Source: Acidimicrobiales bacterium
Lineage (GTDB): Bacteria > Actinomycetota > Acidimicrobiia > Acidimicrobiales > JAHWLA01
Assembly: GCA_035536915.1 (NCBI GenBank)
Contig: DATLNE010000034.1
Span: forward strand, 1-64,000
Length of the DNA: 64,000 nt
Reading direction: 5' to 3'
Each line of letters opens with the position of its first letter. Positions within the stretch are counted from its first letter, which is position 1. Below, in pieces: positions 1 through 64,000 of this stretch. The position numbers were made by a program, and so were the translations under genes. Below the pieces are notes generated by a model. It worked only from the letters and a program-made list of their open reading frames with translations. It ran no database searches and was not told where the DNA came from.

Positions 1-10
1 GAGTACATAA

Positions 11-30
11 GACCTGCGGCGCTTTAGGTC
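11..30 (+). repeat. Left terminal inverted repeat of the IS
   Basis: It begins GACC(T)GCGGC and ends TAGGTC, and pairs with 991-1010 at 15 of 20 positions. The outer six and inner six bases are the best conserved. Confidence 0.75.
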
Positions 31-67
31 CACCACTTCGGTGGGGCGACATTCCTAGCGTTTCGTC

Positions 68-949
68 ATGGCGCCCCGACACGTCGTCACCATCCAACCG
101 TCGCGCGATCTGTGCGGCACGAGCCCCGAGCAGTTCGCCGAGCTGCTGACACGGATCGGCCCGGCCTGGGAGGCGATGCGCCGATCGAACGCCGAGCGCC
201 CGGGACGGCTGCGGGCGCCGGGTGCGGGCGCCAAGCCGGTGCCGTTGTGGCTTCGGCTGCTGGTGGCCCTCACCCACATGCGCCAGGGTCTGTCGACGCG
301 GGCCACGGCGAGGGTGTTCGGCGTGCACGAGCGCAGCGTGCGCCGCTGGCGCGACGAGATCGAGGCCCTGCTGGCTGACCACGGCTGCACCCCTCCGGGT
401 GCTGCTGCGCCCATCCGCACCACCGCGGACCTGCTGGCGCATCTGCAGTCGCGCCCCGCCGAGCCCGTCCTCGTCGACGGCACCGAGGTGCCTCGCTGGA
501 CGCCCGGCGACTGGGAGGCCCAGCAGGCGGCGTGGTCGGGCAAGTCCAAGGCCCATGTGCTCAAGGGCACGGTCGTCGCCGACGCGTCCCGTCGACCGCT
601 GTGGTTCGAGGCGAACCCCACCGGCGAGGGCCGCACCCACGACACGACGATGCTGCGCGCCCAGTCGGCACTGCTGGCGACGCTGCTCGCCGCCGGGGTC
701 CTCGTGGTGGCCGACCAGGGCTACCGGGGTCTGCGCACCGAGCTCGGCGAACGAGCGTGGGTGCCCGCCATGAAGCCGCGTCGCGGCACCCGCGCAACAC
801 GCGACACCGAGCACGCCCTCGCCCGCATGCCCGTCGAGCACGCGATCGGACGGATGAAGTGGTGGCGCGTCATGCGCGACTGGCGCCGGCCCGTCGACCG
901 CTTTGACCGGACCGGCAAGGCCGTCGCCGTCCTCGCATCGATGCTCTAG
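68..949 (+). CDS. IS5-family DDE transposase
   Basis: Catalyses cut-and-paste movement of the surrounding element. The 293-residue protein has an N-terminal helix-turn-helix segment (about residues 75-100, with ARVFGVHERSVRRW) and a DDE catalytic domain of the DDE_Tnp_4 type. Likely catalytic residues are Asp137 in LVDGTE, Asp216 in VADQGYRG and Glu257 in PVEHAIGRMK. The SGKSKAHVLK segment near 158 matches the usual pre-second-Asp motif. The frame is intact from ATG to TAG and fills the element, so it may be active. Family-level identification is firm; the IS5 subgroup is not settled. Confidence 0.88.
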   Translation: MAPRHVVTIQPSRDLCGTSPEQFAELLTRIGPAWEAMRRSNAERPGRLRAPGAGAKPVPLWLRLLVALTHMRQGLSTRATARVFGVHERSVRRWRDEIEALLADHGCTPPGAAAPIRTTADLLAHLQSRPAEPVLVDGTEVPRWTPGDWEAQQAAWSGKSKAHVLKGTVVADASRRPLWFEANPTGEGRTHDTTMLRAQSALLATLLAAGVLVVADQGYRGLRTELGERAWVPAMKPRRGTRATRDTEHALARMPVEHAIGRMKWWRVMRDWRRPVDRFDRTGKAVAVLASML

Positions 950-990
950 CCGCGCGCCCGCGTTCCCGAGTCGCTGCCACGCTGTCGCGC

Positions 991-1010
991 GACCTATCCG
1001 GCCGCGGGTC
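991..1010 (-). repeat. Right terminal inverted repeat of the IS
   Basis: Read on the minus strand it starts GACCCGCGGC and ends TAGGTC. It is the partner of 11-30. CATA follows immediately at 1011-1014. Confidence 0.75.
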
Positions 1011-1040
1011 CATAGCTCACCTCATGGGAGCGCGGACGGC
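1011..1040 (+). repeat. Left copy of a ~34-bp inverted repeat flanking the island
   Basis: CATAGCTCACCT, ATGGGA and CGCGGACG occur here in order. The same blocks, with one inserted base and two substitutions, occur on the minus strand at 6484-6455. The first five bases of the full repeat (GAGTA) lie at 1-5 on the other side of the IS. The two copies bracket the accessory genes in inverted orientation. Confidence 0.7.
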
Positions 1041-1414
1041 ATGTCCAACCAATGGGCGTGCCGTTTTCAGTCTCCGTCGTTCGCGCGCAGTGGGGGCCGC
1101 GCCGCCTCGCGGGCCGTAACTACTCGGCATCGAGGCTCTCCCGTCAAAAGCCGGGCGCGCTCCGCCGGTCGACGGACTTCCGGGTACAAAATCGGTGGAG
1201 ATGAAATTTCGACGCCGGAACCTTGAGGATCTGGCGACCTCACCAGCGGGAACCTGGGCACCGTGACGAGCGCGATGCAGTCGTCACAAGGGCGCTGACG
1301 TCGTTCTCCGTGGCATGGGCCGTCTCGTAGAGGGAACCAATGCCGGCTATTCGACGCGAGATGGTGCCGGGGGTTCAAAGCTATGGTGAGGGATAGCTAA
1401 ATCGGGGAGGGGCC
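1041..1414. other. Gene-free stretch upstream of the radical SAM operon
   Basis: No open frame here has a plausible ribosome site or protein-like composition. It must contain the promoter of the operon starting at 1415. A weak candidate -10 (TAGCTA, around 1394) is the only thing visible and is not convincing. Confidence 0.4.
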
Positions 1415-2230
1415 GTGCACGATGCAAGTTTGTCCAAACGGCCGCTGACCCCTCCTGGCAGCGGGGTCCGCAACCGCTTGATGCTGACGACGGGCGGGCG
1501 GTGCGTGTTCGACTGCCAATACTGCTTTGCGCGGTTCTCTGGCTATCCAGGGGTCCCCACGCTCCAAGACGTGGAGGCGGGCCGGGTCTCGCTGCATGGC
1601 GTGGACATCATCTACCCGGCGTGCGATACGGACCTGTTCGGACGCGCTGACGCACTGCCCCTGCTTTGGGGCCTGACATCTCTTCGGCGGCACATCAGCC
1701 TATCGACGAAAGCAGCGCTGTCCCGTGGAACCGTGCATGGGCTTGCGGATGTGAGTCGGGTGCTGGGGGCAGCCGGACGGGCCATGAAAGTGGCAGTGTC
1801 CATCACGACCAAAGCGTCGGTGTCCCGGCTAGAACGGAGAGCATCGAGCTACGAGGAGCGCATCGAGACGCTGCGGCTGCTGAACGAAGCCGGATTGCCG
1901 ACTGCGCTCAACCTGCGCCCTCTCCTGACTGACGTCGCTGCTGCTGAATACCTCGAGGTCCTCGAGGAGTGCAGGCCATACACGGTCCGCCTGCTGTTGG
2001 GCGACGAGTACGTCGACCCAGCGGCCCCTCGTCCCCAGGTGGGGTTGGAGGCTACCGATACGTTCCAGATTTCTGCGAGGCCGGGTTGGGTCGCTGTGAT
2101 GGAGCCGTGGCTGCGCCGGGCGTCGGTCGACCAGTCCGGTCGCGTGGCCGCGGCGGCCGAGCGTCTTGAATACAGGGTCTTTCACAGCGACTTGGACTTG
2201 ATGGACGACGTGATCGCCCGCTTGCGCTAA
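1415..2230 (+). CDS. SplB-like (COG1533-type) radical SAM protein
   Basis: Predicted [4Fe-4S] radical S-adenosylmethionine enzyme of 271 residues; substrate unknown. The cluster motif CxxxCxxC is Cys30, Cys34 and Cys37 (RCVFDCQYCFARF). Downstream blocks resemble the spore photoproduct lyase-like family: IIYPACDTDLF, HISLSTKAAL, VSITTKASV, then a RIETLRLLNEAGLPTALN segment. The C-terminal extra cysteine site of many radical SAM proteins is absent. The GTG start has GGGGAGG at 1404-1410, five bases upstream. Eight bases separate its stop from the next gene, so it heads a three-gene operon with a PRTase-like and a kinase-like protein. GC and codon use look lower than in the chromosomal genes downstream. 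The partners suggest a nucleoside or nucleotide substrate; that is inference. Confidence 0.8.
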   Translation: MHDASLSKRPLTPPGSGVRNRLMLTTGGRCVFDCQYCFARFSGYPGVPTLQDVEAGRVSLHGVDIIYPACDTDLFGRADALPLLWGLTSLRRHISLSTKAALSRGTVHGLADVSRVLGAAGRAMKVAVSITTKASVSRLERRASSYEERIETLRLLNEAGLPTALNLRPLLTDVAAAEYLEVLEECRPYTVRLLLGDEYVDPAAPRPQVGLEATDTFQISARPGWVAVMEPWLRRASVDQSGRVAAAAERLEYRVFHSDLDLMDDVIARLR

Positions 2231-2238
2231 TCCCGCTG

Positions 2239-3249
2239 ATGAACACCCTGACTGAGATGGCCTTGGCTGTGGCGGGTATTCCGGCGCTTCTGCTGCTTAT
2301 TCTGATGGCCCTGACTCAGTTGCGCGACGAGGCATTCTACCAAGGGTGGATCCGCCCGGACTCCCGTCTTGGCAATCAGGCTCAGCGAGCGGCACGAGCG
2401 CGAGTGGTCCCGGCGCTGGATGCCCTGGGCATTAACCCGCAGGTGAAGGCGGAACTGGCCAGGACTGCGGACACCGCCGCTGCCTTGGGGGCAAGGCAGC
2501 CGCAGACGCAGGTTCGTCGGTTGGACGTCGCCTTGGCCAAGACGATCAAGCCGTGGATCCGCGAGCTCGATGACAACGACTTCCGCGGCCTCCGGTGGTA
2601 CGTAGACACCATGGGGGCGGTTCACCACCAAGCGCAGCACGACGTATCGCTTGCACGCATCATGGCTGCATGGGTGGAGTACCTCGCGAGACACAATCAC
2701 ATCGCACTACCGGGCGTTCTGTTGGTGCCGAAGGACGGCAACCCGATCCTCGCCCGCGAGGCTGCTGAGCTTCTTCCCCACCGGCCCGGCATCATCGTCG
2801 TCAAGGGTGAGAACGATCCCTCCCGCGTGTGCACGCACGGTGTGTCCCACGAAACCGACTTCGAGGGGTTGCGGGCGTATCTGGAGATGCACGACCCGGG
2901 CCTTCCGGCAACGGTTCTCGCCGTTGACGACAGCTGTACCTCTGGCCACTCGATGATGAGCGCCATCAATCGGTTCAACGACTATGTGAGAAGGAAAGAG
3001 CTCGAAGCGACGGTCACTCCTGTCGCCGACGCGGCCACCCTGTACTGCGTCAGGGCCGCCGACGATCACGCCCAGGTCTTCACTAACTCGCCTAACGACG
3101 TCGAGCTGCGGTCGCTCATCGCCTTGGGCGACGATGAGATGAGCTTCCTCGTTCGAAGCAACGTGGCGGAGTTGGAGCGCCGGGTAACCCGTTTCAAAGA
3201 CGAGCACTGTGTCATGAAGGACCGTCTCGCCGGACGGGTCGATAACTGA
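2239..3249 (+). CDS. Membrane-anchored phosphoribosyltransferase-like protein
   Basis: The 336-residue protein has one N-terminal hydrophobic helix (about residues 7-25) followed by a cytoplasmic-looking region and a type I phosphoribosyltransferase-like C-terminal domain. The PRPP-loop motif is VLAVDDSCTSGHS at residues 226-238, with the paired aspartates Asp230-Asp231. An earlier LLVPKDGNPILAR segment (161-173) fits the loop preceding the PRTase core. The central region (about 30-150) has no recognised domain. Its stop overlaps the next start by one base (TGATG), indicating translational coupling. Whether it binds PRPP or ribosylates a base is unknown. The membrane anchor is unusual for a salvage PRTase and suggests a sensing or defence role, which is speculative. 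Confidence 0.72.
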   Translation: MNTLTEMALAVAGIPALLLLILMALTQLRDEAFYQGWIRPDSRLGNQAQRAARARVVPALDALGINPQVKAELARTADTAAALGARQPQTQVRRLDVALAKTIKPWIRELDDNDFRGLRWYVDTMGAVHHQAQHDVSLARIMAAWVEYLARHNHIALPGVLLVPKDGNPILAREAAELLPHRPGIIVVKGENDPSRVCTHGVSHETDFEGLRAYLEMHDPGLPATVLAVDDSCTSGHSMMSAINRFNDYVRRKELEATVTPVADAATLYCVRAADDHAQVFTNSPNDVELRSLIALGDDEMSFLVRSNVAELERRVTRFKDEHCVMKDRLAGRVDN

Positions 3250-3860
3250 TGCACTGGGTGGTCACGGGTCCGATCGCATCCGGCAAGACGACGTGTACCT
3301 GGGGTTTGGCCACTCGGCTTCACGCGGTGGTCGTGCCGGAGAACTTCGAGTTCCACCCGCGTTTGGCGGACTTGCATGCGGGAGCCGCCCCGGCGTGCAG
3401 CGCGCAACGATGGTTCTTGGAGCAATTCCGTCAAGCGGGCGTCGTCGCGACTGAACTCGCGCGGCTCGGGGAGCGCGTGGTCCAGGATCACAGTTACTTC
3501 GATGTGCACCAGGTCTTCAACACCGCGTTGCACCGGCGGGGCTGGCTCAGCGATGACGAGTTCCTTCAGCTCGCTCTCGACTACGAGTTCGGCTTGGACG
3601 ACGTGCGGCCCCCGGACCTGGTCATCGCCTTGAACGCACAGCCCGCTTCATTGATAGAGCGCGTTCGCCGTCGAGGTCGGCCGTTCGAGCAGCGGCTGAC
3701 GGAGGAGTACCTTGCTGAGCTGTCTGAGACCAGCCGTGGCTGGTGGCGCTCGTGGACCGGCTGCCGAGTCGTCGAGGTTGATACCGACAGCGTCGACCCG
3801 CGGACGAGTCGTGGCGTGGACCAAGTGCTCGCCCTAGCCCACACCAAGTCGCTGGCGTAA
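3249..3860 (+). CDS. Deoxynucleoside kinase-like P-loop protein
   Basis: Predicted nucleoside/nucleotide kinase of 203 residues. Walker A is GPIASGKTT at residues 7-15. Glu31 (PENFEF) is placed like the catalytic acid region, and DHS at 80-82 is the likely counterpart of the DRS/ERS motif. The arginine-rich lid RVRRRGRPFEQ at 138-148, followed by EEYLAEL, closely follows the lid of deoxynucleoside kinases. Start and stop are coupled to the PRTase-like gene upstream. It is the last gene of the operon. The substrate cannot be told from sequence; phosphorylating a product of the radical SAM partner is a reasonable guess only. Confidence 0.75.
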   Translation: MHWVVTGPIASGKTTCTWGLATRLHAVVVPENFEFHPRLADLHAGAAPACSAQRWFLEQFRQAGVVATELARLGERVVQDHSYFDVHQVFNTALHRRGWLSDDEFLQLALDYEFGLDDVRPPDLVIALNAQPASLIERVRRRGRPFEQRLTEEYLAELSETSRGWWRSWTGCRVVEVDTDSVDPRTSRGVDQVLALAHTKSLA

Positions 3861-4284
3861 GTCGGATTGAACGAATCGGTTAGTGGCACCTAAAAGTCTG
3901 GGCTGTCTAGGTCCTTGTAGGACGCCCCACGTGGGCGAGCAGTGAGGGAAGGGACGACCGCCAACCTCACGACTGTCTCCGTTTCGGCCCAAATGGAGTC
4001 ACGTGTGTCCCGCATCGCCAGCTATCACCAGCCGGAACGAGGAGAACGGCGAAGAGAGAGGCCCCAGCCTCGTTGGCACGACCGAGCGCTACCTCGTTTC
4101 GATGTTGTGACGCGACGGGCGGCAGCTTCGCGGCTTCGTCTGGCCCATGGGGCGGAGGCGGCGCCTTGGCGGCTGCTTTCCGCCTCGCTCGACGATCTGG
4201 TGGTTGCGCGAAACCGGCGTCAGATTCGCCTTCGCGTCCCCGGCGCGTAGTCAGCGTTCACGCAGGGGCCGTACGCTTCGCTCA
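3861..4284. other. Gene-free stretch inside the island
   Basis: No convincing gene. Two small inverted repeats are visible: GTCC-TTGTA-GGAC near 3911-3923 and a GCCC-CACGTG-GGC palindrome near 3922-3935. They could form a modest terminator for the operon upstream. No T-run follows. Confidence 0.35.
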
Positions 4285-5092
4285 ATGGGGGCGTCCCGAA
4301 ACCGTGGCAACAAGCCGATGTCCGACGGGGAGCGCCTGCTCGCTGCGTACCTCCGCCAACAGCAGCTTCCCTACGAGTTCGAAGTTGGCGAACTGCGAAG
4401 ACCCGACTTTCAGGTCCACCATCCGATCACCCGCGTGGTGTGCGAGGTGTACGAACCGACCGTTCGGCTTCCGCCGCAGGCCGGACCGTTCGATTTCGTG
4501 TCGCCTCTTCGGGGTGCCTTTCAAGGGCGCAAACGAAGGCAGGGCGCTGAGGCAAGGAGCGCTGGTGTCCCGTACGTCGTGGTCCTGGGGTCAGCCAACA
4601 GCGATGTGGGGTTGGACGTCTTCAGCGTCGCAGGAGCTGCGTTCGGGAATGTTGGTGTGTCTTCTCGATCGACCCGGCGACCGGCCGCACTGGTCCTGTA
4701 GAGACGACCTTCGGGTCTGGCGCGCGACTGCAACCGGCGATCAACACCCGGTACAGCGCTGTATCCGGCTTACCAAGTTCAACCCGACTCAGTACCGAGT
4801 GGAACGCTCCCTGAAGGATCGGCTGTCACGCGGTAAGCCAAGCCCCAGGGAGACTTGGCGCGTGGTCCGCGAGGTGTACGACCACTTTGCCGCAACGGCC
4901 GAGTTCGACCCGGAGGCGGCACTTGCACGGGTGACCGTTCTCCACAACCCGCACGCCTCGACGCCATTGCCAATGGAGGTCTTCGGGGGTCCTCACGACG
5001 AGCACTGGGGGACCATGTGGGACGACGAGGCGAACGGGCGATACACGCGCCTTGCGACCGGCCGGTTGTGGTTCGAAGTTCCGGAGTCGTAG
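4285..5092 (+). pseudogene. Frameshifted PD-(D/E)XK nuclease-like gene
   Basis: One protein is spread over three frames. Frame one (4285-about 4659) gives SDGERLL, RRPDFQV, CEVYEP and VPYVVVLGSANSD. Frame two (about 4659-4771) gives VFSIDPATGRTG, VETTFG and NTRYSAVSGL. Frame three (about 4772-5092) gives TKFNPTQYRVER, VLHNPHA, PMEVFGGPHDEHW and a natural stop. Both junctions are explained by a single missing base, near 4659 and 4771. The Glu, PDF and CEV residues suggest a restriction-endonuclease-like fold, at moderate confidence. Sequencing error could mimic this, but two events in one gene within a decayed island argue for a true pseudogene. Confidence 0.6.
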
Positions 5093-5121
5093 AAGAGCTG
5101 CTACCTCGCCGCTGAGCCTCG

Positions 5122-5937
5122 TCAGGACGCCACGGTGCCGAATGGGTCGAGCGTTCGCTGAATGGCTTCGTTAGCTTCGGCCCTGAACTGCCGGACTGCG
5201 TCCGCGCGATGGGAATACGCCCACGCCGGATGCGAGTCATCCCACCGCCGCATCGTGTCGGCCCACGACTCTTCGTCCAGACGACGGGCTGCGTGCACCG
5301 CAAGCTCATACGTGCGCTCACTCAACAACCGCGCGCGGCGGTGACCGTGCAGTTGGAGTATTTCAGAGCGTGCGTCGCGGTAAGCGCGGGCGACCGATTC
5401 GGGACGCTCCGTGAGATCGACCTCGAGCTGAATTCGCATCCGCCACGGCTGGGGGTAGTCGCCCTTTGCAGGCGCAAACGCCGGCCACGTCATCCGAAGC
5501 GCCGTCGTTTGAGGCGTGAGCCCGGTCAACACGTGGACCGTCGCCTGTCCGGGTTGCCAGCCGTACTCCACGGCGAGCCGTTCGGAGAGCCGACGGAGGC
5601 GCCCGAGGACACCATGTTCGTTGACCCCAATGACCCGACGCCACGTGTCCTCGGGCACCGCGTACGCCAACGGGTCGGAGGCATAGCGAACGTGGTCTGG
5701 TGGTCGCTTCGGTACGCGCTCTGAAGGTTCCGGTTCGAGCCAGGTGGCGACCACGCGCACGGAGGGGCTGCCGTCGGCCGCAGCGTGACCGTTGATCCAG
5801 CCTTCCACGTCTTTCCAGTCGAGCAAACCGGAGGGCAGATGGTCGACACGGAACGAGCGAACCTCTCCGTCGTCGTTAGCTTCGACCGCGAGGATCTCGG
5901 ACACCGCCCGATGGCGGTGTCGCTCGGCCTGAGGCAT
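5122..5937 (-). CDS. Hypothetical protein, unknown family
   Basis: The chosen ATG at 5937 gives 271 residues. The frame stays open to 6471, but beyond 5937 the translation becomes low-complexity antisense of the replication-relaxation remnant, so that part is rejected. The protein has a tryptophan- and arginine-rich composition with blocks such as LLDWKDVEGWIN, EDTWRRVIGVNE and a C-terminal HPAWAYSHRADAVRQFRAE. There are no membrane segments or recognised catalytic motifs. No clear ribosome site decides the start, and the gene could itself be truncated at 5' by the junction near 5940. Function unknown. Confidence 0.45.
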   Translation of the reverse strand: MPQAERHRHRAVSEILAVEANDDGEVRSFRVDHLPSGLLDWKDVEGWINGHAAADGSPSVRVVATWLEPEPSERVPKRPPDHVRYASDPLAYAVPEDTWRRVIGVNEHGVLGRLRRLSERLAVEYGWQPGQATVHVLTGLTPQTTALRMTWPAFAPAKGDYPQPWRMRIQLEVDLTERPESVARAYRDARSEILQLHGHRRARLLSERTYELAVHAARRLDEESWADTMRRWDDSHPAWAYSHRADAVRQFRAEANEAIQRTLDPFGTVAS

Positions 5938-5940
5938 GGA

Positions 5941-6477
5941 GGGCGCCTTCGGCGAGTCCCTGTGGTCGAAGAACCCGCGGGCTGGGGCGGCGCGGCCAGC
6001 CCGCACCCCAACTTCCTCATGCACACCGCGGCGGTGACCGGCTTCGCCCTCGCCCTGGCCGACGCTGGCGACTCGGGCCTCGTGCTGCGCGAGTGGCGGC
6101 GGGACGAGGAGGCGTGGGAGCACTGGCGCGACGGCGACCGCGACCTCCACGTCGCACCGGACGGCCTGCTGCGCGCGGACGCCTTCGGCCGCTCCGTCGT
6201 CGCCTTGGTGGAGGTCGACCGGGGGACGATGACCCAGCCGCGACTTCGGGGCAAGGCGCTTCGCCACCTCCGCTACGCGCACGACCGGGCCTGGGCGGGA
6301 CGCCACCCCTGGCCGCCGCCGCTGCTGTTCCTCACCACCTCCGAGGACCGGGCGCGCCGCCAGCTCGACGGCGTGGACCGCCTGAGGGTGTCGTCGCGGC
6401 GCAAGAGCCGCGTGTCCATCGCCTTCGCCTGGACCGGTGCGGCGCGCCACCTTTGGCGTCCGCGGTCCCATAGGTGA
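5941..6477 (+). pseudogene. 3' remnant of a replication-relaxation family gene
   Basis: From about 5950 the plus strand encodes a segment typical of the C-terminal half of plasmid/ICE replication-relaxation proteins (PF13814-like): an FLMHTAAVTGFALAL helix, VLREWRRDEEAWEHW, DLHVAPDGLLRADAFG, VALVEVDRGTM, then LFLTTSEDRARR. The expected N-terminal winged-helix half is missing. Upstream of about 5940 the same frame is only the antisense of the neighbouring hypothetical gene, so the gene is broken at that junction. The TGA at 6475-6477 overlaps the inverted repeat beside mrp. It marks this island as derived from a plasmid or integrative element. Confidence 0.6.
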
Positions 6478-6488
6478 GCTATGTACTC
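6455..6488 (-). repeat. Right copy of the island-flanking inverted repeat
   Basis: Read on the minus strand it is GAGTACATAGCTCACCT, then ATGGGACCGCGGACGCC. It matches 1-9 joined to 1011-1040 with one gap and two mismatches. The TAG in its first part is the stop codon of mrp. The first 11 bases are also the arm of the palindrome at 11571-11607. Confidence 0.7.
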
Positions 6489-7612
6489 GAAACGGGGCCG
6501 AGGCGGGCTTCCACGTCGTCGAGCAGGCGGGCGGAGCACCCCGCCATGTCGGCCACCGGCACGGCTTCCTCTACCAGTCGCTCGGCCAGGGCGGCGAAGG
6601 CGGGCACGCTGCCGGGCCGCCCGACGTCGCCGCCCGCCGCCACCGACGGGTCGAGGGGGATCGAGGCCAGCAGGGGCACGCCCAACTGCGCCGCCAGCCG
6701 CTCACCGCCGCCCCGCCCGAACAGCGGGTACGACTCGCCGTGGTCGCACACGAAGGCGCTCATGTTCTCGACCACGCCTGCCACCCGCAAGTACCCCTTG
6801 CGGGCCATGTCGGCGGCCCGGGCGGCCACGTTCTGCGCGGCCAACGCGGGCGTCGTCACGATCACGACTTCGGCCCGCGGCAACATGCGGGCCAGCCCCA
6901 TCTGGATGTCGCTGGTGCCGGGCGGCATGTCGATGAGCAGGTAGTCGAGCGGCGCCCAACGCACGTCCTCGAGGAAGTGCTGCACGGCCCGGTTGAGCAT
7001 GAGCCCCCGCAGCATCACCGCCTGGTCCTCGGCCGACCCTTCGATCGACCCCATCGACACGACCTTCAACAACCCGGCGCCCACCGGCTTCTCCAGCGGG
7101 AGCATCTTGCCGTCGACGGCGGCGACCCGACCCTCCAGGCCGAGCATGCGGGGGATGGAGAACCCGCCGATGTCGGCGTCGAGCACGCCGACCGTCAGCC
7201 CCCGCATCGCCAGCTGCACGGCCAGGTTCGACGTCACCGACGACTTGCCCACGCCGCCCTTGCCCGAGGAGATGGCCAGCACCCGCGTCGTGGCCGGGAT
7301 GTCGGTGTCGACCGCGTTCTCACGCGCCTTCCACCGGGCCCGCTGCATCAACGAACGCTTCTGCTCAGGGGTCATCTCACCGAAGTGCACCCGCACCTCG
7401 CCCACGCCCTCGACGGCGCCCACCCGCTCGCGTACGTCTCGCATCAGTTGCGCCCGAAGCGGGCAGCCGGCCGTCGTCAACGCCAGCGTCACGTCGACGT
7501 CGCCGGTGGCCTCGTCGACGTCGACCCGGTGGACCATGCCCAGTGCCACCACGTTGTCGCCCAGCTCGGGGTCGATCACATCGACCAGGGCACGACGCAC
7601 GGCAGCTTCCAC
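6479..7612 (-). CDS. mrp: Mrp/ApbC-type Fe-S cluster carrier ATPase
   Basis: Cytosolic P-loop ATPase that carries or inserts iron-sulfur clusters. The 377-residue protein has an N-terminal MIP18/DUF59 domain (about 1-80, with the conserved Cys50 in TTAGCPL) and a ParA-like domain with the deviant Walker A SSGKGGVGKSS at 115-125, DADIGG, and LLIDMPPGTSD. The usual CxxC near the C-terminus is reduced to one cysteine (NMSAFVCDHGE). The GTG start at 7612 is divergent from a SufR-like regulator, and the shared intergenic region holds a candidate operator. Its stop codon lies inside the inverted repeat that bounds the island. Confidence 0.92.
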   Translation of the reverse strand: MEAAVRRALVDVIDPELGDNVVALGMVHRVDVDEATGDVDVTLALTTAGCPLRAQLMRDVRERVGAVEGVGEVRVHFGEMTPEQKRSLMQRARWKARENAVDTDIPATTRVLAISSGKGGVGKSSVTSNLAVQLAMRGLTVGVLDADIGGFSIPRMLGLEGRVAAVDGKMLPLEKPVGAGLLKVVSMGSIEGSAEDQAVMLRGLMLNRAVQHFLEDVRWAPLDYLLIDMPPGTSDIQMGLARMLPRAEVVIVTTPALAAQNVAARAADMARKGYLRVAGVVENMSAFVCDHGESYPLFGRGGGERLAAQLGVPLLASIPLDPSVAAGGDVGRPGSVPAFAALAERLVEEAVPVADMAGCSARLLDDVEARLGPVSST

Positions 7613-7626
7613 GTACTGAGTTTACA

Positions 7627-7649
7627 AGGAATCTGCCTGGTATATTCCT
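7627..7649. promoter_or_regulatory. Candidate autoregulatory operator and -10 box, mrp/sufR-like gene
   Basis: An inverted repeat AGGAAT (7627-7632) and ATTCCT (7644-7649) is separated by 11 bp. A good -10 sequence, TATATT, lies at 7641-7646. It is 7 bp from the ATG of the downstream gene, implying a leaderless transcript. The repeat overlaps the -10, so binding would repress. The site sits between two divergent Fe-S genes, one of which encodes a likely Fe-S-sensing repressor. Confidence 0.5.
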
Positions 7650-7653
7650 GTCG

Positions 7654-8304
7654 ATGGATCGGCTCCCGGTGTTCAAGGCGCTGGGCGACGACACCCGCTA
7701 CGCCATCTACCTCGAACTGGCCCGCTCGGCGGTGGCCCTGTCGACGGCCGAGATCGCCGAGCGCCTCGGCCTGCACCCCAACACGGTGCGGCCCCACCTG
7801 GAGAAGATGCGCGACGCCGGCCTTCTGCACGTCGAGGTCGTCAACCGGGGCACCGTCGGCCGCCCGCAGCACCTCTACGCTCCCGCCGCCGACGCCCCCT
7901 CCCTCGGCTTGGAGCCGCCCGCCTTCCCCCTGCTGGCGGGCCTGCTGGCCAACCTGGCCGCCGCCCTCGACCCCCAGTCGGTGGCCGTGGCCGAGGCAGG
8001 ACGGGTGCACGGCCGCCACGCGGGCATCCAGCGGGCCGACGCCCCGTCGTGCGTCGCCGCCGTGACCGACGAACTGGCCGACCTGGGGTTCGATCCCGCC
8101 GTGGGCCACGACGGCCGCACCGCCACCGTCGCCTTCACCCGCTGCCCCTACCGGGAGCTGGCCGAGGCGTTCCCCGAGCTGGTCTGCCACCTGCACCGGG
8201 GAATAGTCGAAGGCATGGTCGAGGTTCTCGGAGAGGTCGACGTGGCCCGGTTCGCCACCCTCGCCGACCGTGACCCGTGCCAAGTCGACTTGGTCGCCCG
8301 GTAG
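7654..8304 (+). CDS. SufR-like Fe-S-sensing transcriptional repressor
   Basis: DNA-binding regulator of 216 residues. The winged helix at about 1-75 contains ALGDDTRYAIYLEL and the recognition segment EIAERLGLHPNTVRPHLEKM. Cysteines sit in the arrangement expected of SufR-type proteins: FTRCPYRELAEAFPELVCHLHRG and a final DRDPCQVDL, which are the likely cluster ligands. It lies divergent from mrp and just upstream of an A-type Fe-S carrier gene. This supports control of Fe-S assembly, perhaps with autoregulation through the inverted repeat at 7627-7649. A general ArsR/DeoR-like regulator is the alternative. Confidence 0.75.
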   Translation: MDRLPVFKALGDDTRYAIYLELARSAVALSTAEIAERLGLHPNTVRPHLEKMRDAGLLHVEVVNRGTVGRPQHLYAPAADAPSLGLEPPAFPLLAGLLANLAAALDPQSVAVAEAGRVHGRHAGIQRADAPSCVAAVTDELADLGFDPAVGHDGRTATVAFTRCPYRELAEAFPELVCHLHRGIVEGMVEVLGEVDVARFATLADRDPCQVDLVAR

Positions 8305-8340
8305 ACTGACATTCGCATTCGTTCGAGGAGGCAATTCCCT

Positions 8341-8688
8341 GTGAGCACCACCGAGACGGTCCCGAGCCCGATCACCCTTACCGAGACCGCGGTGACCAAG
8401 GTGGCCGACCTGATCGCCCAGGAGGGCAACGCCGACCTCGCGCTGCGTGTCGCCGTCCGCCCCGGCGGGTGCTCCGGCTACAGCTACGAGATGTTCTTCG
8501 ACACCGAGATCGCCGACGACGACATCTCGTCGAGCTTCGGTGCCGTCAAGGTCGTCGTCGACCCGGCCAGCGCCCAACTGCTGACCGGCGCCACCCTCGA
8601 CTTCAAGGACGGCCTCCAGGGCGCGGGGTTCGCCATCGACAACCCCAACGCCCAGCGCAGCTGCGGCTGCGGCCAGTCGTTCAGCTAG
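8341..8688 (+). CDS. erpA: A-type iron-sulfur carrier (ErpA/IscA-like)
   Basis: Small Fe-S cluster carrier of 115 residues in the usual size range. The three conserved cysteines are Cys44 (PGGCSGYSYEM), Cys108 and Cys110 (SCGCGQSF). The GTG start has a strong GAGGAGG at 8325-8331. The gene follows the SufR-like regulator in the same direction after 36 bp, and its stop abuts the convergent lipoprotein gene with no spacer. ErpA versus IscA/SufA cannot be separated from sequence alone. Confidence 0.9.
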   Translation: MSTTETVPSPITLTETAVTKVADLIAQEGNADLALRVAVRPGGCSGYSYEMFFDTEIADDDISSSFGAVKVVVDPASAQLLTGATLDFKDGLQGAGFAIDNPNAQRSCGCGQSFS

Positions 8689-9549
8689 TCAGCCCACCAG
8701 TCGGTTGAGGGCGTCGCGCACTTCGGTGCGGTCAAAGGCGTTGTCGAGGCGGGTGCGCACGATGCCCGCGGCGTCGGCCAGGAAGAGGAACGGCTCGCCC
8801 GGCAGCTTGTAGGCCTCGACGGCGGGGGCCAGCTTCTCGCTGTTGGGCTGGGCGTAGATGTCGACGTGGATGAAGCGCACCCGGTCCTTGAAGGCGTCGT
8901 GGTGCACGAGCAGGTTCTGCAGCACCGGCCCGCACAGGCGCGACTTGCACCGCGCCGGGGTGGAGAACAGCAGGGCGATGGGCCGCTTCTCGGCCAGTGC
9001 GGCGTCGAGGCTGATCTCGTGCAGCGGGCACACGGGGTCGGCAGTGCAGATGGGCTGCACGCCCTTGGGGTCGGCGGCCGTGGGCGTGGGCACGCTCAAC
9101 AACGGCTTGCCCTCGTAGGGCATGGGCATGCCCTCGGGCGTGCTCACGTTGATGGCCGCGGTGAGGGTTCGCCCGCCGTGCGTCACCACCGCTTCGTGGA
9201 TGCCGGGCACGGCAAAACGGTGTGTCACCGGGAAGTACGGCAACGAGATGCCGTCCTCGTGCACGTCGGCTCGTACCGGTGCCGTCAATTTCCCGTCGGG
9301 CGCCTTGAAGGCCACCTCGATGGGGCCGGTCGGGTGCGCCGGCCCGTTGCCCTCCAACAGTGCCAATGCCACCCGCTGGTCGATGCCGGCTACGTGCACG
9401 TAGGAGGCGAGCACCAACGACGGGTTAGTGAGTCGCTTGCCGGGGTCGGCGTCCACGTCGATGTCGCTGCCGCCGTCTCGGCAGGCGGCGGCCACGGCGA
9501 GGCCCGCTGACGCGAGCAGGAACGTGCGACGGCTGACTTCGAGGGCCAC
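8689..9549 (-). CDS. Tat-exported lipoprotein with thioredoxin-like C-terminal domain
   Basis: 286 residues. The N-terminus carries a twin-arginine signal (SRRTFLLASAGLAVAAAC), where VAAAC is a plausible lipobox, so the mature protein is likely anchored outside the membrane. An Ig-like or unknown middle region (about 40-150) is followed by a thioredoxin-like fold (about 185-286) with ALLFSTPARCKSRLCGP. The cysteines are spaced CxxxxC rather than the redox CxxC, so disulfide exchange activity is doubtful. It also has a PICTADPVCPLH segment. Divergent from the Fe-S fusion gene 22 bp away. Confidence 0.7.
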   Translation of the reverse strand: MALEVSRRTFLLASAGLAVAAACRDGGSDIDVDADPGKRLTNPSLVLASYVHVAGIDQRVALALLEGNGPAHPTGPIEVAFKAPDGKLTAPVRADVHEDGISLPYFPVTHRFAVPGIHEAVVTHGGRTLTAAINVSTPEGMPMPYEGKPLLSVPTPTAADPKGVQPICTADPVCPLHEISLDAALAEKRPIALLFSTPARCKSRLCGPVLQNLLVHHDAFKDRVRFIHVDIYAQPNSEKLAPAVEAYKLPGEPFLFLADAAGIVRTRLDNAFDRTEVRDALNRLVG

Positions 9550-9571
9550 GAGGCCAACCTATCCTCCCTCC

Positions 9572-11065
9572 GTGCCCTTCCAGTTTCAGCTCGACGGCCA
9601 ACAAGTGGAGGTCGACGACGACGGCTCGTCGCTGCTGGAGGTGTTGCGCGACCGCCTGGGCGTGCGCTCGCCCAAGGACGGCTGCAGCCCGCAAGGCCAG
9701 TGCGGTTGCTGCACGGTGCTGGTCGACGGGGCGCCGCGGGTGGCGTGCGTGACCCCCGCCCGGCGCATCGCGGGCCGCCAGGTCACCACCCTCGACGGAC
9801 TGCCGCCGGAGACGAGGCAGCAGTGGGCCGACGCCTTCTGCGCCACCGGTGCCAGCCAGTGCGGCTTCTGCACGCCGGGCATCATCGTGCGCCTCACAGC
9901 GGGCGGCGACCTGCTGGCCCACCTGTGCCGCTGCACGGGGTGGCGCACCATTCTCGAGGCCGCGGCCCGGGTGGGCGAGACGTTCCCCGAACGCGACCTC
10001 GACGCGGCGTCGGCTCGGGCCGCCATCGAGGGCGGCGTGCCCCAGCGGGTGGCGCCCGAGGTGGCGTTGGGGGCGGGCGGCTTCGCCGACGACACCGCAC
10101 CCGACGACGCCCTGTTCGCCGTGCCCGACGGCCGCGGCGGCTGGGCGGTGGGCGAGACGCTTGCCGAGGCGCGGGCCAAGGCGGGCAAGGTGCAAGGGCG
10201 CCGCACCACCATCGACGTCCGCCACCCGCTCGACCTGCCGCCCGGCGACTGGGACGTGGCCCTGCGCACCACCTGGGTGGAGCCCGCCTACCTGGAGCCC
10301 GACGCGTCGTGGTGCGTGCCGGGCGGCGAGCCCTACACGCCGCTCGCCAATGGCGGCGCCTTCGGCGGCAAGGCCGACTCGCCCGCGCCCGCCGCCGCTC
10401 GGGCCTTGGCCGACGAACTTGGCAAGCCGGTGCGCGTGCTGTTGTCGCGCGAGGACGTGGTGCGCCTCGGCCCCAAGCGCCCGCCCGTCGCGGGCGGTGC
10501 CAACGCCGACGGCACCGGCGTCCTGCGTGTGGCCCGCACGCCGGGCATCGCCGCGGCCATTGCCTCGGTGGCCCCCGGGCTGCGGGTCGAAGAGGCCGAC
10601 GTTGTCGGCCCGCCCACCTCGGCGCACGTGCGCGCCGCCGGTTGGGCTGAAGCCGCTGTCCTTGTGGCGGCGGCGGCCAAGCGCCTCGAGGTCACCGCGC
10701 CCAACGGCGCCCGCGCCGAAGCCGTCGTCACCGACGAAGGCGTGCGGGTGCGAGTGGCGTGCGGCGACCCGCTCGACGACGTGGTGCTTCGCTCGTACTG
10801 CATCGGGGCGGCCCACATGGCGCTGGGGTGGGTGCGCACGGAGGGCATCGCCGTCGATGAGCAGGGCGAGGTCCACGACCTCACCATCCGTTCGTTCGGC
10901 ATCCTGCGGGCCAAGGACACGCCGCCGATCGAGGTCGAGATCGACCGCACGCCCGGCCCGTCGGTCAACGGTTCCGACGCCGTGTTCGCCGCCGTGTCCG
11001 CCGCTGCTTGGCGGGCCGACGGCCTCGGGCCAGACTGGCCCCTTTCCCGAAGGAGAACTACATGA
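9572..11065 (+). CDS. Xanthine-dehydrogenase-like fusion: 2Fe-2S subunit plus shortened molybdopterin subunit
   Basis: About 497 residues. Residues 1-150 are a CoxS/XdhC-like small subunit with two [2Fe-2S] motifs: a plant-type DGCSPQGQCGCCTVLVDG and the second cluster QCGFCTPGII...CRCTGW. The remainder resembles pieces of the CoxL/XdhB large subunit (EPAYLEPDAS, NGGAFGGK, LSREDVVRLGPKR, RSYCIGAAHMALGWV, IRSFGILRAKD) but is about half the usual length. The C-terminal GxGE region with the catalytic glutamate reads PSVNGSDAV instead. No FAD subunit is nearby. The GTG at 9572 is chosen because further upstream the frame is antisense to the lipoprotein. The stop overlaps ridA by ATGA. Probably electron-transfer or non-catalytic. 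Confidence 0.7.
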   Translation: MPFQFQLDGQQVEVDDDGSSLLEVLRDRLGVRSPKDGCSPQGQCGCCTVLVDGAPRVACVTPARRIAGRQVTTLDGLPPETRQQWADAFCATGASQCGFCTPGIIVRLTAGGDLLAHLCRCTGWRTILEAAARVGETFPERDLDAASARAAIEGGVPQRVAPEVALGAGGFADDTAPDDALFAVPDGRGGWAVGETLAEARAKAGKVQGRRTTIDVRHPLDLPPGDWDVALRTTWVEPAYLEPDASWCVPGGEPYTPLANGGAFGGKADSPAPAAARALADELGKPVRVLLSREDVVRLGPKRPPVAGGANADGTGVLRVARTPGIAAAIASVAPGLRVEEADVVGPPTSAHVRAAGWAEAAVLVAAAAKRLEVTAPNGARAEAVVTDEGVRVRVACGDPLDDVVLRSYCIGAAHMALGWVRTEGIAVDEQGEVHDLTIRSFGILRAKDTPPIEVEIDRTPGPSVNGSDAVFAAVSAAAWRADGLGPDWPLSRRRTT

Positions 11066-11397
11066 CCAAGCCCCTCGGTCCCTACAGCCCGGTGGTGCGA
11101 GCGGGCGAGTGGGTGGTGACCTCCGGCCAGATCAAGCCCGATGCGGGCGACATCCCCGCGCAGACCACCGCCGCCATCTCACAGGTGCGGGAGTTGCTGG
11201 AGTCTCAGGGCGCCTCGCTGGCCGACGTGGTGAAGACGACCGTGTTCCTGGTCGACATGGGCGACTTCGACGCCATGAACGAGGCGTACGTGGCGGCCTT
11301 CGGCGACCATCGGCCCGCTCGCTCCACCATCGGCGTGGCTGCCCTGCCTGCGGGCGCTCGGGTCGAGGTGGAGGCATGGGCCCACCTCGGGCGATGA
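11062..11397 (+). CDS. RidA/YjgF-family enamine/imine deaminase
   Basis: 111 residues, cytosolic. The family hydrolyses reactive enamine or imine intermediates such as 2-aminoacrylate. Conserved segments present are GPYSPVVRAGEWVVTSGQIKPD, VVKTTVFLVDMGDF, and a C-terminal RSTIGVAALPAGARVEVEAWA carrying the conserved arginine and glutamate. The ATG at 11062 overlaps the upstream stop and has AAGGAG at 11050-11055. Coupling to the xanthine-dehydrogenase-like fusion suggests shared physiology. Confidence 0.88.
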   Translation: MTKPLGPYSPVVRAGEWVVTSGQIKPDAGDIPAQTTAAISQVRELLESQGASLADVVKTTVFLVDMGDFDAMNEAYVAAFGDHRPARSTIGVAALPAGARVEVEAWAHLGR

Positions 11398-11404
11398 TGT
11401 CGGC

Positions 11405-11563
11405 GTGACCGGTGCCCTGATCCTCGCCCTCGTGATCCTGGTGGTACTGCCCGTGGCCTTCCTTATGACGGCCGCCCTCATCACCGCCCTCATGGGCTGG
11501 TGGCTGAAGAAGACGGTGGAAGACGACCACGAGGGCTCCGAGCTCGTCGACCTCAACTACTGA
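11405..11563 (+). CDS. Small single-span membrane protein
   Basis: 52 residues with a GTG start 8 bp after ridA. Residues 3-35 are almost entirely hydrophobic (ALILALVILVVLPVAFLM and on). They are followed by WWLKKTVEDDHEGSELVDLNY, an acidic cytoplasmic-type tail. The length, codon use and position at the end of the operon, just before a strong hairpin, support a real gene. Function unknown. Confidence 0.6.
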   Translation: MTGALILALVILVVLPVAFLMTAALITALMGWWLKKTVEDDHEGSELVDLNY

Positions 11564-11569
11564 CCAGTT

Positions 11570-11608
11570 CGAGTACATAGCCGGCGAATCTCGCCGGCTA
11601 TGTACTCG
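11570..11608. repeat. Perfect 18-bp-stem palindrome (family B), likely bidirectional terminator
   Basis: CGAGTACATAGCCGGCGA pairs perfectly with TCGCCGGCTATGTACTCG around a 3-base ATC loop. It lies between convergent genes (ends at 11563 and 11618). No T-run follows. The same outer arm, GAGTACAT, and the same 3' flank, ACTCGGGAGTGG, recur at 48705-48750. Confidence 0.85.
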
Positions 11609-11617
11609 GGAGTGGAG

Positions 11618-12298
11618 CTACAGGCTCCAGCGGGGTTGGCCGAAGCGGTAGCCGACCGAGCGCACCGTCGAGATCAAGTTGGCGTGCTCCTCGCCGAGCT
11701 TGGCCCGCAGCCGCCGCACGTGGACGTCGACCGTGCGGGCGCCGCCGTAGTACTCGTAGCCCCACACCCGCGACAGCAACGTCTCCCGGGTGAAGACCTT
11801 GCCCGGGTGCGTTGCGAGGAACTTCAGCAGCTCGTACTCCATGTAGGTGAGGTCGAGCGGGCGCCCGCCGATGCCCGCCTGGTACGTCTCCAGGTTCAGC
11901 ACCAACGGGCCGTATTCGACGAGCTCGGGCCGGGTGCCGCGGCCGGTCCGCCAGAACAGGTGCTTCAGCCGGGCTTCGAGCTCGCGGGGCTGGAACGGCG
12001 ACAGGCAGAAGTCGTCGAAGAGGTCTTCACGCAGCTCCAGGTCGGGAAGCTGGAGGCCCGACACCAACAGCAGCACCGGCTCCATGGGCAGGTCGCGCTT
12101 GCGCAGTGCCCGGCAGAAGGCGAAGGCACCTTCGGGGTCCTCGTCCGCGCACACCACGGCGCCCGACCAGCCGTCGTCGGGCTCGATGTGGGCAGCCTCT
12201 TCCGCCGTCATGGCCGCCTTCCACGGGTACCCGCCCAAGTCGAGCGACTGGGCCAGCACCGGCGGCGGCGGGTCGGGGAAGAGCAGGAGCGGTTCCAT
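11618..12298 (-). CDS. glnR: GlnR-type orphan response regulator of nitrogen metabolism
   Basis: 226 residues: a degenerate receiver domain (about 1-110) and an OmpR/PhoB winged helix (about 125-220). The start MEPLLLFPDPPPPVLAQSL lacks the paired acidic residues of a phosphorylatable receiver, as in actinobacterial GlnR. The DNA-binding region PLDLTYMEYELLKFLATHPG, RVWGYEYYGGARTVDVHVRR and STVRSVGYRF is very close to GlnR as I remember it. It sits 7 bp downstream of glnA on the same strand and near a four-half-site GlnR-like operator at 13681-13718, which supports control of both glutamine synthetases. Confidence 0.85.
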   Translation of the reverse strand: MEPLLLFPDPPPPVLAQSLDLGGYPWKAAMTAEEAAHIEPDDGWSGAVVCADEDPEGAFAFCRALRKRDLPMEPVLLLVSGLQLPDLELREDLFDDFCLSPFQPRELEARLKHLFWRTGRGTRPELVEYGPLVLNLETYQAGIGGRPLDLTYMEYELLKFLATHPGKVFTRETLLSRVWGYEYYGGARTVDVHVRRLRAKLGEEHANLISTVRSVGYRFGQPRWSL

Positions 12299-12305
12299 GG
12301 TCCCC

Positions 12306-13649
12306 CTAGAGCATCGGCAGGTAGCGGTCGATCTCGAACTGGCTGACCTGGGCCTTGTAGTCCGCCCACTCGGCCCGCTTGTTGCGCAGGAACCACTCGA
12401 AGACGTGCTCGCCCAACGCCTCGGCCACCAGCTCGGAGCGCTCCATCTCGGCCAACGCCTCCGACAGCGACCCGGGCAGCGACGGGATGCCCGCCGCCAC
12501 CAGTTCCGACGGCGACATCTCGTAGAGGTTGGCGGCCGCCTCGGGGGGCAGGTCGTAGCCCTCCTCGATGCCCTTGAGCCCGGCGGCCAGCACCACGGCG
12601 AAGGCCAGGTAGGGGTTGCAGGCGCCGTCAGGGGCTCGGTACTCGATGCGGGTCGACTCGGTCTTGCCCGTCTTGGCGATCGGCACCCGGATCAGCGCCG
12701 ATCGGTTGTTGCGGGCCCACGACACGTACACCGGCGCCTCGTAGCCGACCACCAACCGCTTGTAGGAGTTCACCCACTGGTTGGTGACGGCGGTGATCTC
12801 CCGGGCGTGGGTGAGCAGGCCTGCGATGAATCCCTTGCCGACCTTCGACAGGTTGTTCTCGTCACCCGGGTCGTAGAACGCCGGCTCGTCGGCCTCGAAC
12901 AGCGAGAAGTGGGTGTGCATGCCCGAGCCCTGCTCGCCGGTGAGCGGCTTGGGCATGAACGTGGCCCGCACGCCGTTGGCCGAGGCGATCTCCTTCACCA
13001 CCTGGCGCACCGTCATCACCGTGTCGGCCATGGTCAGTGCGTCGGTGTGGCGCAGGTCGATCTCGTGCTGGCTGGGCGCGTCCTCGTGCTGGGCGTACTC
13101 CACGGGGATGCCCATGTCCTCCAGCATCAGTACCGTCTGGGTGCGCAGCGCGCCTGCCTTGTCGGCCGCCGTCAGCTCGAAGTACGAGCCGTGGTCGAGC
13201 GGCTTGGGCACGCTGCCCGCCTCGCCGTCGGCGAAGTAGAAGTACTCCAGCTCGGGCGCCGCGTAGTAGGCGAAGCCCTTCTCCCGAGCCCGTTCCATGG
13301 CTCGGCGCAGCACATGCCGAGGGCACCCTTCGAACGGCGTGCCGTCGAGGTTCAAGATGTCGCAGAACACCCGAGCGCCCGCCGCCGCGCCGTCGACGCC
13401 GTGGAGGATCTGGAACGTCTTGGCGTCGGGCCGAGCCAGCACGTCGCTCTCCTGCACGCGGGAGAAGCCGTCGATGGCCGAGCCGTCGAAGGTCATGCCC
13501 TCTTCGAGGGCGTTCTCCAGTTCGGCAGGCGTGATGCTGAAGGTCTTGGGGATGCCGAGGACGTCGGTGAACCACAGTTGGATGTAGCGGATGCCTCGTT
13601 CTTCGACGGTCCGCAGCACGTAGTCCTGTTGGCGTTCCACGCTGCCCAT
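12306..13649 (-). CDS. glnA: Glutamine synthetase, type I
   Basis: ATP-dependent synthesis of glutamine from glutamate and ammonia. 447 residues from the ATG at 13649, normal for a GSI subunit. Visible family segments include MTFDGSAIDGFSRVQESD, APELEYFYF, DLRHTDALTMADTVM, SGMHTHFSLF, NSYKRLVVGYEAPVY and RIEYRAPDGACNPYLAFAV. A tyrosine in NLYEMSPSEL occupies the place of the adenylylation site, but the context differs from classical NLYDLPPE. The frame stays open upstream to 14600, but that part is antisense to glnII. Likely transcribed with glnR from the shared region 13650-13781. Confidence 0.93.
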   Translation of the reverse strand: MGSVERQQDYVLRTVEERGIRYIQLWFTDVLGIPKTFSITPAELENALEEGMTFDGSAIDGFSRVQESDVLARPDAKTFQILHGVDGAAAGARVFCDILNLDGTPFEGCPRHVLRRAMERAREKGFAYYAAPELEYFYFADGEAGSVPKPLDHGSYFELTAADKAGALRTQTVLMLEDMGIPVEYAQHEDAPSQHEIDLRHTDALTMADTVMTVRQVVKEIASANGVRATFMPKPLTGEQGSGMHTHFSLFEADEPAFYDPGDENNLSKVGKGFIAGLLTHAREITAVTNQWVNSYKRLVVGYEAPVYVSWARNNRSALIRVPIAKTGKTESTRIEYRAPDGACNPYLAFAVVLAAGLKGIEEGYDLPPEAAANLYEMSPSELVAAGIPSLPGSLSEALAEMERSELVAEALGEHVFEWFLRNKRAEWADYKAQVSQFEIDRYLPML

Positions 13650-13680
13650 GGTGACAGGGAATCTGCCGTTTCCGCCCCCG

Positions 13681-13718
13681 TTCACAATCTGTTCACACAA
13701 GTGGAACCGTTGTGAAAC
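13681..13718. promoter_or_regulatory. GlnR-like operator: four 5-bp half-sites at 11-bp period
   Basis: TTCAC (13681), TTCAC (13692), GGAAC (13703) and GAAAC (13714) are each separated by exactly 6 bp. This matches the a-b half-site design (gTnAC-n6-GaAAC) described for actinobacterial GlnR. It lies in the 132-bp region between divergent glnA and glnII, with glnR next door. Confidence 0.75.
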
Positions 13719-13781
13719 TGCACGCTGCGAGCCTCTCGTGGCACAGTCGGTGCAACACCGCGAGGGCAAAGGGACAGAACC

Positions 13782-14789
13782 GTGAGCTACTTGGCCGAGT
13801 ACATCTGGATCGACGGGACGGAGCCGACCGCACGCTTGCGGTCGAAGACCAAGGTTCTGGCCGACGGCGCCGAACCTCCCATCTGGGGCTTCGACGGCTC
13901 CAGCACCAACCAGGCGCCGGGGCGCAACTCCGACTGCGTGCTGCAGCCGGTGGCCACGTTCGCCGATCCCATCCGGGGCGGCGACGCCATCCTCGTGATG
14001 TGCGAGGTGCTGCTGCCCGACATGACGCCGCACGCCACCAACACCCGGGCCAAGCTGCGGCCGGTCGCCGAGCAGTTCGGCGACCAGGAGCCGCTGTTCG
14101 GCATCGAGCAGGAGTACACGTTCTTCAAGGCCGGCCGGCCGCTCGGGTTCCCCGAGGGCGGCGGCTTCCCCGCCCCGCAGGGCTTCTACTACTGCGGCGT
14201 GGGCGCCGACGAGGTCTTCGGCCGTGAGGTCGTCGAGGCCCACCTGGAGAACTGCTTGGCCGCCGGCATCTCGCTGTCGGGCATCAACGCCGAGGTCATG
14301 CCCGGCCAGTGGGAGTTCCAGGTGGGGCCGCTGTCGCCCCTCGAGGTGTCCGACCAACTCTGGATGTCCCGTTGGCTGCTCTACCGCACGGCCGAGGAGT
14401 TCGGCATCACCGCCACCGTCGACCCCAAGCCGGTCAAGGGCGACTGGAACGGCGCCGGTGCGCACACCAACTTCTCGACCAAGGCCATGCGCGAGACATA
14501 CGACGCCATCATCACGGCGTGCGAGGCGCTCGGGAAGCGGGCTGACGAGCACGTGGCCAACTACGGCGCCGACATCGAGCACCGGCTGACCGGCCTCCAC
14601 GAAACCGCCCCGTGGACCGAGTTCAGCTACGGCGTCTCCGACCGCGGTGCGTCGGTGCGCATCCCGTGGCAGGTCGAGGTCGACAAGAAGGGCTACATCG
14701 AGGACCGCCGGCCCAACGCCAACTGCGATCCCTACGTGGTGACCCGCCTCATCACCGAGACCTGCTGCTCGGCCCTCACCACAAGCTGA
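13782..14789 (+). CDS. glnII: Glutamine synthetase, type II (eukaryotic-like)
   Basis: 335 residues, the expected short GSII length. Segments include EYIWIDGTEP, PIWGFDGSSTNQAPG, FGIEQEYTFF, INAEVMPGQWEFQVGP, DWNGAGAHTNFSTKAMR and ASVRIPWQVE, with a C-terminal RRPNANCDPYVV. The GTG start has AAAGGGA upstream. It is divergent from the type I glnA and shares the GlnR-like operator. A hairpin terminator follows directly. Confidence 0.93.
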   Translation: MSYLAEYIWIDGTEPTARLRSKTKVLADGAEPPIWGFDGSSTNQAPGRNSDCVLQPVATFADPIRGGDAILVMCEVLLPDMTPHATNTRAKLRPVAEQFGDQEPLFGIEQEYTFFKAGRPLGFPEGGGFPAPQGFYYCGVGADEVFGREVVEAHLENCLAAGISLSGINAEVMPGQWEFQVGPLSPLEVSDQLWMSRWLLYRTAEEFGITATVDPKPVKGDWNGAGAHTNFSTKAMRETYDAIITACEALGKRADEHVANYGADIEHRLTGLHETAPWTEFSYGVSDRGASVRIPWQVEVDKKGYIEDRRPNANCDPYVVTRLITETCCSALTTS

Positions 14790-14800
14790 GAACTACGCAC

Positions 14801-14835
14801 ACGAAGGGGCCGGCGCTGAGCGCTGGCCCCTTCGT
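14801..14835 (+). terminator. Hairpin terminator after glnII
   Basis: ACGAAGGGGCCGGCGC pairs with GCGCTGGCCCCTTCGT around TGA, a 16-bp stem with one G-T wobble. There is no T-run. It begins 11 bp after the stop. Confidence 0.75.
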
Positions 14836-14846
14836 CGCGCCCCACC

Positions 14847-14901
14847 CCGAAGTTGCGTAGGAAACGCGCCGTTTTCCGCGTCGATTCCTACGCAACTTCG
14901 G
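14847..14901. repeat. Long palindrome between glnII and mscL (unclassified family)
   Basis: CCGAAGTTGCGTAGGAA pairs perfectly with TTCCTACGCAACTTCGG (17 bp). The 21-base loop holds its own ACGCG/CGCGT stem. It is a second hairpin 11 bp beyond the glnII terminator and 22 bp before mscL, so it is unlikely to be just another terminator of glnII. Confidence 0.75.
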
Positions 14902-14923
14902 TGACGGCGGGTAGACATCGCCC

Positions 14924-15313
14924 ATGCTCAAAGAGTTCAAGAACTTCCTGTTCCGCGGGAACCTGCTCGACCTGGCCACCGCCGTGATCCTCGGCGTGGC
15001 TTTCGGGGCGGTGGTCGCCTCGCTCGTGGCCGACGTGGTCACGCCGCTCATTGCCGCCGCCGGCGGCCAGCCCGACTTCAGCCGGCTGGTGATCGAGGTC
15101 GGCGACGGCCAAGTCGCCTACGGCAAGTTCCTCAACACCGTCTTCTCGTTCGTCGTCGTGGCCCTGGTCATGTTTCTGGTGCTGAAGGCGGCGTCGAAGG
15201 CGCAGAAGCTGCGGGCCACCACCGACCTCCCGGCCGACGACGCGCCGCCGCCCTCCGACGAGGCCGTGCTGCTGGCCGAGATCCGCGACCTCCTGCGGTC
15301 CCAGCGACCCTAA
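14924..15313 (+). CDS. mscL: Large-conductance mechanosensitive channel
   Basis: Releases osmolytes through the membrane on hypo-osmotic shock. 129 residues with the usual MscL layout: an amphipathic N-terminus (MLKEFKNFLFRGNLLDLATA), TM1 (about 15-45, AVILGVAFGAVVASLV), a periplasmic loop, TM2 (about 70-95), and a charged C-terminal helix (AVLLAEIRDLLRSQ). No clear ribosome site; the ATG is set by the conserved N-terminus. Confidence 0.93.
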   Translation: MLKEFKNFLFRGNLLDLATAVILGVAFGAVVASLVADVVTPLIAAAGGQPDFSRLVIEVGDGQVAYGKFLNTVFSFVVVALVMFLVLKAASKAQKLRATTDLPADDAPPPSDEAVLLAEIRDLLRSQRP

Positions 15314-15326
15314 GTACGCTGGTTTC

Positions 15327-17030
15327 GTGCCCCGCATCCGCATTGCCGCCTGCCAGATCAACACCGTGGTGGGCGACCTCGACGGCAACGTCGCCTGCAT
15401 CCTTGCCGCCTTGGAGCGGGCGGAGGCGGCGGGGGCCGACGTGGCGGTGTTCCCCGAACTCGCCATCACCGGGTACCCGCCCGAGGACCTGCTGCTGAAG
15501 TCGGGCTTCGTGGCCGACAACCAAGAGGCCCTGGCCAAGCTGGCGGCGCGCACCGGCCGCACCGCGGCGATCGTGGGCTTCGTCGACTACGACCGCGACC
15601 TCCACAACGCGGCGGCCGTGCTGGCCAACGGGGCCGTGCAGGGCGTTTACCACAAGCGCTTGCTGCCCAACTACGCCGTCTTCGACGAACAGCGTTATTT
15701 CACGGCGGGCACGCGCACGCCCACCTTGTTCACCATCGCGGGCGTGCGTTGCGGCATCTCGGTGTGCGAGGACAGTTGGAGCCCGTCGGGCCCCATCGCC
15801 GAACAAGCGGCGGGCGGCGCCGAGCTCATCTTGAACATCAACGCCTCGCCGTACCACGCCGGTCGCGTGGGCGACCGCATGCGCATGCTCGCCACCCGGG
15901 CGGCCGACGCCTCGGTTGCGCTCGTCTACGTCAACCAGGTGGGCGGGCAGGACGAGCTCGTCTTCGACGGCGGCTCCCTCGTCTACGACGAGCACGGTGA
16001 GCTAGTGGCTTCCGCGCCGCAGTTCGTCGAGCACGATCTGATCGTCGACCTCGACGTGCGTCCCGTCTTCCGCAAGCGACTGCTCGACCCCCGCGGCCGC
16101 GCCAGTGCGCCGGCGCTGCCCACGGTCATGGTCACCGAGACGGCGCTGGCCAACGACGACGAGCGCCTGCCTGCCCGCGTCGAGCCGTTGCGGCCCGCCG
16201 CCGAGGTGTACGAGGCGTTGGTGCTCGGCACTCGCGACTACGTGCACAAGAACGGCTTCACCGACGTGGTCATCGGGTTGTCCGGTGGCATCGACTCGTC
16301 GTTGGTGGCGGCCGTCGCCGTCGACGCCCTCGGCGCCGACCACGTGCACGGCGTGTCGATGCCGTCGCGGTACTCCAGCCAAGGCAGCCTCGACGACGCC
16401 CAGGCCATGGCCGAGCGGTTGGGCATCGACTACAGGGTCATCCCCATCGAGCCCGCCCACGCTGCGCTGGTCGACATGCTGGCGCCGTCGTTCGCAGGGC
16501 GCGACGAGGACCTCACCGAAGAGAACATCCAGTCGCGCGTGCGGGGCGTGCTGCTCATGGCGCTCTCCAACAAGTTCGGCTGGCTGGTGCTCACCACCGG
16601 CAACAAGAGCGAGCTGGCCGTCGGTTACTCGACGCTCTACGGCGACAGCGCAGGGGGCTTCGCCGTCATCAAGGACGTGCCCAAAACACTGGTGTACGAG
16701 TTGTGCCGCTACCGCAACGAGGGGGGCGAGGTCATCCCCGAGGCGGTGCTCGACAAGCCGCCGTCGGCCGAGCTTCGGCCCGGCCAGCGCGACGACCAGA
16801 GCCTGCCGCCCTACGAAGTGCTCGACCCCATCCTGGAGGGCTACGTCGAAGGCGACCTCACCGCGGGCGACCTGGAGGAAGCGGGCTTCGACGGCGCGCT
16901 GGTGCGGCGCATCGTGGCCATGGTCGACCGGGCCGAGTACAAGCGGCGGCAGATGCCGCCCGGCGTGCGCGTCACGCAGAAGGCGTTCGGCAAGGACCGC
17001 CGAGTGCCGATCACCAACGGCTACAGGTAG
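15327..17030 (+). CDS. nadE: Glutamine-dependent NAD+ synthetase
   Basis: Final step of NAD biosynthesis: amidates nicotinic acid adenine dinucleotide with ATP, using glutamine. 567 residues. The N-terminal nitrilase-like glutaminase (about 1-260) shows the triad Glu44 (FPELAITGY), Lys in YHKRLLPNY and Cys in GISVCEDSW. The C-terminal synthetase (about 290-567) has the PP-loop IGLSGGIDSSLVAAV and TTGNKSELAVGYSTLYGD. GTG start 14 bp after mscL. Full length, no anomalies. Confidence 0.95.
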   Translation: MPRIRIAACQINTVVGDLDGNVACILAALERAEAAGADVAVFPELAITGYPPEDLLLKSGFVADNQEALAKLAARTGRTAAIVGFVDYDRDLHNAAAVLANGAVQGVYHKRLLPNYAVFDEQRYFTAGTRTPTLFTIAGVRCGISVCEDSWSPSGPIAEQAAGGAELILNINASPYHAGRVGDRMRMLATRAADASVALVYVNQVGGQDELVFDGGSLVYDEHGELVASAPQFVEHDLIVDLDVRPVFRKRLLDPRGRASAPALPTVMVTETALANDDERLPARVEPLRPAAEVYEALVLGTRDYVHKNGFTDVVIGLSGGIDSSLVAAVAVDALGADHVHGVSMPSRYSSQGSLDDAQAMAERLGIDYRVIPIEPAHAALVDMLAPSFAGRDEDLTEENIQSRVRGVLLMALSNKFGWLVLTTGNKSELAVGYSTLYGDSAGGFAVIKDVPKTLVYELCRYRNEGGEVIPEAVLDKPPSAELRPGQRDDQSLPPYEVLDPILEGYVEGDLTAGDLEEAGFDGALVRRIVAMVDRAEYKRRQMPPGVRVTQKAFGKDRRVPITNGYR

Positions 17031-17274
17031 GACGCCGCAAGCGCTACTGCCCGGACGAACATGGCGAGCGCCGCCACCGTCCTTGCGGTATGGCGCGAAC
17101 GCTCATGGCAGTGGACAACAACTTGGGCGTAGATGACGGTCGATTCGTTCGGGTACGGGCTGGTGTCCATGCATCGCTTTCTCGATCCGCACTTTGCGGC
17201 CTTTACCTATAGGCCTGGGTGTCCCGTCTCTGTCGTCGCTTCACCCACCCAGCGCGGGGCAAGCTGATGCGCCG

Positions 17275-18093
17275 ATGCACGTGCGCGCCCACCTCGCCGT
17301 CGCCGCCGCGGGCGTGCTGTTCGGAACCACGTTCGTGGTGGTGCAGGACGCCGTGCGCCACGTGGAGCCCGTCCCCTTCCTCGCCGTCCGCTTCCTCATC
17401 GGGGCGGTGGCGCTGGCGCCGTTCGCGCTGCGGGCACCGCGCCAGCCCGGTCGCACCAAGGCGGGGCTGCTGTGCGGCGTCGCCCTCCTGGTCGGGTACC
17501 TGTTCCAGACCATCGGCTTGCAGTACACGACGGCCTCGGTGTCGGCCTTCGTCACCTACCTGCTGGTAGTGATCGTGCCGGTGTTGGCGGCCGTCGTGCT
17601 GCGCCGGCCGCCGTCGCGTCGGGTGGCGGCGGGCGTCGTCCTGGCGGCCGTCGGCTTGTTCTTCCTGACCGGCGCCACCGACATCGGCTTCGGCCGCGGC
17701 GAGGCGCTCACCCTCGGCTGCGCCTTTGCCTTCGCCGTGCACATCCTGCTGCTGTCGGAACTGTCGCCCCGCTTCGACACCATGGCGCTGACCGCCGTGC
17801 AGCTGGCCTTCGTCGGCCTCGTCTGCCTGGCCATCGGCGGGCTCGACCTCACCGCCCGGGCATGGGCGGCGGCCGCCTACACCGGCGTGACCGCGTCGGC
17901 CGTGGCCTTCGTCCTCCAGGTCTACGGCCAGCGCCGGGTCGGCCCCACCCGCACCTCGTTGCTGCTGATGATGGAACCGGTGAGCGCGGCCGTGCTCGGC
18001 TACGCCACCGGCGAAGGCCTTGCGGCGCTGGCGCTGGTCGGCGCCGTGCTCATCCTCGGAGGCGTCGCCGTAGCCGAGACTGCGCCAGAATGA
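17275..18093 (+). CDS. EamA/DMT-family transporter
   Basis: 272 residues with about ten hydrophobic segments in two EamA-like halves (AAAGVLFGTTFVVVQDAV at the start of the first, ALTLGCAFAFAVHILLLSE in the second). Such permeases export metabolites or amino acids; the substrate is unknown. The ATG at 17275 is chosen because the upstream in-frame part is polar and unlike the family. The 244 bp before it (17031-17274) contain no recognisable gene or RNA. It heads or precedes the operon at 18098-20096, only 4 bp away. Confidence 0.8.
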   Translation: MHVRAHLAVAAAGVLFGTTFVVVQDAVRHVEPVPFLAVRFLIGAVALAPFALRAPRQPGRTKAGLLCGVALLVGYLFQTIGLQYTTASVSAFVTYLLVVIVPVLAAVVLRRPPSRRVAAGVVLAAVGLFFLTGATDIGFGRGEALTLGCAFAFAVHILLLSELSPRFDTMALTAVQLAFVGLVCLAIGGLDLTARAWAAAAYTGVTASAVAFVLQVYGQRRVGPTRTSLLLMMEPVSAAVLGYATGEGLAALALVGAVLILGGVAVAETAPE

Positions 18094-18097
18094 CCAA

Positions 18098-18724
18098 ATG
18101 GCCGATGCCACGAAGCCTCGCCCCGCCTTCGCCCCCTGGGACCGGCGGGAGCTGCCCGGGGCCTTCACCGTCGAGGAGTCGGCCCGGCGCGTCGGCAACT
18201 ACAAGTGGGTGGAGATGCGCCTGTTCGAGGCGCTCGGAGGCTGGATCGCCACCGTGCCCGAACTCGACGTGAAGATGCGCCTCGGCACCCACACCTACAA
18301 GCACGCCTGGCACGCCGAGCTGTGGCACAAGCGCCTGCCCGAGCTGCGGGAGATGAACCCCGAGCGGCTCACCCAGCCCGCCAACGACGACGTGGTGGCG
18401 TTCTTCGACGCCATGACCGAGCCGGAAGCGCCCGATCAGACCATCGAGAAGCTCGTCGGGGTCTACCGAGTGCTGATCCCGCACAAGATCGCGGCCTACA
18501 CGCACCACCTCAACAACACCTCGCAGATCACCGACGCCCCCACCATCCGTTCGTTGCGCCACGCCCTCGACGACGAGTTCGACGACTGGCGCGACGGCGA
18601 GATGCTGCTGCAGTCGTTGATCGAGAACGAGGAAGAAGTGCAGCGGGCCGCCGCCCACCAGGCCCGGCTCGAAGCCATCCTGGTGCGCGCAGGCGGCATC
18701 GTCGGACCGGGGAGCATCGGCTAA
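18098..18724 (+). CDS. Hypothetical ferritin-like helical protein
   Basis: 208 residues, predicted mostly helical and soluble. It has several histidine/glutamate-rich helices: HTYKHAWHAELWHKRL near 67-82, IPHKIAAYTHHLN in the middle and LDDEFDDWRDGEML late. This pattern recalls di-metal four-helix bundles, and the next gene encodes a DUF455-type ferritin-like protein, so a related fold is plausible but not shown. Translationally close to both neighbours. Confidence 0.6.
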   Translation: MADATKPRPAFAPWDRRELPGAFTVEESARRVGNYKWVEMRLFEALGGWIATVPELDVKMRLGTHTYKHAWHAELWHKRLPELREMNPERLTQPANDDVVAFFDAMTEPEAPDQTIEKLVGVYRVLIPHKIAAYTHHLNNTSQITDAPTIRSLRHALDDEFDDWRDGEMLLQSLIENEEEVQRAAAHQARLEAILVRAGGIVGPGSIG

Positions 18725-19528
18725 ATGAAGCGGCACATGCAGGCAACCGAGCTGGCCCGTGACGAACGGTTCGTGCGGCTCAGCACCGAGGACCGGTTCA
18801 GCGACCCCCGGCAGGTCCCCCGCGAACCTGGCGGGAAGCGCCGGCCGGGCGTGCAGCTCAAGCCCGAACGACACGAGTCACCCGACGCAGCGCGGGCGAT
18901 GATGCATGCCATCTTCACCGGCGAGATCCAGGCGCTCGAAGGCGCGGGCCGCACCTGTTGGGACTTCGAGGTCGGCCCCGACGCCCCCTTCGAACTCAAG
19001 CTCGACATGGCCCGGCAGTGCTGGGACGAAGCCCGCCACTGTGAGATCTCGGTGAAGCTGGGCGACTGGATGGGCACCGAGGTGGGGGAGTACGCCGAGA
19101 ACGTCATCCTCTTCGAAGCGGCCTGCAACCCCGACCCCGTGCTGCGGCTCACCGGCGTGAACCGTGCCCTCGAAGGACTCGCCATCGACGTCTTCAACAC
19201 CATGCGCGACTACGGCCAGGCCACCGACGACCCCGTGCTCGAGTTCTGCGAGGACTGGATGCTGGCCGACGAGGTCACCCACGTGAAGATGGGCTCCGAC
19301 TGGCTGCGCCGGCTCACCGCCGACGCCCCTGAACGACGGGCTCGCGCCTTGGAGTTCCAGAGGGTGGTCGACAAGCTGTTCTCGGCCGGAGGCTTCCGGG
19401 GCGACGAGGACGACAGCCCGGTGAAGCTGGCCCGCCGGTTCCGGGAGATGGCGGGCTTCACCACCGACGAGGTCGACGAGATCTCCGAGCTTTCCCGGCA
19501 GGCCCGGGCCGAAGCCGACGCCCGCTGA
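18725..19528 (+). CDS. DUF455-type ferritin-like protein
   Basis: 267 residues. Metal-ligand-type motifs lie on successive helices: AIFTGEIQALEGAGRTCWDFE, ARQCWDEARHCEISVKLG, NRALEGLAIDVFNTM and ADEVTHVKMGSDWLRRL. This repeated ExxH/E pattern fits the DUF455 branch of the ferritin-like superfamily. The ATG starts immediately after the upstream TAA. Substrate and role unknown; oxygen- or metal-dependent chemistry is a guess from the fold. Confidence 0.7.
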   Translation: MKRHMQATELARDERFVRLSTEDRFSDPRQVPREPGGKRRPGVQLKPERHESPDAARAMMHAIFTGEIQALEGAGRTCWDFEVGPDAPFELKLDMARQCWDEARHCEISVKLGDWMGTEVGEYAENVILFEAACNPDPVLRLTGVNRALEGLAIDVFNTMRDYGQATDDPVLEFCEDWMLADEVTHVKMGSDWLRRLTADAPERRARALEFQRVVDKLFSAGGFRGDEDDSPVKLARRFREMAGFTTDEVDEISELSRQARAEADAR

Positions 19529-19532
19529 TCCG

Positions 19533-20096
19533 GTGGCTCGCGTCGTCGTCACCCCCGAGACGTTCAGCCTCGTCGACTTCGACGCCGGTCGCATCGCCGA
19601 GTTGGTGGCCGAGGTCGCCGACCGGGTCGGCCTGCCCGCCGATGCCGAGGTGCGCGTCGAGGTCGACGAGCGGGTGCCCTTGGGCCGGTCGCAGCTCACG
19701 TCGCTCGAGCCCGTCACCATCGCCGTGCAAGGCGGCGCCTTCGAGAACGCCAAGGTGCCGCGCACGTTGAGCGACCGTTCGGTGGTCGACGTGGTGGGCC
19801 GCCTGTTGTTCCGAGCGGCCGATCGCCTCGACCCCGCCTTTGCCGACGCCCCCGTCGACGACGAGCTCACCCTCCAGCAGCACACCGCGTGGGACGCCTA
19901 CGCCGTGGGCCGGTGCCAGCGGGCGGGCTACTTCCCGCAGAAGGCCCGCCGGCTCTACCACTTCCGCAACCGCCACGGCTTTACCGACACCGCCGACCGG
20001 GTGTTCGAGCGGCTGTGGTCGGCCGAACGGCTGACGTGGGCCGACCTCGACGCCGCCTGCGCCGAGACGACGGCCGCCCGTTACGCCAAGTCGTGA
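19533..20096 (+). CDS. Conserved-looking hypothetical protein, third gene of the ferritin-like operon
   Basis: 187 residues from a GTG 4 bp after the DUF455-type gene. The N-terminal half is beta-strand rich (PETFSLVDFDAGRIAELVAEV, EVRVEVDERVPLG). The C-terminal half is helical (AYAVGRCQRAGYFPQKARRLYHFRNRHGF). No family recognised. Its constant spacing with the two upstream genes argues for a shared function. The stop overlaps the convergent monooxygenase-like gene by 16 bp. Confidence 0.6.
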   Translation: MARVVVTPETFSLVDFDAGRIAELVAEVADRVGLPADAEVRVEVDERVPLGRSQLTSLEPVTIAVQGGAFENAKVPRTLSDRSVVDVVGRLLFRAADRLDPAFADAPVDDELTLQQHTAWDAYAVGRCQRAGYFPQKARRLYHFRNRHGFTDTADRVFERLWSAERLTWADLDAACAETTAARYAKS

Positions 20097-20395
20097 GCCG
20101 ACACCCCGTCGAGTAGGTCGATGTCGGGGGGCTTCGCCAGCAACCCCTCGCACGCACGCGCCAAGGCGGCGAACTCGGGCGAGTCGAGGTGGGCTCGTTG
20201 GGCCTCCGACGACTCCCACTTCTCGATGATCACGAAGCGCTCGGGCCGCAGCGCCGAGTGGCACAGGTCGATGTTGCGGCAGCCCTCGTGCGACCGGCTC
20301 AGCACCACGTAGCGCGCCAGTACGGCGGCCAGCCGATCGGCGTCGGCCGCCTCGAAGGCCAGCGTCACCAGCGTGACCCCGTCGTCGCCCGTCAC
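20081..20395 (-). CDS. Antibiotic biosynthesis monooxygenase (ABM) domain protein
   Basis: 104 residues from GTG at 20395. It is a single ferredoxin-like ABM domain: TLVTLAFEAADADRLAAVL, RSHEGCRNIDLCHSALRPERFVIIEKWESSEAQRAHLDSPEF. Small dimeric proteins of this class include quinol monooxygenases and unknown-function dimers. An upstream extension to 20530 is open but reads into non-conserved sequence. Confidence 0.7.
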   Translation of the reverse strand: MTGDDGVTLVTLAFEAADADRLAAVLARYVVLSRSHEGCRNIDLCHSALRPERFVIIEKWESSEAQRAHLDSPEFAALARACEGLLAKPPDIDLLDGVSAHDLA

Positions 20396-20561
20396 GGCCC
20401 CGGACGCTACCGGAAGGAGGTCATGTCCCTCCCGTCGAACCCGTTGGACAGGAAGAAAGGGGCTGGAAGGGGTCAGAACGTACCGGCGGGGCATCTTGAC
20501 GGCCCCGTTATGGTGACAGTGCGACCCCATCCACGGCTGCTGGAAGCAAAGGGTTCGGAAC

Positions 20562-21500
<939 letters not shown>

Positions 21501-21503
21501 GCG

Positions 21504-22034
21504 TCAGTACCCGAAGACGAACGCACCCCGCACGTTGGTGTAATTCCGGGGGACGAAGAAGGTTCTCAGGCGGCGTGTTACCGCGATGTACTCGTTCCGA
21601 GGGCGGGCCACAGGATTCTGACGAAGGGCCGTCGGGACGAGCAGGAACAGATACTGCGCGTGTTCGCAGAGATGGCACTTCCAGAAATCGAGCAGGTCCA
21701 TGTTGTTGATCGTGGTCTTGCCTCGTTCGACTTCCATAAGGATCCCAGTAGCTCCGAGCGGCATGAAGTAGTCAGGACGGAGGGCGGAGTTGTCGTACTC
21801 GGCGAACAAGCCTTTCGATTCGTCGCGAAAGCCAAGGTCTCGAGCGAACTGCAGGAAGGTCCGCTGAATAAGGGCGCTCGACGCACCGGGCTGGTTCAAC
21901 TCGGTCACCAGCCGTGCCATCTCGCCACCGCCGAGGTGGTCGCGGAGGCGTTCGGCAACCGCCGCGACCTGCGCGAACTCTTCGCTCGACTCGTACCAGC
22001 CCTGCACAAGCACCGTGAGTTGCACGGGGGACAC
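21504..22034 (-). CDS. Putative PD-(D/E)XK-type nuclease, adjacent to selC
   Basis: 176 residues from GTG at 22034, starting 17 bp beyond the 3' end of the selenocysteine tRNA. A nuclease-like core is visible: LRPDYFMPLGATGILMEVERGKTT, with Asp, Glu-Val-Glu and Lys in the order expected for the PD-(D/E)XK fold. It is followed by DLLDFWKCHLCEHAQYLFLLVP. Base composition is noticeably less GC-rich than in flanking genes. Its location against a tRNA gene suggests acquisition by integration. The longer reading up to 22139 is rejected because it runs through the tRNA. Function inferred only from motifs. Confidence 0.55.
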   Translation of the reverse strand: MSPVQLTVLVQGWYESSEEFAQVAAVAERLRDHLGGGEMARLVTELNQPGASSALIQRTFLQFARDLGFRDESKGLFAEYDNSALRPDYFMPLGATGILMEVERGKTTINNMDLLDFWKCHLCEHAQYLFLLVPTALRQNPVARPRNEYIAVTRRLRTFFVPRNYTNVRGAFVFGY

Positions 22035-22050
22035 CGTAAATCGGACTGAG

Positions 22051-22143
22051 CGGAGGTGGACGGGAATCGAACCCGCCGTCGCAGGGTCACTACGACCACC
22101 CGCTTTGAAGGCGGGGGAGCCCACCAGGTGCCCGGACACCTCC
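22051..22143 (-). tRNA. selC: tRNA-Sec(TCA), selenocysteine tRNA
   Basis: Minus-strand 93-mer with the special features of tRNA-Sec. The anticodon loop CTTCAAA (anticodon UCA) lies on a CCCGC/GCGGG stem. Acceptor GGAGGTG pairs with CACCTCC (7 bp) and the T-stem is 6 bp, giving the 13-bp coaxial helix of bacterial tRNA-Sec. The T-loop is TTCGATT. The long variable arm has a GTCG/CGAC stem. CCA is not encoded. The organism therefore probably reads some UGA codons as selenocysteine; selA, selB and selD are not in this window. Confidence 0.92.
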
Positions 22144-22208
22144 GACCGGCGACGCTACTGCGCAGTCGAGGTAGGGAAGGCTGTCAGAGCGGGGTAGCGT
22201 GCGCGGCC

Positions 22209-22283
22209 ATGAAGAAGCTTTTCCTGCTGCTCATCCTCGTGGCCCTCGGTGCGGTAGCTGCCAAGAAGCTGCGCGTCGAGTAA
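22209..22283 (+). CDS. 24-residue hydrophobic peptide
   Basis: MKKLFLLLILVALGAVAAKK followed by LRVE: a lysine start, one hydrophobic span and a basic end. It resembles very small conserved actinobacterial membrane peptides. Its 3' half (22231-22283) overlaps the convergent HAD gene. There is no strong ribosome site. Plausible but small enough to be chance. Confidence 0.4.
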   Translation: MKKLFLLLILVALGAVAAKKLRVE

Positions 22284-23100
22284 CCCGCTCCCACCGCGTC
22301 GGCGGCGGGGGCGGCGTCGTGCCCCCTCGCCACCGCCACCACACCAAGGCGGCGCCGGCAGCAGCGGCGGCAACGCCGCCGAGCGCGACCGTCGGTCCCG
22401 GCGGCGGCGTCGGCACTCGCCGCGTCCGCAGAGGGACGGGCCGGGTGAAGTGGCGCACCTCCCACCCCCGTTCCCGCGCCAGCTTGAGCAGCACCCGGTC
22501 GGGGTTCACCACCACGGGATGGCCGACGACCTCCAGCATGGGGGCGTCGGTGTAGGAGTCGGAGTAGGCGTAGGACGCCGCCAGGTCGATGTCCTCGCGC
22601 TCGGCAACCTCGTGCATGGCGTCGGCCTTGAACGGGCCGTAGGCGTAGAACGCCATCTCGCCGGTGTAGCGGCCCTCGGCGTCCACCTGGGCTCGGCTGG
22701 CGATGGCCTCGTCGACGCCCAGGTACTCGGCCAGCGGCTGCACGATCTCCTCGGGCGAGGCCGAGATGATGAACACCCGCCGCCCCGCCGCCCGGTGCTC
22801 GGCGATCAGTTCGGCGGCCTCGGCGTAGATGATGGGCTCGACCGTCTCCTCCAGGGTTTCGCGCACGATGCGCCGCACCCGCTCCTGGTCCCACCCTCGG
22901 GTCAGGCGAAGCACCGACTCGCGGATGCGGGCCAGCTTTTGCTCGCCCGCGCCGAGGTGCATGTAGACGAGCTGGCCGTACATGGCCCGGGCCACGTGGC
23001 GCCGCGAGATGAGCCCCTCGTTGTAGAAGGGACGGCCGAAGGCGACCATCGACGCTTTGGCGATGACGGTCTTGTCCAGGTCGAAGAAGGCCGCCTCCAT
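22231..23100 (-). CDS. HAD-superfamily IB hydrolase (SerB-like) with C-terminal membrane segment
   Basis: 289 residues. Catalytic motif I is FFDLDKTVI at 5-13 (DxDxT). Motif II is VFIISASPEEI, and motif IV is SYAYSDSYTDAPMLEVVG. This is the HAD-IB type found in phosphoserine-phosphatase-like and lipid-linked enzymes. A Pro-rich linker leads to a hydrophobic stretch at about 235-255 (VALGGVAAAAAGAALVWW) and a basic tail, suggesting membrane attachment. Substrate unknown. Same strand as the small protein at 23125. Confidence 0.82.
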   Translation of the reverse strand: MEAAFFDLDKTVIAKASMVAFGRPFYNEGLISRRHVARAMYGQLVYMHLGAGEQKLARIRESVLRLTRGWDQERVRRIVRETLEETVEPIIYAEAAELIAEHRAAGRRVFIISASPEEIVQPLAEYLGVDEAIASRAQVDAEGRYTGEMAFYAYGPFKADAMHEVAEREDIDLAASYAYSDSYTDAPMLEVVGHPVVVNPDRVLLKLARERGWEVRHFTRPVPLRTRRVPTPPPGPTVALGGVAAAAAGAALVWWRWRGGTTPPPPPTRWERVTRRAASWQLPHRGPRG

Positions 23101-23124
23101 GGCGGCGAGCCTAGGGAAGCGTGG

Positions 23125-23331
23125 TCAGTGCTGGTAATCGCGCAGCAGGCGCTCGAACTGGCGGGCTACGAACGCCTCGGCGTACTCCGGCGAGTTCCAG
23201 CGGGCCTTCGTCGCCCCCACGATCAGCGACCGGGGTGACAGGAAGCGATCCTCGGCTTGGCCCGACAGGAACAGGACGGCGCTGAGCAACAGCAGCGTCC
23301 CCGGAATGCTCAGGAGCAGCCACGCGGACAT
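23125..23331 (-). CDS. Small membrane protein, single span
   Basis: 68 residues: an N-terminal hydrophobic helix (MSAWLLLSIPGTLLLLSAVL) followed by a soluble tail with ATKARWNSPEYAEAFVARQFE. Twenty-four bases upstream of the HAD gene on the same strand. No family recognised. Longer upstream readings are antisense to the Tad genes. Confidence 0.55.
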   Translation of the reverse strand: MSAWLLLSIPGTLLLLSAVLFLSGQAEDRFLSPRSLIVGATKARWNSPEYAEAFVARQFERLLRDYQH

Positions 23332-23452
23332 GCGGGCTCCGTGCCCGGCGACGCCCTGCGTAAAACCCCTTGTGCGCGATCGCGCTGCGGGCCTATGTTC
23401 GGCGCACCAACTCCCCCGAAGCCTCGTTCGACGCGCCTTCGGAGGGACGTAC

Positions 23453-24085
23453 ATGGCGGTCGCCTGTTGGTCGGCCAAGGGTGGAAGCGGCACCACCGTC
23501 ATCGCTGCCGCACTTGCATTGCTGCGAGCTCGCTCGTCTCCCGGCGGCGCCGTGCTCGTCGACTTGGGCGGCGACGCCCCGCATGCGTTGGGACTGCCCC
23601 CGCCCGCCGGGCCCGGGGTGCGCGACTGGCTGGCCGCGCCCGACGCCGAACCCGAGGCCCTCGACCGCCTGCTGATCGACGCGGGCGGCGGCCTGCGGGT
23701 GCTGCCGGTGGGCAACGGCTCGGGATCCAGCGACCGGCTGGTGGCGGCCTTGCTGGCCCGCGACGACGTGGTGGTCGACTGCGGCCCACCGTCCTGCGGG
23801 CTGGGCATGGCGGTGGCTGCGGCCATGCCGGTGTCGCTGCTCGTGCTGCGACCCTGTTTCCTGGGGCTGCGACGGGCGCTCGACTCCTTGGTGCGTCCGA
23901 CCGGTGTCGTGGTGGTCGACGAGAAAGGCCACGGCCTGACCGGCCACGACATCACTGCGGCAGTGACGGTGCCGGTCGTCGCCCGGGTGCCCGTCGACCC
24001 GCTGGTGGCGCGCGCCGTCGACGGCGGCACGTTGGCCACGCGGGTGCCGCGGTCGTTGGCCCGTGCGCTGCGGGGGCTGCGGTGA
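23453..24085 (+). CDS. MinD/CpaE-like ATPase of the Tad locus (TadZ/SsaT type)
   Basis: 210 residues with a ParA/MinD-type P-loop (WSAKGGSGTTVIAAALAL), a VLVDLGGDAPHALG segment and VVVDCGPPSCG. It is shorter than typical MinD and fits the septum-site/CpaE-like protein that localises Tad pilus machinery. GGAGGG precedes the ATG. The stop overlaps the CpaF-like gene (GTGA), so the two are co-translated. Confidence 0.75.
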   Translation: MAVACWSAKGGSGTTVIAAALALLRARSSPGGAVLVDLGGDAPHALGLPPPAGPGVRDWLAAPDAEPEALDRLLIDAGGGLRVLPVGNGSGSSDRLVAALLARDDVVVDCGPPSCGLGMAVAAAMPVSLLVLRPCFLGLRRALDSLVRPTGVVVVDEKGHGLTGHDITAAVTVPVVARVPVDPLVARAVDGGTLATRVPRSLARALRGLR

Positions 24086-25233
24086 GCCGGGCTGCCCGTG
24101 ACGAACTGCGGGCACGCGTGCATCGACGGCTGTTGGCCGAAACGTCCGTTGCCTCGCCCGCTGAACTGGTGGTCGAAGAGGCGCCGCTGCTCCCCTCGGC
24201 GGAGGTGGCAAGGGTGGTCGACGACGTGCTGGCCGACATGCACGGGCTTGGGCGGCTCGACCGGCTGTTGGCCGACGCATCGGTGAGCGAGGTGATCGTC
24301 AACGGCGACGGCCGGGTGTGGGTCGAGCGCGAGGGGCGGCTGGCCGTGGTGGCCGAGGGGCTGTCGCACGGCGAGATCCACCACCTGGTGGAAAAGATCG
24401 TGGCCCCGCTGGGCCTGCGGGCCGACCGGTCGTCGCCACTGGTCGACGCCCGCTTGCCCGACGGCTCTCGGGTCAACGCCGTGCTGCCGCCTCTGGCCGT
24501 CGACGGGCCGTGCCTGACCGTGCGCCGTTTCCCTGCCGCGTCGCTCGGCATCGCCGACTTCTGCCCGCCGCCTGTGGCGGCGTTCCTGCGCTGGGCGGTG
24601 GCAGCCCGTTGCAACATCGTGGTCACCGGGGCCACCTCGTCGGGCAAGACCAGCCTGCTCGGGGCGCTGGCGTCCGGGGTGGTGGCGGGGGAGCGAGTGG
24701 TGACGGTGGAGGACGCCGCCGAACTGCGCCTGCAGTGCGACCACGTGGTGCGCCTCGAGGCGCGGCCCGCCAACGCCGAAGGGGCCGGGGAGGTGACGGT
24801 GCGCGACCTGGTGCGCAACGCCCTGCGCATGCGCCCCGACCGGATCGTGGTGGGCGAGGTCCGGGGCAGCGAGGCCTTCGACATGGTCCAGGCCATGAAC
24901 ACCGGCCACGACGGGTCGCTGTCGACCTGCCACGCCAACGGCCCCGTCGACGCGCTGCGGCGGGTGGAGACGCTGGCGCTGCTGGCGGGCACGGGGTTGC
25001 CTGTCGAGGCGGTGCGGGAGCAGCTGCTGGCCGCCGTCGACCTCGTGGTCCACGTGGCCCGCGGGCGCGACGGCCGCCGCTCGGTCACCGAGGTGTGCGA
25101 GCCCGTGCTGCCGGCAGCCGACGAGTCCGCCGTGTGCCGGGTGCGTCGCCTGGCCGGGCCGACGGCTGTGGTCGCGCCGCCAACTCGTCCGCCGCGGGAT
25201 GTGTCGGTGCCGCCCTTCGAGGAGGCGGCGTGA
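24082..25233 (+). CDS. tadA: TadA/CpaF secretion ATPase
   Basis: 383 residues, hexameric motor ATPase of type IV/Tad pilus secretion. N-terminal domain (about 1-130) with LADASVSEVIVNGDGRVWVE. Walker A VVTGATSSGKTSLLGAL, Asp box VVTVEDAAELRL, Walker B RIVVGEVRGSEAFDM and a His-box-like DGSLSTCHAN. Drives assembly together with the two membrane proteins downstream. GTG start in GTGA overlap. Confidence 0.92.
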   Translation: MSRAARDELRARVHRRLLAETSVASPAELVVEEAPLLPSAEVARVVDDVLADMHGLGRLDRLLADASVSEVIVNGDGRVWVEREGRLAVVAEGLSHGEIHHLVEKIVAPLGLRADRSSPLVDARLPDGSRVNAVLPPLAVDGPCLTVRRFPAASLGIADFCPPPVAAFLRWAVAARCNIVVTGATSSGKTSLLGALASGVVAGERVVTVEDAAELRLQCDHVVRLEARPANAEGAGEVTVRDLVRNALRMRPDRIVVGEVRGSEAFDMVQAMNTGHDGSLSTCHANGPVDALRRVETLALLAGTGLPVEAVREQLLAAVDLVVHVARGRDGRRSVTEVCEPVLPAADESAVCRVRRLAGPTAVVAPPTRPPRDVSVPPFEEAA

Positions 25234-25258
25234 ACGGGACCATTTGGAGGGCGCGGCC

Positions 25259-26104
25259 GTGAGGACGGGCATCGCCGTGGTCGCGCTCGTCGTCCCCGCC
25301 GCGGCCCTGTTGCGCGGCCTGGCACGCGCCCGGTGGCGCCGCACGGTCCATGTCGCAGCGTCCGTGCCGGGCTGGTTCGTCCGGCGTGCCGAGGAGGGCG
25401 GCCTCCCGGTCGATCCCGCCTGGCGCCTCTGGCGGGGCGCGGCGTTGGGCGTGCTCCCGCTCGCCGTCCTGGCACCACCCGCACTGGCACTGCTCGCCGC
25501 TGCCCTTGTGGGCTCTGCCCCGTTCGTGGCGGCCGGTCCGCTGCGCACCCGGTGCGAGCGCAAGGTCGACGCTGCCCTGCCCGGCGTGCTCGACGCCGTG
25601 GCCCGCTCGCTCCGATCCGGCGCGTCGCTCCGGCAGGCGTTGGCCGACGCTGCGGTAGCCACCCCGGGGCGACTGGGTGACGACCTCCATGTCGTCGCGC
25701 GGGCGACGTCGGCCGGGATCCCGTTGTCCGAGGCCCTGGAGGGGTGGGGAAGGCGGTGCCCCCGCCCCGGCGTCCTGCTGGCGGTGGCGGCGTTGTGCCT
25801 GGCCATCGAAACCGGCGGCGCTTCCGCCCGAGCGGTCGACGGGGTGGCCGCCACCCTCCGCCGTCGCCTCGACGCCCAGGACGAGGCGCTGTCGCTCTCG
25901 GCCCAGGCCCGGGCGTCGGCTGCCGTGCTCGCCGGCGCGCCCCTCGTGGTCTGCCTCGTGACGGTCGTGGCGGGCGGCCCGGCGGCCCGGTTCCTGCTCG
26001 AAACCCCGTTGGGCGTCGCCTGCCTGCTGGCAGGCCTGTCGCTCGACGGGCTCGGTGGCCTCTGGATGGCCCGCCTCACCCGACCCGCCGGAGCCCGCCG
26101 GTGA
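25259..26104 (+). CDS. tadB: TadB-like inner-membrane platform protein
   Basis: 281 residues with N-terminal and C-terminal hydrophobic segments around a T2SSF-type cytoplasmic domain (about 105-210: DAALPGVLDAVARSLRSGASLRQAL, AIETGGASARAVDGVAATLRRRLDAQDEAL). The GTG start has GGAGG at 25246-25250. Pairs with the TadC-like protein encoded directly downstream (GTGA overlap). Confidence 0.82.
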   Translation: MRTGIAVVALVVPAAALLRGLARARWRRTVHVAASVPGWFVRRAEEGGLPVDPAWRLWRGAALGVLPLAVLAPPALALLAAALVGSAPFVAAGPLRTRCERKVDAALPGVLDAVARSLRSGASLRQALADAAVATPGRLGDDLHVVARATSAGIPLSEALEGWGRRCPRPGVLLAVAALCLAIETGGASARAVDGVAATLRRRLDAQDEALSLSAQARASAAVLAGAPLVVCLVTVVAGGPAARFLLETPLGVACLLAGLSLDGLGGLWMARLTRPAGARR

Positions 26105-26826
26105 CCCTCCTGTTCCTCCTCGTGGCCGCGGCGACGGCAGGGCTTGTCCTCGCCGTGGCCGTCCACCTGCGGCCCGTGCCGACACGGTCGATCCCCCTGC
26201 CGGCGCCCGATCCCCACGGGGGCCGCGACCCGCCTCGGGCCACCGCCCTGTCCGTCGCCGCCCTCGGCGTCGGCGTCGTGGTGGCCGTTGCCTTCGGTCC
26301 ACTCGGCGTCGCAGCCTCGGCCGCGGTGGTGTTGGGGCGGCCGCACCTCAAAACACGTCGACATGCCCGCCGACGGCGGGAGGCCGTCGAGGCCGAGCTG
26401 GCCGAAGTGGTCGATCTGCTGTCGCTGGCGGTGCGCGCAGGCATGACGGTCCCGCACGCGGTGGCCGCCGTGGCTCGCCGCGCTACCGGACCGCTCGCCA
26501 CCGAGTTGGCGCGGGTCGTCGACCAGACCACACGCGGGCGGCGTTTCGCCGACGCCCTCGACGAACTGCCCGAGCGGGCGGGTGAGCCCGCGCGCCCGTT
26601 GGCGGCCACCTTGGCCGACTGCGAGCGCTACGGCTCACCGGTAGGCGAGGCGCTCGAACGCCTGGCCGCCGACGCCCGCGAGCGGCAGCGCCGCGCCGCC
26701 GAGCAGGCCGCCCGCCGGCTCCCCGTGGCCCTCCTCTTCCCCCTGGTGCTCTGCATCCTCCCGGCCTTCGCGCTCCTTGCCGTGGCCCCACTCATCGCCG
26801 ACGCCGTCCTGGCGTTGCGCCCCTGA
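26101..26826 (+). CDS. tadC: TadC-like inner-membrane platform protein
   Basis: 241 residues with two N-terminal spans, a T2SSF-like domain (VEAELAEVVDLLSLAVRAGMT, ADALDELPERAGEPARPLAATL) and a C-terminal hydrophobic pair (PVALLFPLVLCILPAFALL). Same family as TadB. Last machinery gene before the pilin-like genes; 38 bp to the next start. Confidence 0.82.
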   Translation: MTLLFLLVAAATAGLVLAVAVHLRPVPTRSIPLPAPDPHGGRDPPRATALSVAALGVGVVVAVAFGPLGVAASAAVVLGRPHLKTRRHARRRREAVEAELAEVVDLLSLAVRAGMTVPHAVAAVARRATGPLATELARVVDQTTRGRRFADALDELPERAGEPARPLAATLADCERYGSPVGEALERLAADARERQRRAAEQAARRLPVALLFPLVLCILPAFALLAVAPLIADAVLALRP

Positions 26827-26864
26827 CCACACCCGAGAACACTCCAGAGAAAGGGGAAGAGCCC

Positions 26865-27077
26865 ATGCTCGCCCTCGTTGTCGCCGTCCAGTCCTGGTGG
26901 CTCACCCGCACGCCCCCCGACCGCTCCGAGCGGGGACAGGCGGCCGCCGAATACGCCCTCGTCCTGCTCGGGGCGGCCGCCGTCGCCCTGCTCGTCACCA
27001 AGTGGGCGGGCAAGACCGACCGGGTCGGCAAGCTGTTCGACGCCGTCTTCGACCAGGTGCTGGGGAAGGCGAGGTGA
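26865..27077 (+). CDS. Flp-type pilin (DUF4244-like)
   Basis: 70 residues. The prepilin cleavage motif is RG/QAAAEYALVLLGAAAVALLV, with Glu at +5 and a hydrophobic stem, as in Flp pilins. AAAGGGGAAGAG precedes the ATG. No prepilin peptidase is encoded in this cluster. The stop overlaps the TadE-like gene (GTGA). Probably the major fibre subunit. Confidence 0.78.
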   Translation: MLALVVAVQSWWLTRTPPDRSERGQAAAEYALVLLGAAAVALLVTKWAGKTDRVGKLFDAVFDQVLGKAR

Positions 27078-27454
27078 CCCGGCGGCGGGCGACGAGTCCT
27101 GACGAGGCGGGCCAGGCCGCCGTCGAGTTGGCGTTGGTGCTGCCGATCCTGCTCGCCGTGGTGTTCCTGCTCGCCCAGGTCGGGCTGTTGGCCCGGGACC
27201 GGGTGCTCGTCGTCCATGCAGCCCGCGAGGCGGCGCGGGCTGCAGCCGTCGAGCCCACCACCGAGGCTGCTCGGGAAGCCGCCCTGCGCACCCGCGGGCT
27301 CGACCCGAAAAAAATTTCTGTGGCGACTCGGCGGGAGGGCCGGTCGATTACCGCGATCGTTTCGTACCGGGCCGTCACGAATGTCCGATTCCTGGGCCGA
27401 AATCTGCCGGAAATTTCGATGAAAGAGCAGGTGACAGGCTATGTCGAGGACTAG
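27074..27454 (+). CDS. TadE-like pseudopilin
   Basis: 126 residues. TadE-type N-terminus DEAGQAAVELALVLPILLAVVF (G/Q cleavage, Glu at +5) and a soluble C-terminal domain (REAARAAAVEPTTEAAREAAL, SYRAVTNVRFLGRNLPE). The last third of the gene (27305-27430) is AT-richer than its surroundings. Likely a minor pilin or adhesin subunit of the Tad system. Confidence 0.78.
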   Translation: MTRRRATSPDEAGQAAVELALVLPILLAVVFLLAQVGLLARDRVLVVHAAREAARAAAVEPTTEAAREAALRTRGLDPKKISVATRREGRSITAIVSYRAVTNVRFLGRNLPEISMKEQVTGYVED

Positions 27455-27604
27455 TCTTTTGTAGATAGTCGCTCAAGGTCGGGGGGCCGGAAACCGACGT
27501 CCTGATCACGTCATCATCGGTGGCGTCGTGCGTCTATCCGCATGACTAGTTGATTCGGGTCTGGCCAGGGTGGCCCAGACCAAGCACACGAAGGGTAGGC
27601 ATCA

Positions 27605-28969
27605 ATGGCAAGGATCCGACGGATCGCAGCGGTGTTGGGTGTGGCGGCACTCGCAGGTGCGGTCGCCACCGGACCCGCACAAGCGGACTCTCCCGAGGTC
27701 TTCTCGGGCAGCGCCGCCGGCTCCGCACTCGACCTCTCCGTGCTCGGCAAGCAGGCCACGTTCGGCGTGAGCGCGGCCCAGGCCAACTCGACCGGCGCCG
27801 CCAAGGCGCGCGGCATCGGGCAGGCCACGACCACGGTGGCCGCCATCGACTCCGTCGTCGGCACCTACGGGTCCGACAAGACGGCGACGGCGACTGCGGG
27901 TACCAGCGAGACCAAGGCCAAGTCGTGCCAGCCGGCTGACCTCGCCGAGGAGCTGCCCGACTTCATCAACGTCGGCCTCGTGTGCTCCGCTGCCGCCGCC
28001 TCCGGCAAGGACGGCGCTCCGTCGGCTTCCGCCGAGGGCTCCGTGGCCGAGGCGTCGCTCGACGCCGAACTGGTCGTGCAGCAGCTGCCCGTCGACACCG
28101 GCGTCATCGGCGGCACCCTCGCAGGTGTCCTCGACCCGGTGTGCGCCACCCTGGCGACAGCTTGCCCCGCCACCACCACCGTCAAGGACCTGGTCGAGAG
28201 CGTGCTCAAGACCCAGACCCTCGACATCGCGTTGGGCAAGTCCACCTCGTCGGTCACCACCGCCGCAGGCACGGTGACCTCCAACGCCACTGCGGCGGGC
28301 GCGGTCATCAAGATCCTTCCCCTGCCTCAGGTGGACGGCCTGCCTGCGACCGAGCCCGTGGTGACCATCACCATCGGCGAGGCCACGGCCACAGCGGTCT
28401 ACGACCGCACGACCGGCAAGGCCACGCCCACGGTCGATCCCGCTCTGGTGCGGATCGAGTTCAACACGACGCTGACCGACTCGCTCGACCTCACCGAGAT
28501 CGTGCTCAAGCCGACCGACCTGCTGAAGCTCAACGACATCATCGGCTCGCTGCCTGCCCAGTCGAAGCCTGTGGTCAACGTGTGCGACGACGGCCGGGCC
28601 GTCTGCATCCTCGAGAACACGCCGCTCGAGTCCCGCATCTACCTGGCCACCGGTAGCGCCAAGGTCAACGAAGACGGTTCCGCCACTGCCGTGGCCGACG
28701 CCGTGCGAGTCGACCTGCTGATGGGCCTCACCGAGCTGCTCGGCGGTGAGTCGGACAGCCCCGGCGTCCGCCTGGCCCTGGCGCACGCCGAGGCTGGTGT
28801 CGGCGGCAAGCCCGCCCAGGTCGACGAGGTTCCCGAAGAGCTGCCCCGTGGCGACGCCCCGGTGGAGCTGCCCCGCACCGGTGGCCTCCCGATGGTGCCG
28901 TTCCTCGGTGCCGGCCTCCTCAGCCTGGCGGTTGTGCTCCGCCGGGCCACCGCCAAGGCCACCCGCTAG
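27605..28969 (+). CDS. LPxTG-anchored secreted surface protein
   Basis: 454 residues: signal peptide (MARIRRIAAVLGVAALAGAV, cleavage near ATGPAQA/DS), a long Thr/Ala/Val-rich extracellular region, and a sortase signal ELPRTGG followed by a hydrophobic stretch and RRATAKATR. Four to six cysteines (CQPAD, LVCSAAA, DPVCATLATACPA, NVCDDGRAVCIL) could form disulfides. A class E sortase gene lies 105 bp downstream. The 150 bp upstream (27455-27604) hold a weak GGTCTGG/CCAGACC hairpin at 27558-27581. Function unknown; structural or adhesive role inferred. Confidence 0.72.
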   Translation: MARIRRIAAVLGVAALAGAVATGPAQADSPEVFSGSAAGSALDLSVLGKQATFGVSAAQANSTGAAKARGIGQATTTVAAIDSVVGTYGSDKTATATAGTSETKAKSCQPADLAEELPDFINVGLVCSAAAASGKDGAPSASAEGSVAEASLDAELVVQQLPVDTGVIGGTLAGVLDPVCATLATACPATTTVKDLVESVLKTQTLDIALGKSTSSVTTAAGTVTSNATAAGAVIKILPLPQVDGLPATEPVVTITIGEATATAVYDRTTGKATPTVDPALVRIEFNTTLTDSLDLTEIVLKPTDLLKLNDIIGSLPAQSKPVVNVCDDGRAVCILENTPLESRIYLATGSAKVNEDGSATAVADAVRVDLLMGLTELLGGESDSPGVRLALAHAEAGVGGKPAQVDEVPEELPRGDAPVELPRTGGLPMVPFLGAGLLSLAVVLRRATAKATR

Positions 28970-28995
28970 TCCACCCTCTAGCGGTACGACCGAAT

Positions 28996-29027
28996 GAGGA
29001 CCCCGGGGCAAATGCTCCGGGGTCCTC
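28996..29027 (+). terminator. Rho-independent-like terminator after the LPxTG gene
   Basis: GAGGACCCCGG (28996-29006) pairs with CCGGGGTCCTC (29017-29027) and is followed by GTTT. This is one of the few hairpins here with a short T-run. Confidence 0.8.
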
Positions 29028-29074
29028 GTTTACCCTGGGCTCAACCTCGTTCCGAGATGTGAGGAGACGCTTCG

Positions 29075-29698
29075 TTGGACGTCCTGGTCCGCTTCCTGCG
29101 CACCCACCGCTGGGCCCGGCGGGCGCTGCCCGCGCTCACCATCGCCTTGATCGTCGCCGCCGCCGGGATGCTGGGCTATCCCTTCTACACGAACCTCTAC
29201 CAGGACCGGAAGCAGAGCGAGTTGGGCCGGCAGTTCGCCAGCCCCAAGCTCAAGGACGCCTACCGCAACGGCTCCCTACAGGTCGGTGACGCCCTCACCC
29301 GCATCAAGATCCCCAAGCTGGGGGTCGATGTCGTGGTGGTGGAAGGCGTGACGCCCGCCGCCCTGCGAGCCGGGGCCGGCCATTACCCGCACACCCCGCT
29401 GCCGTGCGAGGCGGGCAACGTCGCCATCGCGGGCCATCGCACCACCTACGGCAAGCCGTTCGCCAACGTCGACCGCCTGGCGCCGGGCGACACCATCATC
29501 CTGGAGACGCCGGTCGGCTCGTGCACCTACGAAATCACCCGCGAGCCGTTCATCACCACACCCAAGGACACGAGCGTGGTGGCCAACGACGTCGCCGCCA
29601 GCACGTTGACCCTGACCAGCTGCCACCCCAAGCACTCGGCCAAGCAGCGCATCATCATCAAGGCGACCATGGCGAAGGGCAGCAAGACCACCGCATGA
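29075..29698 (+). CDS. Class E sortase
   Basis: Membrane transpeptidase that cleaves LPxTG-type signals and anchors proteins. 207 residues, one N-terminal span (ALTIALIVAAAGMLGYPF), then the sortase beta-barrel: IKIPKLGVDVVVVEG, GHYPHTPLPCEAGNVAIAGHRTTYG with the catalytic His, and TLTLTSCHPKHSAKQR with the catalytic Cys and Arg. TTG start with GAGGAG upstream. Sits between two exported surface proteins, the first with an LPRTG signal, so its likely substrate is next door. Confidence 0.9.
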   Translation: MDVLVRFLRTHRWARRALPALTIALIVAAAGMLGYPFYTNLYQDRKQSELGRQFASPKLKDAYRNGSLQVGDALTRIKIPKLGVDVVVVEGVTPAALRAGAGHYPHTPLPCEAGNVAIAGHRTTYGKPFANVDRLAPGDTIILETPVGSCTYEITREPFITTPKDTSVVANDVAASTLTLTSCHPKHSAKQRIIIKATMAKGSKTTA

Positions 29699-31035
29699 CG
29701 ACGGCCCGCCGCCTCCGTGGCCTCGGCGCCTGCCTGCTCGCCGCGGGGAGCCTGGTGCTCTCGGCCTCGCCCGCGCACGCGGGCACGCCGAACTTCACCT
29801 GGCACTCGCCCGCCAAGAACCAGACGCTGGCCACCAGCGAGGTGGCGTTCCGCCTCACCGTGAGCATGCCGACCTCAGAGGGCCGGCTGCAGAACAGCGT
29901 GTCGGTCACGTTCGCCGCACCGGCGGGCGCCGACGCGCCGACTCCGCTCTCGCGCAACGCCCACGACCAGCATTCGGTCGACGTCACCGGTGCGCTGTCG
30001 TTCCGCTGGAACGGCACCTATACCGCCCGCGCTGCCGCCCAAGGTCGCAACAACGTGCTCGACCAGGACACCTCGGCGAAGTACGACAACGCCACATTCG
30101 TGATCGACGCGCCCCCGGCGGCACCCACAGGCGTGACCACGAGCGTCGACAAGGACACCCGCGTCACCACCGTGAGGTGGGCGCCCAACACCGAGCCCGA
30201 CCTCATCGGCTACGAGGTGCTGAAGCAGGCCCCCGACGGCCGCTGGGTGAGTTACGCAGTCACAGCGGAGCCGACGGTGACCGACGAGGCGACGGCCTAC
30301 TCCGGTGGCGTGCACCGCTACCGGGTCGTCGCCCTGCGTCGGGCTGCCGACCCCAAGTTCGCCAACTCGTCCGCCCACACCGAGACCAGCGCCAACGTGC
30401 CCGCCCCGCCGCCTGGCACCCCGCCGCCCCCCGACGGCGGCAGCGGGGACGGCTCCGGCGGCGGCACCGACGGCCGTAACACCGACAGCGGCCAGGCCGG
30501 CGACAACGGTGCAGGCGGCGGAACCGACTCGGGCGGCGACGGCTCGTCGGCCAACGGCGGACGGCGGTCACTGCCGCCGCTGACCTCGTCCGGCAAGGTC
30601 GACCTTTCCGACCTCGACGGCCTCATGGCCCAGGCCGAGCGACAGAGGCGGCAAGCGGGCGAGAACGACGGCACCTTCGACCCCACACTGCCGTTCGGCG
30701 CTCGCCAAGGCGAAGGCGACGGCGAAGGCGAAGGAGATGACGGCGAGGGCGGCTCGGCCTTGGAACTCGGGGACAACGAGGATGTCGCAGGCCGGCTGCA
30801 GTCGCTGGGCTTCCTTGCCGGGGGCTTGCTGGCCACCGTGTTGGCCATGCACGTGCTCTGGATCCGCAGCGAGGTGCACAAGGCGGAAAAGGCCGAGGCG
30901 CTGACCCCGGTCGCTCCCGAACCGCGTGGCGAGGTGAGCGCCGAGGACCGCTTCGGCGTCGGCGGCGACGCACCGCAGCGGCGGTCTCGCTCCCGAGCCC
31001 GGCCGCCCGCCGAAGTCGGGCACGACGCCTCCTAG
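29695..31035 (+). CDS. Secreted Fn3-like, Gly/Asp-rich surface protein with C-terminal membrane anchor
   Basis: 446 residues. Signal peptide ends SASPAHA/G. A folded domain (about 30-135) precedes an Fn3-like domain (about 140-235: AAPTGVTTSVDKDTRVTTVRW, YRVVALRRA). A Pro/Gly/Asp-rich low-complexity linker (about 240-300, SGDGSGGGTDGRN type) follows, then a GEGDGEGEGDDGEGG run. A single span at about 365-385 (LGFLAGGLLATVLAMHVLW) and a basic cytoplasmic tail end the protein. No LPxTG. Overlaps the sortase gene by ATGA, so co-translated. Confidence 0.65.
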   Translation: MTTARRLRGLGACLLAAGSLVLSASPAHAGTPNFTWHSPAKNQTLATSEVAFRLTVSMPTSEGRLQNSVSVTFAAPAGADAPTPLSRNAHDQHSVDVTGALSFRWNGTYTARAAAQGRNNVLDQDTSAKYDNATFVIDAPPAAPTGVTTSVDKDTRVTTVRWAPNTEPDLIGYEVLKQAPDGRWVSYAVTAEPTVTDEATAYSGGVHRYRVVALRRAADPKFANSSAHTETSANVPAPPPGTPPPPDGGSGDGSGGGTDGRNTDSGQAGDNGAGGGTDSGGDGSSANGGRRSLPPLTSSGKVDLSDLDGLMAQAERQRRQAGENDGTFDPTLPFGARQGEGDGEGEGDDGEGGSALELGDNEDVAGRLQSLGFLAGGLLATVLAMHVLWIRSEVHKAEKAEALTPVAPEPRGEVSAEDRFGVGGDAPQRRSRSRARPPAEVGHDAS

Positions 31036-31043
31036 CGCTCCGG

Positions 31044-33323
31044 TCAGCCGCGCCCGCCGAGCCGGAAGCGGCCTCGGGTTCGAGGCGGGGCCAACACCGT
31101 GCGCAGGAAGGCAATTGCCCCGCCCTTGTCCAAGGGGTCGTTGAGGTTGCCGCACTTGGGCGACTGCACGCACGACGGGCACCCCGAGGCGCACGGGCAC
31201 GCCTCGATGGCCTCCAGCGTGGCCGCCAGGTGCCGCTCGGCGGCCGCAAAGCCGAGCTCGGCGATCCCTGCCCCGCCGGGGTAGCCGTCGTAGATGACGA
31301 TGGTCGGGCGCATGGTGTCGGCCTGCAACGCCGTCGACACCCCGCCCACGTCCCAGCGGTCGCAGATGGTGAACAGCGGCAGCATGCCGATTCCGGCGTG
31401 CTCGGCCGCGTGCAGGGTGCCCGGCACCTGGGCGGCCACCAAGCCGGCGTCGGAGAGCACGCCCTCGTCGACGGTGTACCAGAACGCCCGCGTCAGCAGC
31501 ACCGACGGCGGCAGGTCCAGGGGCTCCTCGCCCAGCACCTCACCGGTGCGCAGGTCCTTGCGCTGGTAGCCGGTGACCCGCTCGGTCACCTCCACCGGCC
31601 CCACCGCCAGCCGGGCCCGTCCCACTGTGACCGCCCGCTCTTCACCGAGGATGCGGATGTCGGTGTCGGTGCGGGCCTGGGTGATCTCGGAGGGGTCGAG
31701 CGGCTCCACCCATGCTGTGCGGTCCTCCAGGTCGAGCCGCTCCACCCGGTAGTGCTGCCCCTGGTGCAGGTACACGGCGCCGGGGTGCACTGACGAGAAG
31801 GCCCGGCTCTTGTCGACGGTGCCGATCAACTGCCCCTCGGCCGACACGATGCCGTACTCCTCGTTGGTCCCCGTGCGCAGCCCCACCTGAGCGGCAGGCC
31901 GTTCCGGCCGGGCGTACACGGCCCGGCCGTTGCGCAGGCGCAGCACGTCGGCCCGCACCAAGCGGGTGATCGACTCGTCCAGGTCGTCGCCCCACCACCG
32001 GTCGTCGTCGTGGGTCAACGGCAGTTCGAACGCCGCGCACGCCACATGGGGGTCGAGCACGAAGGGGTTCGACGGGTTCACCACCGCGGGCTCCGGGGAC
32101 CGGGCGAACAACTCGGCCGGATGGGCGCAGAACCATTGGTCCAACGCGTCCTCGCCCGCCACCAACACCGCCAACGACCGCTGCTGCGCACGACCCGCCC
32201 GCCCCGCCTGCTGCCACATCGAGGCGATGGTCCCGGGGAAGCCGTTGAGGATGCAGGCGTCGAGTGAGCCCACGTCGATGCCCAACTCCAACGCATTGGT
32301 GGCCGCCACCCCCCGCAACTCGCCGCCGAACAGCAGCCGCTCGATCTCCCGCCGCTCGGTAGCCAGGTAGCCGCCCCGGTAGGGCCGTACCGACGACGCC
32401 AACTTGTCGGGCAACCGCGACTTGGCCGACGCCGCCACCAGTTCCGCCCCCTTGCGCGACCGGGTGAAGGCGATGGCCCGGTAGCCCTCCTGCACCAACG
32501 ACGCCAGCACCAGCGCCGTCTCCTTGTTCGACGACTCGCGCGCCCCGCTCTCGGCGTCGAGCAGGGGTGGCTGCCACACGCCGAACAGTCGCTCGCCTCG
32601 GGGCGAACCGTCGTCGGTCACCTCGGCCACCGGCAGCCCGCACAACGCCGAGGCGAGCTCGCCGGGCTTGCCGATGGTGGCCGAGCCGAAGACGAACGTC
32701 GGCGACGAGCCGTAGTGGGCGCACAGCCGCCGCAGCCGTCGCAGCACCTGGGCCACATGGGTGCCGAAGATGCCCCGCAACGTGTGCAGTTCGTCGAGCA
32801 CCACGTAGCGCAGGCGCATGAGGAACGTGGCCCACCGGGCATGGGCCGGGAGGATTCCAATGTGGAGCATGTCGGGGTTGGTGAGCACCACGTTGGCGTG
32901 GCGGCGCACCCACCGGCGCTGCTCCTCGGGCGTGTCGCCGTCGTAGACGGCGGGAGCCATGCCCGGCACGTCCAGGGCCGCGAACGCTCGCAGCTGGTCC
33001 TGGGCCAGCGCCTTCGTCGGGTAGATGGCGAGCGCCGTGCCCTTGGCCCCGTCGAGCACGGCCTCGGCGATCGGCACCTGGTAACAGAGCGACTTGCCTG
33101 AGGCCGTGCCCGTCGCCACCGCCACCGACTGCCCGGCCCGGGCGAGCTCCACGGCGGCGGCCTGGTGGGTCCACAATCCGCCGCCCGGCAACCGGTCCGC
33201 CACCTCCGGGGGCAACGCTGTCGACAGCTCTGCCACCCGGGCGGGGCGGGCCGGGATGCGCTCCAGGTGCACGAGCCGGCCGTCGGCTGCGATCGACTGC
33301 ACCAGGGCCGCCAGGTCGTGCAT
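31044..33323 (-). CDS. DEAD/DEAH-box helicase with DUF1998-type C-terminus (MrfA/YprA-like)
   Basis: 759 residues. Walker [14 protein letters not shown], motif Ia [11 protein letters not shown], motif [12 protein letters not shown], motif III FGSATIG. The second RecA domain has [13 protein letters not shown] and [19 protein letters not shown]-terminal DUF1998-like zinc-binding cluster has [18 protein letters not shown]. MrfA-type proteins are 3'-5' DNA helicases in excision repair. Here no MrfB-like exonuclease gene is adjacent. Convergent with the surface-protein gene, 9 bp apart. Confidence 0.9.
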
Positions 33324-33412
33324 GTGCCGACCCTACGGTGGGCACGGTAGGTTTGCAGCCGTCACGCCGCCGGACGACGCGCGCTACCGGCCCGACCAGG
33401 AGGAACCAGAGG

Positions 33413-33751
33413 ATGGATCTCGGTCTCGAGGTGGACCCGGACCGCAACGGGTACACGATCCTGTCCGTTCGCGGCGAGGTCGACGTGTACACCGCACCCC
33501 GCCTTCGGGAGAAGCTCGTTGAGCTCGTCAGCGAGGGCAAGTACAAGATCGTCGTCGACCTCGAAGGCGTCGACTTCCTCGACTCCACCGGGCTCGGCGT
33601 CCTCGTCGGCGGCTTGAAGCGCCTGCGGAGCCACGACGGCGACCTCACCCTCGTCTGCACCCAGCACCGCATCCTCAAGGTCTTCGAGATCACGGGGCTG
33701 ACCAAGGTCTTCGCCATCCACGAGTCCGTCGACGCCGCAGTCGCGGCGTAG
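33413..33751 (+). CDS. STAS-domain anti-sigma factor antagonist
   Basis: 112 residues, RsbV/SpoIIAA-like. Core [19 protein letters not shown] and phosphorylation motif [17 protein letters not shown], with the Ser in DST available to a partner kinase. AGGAGG precedes the ATG. The partner kinase-type protein is encoded 12 bp downstream. Neither target sigma factor nor phosphatase is adjacent. Confidence 0.9.
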
Positions 33752-33763
33752 TCGACGCCGGGG

Positions 33764-34258
33764 ATGAGCCTGCTCGACGAATCCGAAGGGGCGATCGAGC
33801 TCGAGATCCCCGCTCGCCCCGAGTACGTGGGGCTGGCCCGTCTCGTCGTCTCGTCGCTGGCGTCGAGCCGTCGCGCGCTCGAAGACGATCGCATCGACGA
33901 TCTCAAGCTGGCCGTCTCCGAGGCGTGCACCAACGCCATCGAGGCCCATGCCGACCACGACGTCGACGAGCGGGTGGTGGTGCGCTGGCGCGAGTCCGGT
34001 GACCAACTCGAGGTCCAGGTCGAGGACCGGGGCCGCGGCTTCGACCCCGAGACCCTGCCCGAGCACCCCCCGGTCACCGACCCCGACCGGCTCAACTTCG
34101 AGCGCGGCCTGGGCATCCCCTTGATCCGCACCCTGGTCGACGAGGTGGAGTTCGACCCCTCGGAGTCGGGCACCGCTGTCCGCATGGTGATGTTCTGCGG
34201 CCCCGCCGACTTGGAGCCGGCCGACATCGACCTGTGGGAGGACGAGGAGCCCGCCTAG
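33764..34258 (+). CDS. RsbW-like anti-sigma serine kinase (HATPase_c_2)
   Basis: 164 residues with a GHKL ATP-binding fold: N-box LAVSEACTNAIEAH, G1 VEDRGRGFDP, G2 ERGLGIPLIRTLVDEV. Predicted to bind and phosphorylate the STAS protein encoded upstream and hold a sigma factor. C-terminal acidic tail (PADIDLWEDEEPA). Its stop overlaps the next GTG. Confidence 0.88.
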   Translation: MSLLDESEGAIELEIPARPEYVGLARLVVSSLASSRRALEDDRIDDLKLAVSEACTNAIEAHADHDVDERVVVRWRESGDQLEVQVEDRGRGFDPETLPEHPPVTDPDRLNFERGLGIPLIRTLVDEVEFDPSESGTAVRMVMFCGPADLEPADIDLWEDEEPA

Positions 34259-34623
34259 TGGCCCTGCGCAAGATGCTCCACAAGCTCACCACCTCGGTGA
34301 GCGACCTCGACCGGGAGGACTTGCGCGAGTTCTGCTCCCACGTCCCCGGCACCATCCCCATCGGCGAGGCCAAGGCCCGCCAGGAGATCCGGGTGACGGG
34401 TGAGGTCACCTTCGTGCGCATCGTGCCCCGCCCCAACGGTTCGCCGTGGCTGGAGGCCACCGTCAACGACGGCACCGGCTCGCTGGTGGTGATGTGGACG
34501 GGCCGCCGGCGGGTGGCCGGCATCCGCGGCGGGCGCCGCCTGATTGTCAGCGGCCGGGGCTCGGCCAGCGGCCCCGGCGGCCGCCTCCTCGTCTACAACC
34601 CGGTGTACGAACTGCTGCCGTAG
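34258..34623 (+). CDS. OB-fold nucleic-acid-binding domain protein
   Basis: 121 residues from the GTG overlapping the upstream TAG. An OB-fold is indicated by EIRVTGEVTFVRIVPRPNG, WLEATVNDGTGSLVVMWTGR and GRRLIVSGRGSASG, similar to tRNA-anticodon-type OB domains. A helical N-terminus precedes it (LTTSVSDLDREDLREFCS). Role unknown; its coupling to a RsbV/RsbW pair is noted. Confidence 0.72.
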   Translation: MALRKMLHKLTTSVSDLDREDLREFCSHVPGTIPIGEAKARQEIRVTGEVTFVRIVPRPNGSPWLEATVNDGTGSLVVMWTGRRRVAGIRGGRRLIVSGRGSASGPGGRLLVYNPVYELLP

Positions 34624-34636
34624 CTCGTGGGGCGGT

Positions 34637-35293
34637 TCAGCGGCCCACGAGGATGCGCTTTACGTGGTCCTCGGAGTCGGCCGTCACCAAGGCCAGGACC
34701 TCGTCGCCCCCGGCGAGCACGGTGTCGCCTCGGGGCACCACCACGTGGCCGCCCCGCACGATGGCTACCACGGTGGCGTCGCGGGGCACCCCGAGCTCGG
34801 CGATGGGCTGGCCTACCGCAGGCGAGTCGCCCGCCAGGGTGACCTCGACCAGCTGCGCGTCCTGGAACTGCAGCAGGCGCACCAGCGAGCCGACCGACAC
34901 CGCTTCTTCCACCAGGGCGGTAAGCAGGTGCGGGGTCGACACCGACACGTCGACGCCCCACGTCTCGTTGAACAACCAGTGGTTCTTGGGGTGGTTCACC
35001 CGGGCCACCACCCGGGGCACGGCGAACTCCTGCTTGGCCAGCAACGAGATGACGAGGTTGTCCTCGTCGTCGCCGGTGGCGGCCACCACCACGTCGACCT
35101 CGGCCAGGCCCGCCTCGTGCAGCGAGTTGACCTCGCACGCGTCGCCCACGAACCAGTTGACGTCGACGGTGGCCCGGATGCGGGCCACCAAGTCGGGGTC
35201 CTGCTCGATCAGCAACACCTCGTGGCCCGCCTGGGCCAGGTCGGCGGCGATGTAGGTGCCGACGTTGCCGGCACCAGCAATGGCAACGCGCAT
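34637..35293 (-). CDS. TrkA-type RCK potassium-uptake regulatory protein (second copy)
   Basis: 218 residues: Rossmann RCK-N domain (MRVAIAGAGNVGTYIAADLA, EVLLIEQDPD, VGDACEVNSLHEAGL) and RCK-C domain (about 135-218). Binds nucleotide and gates potassium transport. Start at 35293 with GGGGAGGACC upstream. Follows the first copy in the same operon after a 2-bp spacer. Confidence 0.88.
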   Translation of the reverse strand: MRVAIAGAGNVGTYIAADLAQAGHEVLLIEQDPDLVARIRATVDVNWFVGDACEVNSLHEAGLAEVDVVVAATGDDEDNLVISLLAKQEFAVPRVVARVNHPKNHWLFNETWGVDVSVSTPHLLTALVEEAVSVGSLVRLLQFQDAQLVEVTLAGDSPAVGQPIAELGVPRDATVVAIVRGGHVVVPRGDTVLAGGDEVLALVTADSEDHVKRILVGR

Positions 35294-35295
35294 CG

Positions 35296-35958
35296 TTAGT
35301 GGTCCTCCCCGCCCGAACGCAGGCGCTGGTCGAGGTCGTCGAAGGCGTCCTTCATGACGGTGAAGTGCAGGACGTCGCCCTCTTGGCCGACCACGTCGGG
35401 GCCGGCCATGCGCACCGTGCCGCCCCGGGTGACCGCCGTCAGCCGGAACTTGTCGGGCTCGCCCATCTCGGCCAGCTTCTTGCCCGCCCACCCCTCGGGC
35501 AGCGCCCGCTCGACGATGTTCACGCCGCCGGTGGCGTCTGTCCACTCGGTCGTGCTGCTGTTCTCGAACAGCCGGCGCATGACCTGGTCGGTGGTCCACG
35601 TGACGGTGGCCACCGTCGGGATGCCGAGGCGCTGGTAGATCACGGCCCGGCGCGGGTCGTAGATGCGGGCGACGACCTGGGGGATCTCGTAGGTCTCGCG
35701 AGCGATGCGCGCCGTGAGGATGTTGGTGTTGTCGCCGCTGGTCACGGCGGCCAGCGCCGAGGCCTCCTGCACCCCCGCCTGCTCGAGGTGGTCGCGGTCG
35801 AAACCGAAGCCGAGCACGGCCCGTCCGCTGAACCGTTCAGGCAGGCGCCGGAAGGCGTTGCGGCGTTTGTCGATGACGGCGACCGAGTGGCCGGCGCGGT
35901 CGAGGTTCACGGCCAGTTCGGAACCCACCCGGCCGCAGCCGACGACGATTACGTGCAT
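35296..35958 (-). CDS. trkA: TrkA-type RCK potassium-uptake regulatory protein (first copy)
   Basis: 220 residues. RCK-N with MHVIVVGCGRVGSELAVNLD and HSVAVIDKRRNAF, RCK-C from about 140. Divergent by 63 bp from a KimA-like permease, the likely transport partner. Together the two RCK proteins probably form a regulatory heteromer. Confidence 0.9.
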   Translation of the reverse strand: MHVIVVGCGRVGSELAVNLDRAGHSVAVIDKRRNAFRRLPERFSGRAVLGFGFDRDHLEQAGVQEASALAAVTSGDNTNILTARIARETYEIPQVVARIYDPRRAVIYQRLGIPTVATVTWTTDQVMRRLFENSSTTEWTDATGGVNIVERALPEGWAGKKLAEMGEPDKFRLTAVTRGGTVRMAGPDVVGQEGDVLHFTVMKDAFDDLDQRLRSGGEDH

Positions 35959-36021
35959 GGCGCCCCATGAAAATCGCTCGGCGTAGCCGGCACAACTCCG
36001 GGGGGCGTATCGTCACCCGCC

Positions 36022-37929
36022 GTGTTCGAATTGCTGAAGCGGCTGCTCGTCGGGCGGCCCCTGTCGACGGCGGAGCAGGAGCACCAACGGCTGCCCAAGT
36101 CCGTTGCCCTGGCGACCTTCTCGTCCGACCCCATCTCGTCCACCGCGTACGCCACCGAAGAGATCCTCTTCGTCACCGCCGCGGGCGCATCGAGCCTGGC
36201 CCTCGGGCTCTCGAAGCTCGTGCCCATGTCGATCGCCGTCGCCGCGCTGCTGATCATCGTGGTGACGTCGTACCGCCAGACGATCCACGCCTACCCGCAG
36301 GGCGGCGGCTCCTACGTTGTCAGCCGCGAGAACCTGGGCAAGTACCCCTCGCTGGTGGCGGGTGCGTCGCTGCTCGTTGACTACATCCTCACCGTGGCCG
36401 TATCGGTGTCGGCCGGCGTGGCCGCTCTCATCTCGCTGCCCGCCTTCCACGACTGGCACGACAAGCGGGTGCTGATCTGCCTGGGCTTCGTCGTCGCCCT
36501 CACCCTGGGCAACCTGCGGGGCCTCAAGGAGTCGGGGAAGATCTTCGCCGCCCCTACCTACATCTACATCGTCTCCTTGGCCGCGCTGGTGGGCTACGGG
36601 CTGTTCCAGGACTTCTTCGGCGACCTCAAGCCGGTGCCGTTCGACCCCGAGCGGGCCAAGCACATCGCCGAGGCGGGCGGGTCGCTCACCTTGTTCATCA
36701 TCCTGCGGGGCTTCTCGTCGGGCGCCGTGGCCCTTTCAGGCATCGAGGCCTTGGCCGACGGCGTGCCCGCCTTCCGCAAGCCGGAGGCCAAGAACGCCGC
36801 CAGCACCCTCACGATCATGGCGGTCATCCTCGGCTTCCTGTTCTTCGGCGTGTCGCTGCTGGCCAGCCACCTGCACCCCATCCCCACCCACGACGAGACC
36901 GTCATCTCGCAGATGGCGCGGGCGGTGTTCGGCGAGGGCTTCATGCACGTGCTGCTGCAGTTCGCCACCGCGGGCATCCTCATCCTGGCGGCCAACACGG
37001 CCTACGCCGACTTCCCCCGGCTGTCGTCGATCATCGCCCGCGACGGCTACCTCCCCCGGCAGTTCGGCAACCGGGGCGACCGCCTCGTCTACTCCAACGG
37101 CATCGTGTTCCTGGCCGTGTTCGCCTCGGTCCTGCTCATCGCCTTCGGCGGCATCACCACGGCGTTGATCCCGCTCTACGCGGTGGGCGTGTTCACCTCG
37201 TTCACCCTGAGCCAAGCGGGCATGGTCGTGCGCCACCGCAAGCTCCAGGGCGCCGGGTGGCGGCGCAACATGGCGCTCAACGCCTTCGGCTCGTTCGCCA
37301 CCTTCACCGTCCTCATGATCGTCAGCGTCACCAAGTTCACCGTGGGGGCCTGGCTGCCGATCGTGGTGATCCCGACCATCGTGGCCATCCTGTTGACCAT
37401 CAAGGGCCACTACGACTTGGTGGGCAAGGCGCTGGCCATCGCGCCCCACGAGGTGCGGCCCGAGGTCTTCCAGCACACCGTGGTGGTGTTGGTGGGACGG
37501 GTACACCGGGGCGTGCTCAAGGCGCTCGGCTACGCCAAGTCCTTGCACCCCGACCACCTGGCCGCCGTCTACGTGTCGTACGAGGACGACGACCGCGAGG
37601 ACCTCCAGCGCCAGTGGGAGGCCTACAACATCGACGTGCCGCTGGAGATCGTGCACTCGCCGTACCGCGACCTGGTGGAGCCGGTGGAGCGCTACCTCGA
37701 CGAGCTCGACGCCCGCTGGCACAACGACACCATCACCGTGATCATCCCGGAGTTCGTGATGGGCAAGCTCTACGACCCCCGCAACCTGCTGCACAACCAG
37801 AGCGCCTTCGCCTTGAAGGCCGCACTGCTGAACCGGGCGGGCACGGTGGTCACCTCGGTGCCGTACCACGTGGGCGCCGCGTTGGAGGCCGCCAAACGAG
37901 GCGCCAAGGACGTGCCCGAACCGCTTTAG
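36022..37929 (+). CDS. KimA-like APC-superfamily potassium permease
   Basis: 635 residues with about 12 membrane spans followed by a large cytoplasmic domain (about 480-635). Starts MFELLKRLLVGRPLSTAEQE; conserved LPKSVALATFSSDPISSTAYATEEIL and the unwound-helix region YPQGGGSYVVSRENLG. KimA-type proteins are K+/H+ symporters; the divergent RCK pair supports potassium. GTG start. Amino-acid transport is the alternative for APC members. Confidence 0.8.
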   Translation: MFELLKRLLVGRPLSTAEQEHQRLPKSVALATFSSDPISSTAYATEEILFVTAAGASSLALGLSKLVPMSIAVAALLIIVVTSYRQTIHAYPQGGGSYVVSRENLGKYPSLVAGASLLVDYILTVAVSVSAGVAALISLPAFHDWHDKRVLICLGFVVALTLGNLRGLKESGKIFAAPTYIYIVSLAALVGYGLFQDFFGDLKPVPFDPERAKHIAEAGGSLTLFIILRGFSSGAVALSGIEALADGVPAFRKPEAKNAASTLTIMAVILGFLFFGVSLLASHLHPIPTHDETVISQMARAVFGEGFMHVLLQFATAGILILAANTAYADFPRLSSIIARDGYLPRQFGNRGDRLVYSNGIVFLAVFASVLLIAFGGITTALIPLYAVGVFTSFTLSQAGMVVRHRKLQGAGWRRNMALNAFGSFATFTVLMIVSVTKFTVGAWLPIVVIPTIVAILLTIKGHYDLVGKALAIAPHEVRPEVFQHTVVVLVGRVHRGVLKALGYAKSLHPDHLAAVYVSYEDDDREDLQRQWEAYNIDVPLEIVHSPYRDLVEPVERYLDELDARWHNDTITVIIPEFVMGKLYDPRNLLHNQSAFALKAALLNRAGTVVTSVPYHVGAALEAAKRGAKDVPEPL

Positions 37930-37993
37930 ACTGCAGCCTCGGTGCGCCGGGAAGCCTGGTCGGCAGTCCCTTCGCCGACCCCCGGAGAGCGCC

Positions 37994-39082
37994 GTGCGCA
38001 GTAGCCCGTCCCGTCTCGTTACCCGCTTCCTCCACGCCGAGGCCGCGGGCGGCGTCGTCCTGCTGGTGGCTGCCGCCGTGGCGCTGGTGTGGGCCAACTC
38101 GCCATGGGACCACGGCTACCACTCGGTGTTCAACCACGACGTCCAGCACTGGGTGAACGAAGGCCTGATGACGGTGTTCTTCTTCGTCGTGGGGCTGGAG
38201 ATCAAGCGGGAGCTGGTGGCGGGCGAGCTGCGCGAGTGGCGCACGGCCGCCGTGCCCGCCGTCGCCGCCGTGGGCGGCATGGTGGTGCCCGCCCTGTTTT
38301 ACGTGGTGGTGGCCCGTGACCGCGGGTGGGGCATCCCCATGGCCACCGACATCGCCTTCGCCGTCGGGCTGATGGCGCTGTTGGGGCGACGGGTGCCCGG
38401 CAGCCTCAAGTTGTTCCTGCTGACGCTGGCTGTCGTCGACGACATCGGCGCCATCTTGGTCATCGCCCTCTTCTACAGCGCGGGCGTCAAGCCCCTGTTC
38501 CTGCTCGGCGCGGCCGCGGCCGTCGCCCTCGTCTTCGTGGTGCGCAACCGGCCCGTGCTGGCCCTTGTCGCCGGCGTGCTGGTGTGGGCGGCGCTCTACA
38601 ACTCCGGCGTGCACGCCACCTTGGCGGGCGTCGTCGTCGGCCTCATGCTCCCGCAGGCCACCGTCGAAGGGCTGGAGGACCGGCTGCATCCGTGGTCGGC
38701 CTTCCTCGTGGTCCCGCTGTTCGCATTGGCCAACGCGGGCGTGCGCCTCGACAGCGAGTCCATCGGCAACGCCGTCGAGTCGCCCATCGCCATCGGCGTG
38801 GTGCTCGGCCTGGTGGTGGGCAAGCCGGTGGGCATCGCCCTGGCTTCGTGGGCGGCCGTGCGCTCGGGGCTGGGCACGTTGCCGCGGGGTGCGTCGTGGC
38901 CGCAGCTGATCGCCACCGGCGCCGTGGCGGGCGTGGGCTTCACCGTGTCGTTGTTCGTGACCGGCCTGGCCTTCCCCGATCCGGCGGTGGCGGCCACCGC
39001 CATCGTGGGGGTGCTGGCGGCCTCCGCCCTGTCGGCCGTCCTGGGCATTGCCGGCTTGACGTTTTGGGGGACCAAAACCTAA
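37994..39082 (+). CDS. nhaA: Na+/H+ antiporter NhaA
   Basis: 362 residues, about 12 spans. Conserved NEGLMTVFFFVVGLEIKREL, MATDIAFAVGLMAL and the ion-binding VVDDIGAILVIAL, containing the Asp-Asp pair of NhaA. GTG start with GGAGAG upstream. Transports protons in and sodium out at high pH. Follows the KimA-like gene at 64 bp. Confidence 0.93.
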   Translation: MRSSPSRLVTRFLHAEAAGGVVLLVAAAVALVWANSPWDHGYHSVFNHDVQHWVNEGLMTVFFFVVGLEIKRELVAGELREWRTAAVPAVAAVGGMVVPALFYVVVARDRGWGIPMATDIAFAVGLMALLGRRVPGSLKLFLLTLAVVDDIGAILVIALFYSAGVKPLFLLGAAAAVALVFVVRNRPVLALVAGVLVWAALYNSGVHATLAGVVVGLMLPQATVEGLEDRLHPWSAFLVVPLFALANAGVRLDSESIGNAVESPIAIGVVLGLVVGKPVGIALASWAAVRSGLGTLPRGASWPQLIATGAVAGVGFTVSLFVTGLAFPDPAVAATAIVGVLAASALSAVLGIAGLTFWGTKT

Positions 39083-39100
39083 TTTCTGCGCTCGGCGAAT

Positions 39101-39780
39101 ATGGATCTCACTCTTTCGAAGTCCGAGCGCGAGACGCTGAAGGCCATCTACCGGCAATCGGTCAGCGGGGACGCCCACACGGGTGACCTGGCCGAGGCCC
39201 TGGGGGTCAGCCCTGGCACGGTGACGGCCACGATCAAGCGGTTGGCCGAACGCGACCTGGCGGAGCACAAGCCGTACCGGGGAGTGCTGCTCACTCCGGT
39301 CGGGCGCCGGGTTGCGGTGGGGGCCATCCGCCGCCACCGCATCGTGGAGCGGTTCCTGGCCGACATGCTCGGCTACGCCTGGAACGAGGCCGACCGCTTG
39401 GCCGGCTCGTTCGAGCACGACCTCCCGCAAGAGGTGGAGGACCGGCTGTACGTCGCCCTCCATCGCCCCGCCACCTGCCCGCACGGGTTCCCCATCCCGG
39501 AGCCCGAGGTGCTCGACATCCCCGAGCTGCCGCCCCTCTACGACCTGGAGCCCGGCGACATCGCCGTAGTGGCCGTGCCCGGCTCCACCGACCCCGAGGT
39601 CATCACCTTCCTCGACACCCTGGGCCTGCGCCCGGGCGTGCGGGTGGAGGTTCGGGAGAAGCACCCCTTCGACGGTCCGCTGGTGCTGCGGGTCGAAGGC
39701 CACGACCGCACCGTGGGCGAACGAGTCGCCCGCCAGATCTACGTACGCAAAGAAGACGAAGCAGAGAGAAAGGAATCAGC

Positions 39781-39784
<4 letters not shown>
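39101..39784 (+). CDS. DtxR/MntR-family metal-dependent regulator
   Basis: 227 residues: N-terminal winged helix (TGDLAEALGVSPGTVTATIKRL), dimerisation/metal domain with HRIVERFLADMLGYAW, FEHDLPQEVEDRLY and a CPHGFPIP segment, then a FeoA/SH3-like domain (about 145-215). Likely senses Mn or Fe. It overlaps the start of the pyrophosphatase gene by 4 bp (ATGA), so the two are translated together. Confidence 0.85.
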
Positions 39785-42243
<2,459 letters not shown>

Positions 42244-42252
42244 GACTTTCCG

Positions 42253-42300
42253 TTCTGGCACCGAGATCACGGCTTGTACGGCGTGATCTCGGTGCCAGAA
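42253..42300. repeat. Palindrome (family A), likely bidirectional terminator
   Basis: TTCTGGCACCGAGATCACG pairs perfectly with its complement ending CCAGAA (19 bp) around a 10-base loop. Lies between convergent genes. It shares the arm plan TTCTGG-NNN-SGRRATCMCG with 50689-50736 and 62541-62590. Confidence 0.85.
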
Positions 42301-42342
42301 GCGCGTCTCAGGACCGACGTACCCCTGCGGGAACGGACACGC

Positions 42343-43110
42343 TCAGCAGCTTGTGTTCACGTTGACGAGGCACGGCCCCGCGATCGGGACGTCCGCTGTA
42401 TGGGTGGTACCTGCCACTGTCACCCTGACCGTGTCGTTCGTGTCGTTCCCTGGCTCCACCAGCACGATCGGGCATGTCCCCAACACACCCACGCAGGGCG
42501 AGGACGCCGGTGTCGTCCTTGCGGTGGCGACGTCGGCCTCTCGAACAACGATTGTGGCGTCGGTGATCCCCAGTGGGCAGGGGCCGGGCCCCGAGACCCA
42601 CGCGCATGTGTGGTTGTCGACGTTCACCCTGGTCTCGGTGTCGCCGTCCAGCGGACTGTTCACTGTTGTGACGGGGGCGTCGTTCTCCGTGCCCGTCCGG
42701 AAGACGTTCATGCCGACTGTGCCCACCTGGACTGTGCCGAAGACCGAGGTCCCGAGATGGCCGGGGTCGTCGGAATGGACAACCCGGTTGAGGCAATCGA
42801 GGGCAAGGACCGTGGACGCGCCCCGGTCCGCCTCGCACTGGATGCCGACCGAACTGGTGGCCAATGGGTTGAACACCGTGATCCGGCCGCCGGTGGCCTC
42901 GGGTGAGCTGCTGCCGGTCGGCGTCGTGCTGTAACACAGCGCCAGTCCCGAGGAGCCGTTGTCGACGCCGAGTGACACGGGGACTGCGCCTGGGGTCATG
43001 GTCGAGCAGGATGTCGAAAACCCGCTGTTGTCGGCGAACGCGGGTGCGATGGTTGCGACGCCCATGCCGATCCCGAGCGCGACGACGACAGGTGCCTTCA
43101 GTCGTTTCAT
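42343..43110 (-). CDS. Secreted cysteine-containing hypothetical protein
   Basis: 255 residues. Signal peptide MKRLKAPVVVALGIGMGVAT ending APAFA/DN. The mature part is Ser/Thr/Val-rich with several cysteines that could pair (STSCSTMTPG, LALCYST, GIQCEAD, LDCLNR, TCAWVSGPGPCPLG, SPCVGVLGTCPIV, GPCLVNVNTSC). Repeated TVRVTV/ATIVV-type strands suggest beta-sandwich folds. GAAAGG upstream of the ATG. No family recognised. The overlapping plus-strand open frame lacks a signal and is rejected. Confidence 0.6.
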   Translation of the reverse strand: MKRLKAPVVVALGIGMGVATIAPAFADNSGFSTSCSTMTPGAVPVSLGVDNGSSGLALCYSTTPTGSSSPEATGGRITVFNPLATSSVGIQCEADRGASTVLALDCLNRVVHSDDPGHLGTSVFGTVQVGTVGMNVFRTGTENDAPVTTVNSPLDGDTETRVNVDNHTCAWVSGPGPCPLGITDATIVVREADVATARTTPASSPCVGVLGTCPIVLVEPGNDTNDTVRVTVAGTTHTADVPIAGPCLVNVNTSC

Positions 43111-43278
43111 GTCTGCCTTTCACGATGAGTCATGGAGGCAGCCGCTGGCTCGACCCCCAAATGGATGTGTGCGGGGGCAGCGGCGATCAAGACGACTTCG
43201 TTGTCCCCCCGCTCGACTGTCTACGAGGGCGAGACGGCCGATCCCTTCCTCGGTTCCCGTTGGGGCACACTTCCCGCC

Positions 43279-43575
43279 ATGGCTGTGCTCGGGTGGGTGC
43301 TCTGTTGGATGTGGGTCGGCGTCGCCGTGTGGGTGTTCTTCGACGCCCGCCGGCGGGGGCGGACCGCCGTCTGGCACGCCGTGGCCACGGGACTCCTCCC
43401 AGGCGTAGGCCTGGCCGTCTACATGGGCACACGGGAGGCGGGCAGGCGGGACGACGACGACCGCCTCTCCCCGAGCGGTCACCTGCTCCTTCGAGAGCTC
43501 ACTTCTGAGGTCGAGCGCCTCCGCGCCGAGCTCGACGCAGTTCGAGGAACACCGGGATCAGCGACAGCAGGATGA
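43279..43575 (+). CDS. Small membrane protein with coiled-coil tail
   Basis: 98 residues from ATG at 43279. One or two spans (MAVLGWVLCWMWVGVAVWVF and GLLPGVGLAVYMG) around DARRRGRTA, then a polar helical end LLLRELTSEVERLRAELDAV that looks coiled-coil. Its 3' 77 bp overlap the convergent DedA gene. Function unknown. Confidence 0.5.
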   Translation: MAVLGWVLCWMWVGVAVWVFFDARRRGRTAVWHAVATGLLPGVGLAVYMGTREAGRRDDDDRLSPSGHLLLRELTSEVERLRAELDAVRGTPGSATAG

Positions 43576-44101
43576 TGAAGCCGATCACCGGCAGCAGGTA
43601 CTTGTCGATGTCGGGGATGGTGTCGCCCAGGATGTAGCCGAGCGACGTCACGCCCACCGCCCAGATGAACCCACCGAGGATGTTGAAGCGGACGAACGTC
43701 CGGTACTCCATCGTCCCCACGCCGGCGAGGATCGGGGCGAACGTGCGCACGATGGGCACGAACCGAGCCAGCACGATCGTCTTCGAGCCGTACTTGTCGA
43801 AGTAGGCTTGGGCCTTCTCCAGGTTCTCGTGCTTGAACAGCCGCGACTCTGGCCGCCGGAACAGGGCGGGCCCCACCCGGTTCCCGAAGGCGTAGCCCAC
43901 CTGATCGCCCGCCACCGCCGCCACGAAGCAGCCCACCAGGATCAGCGGGAAGTTCAGCTTGCCCTGGGAGGCCAGCAGCCCGGCGGTGAACAGCAGCGAG
44001 TCGCCGGGCAGGAAGAACCCGATGAGCAGCCCCGACTCGGCGAACACGATGGCGAACAAGCCGATGGTCCCGACCGTCTCGATCAAATGCTCAAGATGCA
44101 C
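43499..44101 (-). CDS. DedA/SNARE-associated family membrane protein
   Basis: 200 residues with four to six spans. DedA signature: GLFAIVFAESGLLIGFFLPGDSLLFTAG, LVGCFVAAVAGDQVGYAFG, and KYGSKTIVLARFVPIVRTFAP, with the conserved arginines. Members move or flip membrane lipids and affect proton motive force. GTG start at 44101. A 2075-codon open frame containing it on this strand is an artefact of GC-rich antisense. Confidence 0.88.
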   Translation of the reverse strand: MHLEHLIETVGTIGLFAIVFAESGLLIGFFLPGDSLLFTAGLLASQGKLNFPLILVGCFVAAVAGDQVGYAFGNRVGPALFRRPESRLFKHENLEKAQAYFDKYGSKTIVLARFVPIVRTFAPILAGVGTMEYRTFVRFNILGGFIWAVGVTSLGYILGDTIPDIDKYLLPVIGFIILLSLIPVFLELRRARRGGARPQK

Positions 44102-44182
44102 GGCGCAGGAGGCTAGGGGTCTGGGCAGGTGATCGCCGCATCGGCGGTGAACACCCAACCGTCGACCTAGGGGGGAACCACC

Positions 44183-46030
44183 ATGAAGAAAGTCGCTTTT
44201 GTCGCGGCCGCAGCGGTGTTCGCTGCACTGCTGGCGCCGGCTGCTCGCAGCGCCGTCGTGCCTGTAGCTCGGGGCGCCGAGCCCGTCGTGCTCACCGGGG
44301 CGCAGCTCCCCACGTGGTCGCGCCTGCCCGCCGCGGGCAGCGCCCTGCCGTGGCCCACCGGATTCCTTGACGGCGTGCGCGACGCCCACCACGGCACGCT
44401 CGTCGTCCCGCCCGACGTGCGCACCGGCGTCGACCCCGACGAGATCGTGGCCTACAAGTGGGACGGCGCCTGGGTCGAGGTGCCCGTGCAGGTCGACCAG
44501 CGCTTCCCGTACTTCCTGGCCAACGCCAACTCCGACTTCGCCATGTACTCCGCCGTCGACGAAGAGCTCACCTACCAGTGGGACGTCGAGCGCTGGAAGA
44601 TGACCGCAGGCAGTTGCGCCACGGCCTTCCCGCCCGGTGCGTCGACCATGGCCGACCCGGTGCCCACCCTCGACGACGACGACGAGCTGGTGTTCATGGC
44701 GTCGGACGCAGGCGGCCAAGCCCCGCCCGCCTCCCGCCCTGCGGGCACCGTGGGGGAGCGCCAGGACGTCACGCTGGCCGACCCGCTCGACCCGACCAAC
44801 GTCCGCCACGTCTACCTGTTCCGCAACCCCACCGGGCCGACGACCACCACGAGCTACGTCGACTACGACCGTGACGCCGACGCCGACGAGTGGATCGACC
44901 GCGACAGCTTCACCGCCGATGACCCCGAGAAGCTCGGCAGCAGCAACACCGGCTACGGGCCCAACCTGGGCGGCGACGTGTGCGATCCCGGCGGCACAAT
45001 CCGCAGCTCGACCGACCGCTTCCCCCGCGACGGCGTGACCGTCACCACCGACGCCTACACCTGGCGAGCCACCGGCCGCTGGATGGTGCGCGGCATCCAG
45101 GTCGCCAACGCCGGCGGGTACGGCCCCGACCTCATCGACCGGTGGAAGGGCCGGGCCTTCCAGCAGAGCCCCGATTCGTCGATCTCCGTCGTCGGCTTCG
45201 AGGACGAGCAGGTCAACTGGGAGGCCAACTCCATCCTCTTGGGCGAGCGCACCGGTCCGGTGCGGGCCATCCGGGAGACGTGGGGCGCCGACTCCGGCAC
45301 CAACGTGACCAAGACCGAGACCTTCTATCGCGACGCCGTCACCTACCGGTACCGGGTGCGCGTGCACCCCATCCCCCCCGACGGCCTCTACACGTCGTGG
45401 GACTACAACGCCAACGTCGCCACCACGTACTACAACGCCATCAAGCCGAGCGGCGTGGCCATCGACGGCGTGAACGACGACGTGGGCAACGTCGACCAGG
45501 TGGGCGGGCAGCCCGCTTTCTTCGACGCTCCCGACCCCACATTCAATGCCCCGTTGTCGGTCATGAACTGGGAGCAGGTGTCGGGTGCAGGCGACGCAGG
45601 CTCGCTCGTCTACATCATGGAGTTGAAGGGGGCGACGTCGGCCGCCAACCCCGCCGTGGTGCCGTACTACCGCGACGACAAGTGCCTCGACGACGGCACC
45701 GGCGACAACCCGGTGGCCCGCCCGTACCCGGGTGACGCCAGCACCGACGCCAATGTGAAGGCCGGTTACGAAGCGGCCAACGGCGGCACGCCGTACGCCT
45801 CGCTCACCTGCGACCAGAAGCAGGGGGCGTGGGGCAGCCACGGCGTGCACTTCTTCGTCACCCACGACAGCGACAACGCATTCACACCCAAGACGACGAC
45901 CGAAGTGGACGCCCAGCAGTGGCAGTTCGCCGTCCCGACGGCGGCCCCGACCAACGTGGGCGACCCCTACGCCAACGTGGTCAAGGCCAAGCTCGTGGCT
46001 GCGGCGGTCCCGCAGGACGCAGGCCCCTGA
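44183..46030 (+). CDS. Large secreted hypothetical protein, Asp/Tyr-rich
   Basis: 615 residues. Signal peptide MKKVAFVAAAAVFAALLAPA ending ARSA. Mature part rich in Asp, Tyr and Trp, with repeated acidic motifs (DADADEWIDRD, TLDDDDELVF) suited to calcium binding. A few cysteines (SCATAF, DVCDPGG, DDKCLDD, LTCDQKQ) could form disulfides. GGGGGG-type ribosome site before ATG. No membrane anchor or sorting signal, so probably fully exported. No family recognised. Confidence 0.7.
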   Translation: MKKVAFVAAAAVFAALLAPAARSAVVPVARGAEPVVLTGAQLPTWSRLPAAGSALPWPTGFLDGVRDAHHGTLVVPPDVRTGVDPDEIVAYKWDGAWVEVPVQVDQRFPYFLANANSDFAMYSAVDEELTYQWDVERWKMTAGSCATAFPPGASTMADPVPTLDDDDELVFMASDAGGQAPPASRPAGTVGERQDVTLADPLDPTNVRHVYLFRNPTGPTTTTSYVDYDRDADADEWIDRDSFTADDPEKLGSSNTGYGPNLGGDVCDPGGTIRSSTDRFPRDGVTVTTDAYTWRATGRWMVRGIQVANAGGYGPDLIDRWKGRAFQQSPDSSISVVGFEDEQVNWEANSILLGERTGPVRAIRETWGADSGTNVTKTETFYRDAVTYRYRVRVHPIPPDGLYTSWDYNANVATTYYNAIKPSGVAIDGVNDDVGNVDQVGGQPAFFDAPDPTFNAPLSVMNWEQVSGAGDAGSLVYIMELKGATSAANPAVVPYYRDDKCLDDGTGDNPVARPYPGDASTDANVKAGYEAANGGTPYASLTCDQKQGAWGSHGVHFFVTHDSDNAFTPKTTTEVDAQQWQFAVPTAAPTNVGDPYANVVKAKLVAAAVPQDAGP

Positions 46031-46039
46031 CGCGGGCGC

Positions 46040-46067
46040 GGGCGGGGCTGTATTGACAGTCCCGCCC
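46040..46067 (+). terminator. Hairpin terminator after the 615-residue exported protein gene
   Basis: GGGCGGGGCTGT pairs with ACAGTCCCGCCC around ATTG (12 bp with one wobble). No T-run. It begins 9 bp after the stop and lies 24 bp before topA. Confidence 0.75.
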
Positions 46068-46090
46068 CCGTCTGCTGACCTCGAAAAACC

Positions 46091-48697
46091 ATGCCCAAGC
46101 CCCTCGTCATCGTGGAATCGCCGGCCAAGGCGAAGACCATTGCCGGCTTCCTCGGCGGCGATTTCGTCGTGGAGTCGTCGATCGGCCACATCCGCGACCT
46201 GCCTCGCAACGCCGCCGACGTCCCGCCCGCATTGAAGGGCGAGCCGTGGGCGCGGCTGGGCGTCGACGTCGACAACGGGTTCAAGCCGCTGTACGTGGTG
46301 TCCCGCGAGAAGAAGGACCAAGTCAAGAAGCTCAAGGCGCTGCTGAAGGACGCCAGCGAGCTCTATCTCGCAACCGACGAGGACCGCGAAGGCGAGTCGA
46401 TCGCGTGGCACCTGTTGGAGGTGCTGAACCCGCCGGCCAACATCCCGGTCAAGCGCATGGTGTTCCACGAGATCACCCGCCCCGCCATCGAGCGGGCCGT
46501 GAGCGAGTGGCGCGAGCTCGACCGCCGGCTGGTCGACGCCCAGGAGGCACGGCGCATCCTCGACCGCCTGTTCGGCTACGAGGTGTCGCCTGTCCTCTGG
46601 AAGAAGGTCATGCCGAAGCTGTCGGCGGGCCGGGTGCAGAGCGTCGCCACCCGCATCCTCGTCGAGCGCGAGCGGGCCCGCATGCGCTTCCGGGCCGCGG
46701 GCTACTGGGACCTCGAGGGCACGTTCACCAAGGAGGCCGACGCCTTCACCGCCGGGCTCGTCAGCATCGACGGCAAGCGGCTGGCGACCGGCAAGGACTT
46801 CGACGAGTCGGGCACGCCCAAGGCGAGTGTCGTGGTGCTCGACGAGCCTGCGGCGCGGTCGCTGGCCGAGCGGCTGGGCGGCGCCGAGATCGCCGTGCGC
46901 TCGGTCGAGGAGAAGCCGTTCAAGACCTCGCCCAAGCCGCCGTTCATGACCTCGACGTTGCAGCAGGAGGCGGGCCGCAAGCTGCGCTTCTCGTCGCAGC
47001 GCACCATGCAGGTCGCCCAGCGACTGTACGAGAACGGCTACATCACCTACATGCGCACCGACAGCACCACCTTGTCGGAGACGGCGCTGACCGCGGCCCG
47101 CACCCAGGCCGCCGAGCTCTACGGCGCCGACTACGTGCCCGACGCGCCGCGGCGGTACGAGAAGAAGGTCAAGAACGCCCAGGAGGCCCACGAGGCCATC
47201 CGTCCGGCGGGCGACTCCTTCCGCCGCCCCGAGCAGGTGGCCCGTGAGGTGGGCGCCGACGAGGCCCGCCTGTACGAGCTCATCTGGAAGCGCACCGTGG
47301 CCTCGCAGATGAAGGACGCCGCGGGCCAGCGCGTGCAGGTGCGCCTGGGCGGGCGGTCGAGCGCAGGCGAGGACGCCGAGTTCGCGGCCAGCGGCCAGGT
47401 CATCACCTTCCCCGGCTACATGCGGGCCTACGTCGAGGGCTCCGACGATCCCGACGCCGAACTGGAAGACCGCGAGGTGCGGCTGCCCGCCATGGCCGCC
47501 GGTGACGCCCTCGGGCTGGCCGGGCTGGAGGCCAAGGGGCATTCGACCCAGCCGCCTGCCCGCTACACCGAAGCCTCGCTGGTGCGGGCGCTGGAGGAGA
47601 TGGGCGTGGGCCGGCCGTCCACCTACGCCTCGATCATCGGCACCATCCAAGACCGCGGCTACGTGTGGAAGAAGGGCACGGCGCTGGTGCCGTCGTTCAC
47701 CGCCTTCGCCGTGGTGGGGTTGTTGGAGCGGCACTTCCCCAAGCTCGTCGACTACGCCTTCACCGCCGACATGGAGTCCGAGCTCGACGAGATCGCCGCG
47801 GGCGGCGAAGAAGCCGTGCCGTGGCTGACCTCGTTCTACTTCGGGAACGCGAGCGGCGTGCCCGGGTTGAAGCAGCTCGTGTCGGACCACCTCGGCGAGA
47901 TCGACGCCCGCGAGGTGAACTCCATCCCCGTCAACGACGAGATCATGGTGCGGGTGGGGCGCTACGGCCCGTACGTGCAGCGGGGCGACGAGCGGGCATC
48001 CGTGCCCGAAGACCTGGCGCCCGACGAGCTGACCGCCGAGAAGGCCGAGGAGCTGCTGTCGGCGCCCAGCGGCGACCGCGTGTTGGGGGAGGACCCCGAG
48101 GCCGGGCTGCCGGTGGTGGCCAAGGCCGGGCGCTACGGGCCGTATGTGCAGTTGGGCGAAGGCGACGCGGGGTCGAAGACCAAGCCCCGCACGGCGTCGC
48201 TGTTCAAGTCGATGACGCTCGACTCGGTGACGTTGGAGGATGCGCTGCGGCTGTTGCAGTTGCCGCGGGTGGTCGGGGTCGACCCCACTGACGGCAAGGA
48301 GATCACCGCCCAGAACGGGCGCTACGGGCCGTACATCAAGAAGGGCACCGACTCGCGCTCGATCGAGTCGGAGGAGCAGTTGCTGACGATCACGCTGGAG
48401 GAGTGCCAGGCGGTCTTCGCCCAGCCCAAGCAGCGGGGGCGGGGCGCGGCCGCGGCGCCGCCGTTGCGCGAACTGGGCGACGACCCGGTGAGCGGCAAGC
48501 CGGTGGTGCTGAAGGAAGGCCGCTTCGGGCCGTACGTGACCGACGGCGAGACCAACGCCTCGCTGCGCAAGGGCGACAGCGTCGAGGAACTCACCCCGGA
48601 GCGGGCCGCCGAACTGCTGGCCGACCGCCGCGCCGCAGGCCCGCCCAAGAAGAAGGCGGGCCGCACCACCAAGAAAGCCGCCAAAGCCCGCCGTTAA
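46091..48697 (+). CDS. topA: DNA topoisomerase I
   Basis: 868 residues. Relaxes negative supercoils via a Tyr-DNA link. Toprim domain at the start (LVIVESPAKAKTIAGFLG, ATDEDREGESIAWHL), catalytic tyrosine in NGYITYMRTDSTTLSE, and C-terminal GRYGPYV-type repeats (at least four) without the zinc cysteines of the E. coli enzyme, ending in a Lys-rich tail (PKKKAGRTTKKAAKARR). This matches the actinobacterial TopA type. Confidence 0.95.
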   Translation: MPKPLVIVESPAKAKTIAGFLGGDFVVESSIGHIRDLPRNAADVPPALKGEPWARLGVDVDNGFKPLYVVSREKKDQVKKLKALLKDASELYLATDEDREGESIAWHLLEVLNPPANIPVKRMVFHEITRPAIERAVSEWRELDRRLVDAQEARRILDRLFGYEVSPVLWKKVMPKLSAGRVQSVATRILVERERARMRFRAAGYWDLEGTFTKEADAFTAGLVSIDGKRLATGKDFDESGTPKASVVVLDEPAARSLAERLGGAEIAVRSVEEKPFKTSPKPPFMTSTLQQEAGRKLRFSSQRTMQVAQRLYENGYITYMRTDSTTLSETALTAARTQAAELYGADYVPDAPRRYEKKVKNAQEAHEAIRPAGDSFRRPEQVAREVGADEARLYELIWKRTVASQMKDAAGQRVQVRLGGRSSAGEDAEFAASGQVITFPGYMRAYVEGSDDPDAELEDREVRLPAMAAGDALGLAGLEAKGHSTQPPARYTEASLVRALEEMGVGRPSTYASIIGTIQDRGYVWKKGTALVPSFTAFAVVGLLERHFPKLVDYAFTADMESELDEIAAGGEEAVPWLTSFYFGNASGVPGLKQLVSDHLGEIDAREVNSIPVNDEIMVRVGRYGPYVQRGDERASVPEDLAPDELTAEKAEELLSAPSGDRVLGEDPEAGLPVVAKAGRYGPYVQLGEGDAGSKTKPRTASLFKSMTLDSVTLEDALRLLQLPRVVGVDPTDGKEITAQNGRYGPYIKKGTDSRSIESEEQLLTITLEECQAVFAQPKQRGRGAAAAPPLRELGDDPVSGKPVVLKEGRFGPYVTDGETNASLRKGDSVEELTPERAAELLADRRAAGPPKKKAGRTTKKAAKARR

Positions 48698-48704
48698 CCC
48701 CCGT

Positions 48705-48747
48705 CCCGAGTACATGGCGTACGGAATCCGTACGCCGTGTACTCGGG
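48705..48747. repeat. Palindrome (family B) between topA and the MFS gene
   Basis: CCCGAGTACATGGCGTACGGA pairs with TCCGTACGCCGTGTACTCGGG across one mismatch and a 1-base apex (a GAATC-type loop in practice). Starts 7 bp after the topA stop. Shares GAGTACAT and ACTCGGGAGTGG with 11570-11614. Confidence 0.83.
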
Positions 48748-48781
48748 AGTGGGGGTGGTGCCCCACTACCCTGTGCGCACT

Positions 48782-50098
48782 GTGGCGGAGCCCACCCTCG
48801 ACCCCGTCGACCCGTTGCCCGACCGCGCCTCGACCATCCGCCTGTTCGGCACCCCCTCCTTCTTCCGGTTGTGGGTGGCCCAAGTGGTGTCGTCGATGGG
48901 CGACTGGATCGGGTTCGTCGCCGTGGCTGCCATCGCCGCCCGCATCGGCGGGTCGTCGCCGGAGGCCGCTGTCGGCCTCGTCCTGTCGGCCCGGCTGATC
49001 CCGGGGTTCTTCCTCGCCCCGGCCGCGGGCGTGCTGGTCGACCGGTGGGACCGCAAGCGGGTCATGGTCATGTGCGACATCGGCCGCGGCCTGGTGCTCG
49101 CCACCCTGCCGTTCGTCGACACCATCCCGGGCCTGTTCTTCGTCTCCCTGCTGCTCGAAGTGCTGACGCTGCTGTGGTCGCCGGCCAAGGAGGCGTCGGT
49201 CCCCAACCTGGTGCACGCCGACGCCCTGGCCACGGCCAACTCCCTTTCGTTGATCGCCGCCTACGGCACCTTCCCCATCGCCTCGGCCCTCTTCGCGGGC
49301 ATGGCCAAGGTGGCCGAGTGGCTGTCGCGCTACGACAGCCTCGATGCCCTGCGACTGAGCCAGGAGACGGTGGCCATCTGGTTCGACGTGCTGACGTTCT
49401 TCGTCTCCGCCCTGCTCATCGCCACCGTCGCCCTGCCACGCACGCCCAAGGTCGACCGCCCCCGCGGCATCGACTTCCGCCAGACCTTCCGAGAACTGGC
49501 CGAAGGCTGGCGCTTCATCGGCCAGAACGCCGTGGTGCGCTCGGTCATCGTCGGCCTGGCCACCGGCCTCATCGGCGGCGGCATGGTGGTGCCGCTCGGC
49601 CCCGTCATGTCGAGCGAGGTCTTCGGCGCGGGCACGGCGGGCTTCGGCCTCCTGCTCACCGCCCTGGGCACCGGCGTGGCGCTCGGCATCATCGGCCTCT
49701 CCGTGATCCAGAAGCGAGTGCCGCATGCCCGCCTGTTCGTGTGGGCGCTGGTCGGCGCGGGCGCCTGCATCGTGGCCGGCGCCTCGATGTCGTCGCTCAC
49801 CCCGGCCCTTGCTTTCGTGTCGGTGCTCGGGCTCTGCGCGGGCGCCGTCTACATCCTCGGCTTCACCCTGCTGCAGACGAACGTGGAGAACGAACTGCGG
49901 GGCCGCATCTTCGCCACCCTCTACACGCTCATCCGCTTCTGTCTGCTGCTGTCGTTCGTGGTGGCGCCCGCCCTCTCGTCGTTGCTCGACGACCTCTTCG
50001 AGGGGATCGAAGGGGCCCGCCTCACCCTCTGGTTCGGCGGGTCGATCATCCTCATGGCCGCCCTGCTGGCCCAGCGGTCGTTGCGCACCAGTCGATGA
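48782..50098 (+). CDS. MFS transporter, tmk-linked
   Basis: 438 residues with 10-12 spans (FFRLWVAQVVSSMGDWIGFVAV, RLIPGFFLAPAAGVLVDRWDRKRVMV). GTG at 48782 is chosen because earlier frames start inside the hairpin. The stop overlaps tmk by ATGA. In some actinobacteria an MFS domain is fused to thymidylate kinase; here the two are separate but translationally coupled. Substrate unknown. Confidence 0.8.
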   Translation: MAEPTLDPVDPLPDRASTIRLFGTPSFFRLWVAQVVSSMGDWIGFVAVAAIAARIGGSSPEAAVGLVLSARLIPGFFLAPAAGVLVDRWDRKRVMVMCDIGRGLVLATLPFVDTIPGLFFVSLLLEVLTLLWSPAKEASVPNLVHADALATANSLSLIAAYGTFPIASALFAGMAKVAEWLSRYDSLDALRLSQETVAIWFDVLTFFVSALLIATVALPRTPKVDRPRGIDFRQTFRELAEGWRFIGQNAVVRSVIVGLATGLIGGGMVVPLGPVMSSEVFGAGTAGFGLLLTALGTGVALGIIGLSVIQKRVPHARLFVWALVGAGACIVAGASMSSLTPALAFVSVLGLCAGAVYILGFTLLQTNVENELRGRIFATLYTLIRFCLLLSFVVAPALSSLLDDLFEGIEGARLTLWFGGSIILMAALLAQRSLRTSR

Positions 50099-50685
50099 GC
50101 AGGTTCATCGCCTTCGAGGGCGGCGACGCCTCGGGCAAGTCGACGCAGGCGGCGCTGCTGGCCAGCCGCCTCGGGGCCGTCCTCACCCGCGAGCCGGGCG
50201 GCACCGCCGTGGGCGAACGGGTGCGTGACCTCTTGCTCGACCCCGCCCTGGTCGACCTCGACCCCCGGGCCGAGGCGTTGTTCATGGCGGCGGCCCGGGC
50301 TCAGCACGTGGCCGAGGTCATCCGTCCCGCCCTCGACGCCGGACGCGACGTGGTGACCGACCGCTACGCGGGCTCGTCACTGGCGTACCAGGGCTTCGGC
50401 CGCGGCCTCGACATCGACGCCGTGCGGGCCTTGTCGGAGTTCGCCACCGGCGGGCTGTGGCCCGACGTCGTGGTGCTGCTCGACGTGCCCGACGACGTGG
50501 CCCGCCAACGCCTCGGCGTGCTCGACCGCTTCGAAGCGGCAGGCGCCGACTTCCACCACCGGGTCGTCGAAGGCTTCCGCGCCCTGGCCGCCGCCGAGCC
50601 CGAGCGGTGGGTCGTCGTCTCGGGAGTCGGTAGCGTCGACGAGGTGACGGAACGGGTCTGGCAGGCGGTGGGCGCGAGTGGCTGA
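50095..50685 (+). CDS. tmk: Thymidylate kinase
   Basis: 196 residues. Phosphorylates dTMP to dTDP. P-loop FEGGDASGKSTQAALLASRL, TREPGGTAVGERVRDLLL with the conserved EPGGT, DRYAGSSLAYQGFGRGLD, and a compact lid (DDVARQRLGVLDRFEAAG). ATG lies in the ATGA overlap with the MFS gene. TGA overlaps the apparent start of holB by 8 bp. Confidence 0.95.
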   Translation: MSRFIAFEGGDASGKSTQAALLASRLGAVLTREPGGTAVGERVRDLLLDPALVDLDPRAEALFMAAARAQHVAEVIRPALDAGRDVVTDRYAGSSLAYQGFGRGLDIDAVRALSEFATGGLWPDVVVLLDVPDDVARQRLGVLDRFEAAGADFHHRVVEGFRALAAAEPERWVVVSGVGSVDEVTERVWQAVGASG

Positions 50686-51799
50686 GGCTTCTGGTGGGGG
50701 AATCCCGCGCCAGGACGCGGGATTCCCCCACCAGAACACGCTCTACGCCGGCGTGGTGGGCCAAGAGGCCGCCGTGGCTGCCTTGCACGCCGCGGCGCGG
50801 GCGCCCGTGCACGCCTACCTGTTCGTGGGGCCGCCGGGAACGGGCAAGCGCACCGCCGCCCGTTCGTTCGCCGCCTCGCTGTTGTGCGCCACCGGCGGGT
50901 GCGGCATCTGCACCGAGTGCACCCGCGCCCTGGCGGGCACGCACCCCGACCTCGTGCTCTACGAACGGGCGGGCGCCCGCATGGCCGTCGACGACGCCCG
51001 CGAGATCACCCGGCTGGCGGCCCGTTCCCCGGTCGAGGGCCACCGCAAGGTCATCGTCATCCCCGAGTTCCACCTCGCCGCACCCATCGCCGCCGCCCTG
51101 CTGAAGACCATCGAGGAACCGCCGGAGAGCACGGTGTTCGTGGGGCTGGCCGAGTCGGTGCCCGCCGACTTCGTGACCATCGCCAGCCGCTGCGTGCGCA
51201 TCGCCTTCCGCCCGGTGCCCGAGCAGGTGCTGGTCGAAGCGCTGGTGGCCGAAGGGGTCGATGCCGACACCGCCCAGTCCGTCGCCGTGGCCGCCGAGGG
51301 ACGCATCGACCGCGCCCGCCTGCTCGCCTCCGACCCCGGCTTCGCCGAACGGCGGGCGCTGTGGCAAGGCGTGCCCGACCGCCTCGACGACACCGGCGCC
51401 ACCGCCGCCAAGCTGGTCGACGAACTGCTGGCCTCCCTCGACACCATCGTCGAGCCCCTGGCCGCCCGCCACACCGAAGAGTTGGCCCAACTCGACGCCC
51501 GGGCCAAGGCCTACGGCGAGCGCGGACTGGGTCGCAAGGAGATGACCGAGCGCCACAAGCGGGAGCAGCGGCGGGTGCGCACCGACGAGTTGCGCTTCGG
51601 CCTGTCGACGCTGGCGGGCGCCTACCGCGACCGCCTGCTGGCGGGCGGGCGGGCCGACGGCGCCCTCGCCGCACTGGAGGCGATCACCGCCGCCAACGAC
51701 GGCCTGGTCCGCAACCCCAACGAGGTGCTGCTGCTGCAGGCGCTTCTCCTGAAGTTGGGCCAGGTGGGCGTTGCTAACCTACGACCCGCGCCCGGGTAG
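50678..51799 (+). CDS. holB: DNA polymerase III delta' subunit
   Basis: About 373 residues in the clamp loader. AAA+ core: GVVGQEAAVAALHAAA, VHAYLFVGPPGTGKRTAARS, zinc-type CGICTEC, KVIVIPEFHLAAPIAAALLKTIEEPPEST, and the SRC-like IASRCVRIAF. The GTG at 50678 makes residues 5-20 come from the palindrome 50689-50736. The alternative GTG at 50753 would skip it but lacks a ribosome site. The stop TAG (51797-51799) falls inside the D-arm of tRNA-Thr. Confidence 0.85.
   Translation: MAEASGGGIPRQDAGFPHQNTLYAGVVGQEAAVAALHAAARAPVHAYLFVGPPGTGKRTAARSFAASLLCATGGCGICTECTRALAGTHPDLVLYERAGARMAVDDAREITRLAARSPVEGHRKVIVIPEFHLAAPIAAALLKTIEEPPESTVFVGLAESVPADFVTIASRCVRIAFRPVPEQVLVEALVAEGVDADTAQSVAVAAEGRIDRARLLASDPGFAERRALWQGVPDRLDDTGATAAKLVDELLASLDTIVEPLAARHTEELAQLDARAKAYGERGLGRKEMTERHKREQRRVRTDELRFGLSTLAGAYRDRLLAGGRADGALAALEAITAANDGLVRNPNEVLLLQALLLKLGQVGVANLRPAPG
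50689..50736. repeat. Palindrome (family A) inside the apparent 5' end of holB
   Basis: TTCTGGTGGGGGAATCCCGC plus G pairs perfectly with its complement (21 bp) around CCAGGA. It begins 3 bp after the tmk stop. The reading frame from 50678 passes through it without a stop. Confidence 0.85.
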
Positions 51800-51865
51800 C
51801 TCAGTCGGCAGAGCAACGCACTCGTAATGCGTAGGTCGGGGGTTCGAATCCCCCCTCGGGCTCCA
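51790..51865 (+). tRNA. tRNA-Thr(CGT)
   Basis: 76 bases with a full cloverleaf. Acceptor GCCCGGG pairs with CTCGGGC. D-loop is AGCTCAGTCGGCAGAGC. Anticodon stem ACGCA/TGCGT holds loop CTCGTAA (anticodon CGU). T-loop is TTCGAAT. CCA is encoded at 51863-51865. The first ten bases overlap the 3' end of holB. Confidence 0.95.
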
Positions 51866-53245
51866 TCACGCCGTCAGCCTGCGGGCGTTTTCGCTCGCTG
51901 CGCCGGCGTGCGCCGCGTAACGCTGCAGATGAGCGAGCGTCGCCGTCTCGGTGCCGGTGAGCGACCGCACCCGCTTGGCGAACCCGTCGAGGCGGGACCG
52001 GACCAGCCACTCGGCGACCTCGGGGGTTGTCGACCACCGTCGTCGGTTCGCCAGCTCCACCACCATCCGCTCCGGCCAGTGGGACGGCACCGACAGCGGC
52101 GCGATCGGCGCGCAGAGGCGGTTCTTCTCGCCGTCGTCGTCGAGCACTGCCTCGACGCGGGCGATCAGCGCTGCGCTGAACACCGGTTGGCACAGCCGCA
52201 CGAACTGCAGCGTGATGCGGTCGCCTTCGAACACCGGCCTGGTCGGCCGCGTCGGGATGCCGACGGCTGAGCAGTCGACATGGAGGCAATCGCCGCTCGT
52301 CGGTACCTCGCCCCCGGCGAGGACGATCCGCTCGGCCTCGATGCGAGTCACGCGGCCGAGGCGCACGATGTCGCGGATGCGGCGGAGCTCGTCGAGCTCG
52401 GCGTCGCTGACGATGGCGCAGTGGTAGGCCGTCGGGGTGACCAACGGGTCGATGCGCCGAACCTCGTCGGCCGCTTCGAGCCGTAGGAACAGGTCGTCGA
52501 CCGACTCGGCCCCGGCCAGCGCTTCCACCTGGTCGGCCAGGCCCTTCGCCGCCCGCTCCAGGAACTCGTCGCCCGGTTGGTAGTTGGCTCGGTTCAGCAA
52601 CCAGGAGTCCCTCGGCATGATCCAGCGGATGCAGTCGGGCTCCGCGCCGTTGGCGAGCAGCCAGAGGCAGGCGTCCATGCCCGTCTTGCCCGCGCCGATC
52701 ACGACGTAGCGCCGGAACTCAGGTGCCCGCCGGGGGAGGTCGTTTACGGGCACGAAGGCGACCTCGGGATCGACGGCGAACGTCGGCGTGTGCGTCGACG
52801 GCACGGCGACCCTGGAATAGGTGGCATCGACGAGCTTGCCTGCCCTGACCTCGGTGCGCCTGCCCGACAGCAGCGAGACCACGTCGCCGCTGTCGGCCAC
52901 TTCGCTCATGGGCAGGTACTGCACGCGGCCCGAGGGGAGGAAGCGCTCCCTCATGACGAGGTCGAAGTGGCTGAGCACCTCGGCGCCGGAGGCCAAGTCG
53001 TAGAACCCCTTGTTGAGCCCGGCTTCGTCCTTGGCGCCGGAACCGAGCGGACGGGATTCGACGCCGTAGGTTGCCGCAGGCTGGTGCAGGCGAACGAACG
53101 GGTACGCGTGGGTCCAGTGGCCGCCCGGCCGATCGTGGCGATCGACGATGGCCATCGTCGCCTCCGACTCGGTGAGCATGGTGTCGGCAAAGGCCATCCC
53201 CGTGGCGCCCGCGCCGACGATCAGGTAATCGACGTCAACGGTCAC
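51866..53245 (-). CDS. FAD-dependent NAD(P)-type oxidoreductase
   Basis: 459 residues from GTG at 53245. Two dinucleotide folds: N-terminal DYLIVGAGATGMAFADTM with IVDRHDRPGGHWTHAYPF, and a second YVVIGAGKTGMDACLWLL near 195, as in flavin monooxygenases of the NAD(P)-binding family. Substrate unknown. Its stop abuts tRNA-Thr. It overlaps the upstream DinB-like gene by 4 bp. Confidence 0.78.
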   Translation of the reverse strand: MTVDVDYLIVGAGATGMAFADTMLTESEATMAIVDRHDRPGGHWTHAYPFVRLHQPAATYGVESRPLGSGAKDEAGLNKGFYDLASGAEVLSHFDLVMRERFLPSGRVQYLPMSEVADSGDVVSLLSGRRTEVRAGKLVDATYSRVAVPSTHTPTFAVDPEVAFVPVNDLPRRAPEFRRYVVIGAGKTGMDACLWLLANGAEPDCIRWIMPRDSWLLNRANYQPGDEFLERAAKGLADQVEALAGAESVDDLFLRLEAADEVRRIDPLVTPTAYHCAIVSDAELDELRRIRDIVRLGRVTRIEAERIVLAGGEVPTSGDCLHVDCSAVGIPTRPTRPVFEGDRITLQFVRLCQPVFSAALIARVEAVLDDDGEKNRLCAPIAPLSVPSHWPERMVVELANRRRWSTTPEVAEWLVRSRLDGFAKRVRSLTGTETATLAHLQRYAAHAGAASENARRLTA

Positions 53246-53757
53246 GCCCCCACCTGCCCGTCGACCAGCTCCCGGATGAGATCGGCGTGCCCGTTGTGGC
53301 GGGCGTACTCCTCGATCATGTGGGTGTAGATCCACCGAAGCGAGCACGGCTCACCGTGTCGCACCCCGGTGTCGTCGAGGCCGAAGCGGGCGGCCGCCGT
53401 GCGGCTGTGCTCGCACTCGGCCTGCCACGTGGCCAGGTCGGCCTCCCAGTCGGCGTCGTCGAGGGGGACGAGCTCGCTGTCGGGGATTGTGCGGTCGTAC
53501 CAGATGGGCGGGGCGCTTTCCTGCAGCAGCACCCGGCGGAACCAGTTGCGCTCCACCTCGCCCATGTGACGCACCAGCCCGTGCAGTGACAGCGCCGAGG
53601 TCGCCACCGGCCGGGCCTTGCGCCCGGCGTCGTCGAGCCCCTCGCACTTGAGCAGCAGGGTGGTGCGGTGGAACTCCAGCCAGCCTTCGAGCATCTCCCG
53701 TTCGGGAAGGACGAACGAGGGCTCCTGGCGGCGCGGGTCCTGCAGCTCTTCGACCAT
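53242..53757 (-). CDS. DinB/DUF664-like protein
   Basis: 171 residues. Helical-bundle metal-binding fold. Possible ligands are in LHGLVRHMGEVERNWFRRVLL and RWIYTHMIEEYARHNGHADL (three histidines). DinB-like proteins include bacillithiol- and mycothiol-dependent transferases. It shares a divergent promoter region with tetR, where a 29-bp palindrome lies. Confidence 0.78.
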   Translation of the reverse strand: MVEELQDPRRQEPSFVLPEREMLEGWLEFHRTTLLLKCEGLDDAGRKARPVATSALSLHGLVRHMGEVERNWFRRVLLQESAPPIWYDRTIPDSELVPLDDADWEADLATWQAECEHSRTAAARFGLDDTGVRHGEPCSLRWIYTHMIEEYARHNGHADLIRELVDGQVGA

Positions 53758-53785
53758 GACTGTGGAGTCTGCCGCGTGCTACGGT

Positions 53786-53814
53786 TTGAGCACTCGCTTA
53801 AAGCAGGTGCTCAA
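53786..53814. promoter_or_regulatory. 29-bp palindromic operator for the TetR-type regulator
   Basis: TTGAGCAC (53786-53793) and GTGCTCAA (53807-53814) flank an inner GCTT-A-AAGC. Only two positions break the symmetry. The palindrome ends one base before the ATG of the TetR-type gene and lies 28 bp from the divergent DinB-like gene, so it can control both. Confidence 0.7.
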
Positions 53815-53815
53815 G

Positions 53816-54391
53816 ATGGCCCAGGACACCAGGCAACGCATCGTCGAGGCGGCGTTGGCCACCCTGAAGCAGGACGGCTACGCGGGCACCAGCGCCCGGG
53901 CCGTGGCCCGCACCGGCGGCTTCAACCAGGCCCTCGTCTTCTACTACTTCGGCTCGGTCAACGAACTGCTGCTGGCCGCCCTCGACGCCACCAGCGACCG
54001 GCGCATGGCCCGCTACCAAGCGGCCTTGGCCGAGGTGCAGACCTTGCCCGAACTGTTCCGGGTGGCGGGCGACGTCTACCGCGAGGACCTGGCCGAGGGG
54101 CACATCACCGTGCTGGCCGAACTGCTGTCGGCCCCCGACCTGCGACCCGAGATCTCGGCTCGCATCGTGCCGTGGGCCGCGTTCACGGAGGCGGCCATCG
54201 TGCGGGTGCTGGGCGACTCACCGGTGGCCGAACTGGTGCCACCGCGCGACCTGGCCTACGGCATCGTCGCCCTCTACCTGGGCATCGAGCTCTTGACCCA
54301 CCTCGACGGCGACGACAGCCGGGCCGAGTCGCTGTTCGCCGCGGGCACCAACGTGGCCTCGATGCTGGGCGCCTTCCTGGGGACGGCCTGA
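53816..54391 (+). CDS. TetR-family transcriptional regulator
   Basis: 191 residues. Helix-turn-helix at about 1-50: TRQRIVEAALATLKQDGYAGTSARAVARTGGFNQALVFYYFG. C-terminal ligand/dimerisation domain rich in Ala/Leu. The ATG directly follows a near-perfect palindrome, consistent with autorepression and leaderless or very short-leader transcription. The stop overlaps the next gene by one base. Confidence 0.88.
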   Translation: MAQDTRQRIVEAALATLKQDGYAGTSARAVARTGGFNQALVFYYFGSVNELLLAALDATSDRRMARYQAALAEVQTLPELFRVAGDVYREDLAEGHITVLAELLSAPDLRPEISARIVPWAAFTEAAIVRVLGDSPVAELVPPRDLAYGIVALYLGIELLTHLDGDDSRAESLFAAGTNVASMLGAFLGTA

Positions 54392-54828
54392 TGCCGCGCA
54401 TCTACCTGGAGACCGTCGTCGCAGCCGAGCGCCAACTCGTCTACGACCTCTCGCTCGACGTCGACGTGCACATGGGCTCGACGCGCCCGTCGAACGAACA
54501 GGCCGTGCTCGGCATCACGCACGGCCGCATGACACTGCACGACGAGGTCACGTGGAAGGCCCGACACTTCGGCATCACCTGGCGGGTGCGCTCGCGCATC
54601 ACGGCCGCCGAGCCGCCCACCACGTTCACCGACGAGATGCAGTCGGGGCCGTTCCGCCGCTGGTGCCATGTGCACCGCTTCGAGGCGCACCCCGCGGGGA
54701 CCCTGATGGTCGACGAGGTCGACTACGCCGCGCCGGTGCCCGTGCCCGTCCTGCACGGCTACATGGTGCGCCTGCTCCAAGCCCGTAACCACCACATCCG
54801 CACCTTGGCGGAAGGAGGCCGGGCATGA
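54391..54828 (+). CDS. SRPBCC/polyketide-cyclase-like protein
   Basis: 145 residues, one START-like helix-grip domain: MPRIYLETVVAAERQLVYDLSLD, TWKARHFGITWRVRSRITA, and TFTDEMQSGPFRRWCHVHRFEA near the C-terminal half. Binds small hydrophobic ligands in the family; here the ligand is unknown. Coupled to the tetR gene by TGATG and to the DUF2071 gene by ATGA. Confidence 0.78.
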   Translation: MPRIYLETVVAAERQLVYDLSLDVDVHMGSTRPSNEQAVLGITHGRMTLHDEVTWKARHFGITWRVRSRITAAEPPTTFTDEMQSGPFRRWCHVHRFEAHPAGTLMVDEVDYAAPVPVPVLHGYMVRLLQARNHHIRTLAEGGRA

Positions 54829-55526
54829 CCGAGCGCATCGCCATGCACCAGGAGTGGAACTCGCTGTCGTTCGTGCACTGGGCCTACGACCCCGCCGTGG
54901 TGCAGGCGCTGCTGCCGCCCGGCCTCACCGTCGAGACCTACGACGGCAAGGCGTGGGTAGGCCTCATCCCCTTCGACCTACGCATCCGCCCCCGGTGCAC
55001 GCCGTACGTGCCGTGGGCGTGCGCCTTCCCGGAGACCAACGTCCGCACCTACGTGCGCGGCCCCGACGGGCGCACCGGCATCTGGTTCCTGTCTCTCGAC
55101 GCCGCCCGCCTGGGCGCCGTGGCCGTCGCCCGCGCCACGTTCCGCCTGCCCTACATGTGGGCCCGCATGCGGGTCACAACCACCCCGACCACACGCACCT
55201 ACGAGTCGACCCGCCGCCGGCCGCATCGTCGGGCGCACTCGTCGGTGGTGCTCGACGTGGGCGCTCCGAGGGCGACCGACGACCTGGCCGCCTTCCTCAC
55301 CACCCGTTTCCTCATGTGGACCCGCCGGGGCGAGCACTACACCGTGGTGCAGGCCCAGCACGAGCCGTGGCGCCTCCGCCACGGGACGGTCAGGGCGCTC
55401 GACCCGGGCCTGCTGGTGGCCGACGGCCTGCCCGCGCCGACGGGCGAGCCGGTCGTGCACGTGGCCGACGATCTGGCCGTCACCCTTCGCCCTCGCACCG
55501 GTCTGGGAACCACCACCGCCGGGTAG
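54825..55526 (+). CDS. DUF2071 (YqjF-like) protein
   Basis: 233 residues. [31 protein letters not shown] then [20 protein letters not shown] are the recognisable N-terminal segments, and [11 protein letters not shown] follows. Biochemical role unknown. ATGA overlap with the upstream gene puts it in the TetR-controlled operon. Confidence 0.8.
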
Positions 55527-55536
55527 TGTCGACCGC

Positions 55537-56103
55537 ATGGCCGACCAAGCCCGGTTCGCCGAACAGGCGATGGAGTACATGCCGTCGCTGTACTCCGCGG
55601 CCCTGCGCATGACCCGCAACCCGGCCGACGCCGAGGACCTGGTGCAGGAGACCTACCTCAAGGCCTACCGCGCCTTCGCCGGCTTCGAGCAGGGCACCAA
55701 CCTCAAGGCCTGGCTCTACCGCATCCTCACCAACACGTTCATCAACATGTACCGGGCCAAGAAGCGCCGGCCCGAGATGACCGACGTCGACGACGTCGAG
55801 GACCTCTACCTCTACCACCGCCTGGGCGGCCTGGAAGCCGCTGCCGCCGGGCGCAGCGCCGAGGAAGAGGTGCTCGACCGTTTCACCGACGACGAGGTGA
55901 AGGACGCCCTGGAGTCGCTGCCCGAGCAGTTCCGCATGGCGGTGCTGCTGGCCGACGTGGAGGGTTTCTCATACAAGGAGATCGCCGAAATCCTCGACAT
56001 CCCGATCGGCACGGTCATGAGCCGGCTGCACCGGGGAAGAAGGGCGCTGCAAAAGACGTTGTACGAGTTCGGTATGCAACACGGCCTTGTCGGGGAGCGC
56101 TGA
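55537..56103 (+). CDS. sigR: ECF sigma factor, SigR/SigH type
   Basis: 188 residues. Region 2 [21 protein letters not shown] and [22 protein letters not shown]; region 4 [29 protein letters not shown] plus [15 protein letters not shown]. This is the SigR/SigH pattern of the actinobacterial thiol-stress response. The stop overlaps the anti-sigma gene (TGATG). Confidence 0.9.
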
Positions 56104-56387
56104 TGGACGACCACATTCCCGACAAGCCCGAGTGCGACGACGCCGTCCACCGGCTCTACCACTTCCTCGACGGCGAGCTCACGGGCGACAAGCGCCAGCA
56201 GATCCAGCAGCACCTCGACGCCTGCCTGCCGTGCCTGGAGGCGTTCGACTTCGAGGCCGAGCTTCGCCTCGTCATCGCCCAGAAGTGTCGCGACCAGGTG
56301 CCCGAGGCGCTGCGAGAGCGCATCGCTCAGGCCATCGACCACGAAGCGACCTTTGGCACATCCGAGGGCGGAATACCGACTCCCTAG
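56103..56387 (+). CDS. rsrA: RsrA-type zinc anti-sigma factor
   Basis: 94 residues. The redox-sensing zinc motif HLDACLPCLEAF (HxxxCxxC) is preceded by Cys11 in KPECDDAVHRLYHFLDGELT. Binds SigR when reduced and releases it when disulfide forms, as known for RsrA. Translationally coupled to sigR. Confidence 0.9.
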   Translation: MDDHIPDKPECDDAVHRLYHFLDGELTGDKRQQIQQHLDACLPCLEAFDFEAELRLVIAQKCRDQVPEALRERIAQAIDHEATFGTSEGGIPTP

Positions 56388-56405
56388 CGGACGTTTGCTT
56401 GGGAG

Positions 56406-56594
56406 ATGAGCGAACGTTCCGTTGCAGGGACCCCGTTCAACGGGGGCGGGCGACCGTCGAGGTCGTTCGGGAGGAATCGGGTGTGCAAGGAGCCGGGCTG
56501 CGAAACCCGCCTCTCGATGTACAACTCCGGCAAGTACTGCTCGCAGCACGAGCCCCTGACGGTGCCTCGCACCCGGGGCAAGAAGATCGCCTGA
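56406..56594 (+). CDS. Small zinc-finger-like protein
   Basis: 62 residues. CKEPGCETRLSMYNSGKYCSQHEP has a Cx4C...CxxH arrangement typical of a small treble-clef or zinc ribbon. Basic overall (RTRGKKIA end). Nineteen bases after rsrA on the same strand. A DNA- or RNA-binding role is plausible but unproven. Confidence 0.65.
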   Translation: MSERSVAGTPFNGGGRPSRSFGRNRVCKEPGCETRLSMYNSGKYCSQHEPLTVPRTRGKKIA

Positions 56595-56639
56595 CCGGCA
56601 TTTCGACCTCGCCGGCGACGCCACCTACGATCAGCCCCC

Positions 56640-56777
56640 ATGGACCCGATCCTGGCTGCGAAGGTCTGGCACTACTGGCTGTCGTTCGTCCTGTTCGGCA
56701 CAGGGGTGCTGGCCGCCCTCGCCCTCGTCGTCGGCTATCTCGTGAAGGTGACCTCGCAGAAGCACCCCCGGCGGTAG
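56640..56777 (+). CDS. 45-residue single-span membrane protein
   Basis: MDPILAAKVWHYWLSFVLFG followed by a hydrophobic core (TGVLAALALVVGYLV) and a basic tail (KVTSQKHPRR). Seven bases before the metalloprotease-like gene. Short but with clear membrane-protein composition. Confidence 0.6.
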   Translation: MDPILAAKVWHYWLSFVLFGTGVLAALALVVGYLVKVTSQKHPRR

Positions 56778-56784
56778 ATCCCGG

Positions 56785-57864
56785 GTGAGCGGCGGCGGCC
56801 CGATCTCGTGGGAACTGGCTGAACGCGTCGCCGTCAAGGTGGCCGGCCGAGACCCGCTGGAGTCGTCGTACCACTACGCCGCCCTGCAGCCCGACTTCGA
56901 GGAACTGACCGCCGAGGCCGAGGAACTGGTGGCGTTGGCCACCGGGCTGCGCTCCCTCGCCGGCCCCGCCCGCGCCCGGGTCACCGACCGAGCAGGATGG
57001 GTGCGCGCCAACCTGGCCTCGTTCCAGCGCCTGCTACGCCCCGTCACCGACAAGCTCGGCCCTCGCCTCGACAAGAGCCCTATCGCACCCGTGAGCCGAG
57101 CCGTGGCCGGGGCGCAGTTGGGCACGATGCTCGGCTGGATGTCGACCCGGGTGCTCGGCCAGTACGACCTGCTGCTGGTGGAGGACGAGCGTCCTGAGGA
57201 CCAGGACATCGTCTACTACGTGGGCCCCAACGTCCTGGCCCTGGAGAAGCGCTTCGCCTTCCCGCCCCGCGAGTTCCGCTTGTGGCTGGCCTTGCACGAG
57301 GTCACGCACCGGGCCCAGTTCACCGGCGTGCCGTGGATGCGCGACCACTTCCGCTCCCTGGTCGACCGCAGCCTCAACGCCATCGACCCCGACCCCAAGC
57401 GGTTCCTCGAAGCCTTGCGACGCGCCGTCGACGAGGTGCGGGCCGGGCGCAACCCCCTCGACGAGGGGGGCGTGGTCGCCTTGCTGGCCGGCCCCGAACA
57501 GCACGCCGTGCTGGTGCAGGTGCAGGGGCTGATGAGCCTGCTGGAGGGCCACGGCGACGTGACCATGGATCGCGCCGGCGCCGATCGCATCCCCAGCGCC
57601 GAGCGCTTCGCCCGGGTGCTGCGAGAGCGGCGGGCGTCGGTGGGCGGCCCGGCCAAGCTGCTGCAGAAGCTCATCGGCCTCGAAGCCAAAATGCGCCAGT
57701 ACGAGGAGGGGGAGCGCTTCATCGCCGCCGTGGAAGCGGAGGGCGGGACCGCCTTGTTGGACCGGGTGTGGGACGGCCCCGAGCTCCTTCCCACGCTGGC
57801 GGAAATCCGCGATCCGGACCTTTGGGTCGCACGTGTGCCACCGAGGCCTGCTGCCAATCGGTAG
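56785..57864 (+). CDS. DUF2342-family putative zinc metalloprotease
   Basis: 359 residues from GTG. HExxH-type motif in LWLALHEVTHRAQFTGVPW and a later EGHGDVTMDRAG that could supply the third ligand. This actinobacterial family has been noted near F420- and tilS-linked genes. Here it is upstream of a response regulator and tilS. No signal peptide, so cytosolic. Substrate unknown. Confidence 0.82.
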   Translation: MSGGGPISWELAERVAVKVAGRDPLESSYHYAALQPDFEELTAEAEELVALATGLRSLAGPARARVTDRAGWVRANLASFQRLLRPVTDKLGPRLDKSPIAPVSRAVAGAQLGTMLGWMSTRVLGQYDLLLVEDERPEDQDIVYYVGPNVLALEKRFAFPPREFRLWLALHEVTHRAQFTGVPWMRDHFRSLVDRSLNAIDPDPKRFLEALRRAVDEVRAGRNPLDEGGVVALLAGPEQHAVLVQVQGLMSLLEGHGDVTMDRAGADRIPSAERFARVLRERRASVGGPAKLLQKLIGLEAKMRQYEEGERFIAAVEAEGGTALLDRVWDGPELLPTLAEIRDPDLWVARVPPRPAANR

Positions 57865-57876
57865 CCTGGCCGTGCG

Positions 57877-58629
57877 ATGGCATCCGTTCTCGTCGTCGAC
57901 GACGAAGACGACATCCGCGAGCTCGTGCGCATCAACCTCGAACTCGACGGGCACGTGGTCTCGACAGCCCGAGATGGGCACGAGGCCCTACAGCTCGTGG
58001 CGACGCAGGTGCCCGACGTGATCGTGCTCGATGTGATGATGCCGGGCATGGACGGCTGGGAGGTCCTGTCGCGCATCAAGTCGCAGCACGGCAGCGACGC
58101 CGCGTCGGTGCCCGTCCTCATGCTCACCGCCCGCACCGACGAGATGGACCGGTTGCGGGGCGGCATCGAAGGCGCCATCCGCTACCTCACCAAGCCGTTC
58201 TCGTTGACCGAGCTGCGGGCCGAGGTGCGCAACGCCTTGGAAGGCGACCCGGAGCCGGTCAAGCGGCGCAAGGTGCAGCACGACGCGCTGGAGCAGTTGG
58301 CCCGCATGGAGCGTGGCGATTCGGCACCGCCCGAGGGCGCCCGCCCCAAGCTCACCAAGCTCGACGGGGCGCCCGAAGCCAAGCCCGCCGCCTACCGCAC
58401 GCCCCGGCTGTCGGCCGACGGGGTCGACACACTGTCGGTCAAGCAGCGCGAGCTGCTGCAGATGGTGGCGACCACGCCGACGGTGCGGGAGGCCGCCGAA
58501 CGACTGAGCGTCAGCCGCTCCAACGTCTACGCCAGCCTGCGCCGCATCGCCCGCAAGCTCGAGATGAAGTCGGTGGCCGAACTGGTTGCCGTGGCCCGCC
58601 AAGGTGGGCTCCCTGACGCCGCCGACTGA
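57877..58629 (+). CDS. Orphan response regulator with HTH output domain
   Basis: 250 residues. Receiver domain with VLVVDDEDDIREL, VIVLDVMMPGMDGW (phospho-Asp), MLTARTDE and YLTKPFS. A Pro/Lys-rich linker is followed by a C-terminal HTH (VREAAERLSVSRSNVYASLRRI). No sensor kinase is nearby. The 3' end overlaps the chosen tilS start. Confidence 0.82.
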   Translation: MASVLVVDDEDDIRELVRINLELDGHVVSTARDGHEALQLVATQVPDVIVLDVMMPGMDGWEVLSRIKSQHGSDAASVPVLMLTARTDEMDRLRGGIEGAIRYLTKPFSLTELRAEVRNALEGDPEPVKRRKVQHDALEQLARMERGDSAPPEGARPKLTKLDGAPEAKPAAYRTPRLSADGVDTLSVKQRELLQMVATTPTVREAAERLSVSRSNVYASLRRIARKLEMKSVAELVAVARQGGLPDAAD

Positions 58630-59488
58630 CGCCCTGCTGCCTCGCTGCTCGTTCCCGGCGCCGGGGACGGCGCTCGACTGCGCGGTGTCGGGCGGCGCCG
58701 ACTCCCTCGCCCTGCTCGCCCTCGCCTGCGAGGCCGGCTGCGACGTGACGGCCATCCATGTCGACCACGGCTTGCGGCGCGGCTCGGCCGCCGAGGCCGA
58801 TGTGGTGGCCGACGCCGCCGCCCGCTTCGGCGCCCGCTTCCGGGCGGAGCGGATCGACGTGGGTGCCGGGCCCAACCTGGAAGCCCGCGCCCGGGCGGCT
58901 CGTTACCAGGCGTTGCCCGACGGCGTGGCGACGGGGCACACGGCCGACGACTTGGCCGAGACGGTGCTGTTGAACCTGCTGCGCGGTGCCGGGCTCGACG
59001 GGCTCGCGCCCATGCTGCGCGCCGACGGCCGGGTGCACCGGCCGATCCTGCGCCTGCGCCGGGCCGAGACCCGTGCCCTGTGTGCCGAACTCGGGCTGGA
59101 GCCGGTGGCCGACCCGTCCAACGACGACCCCGCCTTCGTGCGCAACCGGATCCGCCACGAGCTGCTGCCGGTGCTCGACGCCATCGCCGAGCGCGACGTG
59201 GCTGCGCTGTTGGCGCGGCAGGCCACGGTCCTGCGAGAGGAAGCCGACCTGCTCGACTCGTTGGCCGACGCCCTCGACCCGTCCGACGCCAAGGCCTTGG
59301 CCGCCGCCCCGCCTGCGCTGGCCCGCCGGGCCGTGCGTCGCCTCTTGGCGGGCGAGCACCCGCCCGACGCCGCGGGGGTGGAACGGGTGCTCGCGGTGGC
59401 CCGCAACGAGGCCAAAGCGTGCGAGGTGGCAGGGGGGTTGCGGGTGCGCCGGTCCCGCGGCCGCTTGGTAGTCGAGCGCGGCGCGTAA
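58604..59488 (+). CDS. tilS: tRNA(Ile)-lysidine synthase
   Basis: 294 residues. Converts C34 of tRNA-Ile(CAU) to lysidine. PP-loop CAVSGGADSLALLALA, IHVDHGLRRGSAAEAD, ARAARYQALP, and ATGHTADDLAETVLLNLLRGAG. The C-terminal domain is shorter than in E. coli, as in other actinobacteria. The GTG at 58604 overlaps the regulator gene by 26 bp; an ATG at 58586 is an alternative. Confidence 0.9.
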   Translation: MGSLTPPTDALLPRCSFPAPGTALDCAVSGGADSLALLALACEAGCDVTAIHVDHGLRRGSAAEADVVADAAARFGARFRAERIDVGAGPNLEARARAARYQALPDGVATGHTADDLAETVLLNLLRGAGLDGLAPMLRADGRVHRPILRLRRAETRALCAELGLEPVADPSNDDPAFVRNRIRHELLPVLDAIAERDVAALLARQATVLREEADLLDSLADALDPSDAKALAAAPPALARRAVRRLLAGEHPPDAAGVERVLAVARNEAKACEVAGGLRVRRSRGRLVVERGA

Positions 59489-59500
59489 GGTTCCGACGCC

Positions 59501-60043
59501 ATGTTCGAGACCGACCCCAACCTCGGCGAGATCGTCGTCCCCGAGGACGTGCTGCAGAAGCGCATCGCTGAACTGGGCGCCGACATCACCCGCGACTACG
59601 AGGGCAAGGCGCCGTTGCTGGTCGGCGTGCTCAAAGGCGCGTTCATCTTCATGAGCGACCTGGCCCGCACCATTGCGCTGCCGGTCGAGTTCGATTTCAT
59701 GGCGGTGTCGTCGTACGGCAGCGCCACCAAGACCAGCGGTGTCGTGCGCATCGTCAAGGACCTCGACCTCGACCTCACCGGCCGCCACGTCATCGTCGTC
59801 GAGGACATCGTCGACAGCGGGCTGACGCTGTCGTACCTGCGCCGCAACCTGGCCGCCCGTGGGCCTGCGTCGTTGGAGGTGTGCGCCTTGTTCGTCAAGG
59901 ACGGGTTGCAGAAGACCGACCCCGACCTGCGTTACGTGGGCTTCCCCATCCCGCCCGATTTCGTGGTGGGCTACGGGCTCGACGTGGCCGAGCGCTATCG
60001 CAACCTCCCCTACATCTGCCGTTACCTCGGGCCGGCGTCGTAG
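59501..60043 (+). CDS. hpt: Hypoxanthine phosphoribosyltransferase
   Basis: 180 residues. Purine salvage: IMP or GMP from hypoxanthine or guanine plus [39 protein letters not shown] motif [17 protein letters not shown], and [17 protein letters not shown]. Contrast with the island PRTase-like protein, which lacks these purine-binding segments. tilS-hpt-ftsH order is conserved in actinobacteria. Confidence 0.95.
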
Positions 60044-60073
60044 GGGAGGCGCCGCAGTACCCTGGTAAGCACC

Positions 60074-61963
60074 GTGCGCAAACTCACCCGTAGTGCCGCC
60101 TTCTACGTCATCGTCGGCCTGATCGTCCTCGCTGTGGCCAGCAGCTGGCTGGGAGGCGACGAGAAGAAGGAAAAGCTCACCCTGAGCCAGCTCCAGACGG
60201 CTGTGGCCGAGGGTCGGGTGCGCTCCGCCACCATCACCGGCACCGAGAAGATCAGCGGCGAGCTGGCCACCGGCGCCAAGTACGAAGGCAAGTTTCCCGC
60301 CGAGTACGCCGACGAGCTGACCCAGCAACTGCTCAACGCCAAGCCGCCCGTCAACGTCGAGTCGAAGGAGGAGAAGAGCAACGTCTGGATGTCGCTCCTC
60401 TTCAACTTCTTCCCGATCATCCTGTTGTTCGGCGGCTTCCTCTGGATCATCAACTCCATGCAGGGCGGCGGCAACCGGGTCATGCAGTTCGGCAAGGCCA
60501 AGGCCAAGGTCGTCTCCAAGGACCAGCCGCAGGTGACGTTCGACGACGTGGCGGGCGCGGATGAGGCCGTGGCCGAACTGCAGGAGATCAAGGACTTCCT
60601 GGCCTCGCCTGCCAAGTTCCAGGCCATCGGGGCCAAGATCCCCAAGGGCGTGTTGCTCTACGGGCCGCCGGGCACGGGCAAGACCTTGCTGGCCCGGGCC
60701 GTGGCCGGTGAGGCGGGCGTGCCGTTCTTCTCCATCTCCGGCTCCGACTTCGTGGAGATGTTCGTGGGCGTGGGCGCCTCGCGGGTGCGCGACCTGTTCG
60801 AACAGGCCAAGACGAGCGCGCCGGCGATCATCTTCATGGACGAGATCGACGCCGTCGGCCGCCATCGTGGCGCGGGCCTGGGCGGCGGCCACGACGAGCG
60901 GGAGCAGACCCTCAACCAGTTGCTCGTGGAGATGGACGGCTTCGACGCCACCACCGGCGTCATCCTCATCGCGGCGACCAACCGGCCCGACATCCTCGAC
61001 CCGGCCTTGCTGCGGCCGGGGCGCTTCGACCGCCAGATCGTGGTCGACCGACCCGACCTGGAGGGGCGCAAGCGCATCCTGTCGGTGCACGCCAAGGGCA
61101 AGCCGCTGGCCGACGTGATCGACCTGGAGGTGCTGGCCCGGCGCACGCCGGGCTTCACCGGCGCCGACCTGGCCAACCTCATGAACGAAGCGGCGCTGCT
61201 GGCCGCCCGCTACGACCGCAAGACGATCGGCATGGCCGAACTGGAAGAGGCCATCGACCGGGTCATCGCCGGCCCCGAGCGCAAGACCCGGGTGATGAGC
61301 GAGAAGGAAAAGCTCGTCATCGCCTACCACGAGGGCGGCCATGCCCTGGTCGGCCACGTGCTGCCGCACGCCGACCCCGTGCACAAGGTGTCGATCGTGG
61401 CCCGAGGGCGGGCGCTGGGCTGGACCCTGTCGCTGCCCACCGAGGACAAGTACATCGTCAGCCGGTCCGAGTTGCGCGACCAGATCGCCGTGCTGATGGG
61501 CGGGCGCACGGCTGAGGAACTCATCTTCGAAGAGCCCACCACGGGGGCGGCCAACGACATCGAGAAGGCGTCGGAGATCGCCCGGGCCATGGTCACCCAG
61601 TACGGCATGAGCGACGTGCTGGGGCCGCAGCAGTTGGGGCAGCAGACGTCGGAGGTGTTCCTCGGGCGCGACTTCGGCCACCAGGCCAACTACTCGCAGG
61701 ACGTCGCAACGCGGGTCGACGCCGAGATCCGTTCGTTGATCGAGACGGCCCACGACGAGGCGCGTTCCATCTTGACCACCCACCGAGCCACGCTCGACAA
61801 GCTCGCTGCCGCGTTGATCGAGAAGGAGACGCTCGACACGCCCGAGTTGATGGTGGTGCTGGGCGACCTGCCGCCGTGGCCGGGCACCGCGGCCAACGGC
61901 AACGGCAATGGGAAGCCTGCTCCGACGACGCGGCGTCGAGTGGCGGCCAAGCCTCGACCGTGA
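60074..61963 (+). CDS. ftsH: ATP-dependent zinc metalloprotease FtsH
   Basis: 629 residues. Membrane-anchored AAA+ protease for quality control. Two N-terminal spans (about 10-27 and 110-130), Walker [16 protein letters not shown], Walker [35 protein letters not shown], and zinc motif [15 protein letters not shown] start. TGATG overlap with folE. Confidence 0.96.
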
Positions 61964-62529
61964 TGGACCTGGGTCGAATCGAAAAGGCGGTCCGGGAGAT
62001 CCTCGAAGCAGTCGGCGAGGACCCCGATCGCGACGGGCTGCAGCGCACCCCTGAGCGGGTGGCGGCCATGTACGGCGAGGTGTTCTCCGGGCTGCACGAA
62101 GACCCCGGCGACGTCCTCAACGTCACATTCGAGGCCGACCACGACGAGATGGTGCTGGAGCGCGACATCCCGTTCCACAGCGTGTGCGAGCACCACTTGG
62201 TGCCGTTCATCGGCCGGGCGCACGTGGCCTACATCCCCAACGCCGACGGGCGCATCACCGGCCTGTCGAAGCTGGCCCGGCTGGTCGACGGCTATGCCAA
62301 GCGGCCCCAGGTGCAGGAGCGGCTCACCTCGCAGGTGGCCGACACGCTGGTGCGGGTCCTCGACCCGCGGGGCGTGCTGGTGGTGATCGAGGCCGAGCAC
62401 CTGTGCATGTCGATGCGCGGCGTGCGCAAGCCCGGTGCGGTGACGGTGACCTCGGCGGTGCGGGGGTTGTTCCGCGACAACGAGGCCACCCGAGCCGAGG
62501 CCATGGCCTTCATCCACGGCCGCCGCTGA
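61963..62529 (+). CDS. folE: GTP cyclohydrolase I
   Basis: 188 residues. First step of folate synthesis. Zinc/active site [42 protein letters not shown] and [15 protein letters not shown], with the conserved Cys and His ligands. Coupled to ftsH. A family A palindrome separates it from folP. Confidence 0.96.
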
Positions 62530-62538
62530 CCTCCGCCG

Positions 62539-62592
62539 CCGTTCTGGTCCGGGAATCCCGCACGTAGGCACGGGATTCCCGGACCAGAACGG
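62539..62592. repeat. Palindrome (family A) between folE and folP
   Basis: CCGTTCTGGTCCGGGAATCC plus CG pairs perfectly with its complement (22 bp) around a 10-base loop. Begins 9 bp after folE and ends 34 bp before folP. The arm plan is the same as at 42253 and 50689. Confidence 0.85.
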
Positions 62593-62626
62593 GGGAGCGC
62601 CTGCCCCGGTAGGCTGCTGCGCCGAT

Positions 62627-63388
62627 ATGACCCCCCTCGTCATGGGCGTGCTCAACGTCACGCCCGACTCGTTCTCCGACGGCGGCCGCTACCTCGACAG
62701 TGAGGCGGCGGTGCGCCACGGCTTGGCCTTGGTGGCCGACGGCGCCGACGTGGTCGACGTGGGCGGCGAGTCCACCCGCCCTGGCGCCGAGCCCGTGGCC
62801 GAAGACGAAGAGTTGCGCCGGGTGGTGCCCGTGGTCGAGGCGCTGGCGCCGCACGTGCGGGTCAGCATCGACACCCGCAAGCCCGCAGTGGCGGAGGCGG
62901 CTGTGCAAGCAGGCGCCACGCTGGTCAACGACGTGTCCGCCTCGCTCCACCGGGTCGCCGCCGAGGGCGGCGTCGGCTGGGTCGCCATGCACATGAAAGG
63001 CGACCCTCGCACCATGCAGGACGCCCCGCAGTACGACGACGTGGTCGCCGAGGTGCGCGACTTCCTGCTCGCCAAGGCGAGCGAGGCCCGCGAGGCAGGC
63101 GTGGAGGAGGTGTGGGTCGACCCCGGCATCGGCTTCGGCAAGACGAGCGACCACAACCTGTCGCTGCTCCGCCACCTGCGGCGGCTCACGGCCGGTGAGT
63201 TCCCGGTGGTGATCGGCACCAGCCGCAAGGCGTTCCTCGGCAGGCTGGCCGGCGGCGCCGAGGTCGACGACCGGCTGGAGGGGTCGATCGCCACCGCCGT
63301 CCACGCCATGCTCAACGGGGCCGGGATGGTGCGGGTACACGACGTGAAAGCCACCGTGCAGGCGGCCCGCCTGGTGGGTGCAGCCTGA
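62627..63388 (+). CDS. folP: Dihydropteroate synthase
   Basis: 253 residues. Condenses pterin pyrophosphate with p-aminobenzoate. MGVLNVTPDSFSDGG, DVGGESTRPGA, IDTRKPAVAEAAV, LVNDVSA, DPGIGFGKTSDHN and VIGTSRKAFLG are all in place. TGATG overlap with the next gene. Confidence 0.96.
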   Translation: MTPLVMGVLNVTPDSFSDGGRYLDSEAAVRHGLALVADGADVVDVGGESTRPGAEPVAEDEELRRVVPVVEALAPHVRVSIDTRKPAVAEAAVQAGATLVNDVSASLHRVAAEGGVGWVAMHMKGDPRTMQDAPQYDDVVAEVRDFLLAKASEAREAGVEEVWVDPGIGFGKTSDHNLSLLRHLRRLTAGEFPVVIGTSRKAFLGRLAGGAEVDDRLEGSIATAVHAMLNGAGMVRVHDVKATVQAARLVGAA

Positions 63389-63882
63389 TGCGCGGCAAGT
63401 GGGCGGCAGGCATCGAGCCCCGCAACTTCGCCTGGGTCATCAAGGACAAGCTGGCCGTCAGCGAGCGGCCCGGCGGCTATGCCCGCAACCACCGCAAGGT
63501 GCGCCGCCAGGAAGAGATCATCTGGCTGCGGGAGCAGGGCTTCACCCGGATCGTGTCGCTGCTGGCGTCGCCCCACAACCTCCACGCCTACGACGAGCTC
63601 GGCGTGCAGTGGTCGCACTTCCCCTTCGGGCCGCAGGCCGAGGCCCGCGAGGTGCTGCCCGACCTGTACAAGAGCCTGCGCACATGGACGAACGGCGACG
63701 AGCGGATCCTGTTGCACATGGAGGAGCTGGGCGACCGCCTGATGGGCGTAGTGGCCGGCTACCTGCTGTGGGCCAAGCTGCTGCAGTCGGGGCCGCAGGC
63801 CATCACCGCCGTCGAGCAGCTCGTGCACCGGCAGATGGGCCCTGCGGGCCGCGAGCTCGTGGCCGTCGCCGCTGCGCTGTAG
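63388..63882 (+). CDS. Dual-specificity-phosphatase-like protein lacking the catalytic Cys
   Basis: 164 residues. The fold resembles DSP/PTP phosphatases: EIIWLREQGFTRIVSLLASPHN, WSHFPFGPQA and the P-loop position. There ILLHMEELGDRLMGVVAGYL replaces the usual HCxxGxxRT, so Met and Glu stand where Cys and the loop Gly are expected, while an Arg is kept. It is inserted between folP and folB with overlaps on both sides. Likely a non-catalytic or repurposed member. Confidence 0.6.
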   Translation: MRGKWAAGIEPRNFAWVIKDKLAVSERPGGYARNHRKVRRQEEIIWLREQGFTRIVSLLASPHNLHAYDELGVQWSHFPFGPQAEAREVLPDLYKSLRTWTNGDERILLHMEELGDRLMGVVAGYLLWAKLLQSGPQAITAVEQLVHRQMGPAGRELVAVAAAL

Positions 63883-64000
63883 TGGACGTCATCTCGCTGC
63901 GGGGGCTGCGGGTCACCGGCACCCACGGCGTGCTGGCCGAGGAGCAGAGCCGGGCGCAGCCGTTCGAGGTCGACATCGACGTGCACGCCGACCTGCGGGC
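63882..64000 (+). CDS. folB: Dihydroneopterin aldolase, 5' part (runs off the window)
   Basis: The visible 39 residues read LRGLRVTGTHGVLAEEQSRA and PFEVDIDVHADL, the FolB N-terminal strand-helix with the conserved GxHGVL...E...Q.F.VD pattern. GTG overlaps the upstream TAG. Completes the folE-folP-folB order. Confidence 0.88.
   Translation, partial: MDVISLRGLRVTGTHGVLAEEQSRAQPFEVDIDVHADLR

Follow-up and report, generated by a model that had tools for sequence, protein, structure and literature searches.

Several described systems come close to parts of the locus considered here. pVip combines viperin, a radical SAM protein, with a nucleotide kinase, and serves here as a works-like comparison only. 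Among radical SAM enzymes of the SPL type, the hydrogen donor of spore photoproduct lyase (SPL) is C140 (Gt numbering; C141 in Bs), Y96 is the SAM-binding tyrosine and Y98 a relay residue (PMC3742179). Type III retrons typically use phosphoribosyltransferase (PRTase)-like proteins as effectors (PMC12548924). The 64,000-nucleotide stretch analysed in this study (the window), which is the start of contig C34 in a 3.2-Mb genome that we read as actinobacterial from its genes and their relatives, carries three adjacent genes, P0001, P0002 and P0003, whose predicted products are a radical SAM protein, a membrane PRTase-like protein and a deoxynucleoside kinase (dNK). Our best-supported reading is that they form one translationally coupled operon, the cargo of a small foreign island, with a nucleotide-handling role.

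Operon architecture and genomic setting

The features of the island are as follows.

1 to 1016, plus strand: IS5-family-like insertion sequence (IS) with its transposase at 68-949; it is the left bound of the island, and the contig end falls inside it
1415 to 2230, plus strand: P0001, GTG start, 271 aa, with GGGGAGGGG just upstream
2239 to 3249, plus strand: P0002, ATG start, 336 aa, after an 8-bp gap from P0001
3249 to 3860, plus strand: P0003, ATG start, 203 aa, with a 1-bp overlap with P0002 (TGATG)
4285 to 5092, plus strand: two abutting reading frames (4285-4701 and 4700-5092; seen from ORFs and codon-position GC) that resemble one broken gene
5785 to 6471, plus strand: remnant of a truncated replication-relaxation (mobile-element) protein (PF13814, Replic_Relax, E=2.1e-10, profile positions 88-183 of 191), at the island's right edge

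The three genes stand in this order and are coupled, their motifs are intact, and they are of foreign origin. The initial annotation had described them as joined by 8-bp and 1-bp junctions, and these coordinates proved exact, with all three ORFs intact and longer than chance would give: in 1,000 dinucleotide-preserving shuffles of 1415-3860, three ORFs of this length never occurred and a single 336-codon ORF occurred in three. The codon-position GC of the trio is coding-like (GC3 0.77-0.80, GC2 0.43-0.51), the GC3 of the host being 0.85-0.93. A scan for sigma-70-like promoters upstream of the operon found none.

The IS transposase matches DDE_Tnp_4 in Pfam (E=2.8e-17) and, weakly, the IS5 model in NCBIfam. 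Two copies of the IS are present in the genome, and its bounds were set from the contig ends that share it: its first 141 bases form the ends of C53 and C44, and its last 250 the start of C13. GC content is 0.62-0.68 across about 1-6 kb (the drop runs from about 1017 to 5700), compared with 0.70-0.75 in the surrounding host DNA, and to the right of the island lie core genes for Mrp, an HTH regulator and an Fe-S assembly protein. In a genome of the same genus (G654) an ABC permease directly adjoins Mrp, and the island is absent at this sibling locus. The equivalent permease of the present genome is found at the end of contig C44, separated from the IS by about 1.9 kb of genes that look ordinary. 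The IS and island therefore appear to be an insertion into the permease-Mrp interval, the join of C44 to C34 being drawn from synteny and not from the assembly. That the island was imported is shown by its low GC and by its absence from the sibling locus. The suggestion of a mobile-looking setting is thus borne out by the low GC, the IS on the left and the replication-relaxation remnant on the right.

A nuclease-like pseudogene had also been proposed beside the operon. The two abutting frames at 4285-5092 do look broken and are probably a single broken gene, but its identity as a nuclease found no backing, since neither frame gave a Pfam match or a plasmid match. Further to the right, at 5122-6471 of the window, long ORFs overlap on opposite strands, one on the minus strand and the other the plus-strand truncated replication-relaxation protein; the minus-strand ORF, over 5122-5800, reads as a real protein and has no family match.

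Family assignment of the three proteins

The clearest assignment is that of P0003, which by its sequence is predicted to be a deoxynucleoside kinase. It matches PF01712 (E=1.5e-18, 67.7 bits against a cut-off of 27) and the PDB dNK entry 6ybh (E=1.6e-9), and an alignment with bacterial and phage dNKs shows that the P-loop GPIASGKT, the catalytic Glu and the lid RRGRPFE are all kept, in agreement with its earlier description as a kinase with a deoxynucleoside-kinase lid. The DRS/ERS motif reads DHS in P0003, an Arg-to-His replacement. Since Dgk, the plasmid-borne protein of B. subtilis annotated as deoxyguanosine kinase, has DYH and another actinobacterial relative has DFS, the motif is not universal in PF01712; and because Dgk also does without the Arg, the replacement alone is not grounds for calling P0003 inactive.

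P0001 carries CxxxCxxC at residues 30-37 (Cys30, Cys34 and Cys37), together with Tyr36 and Cys70. Its match to PF04055 (E=4e-6, 27.5 bits) falls just under the cut-off of 29.5. The best family score is to NF033668, the PA0069 family (E=5.6e-9, 35.5 bits, cut-off 360), followed by NF038135, the Rv2578c family (E=1.9e-3, 17.3 bits, cut-off 430), and SPL scores lower still, with 11.9 bits for PF20903 (cut-off 27) and 14.7 bits for TIGR04070 in NCBIfam (E=0.01, cut-off 400). The phage family phrog_13321 is matched at E=4.5e-5. In alignments with members of this group, CxxxCxYC, TD, TK and P are conserved in P0001. A structural model built from an alignment with six phage relatives reached a pLDDT of 53 and a pTM of 0.59, and is confident around residues 50-130; the best PDB matches of its partial barrel are the radical SAM enzymes SkfB, NifB, SuiB and BlsE, with SPL also listed. 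P0001 thus combines the cluster motif with a partial TIM barrel, the two features that define the radical SAM superfamily. We place it, as a compact radical SAM protein, in the SPL/PA0069/Rv2578c group, an assignment that is firm at the clan level only.

We rejected the identification of P0001 as SPL proper, as its scores are far below the family cut-offs and a Phe replaces the relay Tyr. Of its description as SplB-like, what stands is a radical SAM protein that resembles SPL at clan level, as seen from the NF033668 match and the partial model; membership in the family does not, the score being below cut-off. In the E-INS-i alignment Cys70 (PACDTDLFG) falls on Cys140 of SPL (AACTSDIVG), a column at which relatives in the group carry G, T or N, and in the L-INS-i alignment it is one column off. 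P0001 has Tyr at the SAM-binding Y96 position of SPL and Phe38 at the position of the relay Tyr98(Gt)/Tyr99(Bs). The Tyr at the Y96 position and the placement of Cys70 on C140 by E-INS-i make an SPL-like thiyl step through Cys70 possible.

P0002 consists of an N-terminal membrane span at residues 7-25, a helical stretch and a PRTase-like domain at about 155-300. The hydrophobic span has a mean KD of 2.66 and is the only one. The domain contains a PRPP-type loop, VLAVDDSCTSGHS, at 226-238, as well as a PKDGN loop. VLAVDDSCTSGHS fits the PROSITE-type motif save for a Cys at one aliphatic position, and the correspondingly relaxed motif occurred in 0 of 20,000 shuffles. PF00156 (Pribosyltran) was the sole recurring family candidate, at E=0.06-0.2 and 11.4-13.2 bits, under the cut-off of 26.3. 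In the single-sequence model (pLDDT 42) the beta-alpha order is of low confidence, and a strand-loop-helix order fits a PRTase. Matches of this model to triosephosphate isomerase were set aside as meaningless given the low-confidence fold, and the Foldseek and VIA matches were uninformative; no relatives of P0002 were found in the PDB. From the loop motif together with the sub-threshold Pfam match, P0002 is plausibly a phosphoribosyltransferase. The initial annotation had it as a single-span PRTase-like protein with an intact PRPP loop; the single span and a near-canonical loop hold, but the PF00156 score stays below cut-off. Its broader view that all three proteins point to nucleoside chemistry accordingly holds well for P0001 and P0003 and only moderately for P0002.

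Recurrence and proposed function of the trio

No second copy of the trio, and no instance of any two of its genes together, was found in plasmids, phages, IMG/VR, 84,980 species genomes or actinobacterial samples, and we found no literature on the trio. The species genomes were scanned by exact motif patterns, which miss relatives lacking those motifs, and the HMMER searches covered a few hundred actinobacterial genomes each with no motif restriction. Neither P0001 nor P0002 gave a tblastn match in plasmids or phages, and IMG/VR scans with single sequences and with the steered alignments A1, A2 and A4 were likewise empty; rows 2-3 of alignments A1-A4 are invented variants that served for choosing search motifs and are not evidence. 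P0002 was absent from the motif scan of species genomes, and by HMMER in actinobacterial genomes it found only itself at E<=1e-3. The sole P0001 locus in the motif scan (L019) was discarded as an apparently unrelated radical SAM protein. In the actinobacterial HMMER searches P0001 gave only distant matches (E 7e-5 and weaker), mostly to SPL-group proteins, and P0003 only distant kinases. A further member of the SPL/PA0069/Rv2578c group is encoded by the host itself on contig C12.

Relatives of P0003 have varied neighbours. On Acinetobacter plasmids these are thymidylate synthase and dihydrofolate reductase, in Prevotella another dNK, and elsewhere a dCTP-deaminase-like protein (in an actinobacterium) or unrelated phage genes. 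On the Acinetobacter plasmids the dNK is an unannotated frame (L004, 8001-8525) that is open past the match and adjoins thymidylate synthase and dfrA45; it lies between two copies of ISVsa3, and the same match is found on 14 Acinetobacter plasmids. In the actinobacterium (L021, 535-2109; G333 contig C144), the dCTP-deaminase-like protein has a C-terminal membrane span and is closely followed by the dNK relative. In another genome (L006; G329 contig C106), the frame of an Rv2578c-type radical SAM protein is interrupted inside CxxxCxxC by an intein-like insert. Phage contigs in IMG/VR carry many compact radical SAM proteins that resemble SPL and make up one large family (L074-L158; phrog_13321, with LGGMTDCFQ; 246 stretches in one scan). 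We considered this family as a bearer of the trio and rejected it, as neither a PRPP-loop pattern nor a dNK pattern occurs in the flanks examined. At one locus (L078) a DpdA/queuine-transferase-like protein and a YhhQ-like transporter are encoded two genes away from the radical SAM protein (2920-3807), a neighbourhood that might point to base modification.

The tight, co-directional and intact junctions, the lack of stops over 2.4 kb and the broken neighbours suggest that the trio shares a nucleotide function, and nucleotide handling in particular is suggested by the dNK and SPL-type radical SAM families, two of the three proteins, having nucleoside or nucleic-acid substrates. The PRPP-loop motif of P0002, the intact kinase active site of P0003, the radical SAM barrel in the partial model of P0001, the E-INS-i placement of its Cys70 and the import of the island also speak for this reading. 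We propose that the trio is a mobile cargo operon that makes or salvages a modified (deoxy)nucleotide at the membrane, and put the probability of this reading at roughly one in three. P0003 would phosphorylate a (deoxy)nucleoside at its 5' position, P0001 would use a 5'-deoxyadenosyl radical to act on the base or the sugar, where Cys70 might donate the hydrogen in the manner of SPL, and P0002, anchored by its one membrane helix, would use or sense PRPP or a ribose-phosphate ligand and join or release the base, yielding in the end a nucleotide that is either modified or salvaged. That the three proteins act on a shared substrate, and in what order, is what we infer. The single instance, the PRTase score below cut-off, the poor model of P0002, the one-column shift of Cys70 in L-INS-i, the Phe of P0001 in place of the relay Tyr98 and the failure to find an upstream promoter count against the nucleotide-operon reading.

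A quite different explanation, that chance brought three unrelated cargo genes without shared function into a decaying island, would account for the single instance, the broken neighbours and the unrelated neighbours of dNK relatives elsewhere. It is hard to square with the translational coupling at the two junctions (1-bp overlap, 8-bp gap), with the intactness of all three genes and with their matching codon-position GC, and we consider it improbable.

In principle, the proposed operon could instead be metabolic cargo of an ordinary kind: genes for salvaging nucleosides or repairing damaged bases, without a part in defence, that travel as passengers of a plasmid or integrative element. To our knowledge radical SAM proteins and membrane PRTases do not occur together in any salvage pathway, and this counts against such an origin. 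A membrane span would also be unusual for salvage. The notion draws support from dNKs being common on phages and plasmids, some of them beside thymidylate genes, from the repair of DNA bases by SPL-type enzymes (PMC3742179) and from the SPL-like radical SAM family that phages carry, and on balance we hold it to be somewhat doubtful.

Could the trio act against phages? P0001 and P0003 might make or watch a nucleotide signal or a viperin-like chain terminator, with the membrane protein P0002 as effector, a scheme that fits the island setting, the membrane anchor of P0002 and the PRTase-like effectors of type III retrons (PMC12548924). The searches bearing on it argue otherwise. PADLOC matched none of the three proteins, and what it gave for the neighbours tested stayed below significance; viperin models were absent among the NCBIfam matches of the trio at E up to 1, Pfam detected no reverse transcriptase among the island ORFs tested, and Rfam RNA models, including retron RNA, gave no match beyond chance within 950-6500; nor did the trio recur beside defence genes. 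We therefore consider an anti-phage system unlikely: nothing favours antiviral use over metabolic cargo, and a defence use is conceivable. The novel system raised by the initial annotation fared similarly, given that recurrence of the trio was not found, defence families were not matched, and the dNK and distant radical SAM relatives have unrelated neighbours. A novel defence or modification system is thus not supported by recurrence, yet it stands unrefuted. Its most specific form, an undescribed membrane-tethered nucleotide-modifying system of an SPL-like radical SAM protein, a PRTase and a dNK whose product is used against phages or in DNA, strikes us as a long shot.

If the three proteins of the proposed nucleotide operon do share one substrate, they would bring radical chemistry together with PRPP and nucleoside-kinase chemistry at the membrane, in a new combination, and would offer a lead toward a new modified nucleotide. 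At present the locus is one orphan instance with unusual gene content. Metagenome collections can be queried with the motifs VLAVDDSCTSGHS and VPKDGNP for P0002 and CVFDCQYCFAR and YPACDTDLFG for P0001.

Comparison with described systems

Relative to viperin and pVip, P0001 belongs to the SPL group and has no match among the viperin models of NCBIfam or PADLOC. The type III retrons with a PRTase-like effector (PMC12548924) resemble the locus in having a PRTase-like protein, a mobile setting and a multigene cassette, but here neither a reverse transcriptase nor an Rfam match was found, and P0002 has a membrane span.

For the radical SAM protein, SPL (SplB; PF20903, TIGR04070) offers CxxxCxxC, the SAM-binding Tyr adjoining the last cluster Cys, the TK strand and the SI...E..SS..R segment in common, and in one of two alignments a Cys at the hydrogen-donor position. 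In contrast to SPL, P0001 has about 29 residues before CxxxCxxC, where B. subtilis SPL has about 90, a Phe for the relay Tyr98, and weak profile scores. The PA0069/Rv2578c families (NF033668, NF038135) give P0001 its best family scores and share the TD and TK motifs; however, they have GT(N/A)TDPYQ or similar where the 271-aa P0001 has PACDTDLFG, and the scores are far under their cut-offs. The phage family phrog_13321 is likewise a compact single domain, of 280 aa, with 19-26% identity to P0001 over the whole length, although its LGGMTDCFQ and its near-C-terminal DCC are absent from P0001.

P0003 differs from the dNKs of PF01712 (Drosophila dNK, B. subtilis Dgk/Dck and phage dNKs) in its DHS for DRS/ERS and shows at most about 31% identity to the plasmid and phage dNKs found, but it has the P-loop, the catalytic Glu, the base-pocket Gln and the lid RGRPFE in common with them.
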